A DNA stretch of 21,983 nt, from positions 1-21,983 of the IMG/VR virus record IMGVR_UViG_3300047392_000254. The stretch is one strand, 5' to 3'. The stretch's first letter is position 1. Each line of letters opens with the position of its first letter. The stretch is from a virus. The translations under genes were made by a program, and so were the position numbers. Below the pieces are notes generated by a model. The model saw only the letters and a list, made by a program, of their open reading frames with translations, had not been told where the DNA came from and did not search any database. Below are positions 1 through 21,983 of the stretch, piece by piece.

Positions 1-3000
1 GCTGTAACCCTGCTCTATGTCCAAAACGATGTACTTCCCAGCAGTTTTGCCAGCATCCTCACTAGAATATACTAGGTTGCTAGGGTATGAAATTTCTACT
101 ATATCTCCTGTTTCAATGAGCGGGTTTGGGAAAACATCTAGCGTGACTACAGTTTGCTGTTTTGACCATTGAGTTCTCATCCATTGGGATAAAGCTTTTG
201 CTTCTGATTCTTTTTGTATCCATGTAGATTCAAATGCTACCTGCTCATCATTTTTAGTAGATGACAGATCTGGATCAATATATTCAAATGGGTCCAGTGG
301 AGCTATGGTTTCCCCAACAACAATAAAGCTTTTTTCTCCGCCATCTGCAAGGTCAACAAATGCCCCTGTATTATTTAAAACAAAGGCATCGATTCCAAAT
401 GACGTTGCATCATAGCCAAGCATTGTGACGTTTGGATTTAATATAATTTGAGGGTATTTTACAAACCCTGGTCTTGTAGCATATTTAGTAGATATCTTTT
501 TAATTTCTCTAGCTACTGGCCCAAATTCTTTTATCCATGGGCTTGTACTTGTAGTTGATGAGCCGCCTGATATAAAATCCCCAAACACATTTCTTAGTGA
601 TGTTGAAGATCCAATATATGAGCCATAGTTATCGTAAGCATATGACCCAGCAAACTCTTCTTTCTTTAAAGCTGCAGCGTATGCATAGTCAAAAGCAGAC
701 TCTCCAGATATTCCAATTAAAGCTATTTTATTTGTCAGCGTTAAAGGCGAGCTATCAGTTGCTGTTATAATCTCATTATTAAATTTAATCTTAAATACTA
801 AAGAGCCAGAAGTCGCCTGCGATACTCTAACGTCTATTCTATAAAATTCTCCTCCAGATACACCAGTAATGGAAGTGTCTTCAGTTTTTTGTGTATCAGA
901 AACCGCAGTTTCAACACCATTAACTAATTTAAACAATTGAACATCTCTAGCATTCAAACCTTTGTTAGCCACATTTTGAGAAGTAGCAATTTTTAATATG
1001 TAACCATTTAAATTATCTGCAGAAAGCCCTATGCCTAACCCAGCTGAAACAAATTGTTCTCCAGTCACCCTATCATTTTTGTCTTTAGATAACTTAAAGA
1101 ATAATGCTGTTCCTATAGAAAAAAATTGTTGGGTAGCAAGAGTTATCCCAGAAATAGGAATAGAGGCACAGTAATATTTCTTCCCATCTACTGGAGCAAC
1201 TATAGTTAAAAGAGATCTAGATATTAAATTGCCTGAGCCGTCTGTTTGCTTTAATGAGAATACAGAATCATCAACAGTATTTGATTTAGCAGCCAAGTCT
1301 AACTTTGACCCTGTCCATTCTTGCTTTAAGCTATCTATATTTACTGGGTGATCGTCACCAACACCTACGCCCTTGCCCGTAGCATTAAAAGAATTTCTTT
1401 CTTTAATTCTATATCTAAGAGTAGATTTAAATGAACCTATTTTGCTTTCTCCTAAAAATTTTGCTATATCTGCATCTGAAGTTATCCATTTCTTAATAAC
1501 TGTATTAGGAGCAGACAAAGGCTCATATTGAAATTCAACTGCGTCATACTGTATGATTTCATTATCTATCAAGAAATAGCCAGACTTATTATAAAAAGAT
1601 GTATCTGCTAAATCGCTGTATACGCTAATTGGAGATAATGAAACAACGCCCAATGGGCTATCCGTTTCAGACGTTGCAGAAGCTGACAAAGTTGATTGCA
1701 ACGCCGCTGCACCAATTGCAGCTGGAGGAGATACATAAAGATTGTCTGATGAACCTTGGTAGTTTGTACTAATGATTGGGGTATAAATTACCTTAACAGC
1801 TTTAACAGATGGCACAGTTTCTTTATCTAATGAAATAATGTTGGCTAGGTTAGAGCCTTTTGTTTCACTTCTAAATTTAAAACTTGAAGTGCGTGTTCTA
1901 TCAAATAAATAATCTCTAGGGTAAAACTGCAAAACATCATTATTATCGAAGGTGGCAATCATTTGAGTATCTTTGCATAGATCTTGTATATGCTGCCAAA
2001 CAGTTTTTGTATCCTCTGTGTACCAATACAATGGAACAATGGTGGCTGAGTCTGTTACGCTAGAATTATTTTTGCCATACGTATTAAAATTATAATTAGT
2101 AAATCCTACGCTATCTAAAAGCCTTCTAATTATTGCTTGTGATGGGGCATTCTGTATTACAATATCTGGAGCTAAAATTTCTTGCAAAAACTTTGCTCCG
2201 TCTAGACCTTGAATATCCATATCGCCAAACTCAGAAATCTTAAATGAATCTATATAAAATACACCTTGCTGAATAATATCGTTATCTATTTTATTAAAAG
2301 GCATTAGCTTAACATTTTTATATAAGCTTATATTAGTTTTATTAAAAGATTGTGTTTTGTCGTATTCTAAACCTTTTCTGTCAAATCCTTCCAGCGAAAG
2401 ATAAAGCGAATTAGATGTTACTGATCCTACTGGAACAATTCCTGATGTAGCATCTGAAGCAGTTTTAGAAATTTGAAATGAAACAATTCTGTCTGAAATA
2501 TCCTGTATGTATCTTGCGCCTACTTCTATGACGCCAAGAAAAGAGTTGGCCACGCTAATTGTATTTACAGTAACAATTATTTTTTTAATATTAGCTGGCG
2601 CAGATGGCTGTGCAAATTTTGTTGTTGACCAAGACGACCCGTTATAATAAAGCTGAAACACTCCATTGTCTGGCACTACCCCATTTGTAGATATGGTAGA
2701 TTCCACTCCAGCATGATCTTGAATTTTAATTGACCAATTTGTTGGCTTTGAATAAGATGTTTCAAATTTAACAAGCACTGTGTTTGCAACAGCAGTTTTA
2801 GCTACTGGATATTCTACTGTAAAGTTACAATTATCTAAAGATAAGTTTGATGCTTGTGGAGACAACCAAAATTTATATTGATTTTTTGTACTTGAAAAAT
2901 ATGTTCTTACTGGCAAATCGGCTGAAACATTATACTTTGGAATCTGTGTTATAACTTGTGGATTTAAGATAAAATAATTAATCCCCGATCTATCGGGCCT

Positions 3001-3219
3001 TCTTGGGTCTATTATGCTGGTTAGCGGGAAAAGCTTTTTAAATGGCTGGTATGATTTATTTGTTACAGGGTCTACTTTAGTAACAGTTTCAACTGGAGAG
3101 GTTATAGTAACCCCATCAATTAAATCATTCATATTATATTCAATCCAGCATCCGCCAGACATTGAATATGATACAGACTGGTTTAATTTATCTAAAGTGC
3201 CTTGGCTTACTGTCTGCAT
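1..3219 (-). CDS. Tail hub / minor tail protein, partial (C-terminus off left edge)
   Basis: I translated this frame by hand: it is open from an ATG at 3219 to the left edge, giving 1073 residues with no stop. The ATG overlaps the stop of the preceding gene in TAATG, with a GGAAG-type ribosome site inside that gene. Residues 1 to about 450 look like a siphovirus hub protein (gp27/ReqiPepy6 Gp37-like style), including LYKNVKLMPFNKI and IDIQGLDGAKFLQEILAPD. Residues about 645-850 look like an inserted beta-sandwich of the concanavalin/LamG type (GLGIGLSADNLNGYILKI, then FYRIDVRV). The visible C-terminal part (QTVVTLDVFPNPLIETGDIV) is typical of hub/baseplate proteins that continue toward receptor-binding parts. 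Its place after the tape measure and distal-tail gene supports a tail-tip role, and the lectin-like insert could bind surface glycans. Tail location is secure; the domain labels are inference from sequence style. Confidence 0.8.
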   Translation of the reverse strand, partial: MQTVSQGTLDKLNQSVSYSMSGGCWIEYNMNDLIDGVTITSPVETVTKVDPVTNKSYQPFKKLFPLTSIIDPRRPDRSGINYFILNPQVITQIPKYNVSADLPVRTYFSSTKNQYKFWLSPQASNLSLDNCNFTVEYPVAKTAVANTVLVKFETSYSKPTNWSIKIQDHAGVESTISTNGVVPDNGVFQLYYNGSSWSTTKFAQPSAPANIKKIIVTVNTISVANSFLGVIEVGARYIQDISDRIVSFQISKTASDATSGIVPVGSVTSNSLYLSLEGFDRKGLEYDKTQSFNKTNISLYKNVKLMPFNKIDNDIIQQGVFYIDSFKISEFGDMDIQGLDGAKFLQEILAPDIVIQNAPSQAIIRRLLDSVGFTNYNFNTYGKNNSSVTDSATIVPLYWYTEDTKTVWQHIQDLCKDTQMIATFDNNDVLQFYPRDYLFDRTRTSSFKFRSETKGSNLANIISLDKETVPSVKAVKVIYTPIISTNYQGSSDNLYVSPPAAIGAAALQSTLSASATSETDSPLGVVSLSPISVYSDLADTSFYNKSGYFLIDNEIIQYDAVEFQYEPLSAPNTVIKKWITSDADIAKFLGESKIGSFKSTLRYRIKERNSFNATGKGVGVGDDHPVNIDSLKQEWTGSKLDLAAKSNTVDDSVFSLKQTDGSGNLISRSLLTIVAPVDGKKYYCASIPISGITLATQQFFSIGTALFFKLSKDKNDRVTGEQFVSAGLGIGLSADNLNGYILKIATSQNVANKGLNARDVQLFKLVNGVETAVSDTQKTEDTSITGVSGGEFYRIDVRVSQATSGSLVFKIKFNNEIITATDSSPLTLTNKIALIGISGESAFDYAYAAALKKEEFAGSYAYDNYGSYIGSSTSLRNVFGDFISGGSSTTSTSPWIKEFGPVAREIKKISTKYATRPGFVKYPQIILNPNVTMLGYDATSFGIDAFVLNNTGAFVDLADGGEKSFIVVGETIAPLDPFEYIDPDLSSTKNDEQVAFESTWIQKESEAKALSQWMRTQWSKQQTVVTLDVFPNPLIETGDIVEISYPSNLVYSSEDAGKTAGKYIVLDIEQGYS

Positions 3220-3668
3220 TATACTTCTTCCAGTGCAATACTTACATCCCAAAATAACTGAGCTGTGTCAGTTGCATTTGCTTTTACATTTCTTTTTATA
3301 ATATTAAATGAACAGGATGTGAAGCTTGCTACAAAATCTTCTGTCCTGGAAGAATTATAGGCTATTCTTACATTAAATGAACCTTGTCCTTTAGCACTTA
3401 AATAAAATGCCTTTATATCTTCCGCTCCCCAGCCCCCATCAACCGTCATAGTCGAGTATGAGGGCACCATAGACCAGGAGGTGGACACGTTCTTCTTATC
3501 GGCTATAAACAGCTTTCTAAGGCTTCCATTGGCCATTCTAGTACTTTGCTCAATGCGTTGTACATCTACTGATATTGGAGATCTATTATGCTCAGTTAAT
3601 TTTTGCCATGTGCCAGCTGCGTCCTGTATAAACAGGGCGGAACCTACGGGCAATGCTAAAGCTGTCAT
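3219..3668 (-). CDS. Distal-tail-like small tail protein
   Basis: A 149-residue protein between the tape measure and the tail hub. Its ATG overlaps the tape-measure stop as TAATG, and its own stop overlaps the hub ATG in the same way, so the three are probably translationally coupled. There is no signal peptide or membrane segment. The sequence is beta-rich with a core RMANGSLRKLFIADKKNVS, a glycine-tryptophan turn (VDGGWGAEDIKAFYLS) and a C-terminal strand QLFWDVSIALEEV. In siphoviruses this position usually holds the distal tail protein, which forms the ring joining the tube to the hub. The small size suggests a minimal tube-fold version rather than a full Dit with a galectin domain. Function rests mainly on position and fold impression, not on a recognised family signature. 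Confidence 0.65.
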   Translation of the reverse strand: MTALALPVGSALFIQDAAGTWQKLTEHNRSPISVDVQRIEQSTRMANGSLRKLFIADKKNVSTSWSMVPSYSTMTVDGGWGAEDIKAFYLSAKGQGSFNVRIAYNSSRTEDFVASFTSCSFNIIKRNVKANATDTAQLFWDVSIALEEV

Positions 3669-6600
3669 TAGATACTCTTTCCTTGTCCAACCATTTTAAC
3701 ATTAACCTTGGCCTTTTGTCCAATAACCACTTCGGCTTTCTTTACAATCATATTTGACAATGCTTCTACATCCATTCCTTCAGAAGCGTAAATAGTCTGA
3801 TTTACAACATATGAAGAACCTGAAACTCCGCCATCCTTTAAGCTATATTGAGCTTTGTTAAAATTATATCGTGGGGATGCAGCAGCTAATGTATTCATGA
3901 CATCATTTGGCATAATATTAGCACGATCTTTTAGGTGTATAAGCTCTGGCCCCTTTTCTCCAACAAGGAACATTCCCTTACCGCCCATAACTCCAGTAGC
4001 AGCTTTTTTAATTGCCTTTGTCCCGACTTTTCCTGTAGCTTGGTCATAGCTATATATTAAACCAGTCGCAGTATCTGATGCATAAGTTTTGTTATTCCAT
4101 TGAAATAACTCTCCATTAAATCCAGTCTCTGTGATTATTTTTTTGCTTTGTCCTTGAGAAAGAACATTTTTATAAGCAGAGTAAACATCTTTGCCTTTGC
4201 CAGTTAAAACATCTTTGCCAAATACTGTGGAATTAGATGTGCTAGTTGGTTTGCCATTTTGCTTATTAACTGCATTTACAATATCTTGAAGAGTTGCTCC
4301 ACCCTTAATGCTATTTGCTGCCGCTTCATCTACGCCTGTGCCAGCCTTAGAATCTGAAAGTATTTTAATTGCATTTTGTTGTGGAGATATAGGAACTTTT
4401 TTACCGTTCTTATCTGTTGTATATCTGTCCATCTTTTTGCCAGTTGCGGCTTCGTAAGCAGCAACTAACCCAGCTGCGGCTTCTTTATTTTTTGTAGCAT
4501 ACTCTTCGACTGATACTCCAGCAATTTTAGCATTTGCATAAAGAGCAGTCATTGAATTATTTACTTTATCAATTGCTGCTTGCTGTGTGTCATATTTAGC
4601 TTTTATCTTATCCAAGCTTTCGCTAGCCAAGGCTGCGCTATCTGAAAGTTTTTGCTGCTTATTGCTCATTGCTTCAACTGCAGCTTTAAGTGGCGCATTT
4701 GCAGCTTCATTGGCCTTGTCAATTGCTCTCATTTGAGCGTCTGTTTGCTGTTGAGAAGTTAATGACTCTAAATCAATTCTTAATGATTGAGCTTTTGCTG
4801 TATCTCCAGTAGCTGAAGCATTTTGCATTTCAAGTCTAGTTTTTTCAATCTGTCTTCCTAGATCTGCATCAGCTTGAGATGCGGCTAAAGCTTTCTTTCT
4901 AGCTTCCGCAAGTTTATTATTTGCCTCAATTTGTTTATTTAATGCAGCAAGCCTATCTCTATCTGAAATCTGCTGTGCGACTGTCTGACCCTTAATTGCC
5001 TTAGTATAAGAAGCAATTTGTCCCTTTAATTTATCTAAATTAGCATACTGTTCTTTTAGCATTCCAGTTCTATTAGTTGCTTGAACAGAAGCGCTTACAG
5101 AAGAAAATATTGCAGCTACAGTTTTAGTAGTTTCTGCATCTAATTTAGAAAGGTCCCCCTTATATCCAAGCGCTTCAAGTCTTATTTTTTGCCATACACT
5201 AATTAAAGTGTCAGTACCATTAATTATCTTTTTAACTTGTGGATTAGTTTTTGCTAACTCATCAACAGTCTCTTGAGTAATCTTTGTTCCAGCTTCTTTT
5301 GAGTTATTAAGCCTATCAAGCATCATCTTTTCAGCTTCTGTATAGCTTAATGATTTGACTTTGCCAGTAGTATCTTTAGCAACAAGTCTTTCTCGTTTTG
5401 CAATTAAATCATTGATGCCAGTTTCAGTAGCCATTAATGCTGTATTAAGTGATGCAGCTCTTTCTTTACTGCCCTCATTTTTTGTAGATTGTCCAAAGCT
5501 GGAGACAGCAGACACTGCCGCTGTCTGTGAATCTGTAATAGCTTTAAACTTAGAGTTACCCATTGTCGCAGTAATTGACTGATCTTTTTTATTTGAAAGT
5601 CTTAGCATTGTATAAACTTTTTTAGTTGCTTCATCAGCAGACATTCCTGCTGCTATAAGCTGTTCTTTAATTCTACGAACTGCATCGGGGACCTTAGTAG
5701 ATGGCTGACGGTTTAATGCTTTAATTTGTTCCCCAAATGTTTCTTTAACTTCAACCTTTAGCTTCTTGTATTCTGCAATAGTCATTTTGAACGGTGTCCC
5801 ACCATCCTTCATACTTTCATAAGTGAGCTTATTTGCAGCTTGCAGATCTCTTGCATCCTGTATAGCATCTTTCATCTTTGAGCCAAAATCAGTAAATCTT
5901 ACTCCAGCCTTTTTAGCTGCTTCTGCTGTCATTCCAAATGTAGATATATTTAAGGTCTGTCCTTCTTTATAATGCTTCCACATTTTGTATCCAGCAATTC
6001 CAGCCAACGTTACTGCAGCTAGTGGTGCAACTAATCCAGCTGCTGCTGCGGCTGTAGCACCAAATCCTGCTGTGGCCATACCTGATGCAGCAGCGCTTGC
6101 TGCTGCACGAGTAGCGATTGCTTTTCCAAGTGAGGCTGCGACTTGTGGGCCAGCCATCGAACCAGCAATACTACCCATCATTGCGCCATTTTGACCACCA
6201 AGCTTTGCGCCAAGGGCTGTACCCACAGCCATTCCTCCAACAGTTCCAATTGTGCTTCCAACAGCACCTTTACCAAAGGTAAATCCATTTTCATCTTGTC
6301 TTGTAATAGCTGGCAAAATATTTCTATTTCTTAAATACTGAACTGGGTGTAACATATTTGAAGTTGTGTATCTAGCATTTGCGCCAAAGTTTTGAGCAAG
6401 GGTAGCTTCTCCAAATGCTCCTGGCTTTACTGCTGCTGGGCTTGCACCCCAGCCCTTAATGTATGAACCAAAATCTTTTACTTTACCAGCAGCAATTTTA
6501 CCAGTATTCATAAGAACAGTTCCAACTTTTTTACTTTCTGTTCCTAAATAGTTTACTCCAGACTTTATATCTTGAGCTACCATCTTTGATCCAGTAACCA

Positions 6601-9600
6601 TTTGCTGTCCAGAATATTTTAGAGCTTCTTTTGACTTAAGCAATTCAGACTTAACTTTATCAGCATCATCTTTTATGCTTGTGCCTAAAGCATAAATTGA
6701 CATTCCTATTTGCTGTCCAGCTGACTTTAAAAGAGCTTCTGTTTTATTTAATGTAGCATGCCCAATTGTTAAGCCTGGTGCATACGGCAAAGATCCCTGT
6801 GCGGAATATACATTAGTTCTGACTCCGCCATTTCCAACTATTGTTGATCTTCCTACAGATAATGGACCATCAACATATTGTGGCTGTGTAATATCTGCTG
6901 GTGTAAATGCAGCAGCACGTGCTGCTTTAGCTGCTGCGGCAGCTGCTGCTTTAGCTGGGTTTCCACTAACTCCATATGCTCTTTTAGCACGACTGATTAG
7001 CCCACCAATTTCATAAGAAGGTATTATACCTCCAGAGTTTTTAGGAACAAATAGCTCTGGGCCTTTTTCTCCAACAAGGTACGGCCTACCAGCATTAACT
7101 GGACCACCATGTTCACGAGCAGCGTCTACAACTGCCTGTAACTTTAATTTATTTTTACTTGCAGCAACAATTCTAAATTTACCGCCCATATAAACTTCAC
7201 TCTCATTTACTGGGACTGGGCCTTGTGCTGAATGGAATGTTAAATCTGGAAAAATTTCAGAAGCTGGTACTGCATTTCTATTTTTAACAGATGCAACCAT
7301 CTGCAACTGCCCAAATCCTTCAGCTGTATCTGGGTTCTTGCTCCATGAAGAACGGCGCATAATAAATTCTTTACCAACAAGGTCTTCCCATTTGCCTTGT
7401 TGAATAAGAGTACTAATTGATGCAGGCAAAGAGTTAATGTTTCTAACACCTCTATGCAAAGTTCCGCTAAATTTAGTTCTAAGTGTTGATAAATATGTTT
7501 GTACTGCTGGATCATTAATTGCGCTATAGTCGCCCTGCATATAATTATAAAGAGCTGTCTTTGCTCTTGTTTCTAATGTTCCAGTTTCAAATGCTGTGAT
7601 CGCACCCTCACGCTTTGGTATATAGCTTATCTTACCAGCATTTGGTCCTCTATCATTTGAGTATGGATAGTAGCTTCCTCTGTATCTAATTTTTGGTGCA
7701 ACATATTGATTACGAACATGCATAGCTGGTTGGAATTTACCAATTTGAAGTACACCATGTGCTGGATCCGTATTGCCTAAGTTTTTAATCTTTTCATTTC
7801 TAATAATCCATGAAGGAAGTTGTCCATAATTCTTTTTACTTCTATTTATAAGCCCGCCAATTGCTCCACCCATATTAAAGAATGAAATGCCAGAATCTGT
7901 TGCAATAACACTTGAGCCAGATCCTCTAATACCAGAACCTCTTAAAGTACCAACCTGGCTCATCTCATCATAAAAATTAGCAGCTGTATTTGGGACTTTA
8001 AGTTTTCTTAAATTAGTTGATAAAATTTTACCAACAAACTCTTCAAACGTGTCAGTCTTTACACCAAATGGCTTTGTTCTATTTCTAAGGCCTTGCTGTA
8101 CTTGAGACCATGCATCATTAAATATTCTGTCTACATCTGCTTTAGGATATCCTAAAAGACCTGCAGCACTCTTCATAGTTGAAAATGGGTGTATTGGTGA
8201 TCCATTTAAAGACTTCAGTATTGTTCTTGGATCCCCACCAGAATTAAGTGAAAGATTTCCTCCAGCACCATATCTAGGCTGAGGGCCTAATAAGCCTGGA
8301 CTTACATATTGACCATTTTCATTTCTAGCAATAGCTGGGGCAAAGTGACTTCTATCTACACCCTTCCAAATTGCATTTACATCTGCAGCAGGAAGCGCCT
8401 CTAATTCTTTTAATGTATATTTTGAGCCATCAGGCTTATTGATTTTCCAGCCAGAGTTATGACTTGTAATTAAATCCATTCTTCTAGCATTGGCATCCGC
8501 ACCAGTTGCTGTTGAATAATAATGTCTAGGAAGTCTATTACCTCTTATTAAAGCGGTTCTTCTACTTGCTGCTTTGGACCATGATCCAGAGAACATTTGC
8601 AGAATTTGCTGTGCAGATGGTCTGCCACCGTAAGATGATCTTGAAAGCTTGATGCTACCACCAGCGGCATGGTGTGGAAGTGGAGTGCCATTATTTGCAG
8701 CATGGACTGCATCAAAAAGAGCTGGATTATCTTGTATGCCTGGTCCAAATACTGTTTCTTTTGGAGTAAGCATAGCAGTAATTTCTCCACCACTATTTTT
8801 ATATGTTGATGGTGCTGCTGCAACTAGTGCTGCATTTCTAGGGTCTAATGATGCTGCTTGATTTAAAACATACCCGCCAACTGGCACTGTACCTAATCTG
8901 TCATCATAGCTAATTGATGCTGGACCAGATACCTGAGTTTTATTTGCTCCGAATGACTCTACCTTACCACCAGTATTATATTTTCTAGGAATTGTTGTAT
9001 GCATGCTATATCCAGCACCAGATGTTCTAACTCCTAATTGACGTGCTATTGTATCTACTAGTTTTGATGTTTCAGTTTTATGAAAAAGCTCTTTCATATT
9101 TGACTTACCAGTGGCACTTACAACTGGTTGAGTTGTTAATGGAACAGTAGTAAGATTTACAGATCTTGCTTGAGTTGCTGCTACAGCAGATGCTGTTTGA
9201 GCCATCATTGATTCTATTTTAGCATTCAATGTAAATATCTTTGCTCTAGCGCCATCTACTGTTAACTTGCCAACTTCTAGCTCTTTAACAATTAGCGCAG
9301 CTTCATCTGCAGCTAAGGATGTAATTTGTGTCATCTTTGGAAGCAAAGCCTGGTAAGAATCGGCCAAAGATGCAGTTATAGTTCCTGTCGCAGCTACTTC
9401 TGTTTTTAATGTTGCTAATTCTGCTTTTGACTGCATAGCAATTGCCGCTGTCATTGAGTGCCACTTAGCAGCTTCGCTAGCTACAATTCCAGTAGATACA
9501 CCATTTACTGATGTTATACCTGGTATCTTTGGCATATCATTATTCATATAAACTTGAGGAGCGTTAGATATTCTTTGATTTACTGGTTTTGGTCCTGGGA

Positions 9601-11689
9601 CAGTTGAAAAAATTGTTTCGTTTGCTCTTTGTTCTGCAGTCTTTGATCCTGTTGGGATAAGGTGAGACATGTCTCTAGAGTATGGCTGACCAACCAATGG
9701 ATTATTTTTATCTACAATTCTTCCTCCGCCTGGAAGCACTGTATTACCAGCAACTGTAGACATGCTATTAGCCGTAGCAACTGTTGAGCTCATTGCATTT
9801 TGCTTTAGCTTTTCAAATGACGCTGCGAGTGTAAGTACGGCATCTGAGAATGTTGCTGCAGCTTTGGTGTCATTATAGAATGATTCTTCAACTGTATTAG
9901 CAGCTGCTGAAGCAGCCATTAACTCAGGAGTTAATAACTTAAATCCTGTACCACCCTTACCAATATTCTTTAACGCAAATATACCCTTGATAATATAACC
10001 AAAGAAGTTTGCAAGCACACCAGTAAGCATAATGATTGGGCCAGCAATTGCTGTAAGCCCTCCAATAAATCCTAGCACTGCTTTAATTGGTGCTGGCAAA
10101 TGCCCAATAAATTTAACTATTCCATCAATTGCATTTAATACAAATGTTCCAACTTTTAAGAATTGCTCTCCAATAGTTACAAGATCTGCTTTTACAGATT
10201 CTAAAGCTCTCTTATATTTACCAGAAGCTGACTCTGTCATGGTCTTTAATTCTCGTGCAGATATATTAGCTAAATCTGTAGTGCTTGCTTTCATCAAGTC
10301 AAGGACCTGAAGTGTTTGGCTTCCTTGCTTTCCTAAATTCTCAAATAGAGCATTCATTCTTGCAAACTGGAACTTACCAAATAGTTGCTCAATTGCTTTT
10401 GCTCTATTTAGTGGATCTAAAGTATCTAATGAATCTTTAAGGGCCATTATAGTGCCAGTTAAATTACCAGCATTTTTTGTAACAATTCCGCCTAAATCAA
10501 TTCCAAGTCCGCTAAACATATCTTTGGCAACTTTAGTTGGGTTGATAATAGATGCTAATGCAGATTTTAGTGCGTTAGCACCTTCAGAAGCGTTAATACC
10601 ACCTTCACGCATTGCTGTTAAATAAAGCGCTAAATCTTTTACGTCTCCGCCTAATGCTTTTACTACTGGACCAGCTTTAGGAATTGCTTCTACTAAATCC
10701 TGCAAGCTTGTTGATGTCTGGTTTTCAACTGCGTTTAAGAAGTCAATTGATTGAGCGAGCTGTTGTGTATTTTGACCAAAGGCTGTTTGAATAGATAGTG
10801 TAGCTTTCATGGCTTCTTGTCTATCAACTTCACCAAGCACCGCAAGTCTGGTTGTTTCTCTAGTGGAATTTAAAAGATCATTACCTTGCTTTCCAGTTGC
10901 AGCAATGTCTGCAGCAAGTGCAATTGTATCATTGACATTAGCGCCAAGTCCAGAGGCAAGTTCTCTTGATAAAGCAGAAACATCTTTTCTTACCTGCAAT
11001 AAATCTGCTGTAGATGTTGCTGTTAGTCCGCCATAAACCTTTGTAAGTCTAGTTAGTTCTTGATCTGCCTGCTGAAATGCTTTTGCCGCTGCCATTCCAA
11101 ATGCTGCAATTGGAACTGTCAAACCAACGGTAAGCTGTCTACCAGCCCACTGAGTATTTTTACCCCAATTGATTAATTGACCAGCGCCATCACTCATGAC
11201 CTTGTTCATGATAGAAAGTTCTTGTCTTAACAGAGCAGATTTATTTTTTGTTCCGTCTAGTCCAGATTGAACCATGACATTGTATTGCATTAAGCCCTGA
11301 GCATTTTTGCCAAGTGGCTGCACTATTGCATTTTCTAAAGCTACTTGCTGCTTAGCTAATTCTTTTACTAATGAGCCAGTCTTTTTTGTATGGTCTTGCC
11401 AGGTCCTAAAATAATCACCAAGCTTCATCCTACCGCTGTCTAAGTTTTGCCCAAACTTAGTTACATCAGATGTTAGAGTTACAAAGTGTCTGGCAAACTG
11501 GCCAGTGGAGCGCATGGTTTCGTCAAACTGACGATTCATGACTCCAACTTGGCTAGTCAGGTTTTTATTTAAACCAATTGTTGTTGCCTGAAGTTTTAAG
11601 AGTTGCGAAGTAACGGACTGTAACTGCGCTGTAAGACTATTAAAATTAGCCGTTGCAGTTATATTCGTTACTATATTTTGTTCTGACAA
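3668..11689 (-). CDS. Tape-measure protein (TP901-type) with embedded ADP-ribosyltransferase domain
   Basis: A very large tail protein (2673 aa) that sets tail length and may enter the host during infection. It starts at a TTG 6 nt after an AAGGAG ribosome site; the chaperone gene stops 4 bp upstream. Residues about 20-130 are helical, followed by a TP901-like core at about 180-420 (GRQLTVGLTVPIAAFGMAAA). A hydrophobic membrane-like stretch lies at about 530-570 and a Gly/Ala-rich glycine-zipper region at about 1805-1905. Long coiled-coil helices run from about 2210 to 2400. Linker motifs typical of tape measures occur near 973 (TAMLTPKETVFGP), 1540 (LVGEKGPELFVP) and 2570 (LVGEKGPELIHL). Between the first two lies an insert of roughly 500 residues containing an R-S-E-type ADP-ribosyltransferase domain (R1413, S1447-S1450, E1496/E1498). 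At about 1.5 angstrom per residue, a fully helical ruler would imply a tail near 400 nm, but the globular insert probably does not count. Confidence 0.95.
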   Translation of the reverse strand: MSEQNIVTNITATANFNSLTAQLQSVTSQLLKLQATTIGLNKNLTSQVGVMNRQFDETMRSTGQFARHFVTLTSDVTKFGQNLDSGRMKLGDYFRTWQDHTKKTGSLVKELAKQQVALENAIVQPLGKNAQGLMQYNVMVQSGLDGTKNKSALLRQELSIMNKVMSDGAGQLINWGKNTQWAGRQLTVGLTVPIAAFGMAAAKAFQQADQELTRLTKVYGGLTATSTADLLQVRKDVSALSRELASGLGANVNDTIALAADIAATGKQGNDLLNSTRETTRLAVLGEVDRQEAMKATLSIQTAFGQNTQQLAQSIDFLNAVENQTSTSLQDLVEAIPKAGPVVKALGGDVKDLALYLTAMREGGINASEGANALKSALASIINPTKVAKDMFSGLGIDLGGIVTKNAGNLTGTIMALKDSLDTLDPLNRAKAIEQLFGKFQFARMNALFENLGKQGSQTLQVLDLMKASTTDLANISARELKTMTESASGKYKRALESVKADLVTIGEQFLKVGTFVLNAIDGIVKFIGHLPAPIKAVLGFIGGLTAIAGPIIMLTGVLANFFGYIIKGIFALKNIGKGGTGFKLLTPELMAASAAANTVEESFYNDTKAAATFSDAVLTLAASFEKLKQNAMSSTVATANSMSTVAGNTVLPGGGRIVDKNNPLVGQPYSRDMSHLIPTGSKTAEQRANETIFSTVPGPKPVNQRISNAPQVYMNNDMPKIPGITSVNGVSTGIVASEAAKWHSMTAAIAMQSKAELATLKTEVAATGTITASLADSYQALLPKMTQITSLAADEAALIVKELEVGKLTVDGARAKIFTLNAKIESMMAQTASAVAATQARSVNLTTVPLTTQPVVSATGKSNMKELFHKTETSKLVDTIARQLGVRTSGAGYSMHTTIPRKYNTGGKVESFGANKTQVSGPASISYDDRLGTVPVGGYVLNQAASLDPRNAALVAAAPSTYKNSGGEITAMLTPKETVFGPGIQDNPALFDAVHAANNGTPLPHHAAGGSIKLSRSSYGGRPSAQQILQMFSGSWSKAASRRTALIRGNRLPRHYYSTATGADANARRMDLITSHNSGWKINKPDGSKYTLKELEALPAADVNAIWKGVDRSHFAPAIARNENGQYVSPGLLGPQPRYGAGGNLSLNSGGDPRTILKSLNGSPIHPFSTMKSAAGLLGYPKADVDRIFNDAWSQVQQGLRNRTKPFGVKTDTFEEFVGKILSTNLRKLKVPNTAANFYDEMSQVGTLRGSGIRGSGSSVIATDSGISFFNMGGAIGGLINRSKKNYGQLPSWIIRNEKIKNLGNTDPAHGVLQIGKFQPAMHVRNQYVAPKIRYRGSYYPYSNDRGPNAGKISYIPKREGAITAFETGTLETRAKTALYNYMQGDYSAINDPAVQTYLSTLRTKFSGTLHRGVRNINSLPASISTLIQQGKWEDLVGKEFIMRRSSWSKNPDTAEGFGQLQMVASVKNRNAVPASEIFPDLTFHSAQGPVPVNESEVYMGGKFRIVAASKNKLKLQAVVDAAREHGGPVNAGRPYLVGEKGPELFVPKNSGGIIPSYEIGGLISRAKRAYGVSGNPAKAAAAAAAKAARAAAFTPADITQPQYVDGPLSVGRSTIVGNGGVRTNVYSAQGSLPYAPGLTIGHATLNKTEALLKSAGQQIGMSIYALGTSIKDDADKVKSELLKSKEALKYSGQQMVTGSKMVAQDIKSGVNYLGTESKKVGTVLMNTGKIAAGKVKDFGSYIKGWGASPAAVKPGAFGEATLAQNFGANARYTTSNMLHPVQYLRNRNILPAITRQDENGFTFGKGAVGSTIGTVGGMAVGTALGAKLGGQNGAMMGSIAGSMAGPQVAASLGKAIATRAAASAAASGMATAGFGATAAAAAGLVAPLAAVTLAGIAGYKMWKHYKEGQTLNISTFGMTAEAAKKAGVRFTDFGSKMKDAIQDARDLQAANKLTYESMKDGGTPFKMTIAEYKKLKVEVKETFGEQIKALNRQPSTKVPDAVRRIKEQLIAAGMSADEATKKVYTMLRLSNKKDQSITATMGNSKFKAITDSQTAAVSAVSSFGQSTKNEGSKERAASLNTALMATETGINDLIAKRERLVAKDTTGKVKSLSYTEAEKMMLDRLNNSKEAGTKITQETVDELAKTNPQVKKIINGTDTLISVWQKIRLEALGYKGDLSKLDAETTKTVAAIFSSVSASVQATNRTGMLKEQYANLDKLKGQIASYTKAIKGQTVAQQISDRDRLAALNKQIEANNKLAEARKKALAASQADADLGRQIEKTRLEMQNASATGDTAKAQSLRIDLESLTSQQQTDAQMRAIDKANEAANAPLKAAVEAMSNKQQKLSDSAALASESLDKIKAKYDTQQAAIDKVNNSMTALYANAKIAGVSVEEYATKNKEAAAGLVAAYEAATGKKMDRYTTDKNGKKVPISPQQNAIKILSDSKAGTGVDEAAANSIKGGATLQDIVNAVNKQNGKPTSTSNSTVFGKDVLTGKGKDVYSAYKNVLSQGQSKKIITETGFNGELFQWNNKTYASDTATGLIYSYDQATGKVGTKAIKKAATGVMGGKGMFLVGEKGPELIHLKDRANIMPNDVMNTLAAASPRYNFNKAQYSLKDGGVSGSSYVVNQTIYASEGMDVEALSNMIVKKAEVVIGQKAKVNVKMVGQGKSI
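7145..7612 (-). other. Predicted ADP-ribosyltransferase domain inside the tape-measure protein
   Basis: Encodes about residues 1360-1515 of the tape measure. Three motifs occur in the order seen in R-S-E-type ADP-ribosyltransferases (the VIP2, iota-toxin and C3-like families). The helix ALYNYMQGDYSAIN (1379-1392) precedes strand LHRGVR with R1413. GKEFIMRRSSWSKNPDTAEGF carries SSWS (1447-1450) at the STS position and the following Ala-x-x-Phe helix. FHSAQGPVPVNESEVYMGG carries E1496 and E1498 in ExE form, and KFRIV follows. The gaps (about 35 from R to S, 46 from S to E) are reasonable for the fold. ExE suggests arginine-type modification. The motifs are direct observation; the fold assignment is inference from family knowledge. 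The target is unknown. Confidence 0.72.
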
Positions 11690-11692
11690 CTC

Positions 11693-12351
11693 TTACTCCT
11701 TTTTGTATCCGAGTCCAGCTCCGATACCAAATCCTGCTTCTGAAGCAAACTGACCTTGTAATGAAACAACATCAGACGGATCTGTAGTTATTCCAAGAGC
11801 TCTTCTTCTTACATCTTCAAAGCTCTTGCTTTCTTCTTGTACTCCACCCTCAAGTTCTACTCCTTGAATGGAGGCCAGAAATTTTCTTTTTTCTGTTTCA
11901 GTCTTTTGCATTGCTGAGAAGGTTTGAATCAACTCTGGCATTGAAAGACTATCTTCAAGCTCTTCGTAATTCTTATAGTTTCCTATTAGAAATACTTCTC
12001 CTTCTAGTGCAGCTAGATCTAGTTCTGACCAGCTAGAACCGCTGCCGCTAGCAAATTTGGATCATCCATCTTAATTCCGCCACAAACCTCAAGAATTCGG
12101 TTAATTGTTGGAACATCGAGTACGTCCTCAAATGCATCTCTATCTGCTACCAAATCTGGAAGCTGCTTTTCAAGTGCTACTGCACAAGCATCAATAAGGA
12201 TAGTTAGGGTTTCATCTTCTGTAGTAACTTCTGCTGTCTTTGCAATAGCTGCCATAAACTTGCGAAGCTCTTTAATTGTTAAAGGCTTAAGCTTTACGTT
12301 TGCGCCATTCTGTAGTTGAATCTCTTCTACATCATATACTGTTGTTGCCAA
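11693..12351 (-). CDS. Tail-assembly chaperone GT fusion made by -1 frameshift
   Basis: The 110-aa G frame and the downstream T frame are in the -1 relation. The T frame is open from inside the end of G to its stop at 11693, and its ATG at 11941 is only internal. Slippage on A AAT TTG (12052-12058) joins G residues 1-100 (ending DDPNL) to 119 T-frame residues (starting ASGSGSSWSELD), giving a 219-aa fusion. The T part includes NYKNYEELEDSLS and ends in GFGIGAGLGYKKE. In lambda-like tails, G and GT bind the tape measure and recruit tube subunits; they are not in the virion. The position between the MTP and the tape measure is the standard one. No ribosome site was found that would favour independent T translation. 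Confidence 0.85.
11696..11701 (-). promoter_or_regulatory. Ribosome binding site deciding the TTG start of the tape measure
   Basis: AAGGAG (inside the last codons of the T frame) stands six nt before TTG at 11689. The upstream stop lies between them, so the chaperone and tape measure are probably coupled. Confidence 0.8.
12009..12058 (-). promoter_or_regulatory. -1 ribosomal frameshift signal of the tail chaperone
   Basis: On the minus strand the G-frame codons CCA AAT TTG contain the X XXY YYZ heptamer AAATTTG (12052-12058). Six nt later a possible stimulatory structure begins: GCAGC (12041-12045) can pair with GCTGC (12009-12013). An inner stem GTTCT/AGAAC (12035-12039 with 12022-12026) lies within it. 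After slippage the -1 frame is fully open through to the T part. The heptamer and frames are directly seen; the RNA fold is judged by eye. Confidence 0.8.
12019..12351 (-). CDS. Tail-assembly chaperone G
   Basis: A 110-aa helical acidic protein made without frameshifting. The start is TTG at 12351, six nt after a strong AGGAGG (12358-12363); no ATG or GTG fits better in this frame. The N-terminal strand-turn (VEEIQLQNGANVKLKPLTIKE) followed by helices is typical of phage chaperones that coat the tape measure during tail assembly. It is the first gene after the terminator-promoter unit that follows the MTP, so its level may be uncoupled from that of the MTP. The slippery codons lie 10 residues before its stop. 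Confidence 0.85.
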   Translation of the reverse strand: MATTVYDVEEIQLQNGANVKLKPLTIKELRKFMAAIAKTAEVTTEDETLTILIDACAVALEKQLPDLVADRDAFEDVLDVPTINRILEVCGGIKMDDPNLLAAAVLAGQN

Positions 12352-12357
12352 TTTAAT

Positions 12358-12363
12358 CCTCCT
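12358..12363 (-). promoter_or_regulatory. Ribosome binding site AGGAGG deciding the TTG start of G
   Basis: AGGAGG followed by the six bases ATTAAA and then TTG. The excellent match and spacing justify a TTG start at 12351 despite the lack of ATG. Confidence 0.85.
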
Positions 12364-12380
12364 AGGATATTCTCTTAATT

Positions 12381-12409
12381 ATTGTATCATATCACAAATA
12401 CCAATACAA
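12381..12409 (-). promoter_or_regulatory. Extended -10 promoter driving the tail-assembly genes
   Basis: On the minus strand: -35-like TTGTAT (12404-12409), a 17-nt spacer ending in TGA, then TACAAT (12381-12386), a TGn-type extended -10. It lies just downstream of the MTP terminator and 30 bp upstream of the G start. Start would be near 12374, giving a short leader with AGGAGG. Confidence 0.65.
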
Positions 12410-12416
12410 TAGAAAA

Positions 12417-12438
12417 CCCCCCTAATTTCTTAGGGGGG
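12417..12438 (-). terminator. Rho-independent terminator after the major tail protein
   Basis: A perfect 9-bp stem CCCCCCTAA/TTAGGGGGG closes a GAAA (GNRA-type) tetraloop on the minus-strand RNA and is followed by UUUUCU. It lies 25 bp after the MTP stop. The U run exists only on the minus-strand side in this orientation. Strong by eye. Confidence 0.9.
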
Positions 12439-12462
12439 AATTCATTAATTAATAAATATTAA

Positions 12463-13149
12463 TTAGATAGCAAGGACACGGTCTACGATAAATCCGTATT
12501 CCTGTCCTGCGTTTGCTGAATCACCTGATGGAAGCAAACGGAATGTAACTGGGAATGTTGATGCTGCGTTACGAGCCAAAGAGAACTGTGACTGCTGTAC
12601 AGAAAGAACACGACGTGCATAGTATACACGCTCAGTTGCTGTTGCTTCAGATGTTGGTGCCTGGCCTACTGCAATAAGCTGACGCTCTGTTGGAGCTTCG
12701 CCAAGTGCACCACCAGCAAGACCGAGCTTATCGGTTGCTGTAAGGCCTGTGCCTGCTGAAGAAAGTGTTGTTGAACGCTGACCGAATACAGCAAGAACGT
12801 TCTCAAGAGTTCCTTCTGCCATTTCTGTTGCGATCATAACTTCCATTGACTCCTTGAAAAGCTTTGCTGTATCAAGAAGCTGATCTACTGTTACTGAACC
12901 GTATGATGGGTTGTATGTAACCTGAAGACCGTTGTTTGTGTAACCTACGTTACGGTATCCGAACTCTCCAGCTGTCTGGTCGATGTCGTTAAGTGTATTT
13001 GTAAAAGATACTCCAGACTCATAAGCGTAATCGCCTTGACCTGGCTCTGCGTTAGCTACGTATCCTGATGTTGTTACGTCAATGTTTGAAATAAACAATG
13101 GTGACGCACCAACGAGAATATTTTTAGCATTACCTACGTTTTGTGCCAT
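12463..13149 (-). CDS. Major tail (tube) protein
   Basis: A 228-aa soluble beta-rich protein just before the chaperone genes, the conserved place of the tail-tube subunit. The N-terminus NAKNILVGASPLFISN and the later FTNTLNDIDQ and VTYNPSYGSVTVDQ are typical of siphovirus tube proteins. The final strand, VTFRLLPSGDSANAGQEYGF, fits tube packing. The start ATG has GGAGG nine nt upstream (13159-13163). Arginine codons are almost all CGT, unlike the AGA-rich tape measure, consistent with very high expression. It is followed by a strong terminator, so much of the transcript may end here. There is no appended Ig domain, so this is a plain tube subunit. Confidence 0.9.
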   Translation of the reverse strand: MAQNVGNAKNILVGASPLFISNIDVTTSGYVANAEPGQGDYAYESGVSFTNTLNDIDQTAGEFGYRNVGYTNNGLQVTYNPSYGSVTVDQLLDTAKLFKESMEVMIATEMAEGTLENVLAVFGQRSTTLSSAGTGLTATDKLGLAGGALGEAPTERQLIAVGQAPTSEATATERVYYARRVLSVQQSQFSLARNAASTFPVTFRLLPSGDSANAGQEYGFIVDRVLAI

Positions 13150-13172
13150 GTTGTAAAACCTCCGTTAAATAA

Positions 13173-13187
13173 ATATATATATATATT
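13173..13187. repeat. Short AT dinucleotide repeat
   Basis: Seven AT units just upstream of the MTP ribosome site. It may form the melting region of a promoter; it has no coding role. Confidence 0.8.
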
Positions 13188-13204
13188 GACTTACTATAAA
13201 TCAA
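13176..13204 (-). promoter_or_regulatory. Possible promoter upstream of the major tail protein
   Basis: In the 114-bp gap before the MTP, the minus strand has TTGATT (13199-13204), a 17-nt spacer and TATATA (13176-13181) within an AT repeat, with the ribosome site about 13 nt downstream. An alternative TTGCCT-17-TAAACT lies further upstream in the same gap. Neither is strong, but the gap is the largest in the window and precedes an abundant protein. Confidence 0.35.
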
Positions 13205-13263
13205 GCTGGCTAGGCTCATTTCCTCTTGGTATAAGTTTATCTTACAATCAACTAAAAGGCAAA

Positions 13264-13770
13264 CTAATCAAATCGGCCATTTTGGCCTACTGTCCTTGAA
13301 TACTTGACCTCAAGGATGACATCCGCAGATAAGAATCCAGCTAATTCTTGAGATGGCTCAGTAGGGGACATTTCCAGTATAAGGGTGTTATGGAAGATAA
13401 TTTTATCAGTAGATTTTGATCTATTTAGATCTCTAGCCGAATCGTCCATTCTTCTAAATACATCTATCATCATGTTTCTAATTGCATTAATTTCAGAATA
13501 ATCTGTTGAGTATATTGTAAATGAAAGCTTCTCACAGCATATCATCCAGTTCTCTTCATATGTTGCGCCTATCTTGTCATAGACTATATGGGTTTTGCCG
13601 CTTAAAAATTGATTGAGTTCTGGGGATTGCTGCACTGGGATAATTGGGATAAATGATTCTTGCAAATTATCTGCATAATAAGATTCTGGGTCTATAATGC
13701 TATTAGATACAAGTTCTTCCCATAGGTGTCTTCTTATCTCATACATTGCGTCTATGCTATAGTTTGTCAT
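13264..13770 (-). CDS. Tail-completion / tail-terminator protein
   Basis: A 168-aa protein with helices flanking a beta-sheet core: MYEIRRHLWEELVSN, then EENWMICCEKLSFTIYSTD, INAIRNMMIDVFRRMDDSA and FLSADVILEVKYSR. This matches the gpU/SPP1 gp17-type completion protein, which caps the tube and joins it to the neck. The place between the neck protein and the MTP is the usual one. The ATG overlaps the upstream stop as TAATG. There are no membrane segments. Family assignment comes from fold pattern and gene order, not a unique motif. Confidence 0.75.
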   Translation of the reverse strand: MTNYSIDAMYEIRRHLWEELVSNSIIDPESYYADNLQESFIPIIPVQQSPELNQFLSGKTHIVYDKIGATYEENWMICCEKLSFTIYSTDYSEINAIRNMMIDVFRRMDDSARDLNRSKSTDKIIFHNTLILEMSPTEPSQELAGFLSADVILEVKYSRTVGQNGRFD

Positions 13771-14564
13771 TATGCTACCCCTCCAAATTGTTCTGTTAAT
13801 GCCGCATCTGCCTGTAATCTAATTGTACCTGGAGTAAAAGAATAACGCACCTTGGATATATAAGAAGGCACCCTCATAGCTTTTTCAAATTTGGCTCCAA
13901 ATATATTTTGAAACCCAGAAGCTTTTATAGAATTAGATACCAATGGTCCGCTAAAATATCTGCTATAGGCAAGATCAAATTGATTTGTTGATGCTCTGCC
14001 TCCAGGACTTTTTACAGTGACTGATTGCCCTTTAGGCATAAACACCATATTACCATCTATTTCAAAAACTAATCTTTCTGATGACTTTGGTCTTATTATT
14101 ATTGGCATTCCTTTTTCCATAACAGAGGCTTTTTTAGCAAATACGTACCTGCTTCTCTGGCTTCTATTTTTTGTAGGTACAGAAGTTTTTGATAGCTTAA
14201 ATTCGTAATTTAATTTAAAAGATAAACCAGTTGAATCTAGCTTATTTATTTTAAAAAGCCTACCTGATGCTTGGCCTACTTTATTCCATTCATATACATG
14301 GTGTAATGATTTTGGCTTTAAGCGTGCTTGAGAATCTATAAAAAAACCAAAGTCTTTATCGATTTGATCAAATATTGTAGTTTTAAAAAGTTTTTGAAAA
14401 GCTTTATTGGATGTCATCTTAGCTGCGACATTTGCTTGATAATATAAGAAAGCAGATATCTGTGCAACGTTACTATCTTTCAGTGTGCCAGACATAGACG
14501 AGCCAGCCATTAATCTTTCTAGTCCAGACGCCGCTTGCAATAATGCTACTTCACTATTCTCCAA
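13770..14564 (-). CDS. Neck / tail-completion protein (HK97 gp10-like)
   Basis: A 264-aa protein with a helical N-terminus and then a beta region. The phrase SLHHVYEWNKVGQASGRLFKI is typical of phage neck proteins that bind below the head connector. RGVs are absent, and the basic segment VPTKNRSQRSRYVFAKK is followed by GMPIIIRPKSSERLVFEIDG. The start is a TTG inside the last codons of the head-closure gene, with GGAG 11 nt upstream; a later ATG at residue 14 would also be possible. Its stop forms TAATG with the completion gene. It is longer than most gp10-type proteins, so extra head or tail contacts are possible. Confidence 0.7.
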   Translation of the reverse strand: MENSEVALLQAASGLERLMAGSSMSGTLKDSNVAQISAFLYYQANVAAKMTSNKAFQKLFKTTIFDQIDKDFGFFIDSQARLKPKSLHHVYEWNKVGQASGRLFKINKLDSTGLSFKLNYEFKLSKTSVPTKNRSQRSRYVFAKKASVMEKGMPIIIRPKSSERLVFEIDGNMVFMPKGQSVTVKSPGGRASTNQFDLAYSRYFSGPLVSNSIKASGFQNIFGAKFEKAMRVPSYISKVRYSFTPGTIRLQADAALTEQFGGVA

Positions 14565-14979
14565 TTATCTGATTCTCCGACCTCTTGGCAATTGAGTTAT
14601 AGCCAATGATTACTCCAAACGGATCTACAATTGGCGTTACACCAATTATTTCAAATACTGTAGGTGTGTCTGAAGGATAGTCTAGTTCTGTCCATATGGC
14701 ATTACCTTTTCTATCACGAATATTTGTAACTTTATGTCTTATATTTAATTTACCAGAAGTTCTAATTTGAACAGTATTTTCATTTTGATACCTTGCGCCA
14801 ATAACTTGTTTATCGCTACTTCTGCTTGCACTTGAATTACTGATAACGCCTTTAGCACTACAAGGTACAGTCTGTGAATAATTCCACTGCTTTTTTATTG
14901 CACCAGTATTTGGATCTTGTGTGTCTGATTGCACATAAACATCTAAATATAATTGCAGTACTGAATCTACTATATTCAT
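14554..14979 (-). CDS. Head-closure (stopper) protein
   Basis: A 141-aa beta-rich protein just after the adaptor. It has VYVQSDTQDPNTGAIKKQW near the start, PCSAKGVISN, and then the strand pair VFEIIGVTPIVDPFGVIIGY. This pattern (N-terminal strand, basic loop, C-terminal barrel) is that of SPP1 gp16/HK97-type closure proteins, which seal the portal channel after packaging. The ATG follows the adaptor stop by one base, so coupling is likely. It overlaps the next gene by 11 bp. No unusual parts. Confidence 0.7.
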   Translation of the reverse strand: MNIVDSVLQLYLDVYVQSDTQDPNTGAIKKQWNYSQTVPCSAKGVISNSSASRSSDKQVIGARYQNENTVQIRTSGKLNIRHKVTNIRDRKGNAIWTELDYPSDTPTVFEIIGVTPIVDPFGVIIGYNSIAKRSENQIIGE

Positions 14980-14980
14980 C

Positions 14981-15970
14981 TTAGAAAGCCAGCATACCAG
15001 TAATCACATATGGAGATAACAATTGATCTGCATATAGATTTCCAGTTCCTCTGTGTGCATCTTCCATAAAATCAAACTTCCAGTCAAATGTGCTGACGCC
15101 TTTAACGTATTTATTTCTCCAAGCAGTATCTTTTTCAAAGAACTGACCGATTAATATAATGCATGCTTCTTCAACATTATCTGGAACAGATGACCATCCA
15201 AAACGACCTTGTACGGAGTATCTATAGTCTTTCTTAAATGCGCCAGATGAACCTCTATCATTAATAGACGGAGGCACTAAACCATTTGATGTATATACAA
15301 CATTATCTGCCATATCTTGTCTATTAACTCTAATTCCAAAACCTGACTCTGAAACAAATGGGTCGTAAATCCAGTTTTTAACATTATTAATCTTATCAAT
15401 TAAAAGAACGTCATTTTCATAAACTTCATGGATTTCATTTAATTTAAATGGTAGTGGAAGTATATCTGATGCACTTCCATAAACAATTTGTCTATCATCA
15501 TACAAATAAAAGAATTGAGCTGTATAAATCTCAATTAATTTTCTGGCATATTTTTCAGCCATCTGTAGTTCATGATAAGTTTTATATTCTGGATCTCCTG
15601 GATCTGTGCCAAAATTGAGATCTTCCATTACATCAGACAGGTTAGCATATGGTGTAACTACATCTGTAAAATAAGAGTGAGATGCTTCATTCCCATCTAC
15701 AGAGTAGTTCCACTCAATTCTAAATTTTCTATTTCGTCTACAATACTCAAAGGGGATGACAATTTGATATGTCCCTCTATCTATATCAATCTTCGTAGCA
15801 GTTAATTCCAACACTGGTTCGTTTGGACTAACTGTAGGATTGATAGTATTGTCCTCAGATATGTCATAGATTGTTGCTGTTACAATATCGTTATCCGCAT
15901 CAACGATTTCACCACCCCAAAATATTTTGGTTTTAATTGGTGATGTATGATCCTTATAAATCTCTGCCAT
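14981..15970 (-). CDS. Head-tail adaptor with extra N-terminal Ig-like domain
   Basis: A 329-aa protein whose C-terminal two thirds look like a head-tail connector (HK97 gp6/SPP1 gp15 type). A helix YHELQMAEKYARKLIEIYTA (about 129-148) leads to the beta insert LPLPFKLNEIHEVYENDVLL. Then come YSVQGRFGWSSVPDNVEEA and CIILIGQFFEKDTAWRN, the usual helix pair. The first 105 residues are instead beta-rich (TKIFWGGEIVDADND, VLELTATKIDIDRGTYQIVI, KFRIEWNYSVDGNEASHSYF), like the BppU/Ig domains found on tail fibres. Adaptors are normally 100-200 aa, so the N-terminal domain is an addition that would decorate the neck. A weak AGGA precedes the ATG. Confidence 0.75.
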   Translation of the reverse strand: MAEIYKDHTSPIKTKIFWGGEIVDADNDIVTATIYDISEDNTINPTVSPNEPVLELTATKIDIDRGTYQIVIPFEYCRRNRKFRIEWNYSVDGNEASHSYFTDVVTPYANLSDVMEDLNFGTDPGDPEYKTYHELQMAEKYARKLIEIYTAQFFYLYDDRQIVYGSASDILPLPFKLNEIHEVYENDVLLIDKINNVKNWIYDPFVSESGFGIRVNRQDMADNVVYTSNGLVPPSINDRGSSGAFKKDYRYSVQGRFGWSSVPDNVEEACIILIGQFFEKDTAWRNKYVKGVSTFDWKFDFMEDAHRGTGNLYADQLLSPYVITGMLAF

Positions 15971-15987
15971 ATCCTATATGGTTACTT

Positions 15988-16383
15988 TTAGCCGTAATAA
16001 TCCTGTACTTCTTTTGGTGTGGCTAAACGAAACCCCTCCTCTTTATCAAAAATTTGTTGAGCTTTATCTTTATGCATTGCTACAAATGGGTGATCTTTTG
16101 TAAATGTATATCCCATAATATCATATCTAAAGTTTGCTCTTGTCATCATAACCAATACGGTATCCTCTGTACGTTCTGCCTTTGGATCAAATACTGGAAG
16201 GATTTCAATCTCTTCTTTTGCGTCCTCTACGTCTTTGAGTGTCTTCTCATAAACTGCATAAGTTACGCCTTCTTCTGCAAGGGCTGCGATTATGTCTTGC
16301 TTGTTTTTTAGGCCTTCTGTCTCAACTGCAAACTCTTCTGCAATCAATCTAAGTTCTGCGACCTTTAATGTGTCAAAAGACAT
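15988..16383 (-). CDS. Small head-region protein with SAP/HeH-like N-terminus
   Basis: A 131-aa protein directly after the MCP terminator-promoter unit, with the strong ribosome site AAGGAG. Residues 1-40 (TLKVAELRLIAEEFAVETEG, then KNKQDIIAALAEEG) resemble a SAP/HeH/LEM helix-extended-helix, often DNA or protein binding and seen in many phage proteins at this place. Residues 45-68 are acidic and the C-terminal part (VLVMMTRANFRYDIMGYTFT) is probably a small beta domain. It could decorate the capsid or act in head maturation. I know no decisive motif, so function is open. Confidence 0.5.
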   Translation of the reverse strand: MSFDTLKVAELRLIAEEFAVETEGLKNKQDIIAALAEEGVTYAVYEKTLKDVEDAKEEIEILPVFDPKAERTEDTVLVMMTRANFRYDIMGYTFTKDHPFVAMHKDKAQQIFDKEEGFRLATPKEVQDYYG

Positions 16384-16410
16384 TTATTACTCCTTTTTCT
16401 AGGTAAAACC

Positions 16411-16439
16411 ATTATAGCATTGTATAATTAAAATGAAAA
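16411..16439 (-). promoter_or_regulatory. Extended -10 promoter for connector and tail genes
   Basis: On the minus strand: TTTTCA (16434-16439), a 17-nt spacer ending in TGC, then a perfect TATAAT (16411-16416). The -35 box begins inside the U-run of the MCP terminator. The 131-aa gene starts 27 bp after the -10, with AAGGAG in between. Confidence 0.8.
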
Positions 16440-16461
16440 GCCCCCAAAATTAATTGGGGGC
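16440..16461 (-). terminator. Rho-independent terminator after the major capsid protein
   Basis: On the minus strand an 8-bp stem GCCCCCAA/TTGGGGGC with a 6-nt loop is followed by UUUUC. It lies about 20 bp after the MCP stop. Terminator and promoter abut, forming a single punctuation unit. Confidence 0.88.
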
Positions 16462-16482
16462 CTTTCTTAGATTAATTCCTAA

Positions 16483-17532
16483 TTAGGAAGCAACCTTAAC
16501 GTTCTTAACAACTACCCAAGCATCTGCCTGCTCGATCTGAACGCCGACTCTTGTGTACATTGTGTACTCAATTGAGTCCTTGCGTGGCCAGAAGAAGCGG
16601 TAAACAGTTACATCACGCTTAACACCAATAACAACGTTATTTGGGAATGTCAAGTGGACGTCTCCGTGTGAACCTGTGGCCTGTGAGTAATCTCCAGCCT
16701 GTGTTTCTGGAAGTAGTGGAACTTCAACGATTGGAATACCAAATGCGTATGGTGCAACGTATCCTGCTGGGCCTGATACTGGTGCAACCTCACCACGGAT
16801 GATGCCAGAAGCAATATCCTGTGGGTTAACGTTCTGAATATTCTGTGATGTTGAGTATAGGTAATCCTGGATCAAGTTTGATCCTGCAAGGAAGCGGAGG
16901 TCTGTACGACGCTGCTTGTACTTACGTGGAAGTGCCTTAAGTGCAGAGTTAAATACTGCACGAGAAAGTCCTGCACCTGCTGCGTCAACTACGTGACCGT
17001 GTGCCTTAGACTTCTTGACTACACCGTCAAATGCCTTATAAAGTGCATCTGATGAAAGTGCTGTATCACCATTAAGAAGAACATCTTCGATGTCGTTTCC
17101 AGCCTGTGTTGCCATCATACGTGCGATGTGGTCTTCTAGATCTGGACCTTCGATGTTATCTTCTAGTGACTCTGTTGAGAGTTCCCAGTCGAGACGAAGC
17201 TTCTTTGTTGTGAGAGAAATCTTTGAGAATGTAACAGCTGCGTTTGATGCAGTGTTATCTCCTTCTGTAGCGAGCTTCATAAGCTTCTCGCCAATTCCGA
17301 CTCTGTCGATTTCTGTGGTGTCTGACTTCATTCTGACAGTACGTGCGACCTTACCAATTACGGTTGCGTCAAACATATAGTCTAGGAAGCGAGCAGACTG
17401 TTCTGGATTGAGGAGACCACCGTTGCCATTTTCTGACCCTACGTGTGTTCCTGTACCACCAGTTGTTGATGCGAAAGTACCTGTAGCTGTTGTTCCAGCT
17501 GCGATTGCTTTCTCTAATGTTTCATTGCTCAT
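16483..17532 (-). CDS. Major capsid protein (HK97 fold)
   Basis: A 349-aa capsid subunit that follows the protease-scaffold. The N-arm (first 45 residues, Gly/Thr/Ser-rich) leads to LNPEQSARFLDYMFDATVIG. An E-loop region LRLDWELSTESLEDNIEGPD and spine helix DLEDHIARMMATQAGNDIED follow, then FLAGSNLIQDYLY in the A-domain. GIPIVEVPLLPE and VGVQIEQADAWVVVKNVKVA form the P-domain and end. There is no long delta domain, in line with a separate scaffold on the protease. AGGTGA lies seven nt before the ATG. Arginine and lysine codons lean to CGT and AAG, unlike neighbours, as expected of the most abundant virion protein. A lysine-asparagine crosslink cannot be judged. Confidence 0.93.
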   Translation of the reverse strand: MSNETLEKAIAAGTTATGTFASTTGGTGTHVGSENGNGGLLNPEQSARFLDYMFDATVIGKVARTVRMKSDTTEIDRVGIGEKLMKLATEGDNTASNAAVTFSKISLTTKKLRLDWELSTESLEDNIEGPDLEDHIARMMATQAGNDIEDVLLNGDTALSSDALYKAFDGVVKKSKAHGHVVDAAGAGLSRAVFNSALKALPRKYKQRRTDLRFLAGSNLIQDYLYSTSQNIQNVNPQDIASGIIRGEVAPVSGPAGYVAPYAFGIPIVEVPLLPETQAGDYSQATGSHGDVHLTFPNNVVIGVKRDVTVYRFFWPRKDSIEYTMYTRVGVQIEQADAWVVVKNVKVAS

Positions 17533-17548
17533 TATTATTTCACCTACC

Positions 17549-18130
17549 CTAGTTAAATATTTCGTTTACGGAACCGAGGAAAGAACCGTTCCATTTTGAT
17601 TTTGTTGTTGTTGCTACCAAAGACCCGCCAAGGTCTGAGGACTTCTTAATTGCTGTATCGCCTTCTACGGCATCTACACGCTTCTGAACACCGTCGATGG
17701 TGCTCTTTATTTCTGTTACAGCTGCACTAAGTGCGCTGTGTTTTTCTGCTAACTCTGTAATCTGAGCATTTACGCCCTTGCTAAAAGTCTCTACAGTTTC
17801 TTTAATTTCTGAAACCTGTACTGCATTTGCCTCTGTAGCCTTGCTAAGAGTATCTGCAAAGAATCCCTTTAGGTCTACTAACATTTTTGCAAAATCAGGC
17901 TCTTCAACTTCTACTGCAGCATCTGCTTGAGGAGCATCAACCGACTTAAAGACATCTACAGAAGCAGAGTCTGCATCTTCTGCTGAATCAGCAGCTGGTG
18001 CATCTTCAACAACAGGAGCATCTGATGCTGCTGCAGTCTCTTCAACGATTTCTGTTTCTGCTGGTGCTTCTGCAACTGGTGTTGCTTCTACAACTGCTGA
18101 ATCTTCAGTGTGTACGTTTAGTTTTTCCAC
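17549..18130 (-). CDS. Nested scaffold protein from internal GTG
   Basis: In frame within the protease-scaffold, AAGGAGGT (18137-18144) stands six nt before GTG at codon 264. Translation from here gives 193 aa starting MEKLNVHTEDSAVV: the acidic linker and coiled coil without the protease. Lambda makes Nu3 from inside C in the same way, providing scaffold in excess over protease. The ribosome site and frame are seen; use is inferred. Confidence 0.6.
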   Translation of the reverse strand: MEKLNVHTEDSAVVEATPVAEAPAETEIVEETAAASDAPVVEDAPAADSAEDADSASVDVFKSVDAPQADAAVEVEEPDFAKMLVDLKGFFADTLSKATEANAVQVSEIKETVETFSKGVNAQITELAEKHSALSAAVTEIKSTIDGVQKRVDAVEGDTAIKKSSDLGGSLVATTTKSKWNGSFLGSVNEIFN

Positions 18131-18919
18131 TTCATTACCTCCTTGTACGTTTGCCTGTTTTGCTACGTTTTGTGTTGCAGGCAACGGAACTCTTGACTTC
18201 TTAAATGAAGCAAGAATCTTATCTATCTCTTTTGATTTGTTTATGTCTGAGCTTTCAACCCATCCAATTAGTGTAGCTTCTTTTCCAGTGACTGGAGAAG
18301 AATATGTTTTGTCTGTTGAGATAAAAACAGAATCGCTTTCTTCACAATAAAAAATATTTTCTGTAATGACATCTGCTGCCATGCCTTTAAATACTAGCTG
18401 GCCATTCATTTTTTCAATTGAAACAATGTTGCACATTTCGTTTGCTGGAGAATCTACAATAGACAATTCTACGAGATCATACTCTTTGATAAATCTAACT
18501 GCTTCTCCTGTTGCTTTGTTAACTTCATTGTCTGAATCTTTAATTTTCCCGCCAATTGAAAAACCAGAAAGAGTGCCATCAAGAACTTTTTCCCAAGTAT
18601 CTTGTGCACCCTTTGAAATGTAAGATGTAACATAAACTCCGTTATAAAATGTCTGAGACTTTTGATCGTAGTATGTTTCTGGCTTAAATGAAACAACTTT
18701 ACCAACAGCAAGAGGCTGATGCATCTCTCTTAGATTACCTCTAAAGTTTTCAAATGCTTTGATGCTTGCTTCTGCAGTAACAACATCTCCTGTTTGATCT
18801 ACATTGTCTAATGTAGCAAAACCAGAAACAGTTCTTTTCTCCCTATTCACTTTTGTGAAAGGGACAGCTAGATGGATGTTTTGGCCGTCGGAGGACCACT
18901 GAGCTTTTTCAATGTTCAT
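17549..18919 (-). CDS. Prohead protease-scaffold fusion
   Basis: A 456-aa protein that scaffolds and then cleaves the procapsid. Residues 1-170 are an S78/U35-type protease. The triad candidates are H67 in REMHQPLAVGKV, S121 in LSGFSIGGKI and E151 in VELSIVDSPAN, matching the HK97 order. Residues about 175-245 form an extra small domain (IFYCEESDSVFIS, TGKEATLIGWVE). Residues 265-335 are an acidic Ala/Glu-rich linker; 335-430 are a coiled coil typical of scaffolds (FFADTLSKATEA, QITELAEKHSALSAA). It ends in WNGSFLGSVNEIFN. The start is ATG with no ribosome site but a -10-like TAAAAT 7 nt upstream, suggesting a leaderless message. An internal GTG at residue 264 has its own strong ribosome site. 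Confidence 0.9.
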   Translation of the reverse strand: MNIEKAQWSSDGQNIHLAVPFTKVNREKRTVSGFATLDNVDQTGDVVTAEASIKAFENFRGNLREMHQPLAVGKVVSFKPETYYDQKSQTFYNGVYVTSYISKGAQDTWEKVLDGTLSGFSIGGKIKDSDNEVNKATGEAVRFIKEYDLVELSIVDSPANEMCNIVSIEKMNGQLVFKGMAADVITENIFYCEESDSVFISTDKTYSSPVTGKEATLIGWVESSDINKSKEIDKILASFKKSRVPLPATQNVAKQANVQGGNEVEKLNVHTEDSAVVEATPVAEAPAETEIVEETAAASDAPVVEDAPAADSAEDADSASVDVFKSVDAPQADAAVEVEEPDFAKMLVDLKGFFADTLSKATEANAVQVSEIKETVETFSKGVNAQITELAEKHSALSAAVTEIKSTIDGVQKRVDAVEGDTAIKKSSDLGGSLVATTTKSKWNGSFLGSVNEIFN

Positions 18920-18926
18920 ATGCTTA

Positions 18927-18955
18927 ATTTTATACGTGTCTATCTAAAAAAGCAA
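18927..18955 (-). promoter_or_regulatory. Possible promoter, leaderless protease-scaffold message
   Basis: On the minus strand: TTGCTT (18950-18955), 17-nt spacer, TAAAAT (18927-18932), then seven nt to the ATG at 18919. Transcription would start at or next to the ATG, and no ribosome site is present. The -35 is weak. Confidence 0.45.
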
Positions 18956-18972
18956 ATAGCAGTTGATTGGAT

Positions 18973-20556
18973 TTAGTCAACCCTTTTCCCGTCGCCTTTT
19001 GCATTTCTGCCTTCGCCGACTTTATCTGAAGAAGCAGCAGATCTCTGAGAATCCCTGGCTCTGGTTTTGCCTGCAGTTGCTTTTTGATCAGCTGCCTGCT
19101 GTGGCTTTAATTCAACCATTTCGTCCCCACCCTCAACAGGTATCATGCCTTTTTTAATTCTAACTTCATTTGGAGTAATTACCTGCATTCTTAGATATCT
19201 TTCATCTATTTGTGACTGAGTATCTTCGTCTGTAAGTGTAAGCTCCTCAAATTTAATTTTTAAAGCATCTGTCTTTTCTTCAATAATAGAATTAATTCTT
19301 TTTTCTAATCTCATTTGAGCTGGACGACAAACCTGCTCTTTAAATGTTTTGTCTGCATCTCTAGCATTTGCCAAAGAAACGCCTTCTGGAACGCCAATTT
19401 TATTAATTGGAACTCTGTGAGCTAAAAGTATTTCGTCTCTATTTGACTGTCTATAAATATTAAATGATGATTCTTGAGCACCAGCTTCAACTGGCTCCAT
19501 TTTAAATTCAACTTTATTATCTGGGGTATCAGCTGGAAGAGGAATATAAAGTGATCTATGATTCTTACCCTTTAAGCCAACCTGGAAAAATTCAAGAAGT
19601 TTTCTTTCTGACTCTGGTGAAAGCTTTGCGCCCTTAACTGTAATAATATATCTTGGGACCGCTTTATTTTCAAAGTAGTCTAGGTTATATCTTCCAGCAA
19701 ACTCATTACCAGCGAGTGCCATTTGAGCTGCCACAATATCTGGTATGCCATAATAATTATTCATAGGTGTATATTTTTTTAAATGAATAATTTCATTTGG
19801 TCTGTCTTCTACATCCCCAATTGGGTTAGGAGTTTCAGTATCTCCAAAATTTCTAAAAAATACAGCCTTGCCATAAAGAAGTTGCATAAACCCATCACGG
19901 AGTCTTCTCACACGCATTGTCTTGGCAGGGATATGCCCAATATACCCAATGTCTCCGCCAGTTGTTCTGCCTATTTCAATATAGCCATTTCCTGTTGCTT
20001 CTAAATCTGTATATACCTTGATCAACGTTTCTGTAAATGTATCTTCATCATTAGTTGAGTCCAACCAGTCTTGAAGATCTTGCTTAAGCTTATTTAATTT
20101 TCTACGAGCTCTTTCTAGTTGCTTATCATCTGTTATAGCATCTATAGCATCATTAGTTTTTCTTGTTTCCATAAATGAATATCCAAGACCAACAATGTTT
20201 GCTACCTTAGCATTAATAGCAGCATAGTTATATGTAGAAACTTCATAAATTTGTGATAGATATTCTAGATTATAAATTGGCTGAACAAGGTCGAACATTG
20301 CATAGCCAGTAACGGCTTGCTGCAAAAGGTTTTGTTGTGTAGCCGCACCATCTTTGCCAGTAAAAGATTTTGCAAAGTCTCTGTTGACTTTTCTTTTAAA
20401 GTTTGTGCCAAGCCCTCTTACTTTTTTAAGTTCGTCAATGCCTATTGCAAATGGATCAATATGTTCTTTTTCTTTTTTAAAAGAAAATAGGTCTGAACTA
20501 TTTTTTACAGAAACTTCATATGTATCTTCTGGCTCGTCTTCTAGAAACTGCGTCAT
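18973..20556 (-). CDS. Portal protein
   Basis: A 527-aa protein forming the dodecameric ring for DNA entry and exit. The pattern is that of PBSX/SPP1-type portals. It has an N-terminal helix region ending EVSTYNYAAINAKVANIVGL, and wing domain LIKVYTDLEATGNGYIEIGR with IPAKTMRVRRL. RPNEIIHLKKYTPMNNYYGI and PDIVAAQMALAGNEFAGRYN follow, then the stem region LLAHRVPINKIGVPEGVS. The tail is charged and low in complexity (about 485-527, KTRARDSQRSAASSDK). The ATG overlaps the previous stop as ATGA, with GGGGGAG upstream. Its place before the protease and MCP is standard. A distinct head-morphogenesis protein after the portal is absent. Confidence 0.92.
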   Translation of the reverse strand: MTQFLEDEPEDTYEVSVKNSSDLFSFKKEKEHIDPFAIGIDELKKVRGLGTNFKRKVNRDFAKSFTGKDGAATQQNLLQQAVTGYAMFDLVQPIYNLEYLSQIYEVSTYNYAAINAKVANIVGLGYSFMETRKTNDAIDAITDDKQLERARRKLNKLKQDLQDWLDSTNDEDTFTETLIKVYTDLEATGNGYIEIGRTTGGDIGYIGHIPAKTMRVRRLRDGFMQLLYGKAVFFRNFGDTETPNPIGDVEDRPNEIIHLKKYTPMNNYYGIPDIVAAQMALAGNEFAGRYNLDYFENKAVPRYIITVKGAKLSPESERKLLEFFQVGLKGKNHRSLYIPLPADTPDNKVEFKMEPVEAGAQESSFNIYRQSNRDEILLAHRVPINKIGVPEGVSLANARDADKTFKEQVCRPAQMRLEKRINSIIEEKTDALKIKFEELTLTDEDTQSQIDERYLRMQVITPNEVRIKKGMIPVEGGDEMVELKPQQAADQKATAGKTRARDSQRSAASSDKVGEGRNAKGDGKRVD

Positions 20557-20891
20557 TTGACAGCTCCCCCTCTTAATACTGAATCTTTATATTCGCCAAT
20601 ATCAAGTGGGTCTGGGGTTAGCCCCCACTTAAGTCTCTGGTTTTGATGCTCAAACTCTTCATCATCAATTTTTCTTCTACCAGACAAAAATTTAGGCTGA
20701 CCTTCATAAATGCCATAGTGTCTTACTGCATCTGCAAGGGCGGCCATTCTAGAACGATTGCCTTTTTTAGATGTTATAGAAAGAAAGTTACCATCGTCAT
20801 CGCCAATCCAGCGTCCATCTGGCATTTCCCATACGTAAATTCCGAGTGTTGTTTCCTCGATGATCTGACTTTTTTGATTTAAGATGTCCAT
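20553..20891 (-). CDS. Small conserved-type protein upstream of portal, function unknown
   Basis: A 112-aa acidic protein overlapping the portal ATG by four bases. It has GIYVWEMPDGRWIGDDDGNF (a strand-turn-strand with a Trp pair), KGNRSRMAALADAVRHYGIY and then RRKIDDEEFEHQNQRLKWGL. No catalytic motif is visible. It is the first gene of the block after the hairpin and promoter at 20901-20940. The ATG lacks a ribosome site and lies nine nt from the -10, so it is probably leaderless. Coupling to the portal suggests a head role, but I do not recognise the family. Confidence 0.6.
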   Translation of the reverse strand: MDILNQKSQIIEETTLGIYVWEMPDGRWIGDDDGNFLSITSKKGNRSRMAALADAVRHYGIYEGQPKFLSGRRKIDDEEFEHQNQRLKWGLTPDPLDIGEYKDSVLRGGAVK

Positions 20892-20900
20892 ATGTTAAAT

Positions 20901-20929
20901 AGTTTACCATTAGTATTGATAAAAGTCCA
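20901..20929 (-). promoter_or_regulatory. Promoter for the portal-head block
   Basis: On the minus strand: TGGACT (20924-20929), a 17-nt spacer ending in TGG, then TAAACT (20901-20906), an extended -10. The -35 is the 3' arm of the preceding hairpin. Nine bases separate the -10 from the ATG at 20891. Confidence 0.5.
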
Positions 20930-20940
20930 GTTTATGGACT
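20924..20940 (-). terminator. Likely terminator after the LamG-like gene
   Basis: On the minus strand AGTCCA/TGGACT forms a 6-bp stem with a 5-nt loop, followed by UUUAUC. It lies about 33 bp after the gene end. It is weaker than the other two. Confidence 0.55.
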
Positions 20941-20972
20941 AGGCAAATACAACTTTTAAAGATCTATGCACC

Positions 20973-21983
20973 CTACTCGTCCAAAGATCTCAAGAAATAC
21001 GGAGTTCCCGACAGACCAGTTGCACTTTCTGATATCTGAATTCTAGTTTCTTCAACGGAATATACGTTATCTGAGCAATAAAGGCTATAATTATCTTGCA
21101 CATCACTTAATGTAAATGGGTTTTCATAAAAAGCGATATTGCTATATGTATTATCCGTGCCATAATTTAGCCCATCTTGGCTTTGATTAAACTTTATATT
21201 TGTAGCTGCTGAATCCAATACCAATACTATATGGTGAAATATTTTATCTAATAAAAATGCAGATATATTTGTCGCATTTGTCCTATTAATACCATTTACA
21301 TATATTGCACTAATTCCATTTTTTGATATCACCCCGCTATCACTCCATTGAAAATAGGATGAGTCAGAGGAGTATAAAACATTTTTGCCAGCGCTTGGTG
21401 CAAATATCATCTCGACTGTTCTAGGGCTAATTGAAACATCTGCTGAAAACCCATGCCCTTCATACATCGAAAGCCCATTGTTTTTATTTTGCATTCTAAT
21501 TGGATAATTATAGTACCCTAAAGAATAATCATAATCTGAATAGATTCTGCCGCCTGAATTATCTGAATAAAAATCTTTGTTTGAGTACATATCAATTTCT
21601 AAGCTGTCAAAATATGGGAGATCAAATGATGAGTCCAGTGTTGTCATTGTAACTCTTATATCCAATATAGGACTACTTAAGTTTTGATTTTTGTTATAGT
21701 ATGGAAGGGGGTAATGATTCTTGCATACTACCCAATCTTCTCCTGGCACAGAAACCTCAACCATTATATTGTCTACATCTTGACCATAAGAAATTCTAGA
21801 TGAAACAATATTTTCTGGATTAGGTACATAAATTCTTTCTTCAAAGATAAAAGTTTTTTCTTCAACTGATTCTGTCTGCTCAAATTCAATTCTATTATAT
21901 TTTGAATTATAGTATGCATCCGCTACTACAATTTGGTCTAAAGATTTTATTCCAGGGTATCTATATGATATATCTGGCTTAAT
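20973..21983 (-). CDS. LamG/concanavalin-like structural protein, partial (N-terminus off right edge)
   Basis: The frame is open from the right edge to its stop, giving at least 336 residues; the ATG at 21764 is only internal, as 73 codons above it are open with no stop. The C-terminal 180 residues look like a LamG/concanavalin-type sandwich: MYEGHGFSADVSISPRT is followed by VEMIFAPSAGKNVLYSSDSS. Then come ISAIYVNGINRT, IFHHIVLVLDSAATNIKFNQ and the ending NIAFYENPFTLSDVQDNY. This fold is usual in phage appendages and fibres that bind sugars. It is upstream of the portal block and separated from it by a terminator, so it may belong to a different unit. The role as a surface appendage is inference. 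Confidence 0.7.
   Translation of the reverse strand: MKPDISYRYPGIKSLDQIVVADAYYNSKYNRIEFEQTESVEEKTFIFEERIYVPNPENIVSSRISYGQDVDNIMVEVSVPGEDWVVCKNHYPLPYYNKNQNLSSPILDIRVTMTTLDSSFDLPYFDSLEIDMYSNKDFYSDNSGGRIYSDYDYSLGYYNYPIRMQNKNNGLSMYEGHGFSADVSISPRTVEMIFAPSAGKNVLYSSDSSYFQWSDSGVISKNGISAIYVNGINRTNATNISAFLLDKIFHHIVLVLDSAATNIKFNQSQDGLNYGTDNTYSNIAFYENPFTLSDVQDNYSLYCSDNVYSVEETRIQISESATGLSGTPYFLRSLDE

Follow-up and report, generated by a model that had tools for sequence, protein, structure and literature searches.

The window analysed here is the whole 21,983-base stretch of the virus record IMGVR_UViG_3300047392_000254 (positions 1-21,983), whose minus strand carries, in this order, genes for the portal, the protease, the major capsid protein (MCP), connector genes, the major tail protein (MTP), the chaperones and the tape measure protein (Table 1). 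The identities of the chaperones and of the tape measure were assigned from their position and from the gene order of Faust. Close to the end of the first chaperone frame lies the heptamer AAATTTG, read in the frame A AAT TTG, from which a -1 shift leads into the second frame, as in the usual chaperone frameshift. Elsewhere in the window, -10-like elements that end 7-9 nt before an ATG suggest that the protease gene and 20553-20891 have leaderless mRNAs (minus strand, GTATAAAAT within 18917-18975 and TGGTAAACT within 20889-20975, respectively). Rfam models used at their gathering thresholds gave no match anywhere in the window, and a scan of genome contigs for a host-linked relative of the window virus matched 22 stretches, none of which was such a relative.

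Table 1. Position of the genes and of the observed or predicted control elements in the window.
Feature	Position	Strand	Basis and remarks
Tape measure protein gene	3668..11689	-	Size and position; order as in Faust
Second chaperone frame	11693..11941	-	Probably reached by a -1 frameshift at AAATTTG (12058-12052), as judged from the sequence
Tail assembly chaperone gene	12019..12351	-	By position; the gene after the MTP is so annotated in several isolates
Shine-Dalgarno-like AGGAGG before the chaperone TTG start	12358..12363	-	Sequence; seen in relatives
Extended -10, TGA-TACAAT	12381..12389	-	TACAAT itself at 12386-12381; 17-nt spacer to TTGTAT
-35-like TTGTAT	12404..12409	-	TTG at 17-nt spacing in relatives
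T-tract TTTTCTA, abutting the -35	12410..12416	-	Read from the sequence; T-rich tail in relatives
Intrinsic-terminator hairpin after the MTP	12417..12438	-	9 bp, GAAA loop; covaries in relatives
Major tail protein gene (MTP)	12463..13149	-	phrog_2175; homologues annotated as major tail protein
Conserved leader element (GAGGAA followed by a short stem with the loop CTAGCCA)	13203..13225	-	Alignment, covariation
Predicted -10 TAAACT of the MTP's own promoter	13234..13239	-	Sequence and relatives
Second terminator-promoter unit, after the MCP	16411..16466	-	Hairpin 16466-16435; -10 TATAAT 16416-16411 with TG
Major capsid protein gene (MCP)	16483..17532	-	phrog_1623, PF05065

Between the MTP and the chaperone and tape-measure genes the initial annotation had described a terminator-promoter unit, and all of its parts were found there, on the minus strand from 12438 to 12381. 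The stem-loop, CCCCCCTAA-GAAA-TTAGGGGGG, has 9 pairs and an energy of -16.5 kcal/mol, and directly 3' of the stem runs the T-tract, TTTTCTATT, which is interrupted, so that termination is perhaps partial. The -35-like hexamer is weak, matching TTGACA at 3 of 6 bases, and for this reason the promoter was absent from the list of a generic promoter scan; as it missed this promoter, that scan, which gave 44 promoter-like sites in the window and thus fewer than the shuffle mean of 56.6, was not relied on. The hairpin alone is ordinary for its own composition (z -1.71), since C-runs and G-runs pair readily, and the 65-nt stretch comprising hairpin and promoter is unusual for its composition (z -4.09). 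The score of the lone hairpin and the outcome of the generic scan are the two observations that favor pure chance, that is, an accidental pairing of runs rich in C and in G within a gap that is otherwise AT-rich, followed by a promoter match that is noise.

The capsid gene is followed by a second unit, in which the hairpin has 13 pairs and a 6-nt loop (z -4.86), the -10 reads TG-C-TATAAT, and the T-rich arm of the terminator itself occupies the -35 position. Given this different sequence, the 6-nt loop and the placement of the T-rich arm, the two units are not copies of each other, which bears out the earlier claim that the unit behind the tail gene is no duplication of the one behind the capsid gene. 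Upstream of the MCP gene the gap is only 16 nt in the window, and the MCP probably shares its transcript with the upstream genes.

Uncultured relatives came from two scans, each limited to its 80 best loci (out of 404 matches in one and at least 598 in the other), which over-represents close relatives; the sequences counted were these loci, the window and the window's own slice (L001). For the MTP, no downstream gene was found in 5 of 123 sequences; once these were removed, 118 sequences remained, whose gaps are of 72 distinct kinds. For the MCP, 3 of 154 were removed, and the 151 retained have gaps of 83 distinct kinds, in both cases among the matches listed. A hairpin, a T-rich tail and TACAAT or TATAAT were present in every distinct gap among the matches listed (72/72 for the MTP, 4 of them without TG, and 83/83 for the MCP), so the pair does recur behind both genes in relatives, as the initial annotation had proposed to check. 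Under a stricter rule with TG required, the pair was detected in 68/72 MTP and 83/83 MCP distinct gaps among the matches listed, compared to none of 1440 and none of 1660 dinucleotide shuffles, respectively; when TG was not required, the same rule gave 72/72 and 83/83 in the listed matches versus 4/1440 and 1/1660 in the shuffles. The extended -10 criterion for SigA/sigma-70 promoters, TG-N-TANNNT, likewise gave 68/72 and 83/83 among the matches listed. The hairpin with its T-tail, irrespective of a promoter, arose in 5/1440 (MTP) and 4/1660 (MCP) shuffles, and in a control with real sequence, the 115 nt before the MTP, the pair was found in 0 of 71 stretches among the matches listed.

With respect to the single elements, a TTG at -35 with a 17-nt spacer was located by script in 68/72 MTP gaps, and in the alignment of the 72 MTP gaps (A1) a TTG directly after the T-tract is invariant, whereas the -35 position of the MCP unit is taken by TTTTCA, part of the terminator arm, in 78/83 gaps (all among the matches listed). 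The nine nucleotides after the G-run of the MTP hairpin contain on average 6.2 T (69 of the 72 gaps could be parsed), and the T-rich tail after the MCP averages 6.0 of 9, some of these T pairing inside the stem, again among the matches listed. These tails bear on an alternative in which the hairpin serves mainly as an mRNA 3'-end stabiliser or processing site for the abundant tail and capsid mRNAs, with much read-through that the promoter would top up. Such a role would fit the interrupted T-tract, as well as the promoterless hairpins after the MCP in the Rhodococcus phage Francesca and in three of four phages of Proteobacteria, the latter judged by eye; nevertheless, a pure stabiliser needs no T-rich tail, and both the tails and the adjoining promoter have been kept, so we consider this alternative improbable.

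Covariation was scored among the matches listed. The MTP set consisted of 54 hairpins whose loop has 4 nt, 27 of them distinct (from the window and 53 of 71 relatives), and the MCP set of 68 hairpins whose loop has 6 nt, 18 of them distinct (from the window and 67 of 73 relatives); hairpins of other loop lengths were left out of these counts. Paired cells amounted to 99.6% in the MTP stem and 98.8% in the MCP stem, values that are partly built in, as the hairpins had been picked by a pairing search; the informative part is the changes on both sides of the stem, which were found in 7 of 9 pairs for the MTP and 5 of 9 for the MCP. The corresponding covariation scores were 0.613 for the MTP stem (0.203 shuffled; at most 0.179 with slid partners) and 0.432 for the MCP stem (0.123 shuffled; at most 0.099 slid). 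Conservation and covariation thus argue strongly against chance, which was rejected on the shuffle counts and on the covariation at both units and to which we assign a very small probability. Conservation above the shuffles, together with stem covariation, also upholds the earlier proposal that the arrangement has been selected.

Among cultured phages, a tblastn search against 50,697 phage records detected relatives of the MCP in 213 records and of the MTP in 132, of which 127 in each case were Streptomyces phages. The isolates examined comprised 11 Stanwilliamsviridae, among them BillNye and Circinus, whose gaps are the same, as well as four phages each of Rhodococcus and of Proteobacteria; for Coruscant and Jay2Jay, a later ATG than the annotated start was used for the gene after the MCP. 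In all 11 Stanwilliamsviridae isolates, each of the two gaps contains a hairpin with a T-rich arm or tail, together with a -10-like element. The sequences of their hairpins differ from those of the window, although stems of a C-run and a G-run closing GAAA recur after the MTP in Boydwoodruffvirinae. The extended -10s of the isolates include TGGTAAACT, TGATATAAT and others, and a few elements have no TG, namely those behind the MCP in BillNye and Circinus and the MTP promoter of Blueeyedbeauty, which is also farther off. The Rhodococcus phages were mixed: two of them, Trina and NiceHouse, carry the unit at both places, and in Weasels2 it was seen after the MCP, with a gap of only 16 nt after the annotated tail protein (NiceHouse and Weasels2 were judged by eye). 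Francesca has a hairpin without a promoter after the MCP, and after the MTP it lacks both a terminator-like hairpin and a promoter. In the four phages of Proteobacteria, with 26-29% identity in the MCP, inspection by eye revealed the hairpin in 3/4 and the promoter in 0/4.

A scan with the MTP of Faust gave 30 loci, of which 28 were examined, the matches at L222 and L230 being incomplete. Several of these records represent the same isolates; the loci contain 21 distinct gaps, one of them cut by a contig end, and in the remaining 20 a hairpin was seen by eye in all and a -10-like element in 19, that of L228 being doubtful. The promoter lies farther away in L204, L208, L209, L217 and L231. A scan based on Trina returned one locus only, 100% identical to Trina's own protein. 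An additional hairpin, T-rich stretch and TATAAT were observed 3' of the gene that follows the MCP in Boydwoodruffvirinae (L163, 5139-5196, and the equivalent gap in L188, L190, L191, L192 and L194), where the TATAAT ends 6 nt before the ATG and suggests a leaderless mRNA.

The distance from terminator to promoter was the tightest of the three gap intervals in the uncultured relatives. For the 72 MTP gaps the mean from loop centre to -10 was 40.8 (sd 0.86), and for the 83 MCP gaps it was 34.7 (sd 0.51), the flanking stop-to-loop and -10-to-start intervals having sds of 1.77 and 1.26 for the MTP and of 3.18 and 1.49 for the MCP, all among the matches listed. In the isolates, intervals were measured on a set of 11, with loop and -10 picked by hand and with Circinus (a duplicate) and Francesca left out. 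The TTG of the MTP unit lies at 16 nt in 9 of these 11, and the loop-to--10 distance after the MTP is 39-42 bp in nine of the 11 despite the different hairpin sequence; the distances in Trina and Blueeyedbeauty are 31 and 55.5, and with both included the loop-to--10 distance becomes the loosest interval of the 11 isolates (sd 5.49 versus 3.01 and 4.52). After the MCP, the spacing in promoter-bearing isolates ranges from 5 to 29 nt, and the idea of a fixed geometry throughout was rejected on account of this variation in the capsid units.

A nearly constant spacing in the uncultured relatives, and in most isolates after the MTP, would be in line with coupling, whereby the polymerase, once terminated, would remain bound to the DNA and start again at the neighbouring promoter, transcription of the MTP in this way feeding that of the chaperones. 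In single-molecule work, E. coli polymerase re-initiates after intrinsic termination at nearby downstream promoters in a distance-dependent manner (PMC6978380, PMC7957599, in the portions of these papers drawn on here), which makes a hand-over from terminator to promoter conceivable, and coupling to a nearby sense promoter is raised as a possible mechanism in the part of PMC6978322 consulted. However, that same part describes re-initiation as mostly antisense, sense events being rare (<2% of retained polymerases). Moreover, a T-tract (8), a -35 (6) and a spacer (16-17) packed together add up to about 30 bp anyway, and such dense packing might account for most of the constancy; the outlying distances of Trina and Blueeyedbeauty, the large isolate sd and the wide variation of the capsid units also stand against coupling, which we therefore think unlikely. 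A dedicated hand-over device, in which the terminator would pass a sigma-competent polymerase to the promoter and a set fraction of MTP transcription, feeding the chaperone and tape-measure genes, would fix the ratio of tail tube to assembly factors, appears to us similarly doubtful.

Upstream of the MTP, a -10-like hexamer lies 7-11 nt before the conserved GAGG of the leader element in 69 of 71 distinct gaps, compared to 38% at other positions, and the 7-nt loop CTAGCCA is invariant in the 71/71 distinct gaps of uncultured relatives (both among the matches listed). The loop is shared by 10 of the 11 Stanwilliamsviridae isolates, Coruscant having another loop, and by 17 of 20 further distinct sequences (not L225, L228 and L232). 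The leader element is thus common to uncultured relatives and Streptomyces phages (L162, L163, L164 and others), and it is not present in the Rhodococcus phages Trina, Francesca and NiceHouse. The leader stem covaries (score 0.638; 0.212 shuffled; at most 0.165 slid), although it was not predicted when the window's own stretch was folded alone. The predicted start of the MTP transcript falls at this element, which might serve as a protein-binding site or make the mRNA more stable; a resemblance of its loop to an anticodon loop (C and U, with A in the last position) is speculative. With the predicted promoter and the leader conserved, the MTP looks like a transcription unit of its own, in the window seemingly bracketed by this predicted promoter and leader on one side and by the terminator on the other.

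The distribution of such pairs over whole genomes was scanned on both strands of three uncultured genomes (113-120 kb) and Faust. A stricter rule missed the MTP unit of one uncultured genome (G001) and the MCP unit of Faust, at least partly owing to its treatment of G-T pairs, and another rule was used; a palindrome may count twice in the resulting total of 109 terminator-like hairpins. An extended -10 follows 14 of these hairpins, compared to 1.3-3.1% of random positions, and the MCP and MTP units account for 8 of the 14. Without the TG requirement, a -10-like hexamer follows 41 of the 109, only moderately above a background of 15-37%. The form with an extended promoter is thus uncommon and confined to particular places.

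Five of the other six pairs with an extended -10 belong to two recurring kinds. One was seen in each of the three uncultured genomes, following a gene whose product is a signal-peptide-like, Ala/Thr-rich protein of 338-362 aa (G001 43649 in L167, G003 84667 in L175 and G007 6354 in L177), the 362-aa form of which had no PHROGs or Pfam match at E 0.01. The other was observed in two uncultured genomes behind an apparent small RNA (G001 71205, minus strand, in L168; G003 57120, plus strand, in L173). This possible phage small RNA of about 80-90 nt is preceded by a promoter-like sequence of its own, and the loop of its terminator contains GGATCCGCCTCT, whose CCTC could pair with Shine-Dalgarno sites, and directly after it comes a promoter-like element for the downstream gene.

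We conclude that the arrangement is repeated and selected, as seen from its parts, position, conservation and covariation, and that the gap between MTP and chaperones is very probably a boundary between transcription units, in which a Rho-independent terminator has its T-tract abutting the -35 of a host-type promoter (SigA-like, with an extended -10). From these features we infer that transcription stops and starts there, how strongly, from which start point and to what end in dosage. Polymerase leaving the MTP would stop, completely or in part, on meeting the hairpin and T-tract, and a new round would begin roughly 35 bp past the release point, at the adjoining promoter, giving a transcript with a short leader and an AGGAGG site from which the tail chaperones and the tape measure would be expressed at their own rate. 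The MTP would thereby form a separate unit, its mRNA level uncoupled from that of the chaperones, and the MCP would end in an analogous unit of different sequence; a further likely benefit is that the stop shields the next promoter from read-through. MCP and MTP are usually the two most abundant virion proteins, and it is reasonable to suppose that the unit would isolate the abundant tail protein from the assembly factors, as the initial annotation had suggested; the conserved predicted promoter and leader ahead of the MTP strengthen this proposal.

Judged by comparison, this group of actinobacterial phages and their uncultured relatives appear to split the long late gene block into units, and boundaries behind the MCP and the MTP could allow these genes to be transcribed separately from those downstream. 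The two units are ready-made regulatory parts, and as the spacing after the MTP is mostly kept while the hairpin sequence changes, they offer a natural test bed in which to ask whether bacterial polymerase restarts after termination within a genome. If the hand-over were true, it would be a natural, selected case of post-termination re-initiation, a process which in the parts of the literature consulted has been studied chiefly in vitro with E. coli polymerase.

Early promoter-terminator pairs are known from phage phiC31. The parts described here are of known kinds, and it is their arrangement that is unusually well conserved; the addition is a tight terminator-promoter pair after both the MTP and the MCP, kept across the Stanwilliamsviridae checked and the uncultured relatives, no earlier report of which was found in the excerpts of open-licence PMC literature consulted. 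In the mycobacteriophage Corndog (Cluster O), a stem-loop terminator is predicted beside the major tail subunit gene (PMC4351075), yet section 7 of that paper describes no adjoining promoter for it. The late gene clusters of SPP1 are also delimited by potential stem-loop terminators, whereas no consensus late promoter related to PL1 was identified by the authors in the part of PMC6316719 used here. The structural genes of the mycobacteriophage L5, another actinobacterial phage, are ended by a stem-loop terminator, but its late transcripts apparently run from the left end to the region of genes 32-33 and are not divided into several units, according to the portion of PMC5712189 drawn on. There is also a likeness to the capsid module of the Pseudomonas phage LUZ100, likened to that of T7 in the section of PMC10134795 at hand, in which a terminator lies directly behind the major capsid gene, an abundant structural gene with a local promoter. 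In the window virus and its relatives, by comparison, a -10 is predicted before the MTP in 69/71 gaps among the matches listed, and in the window the gap upstream of the MCP is the short one noted above. The promoter of the LUZ100/T7 module, as described there, is one for a phage RNA polymerase, whereas those of the window virus look host-type, and Faust has no RNA polymerase gene among its annotated genes, as judged by annotation. Unlike the LUZ100/T7 module as described in that section, the window virus has a unit after the tail gene as well, and the next promoter is packed against the terminator.
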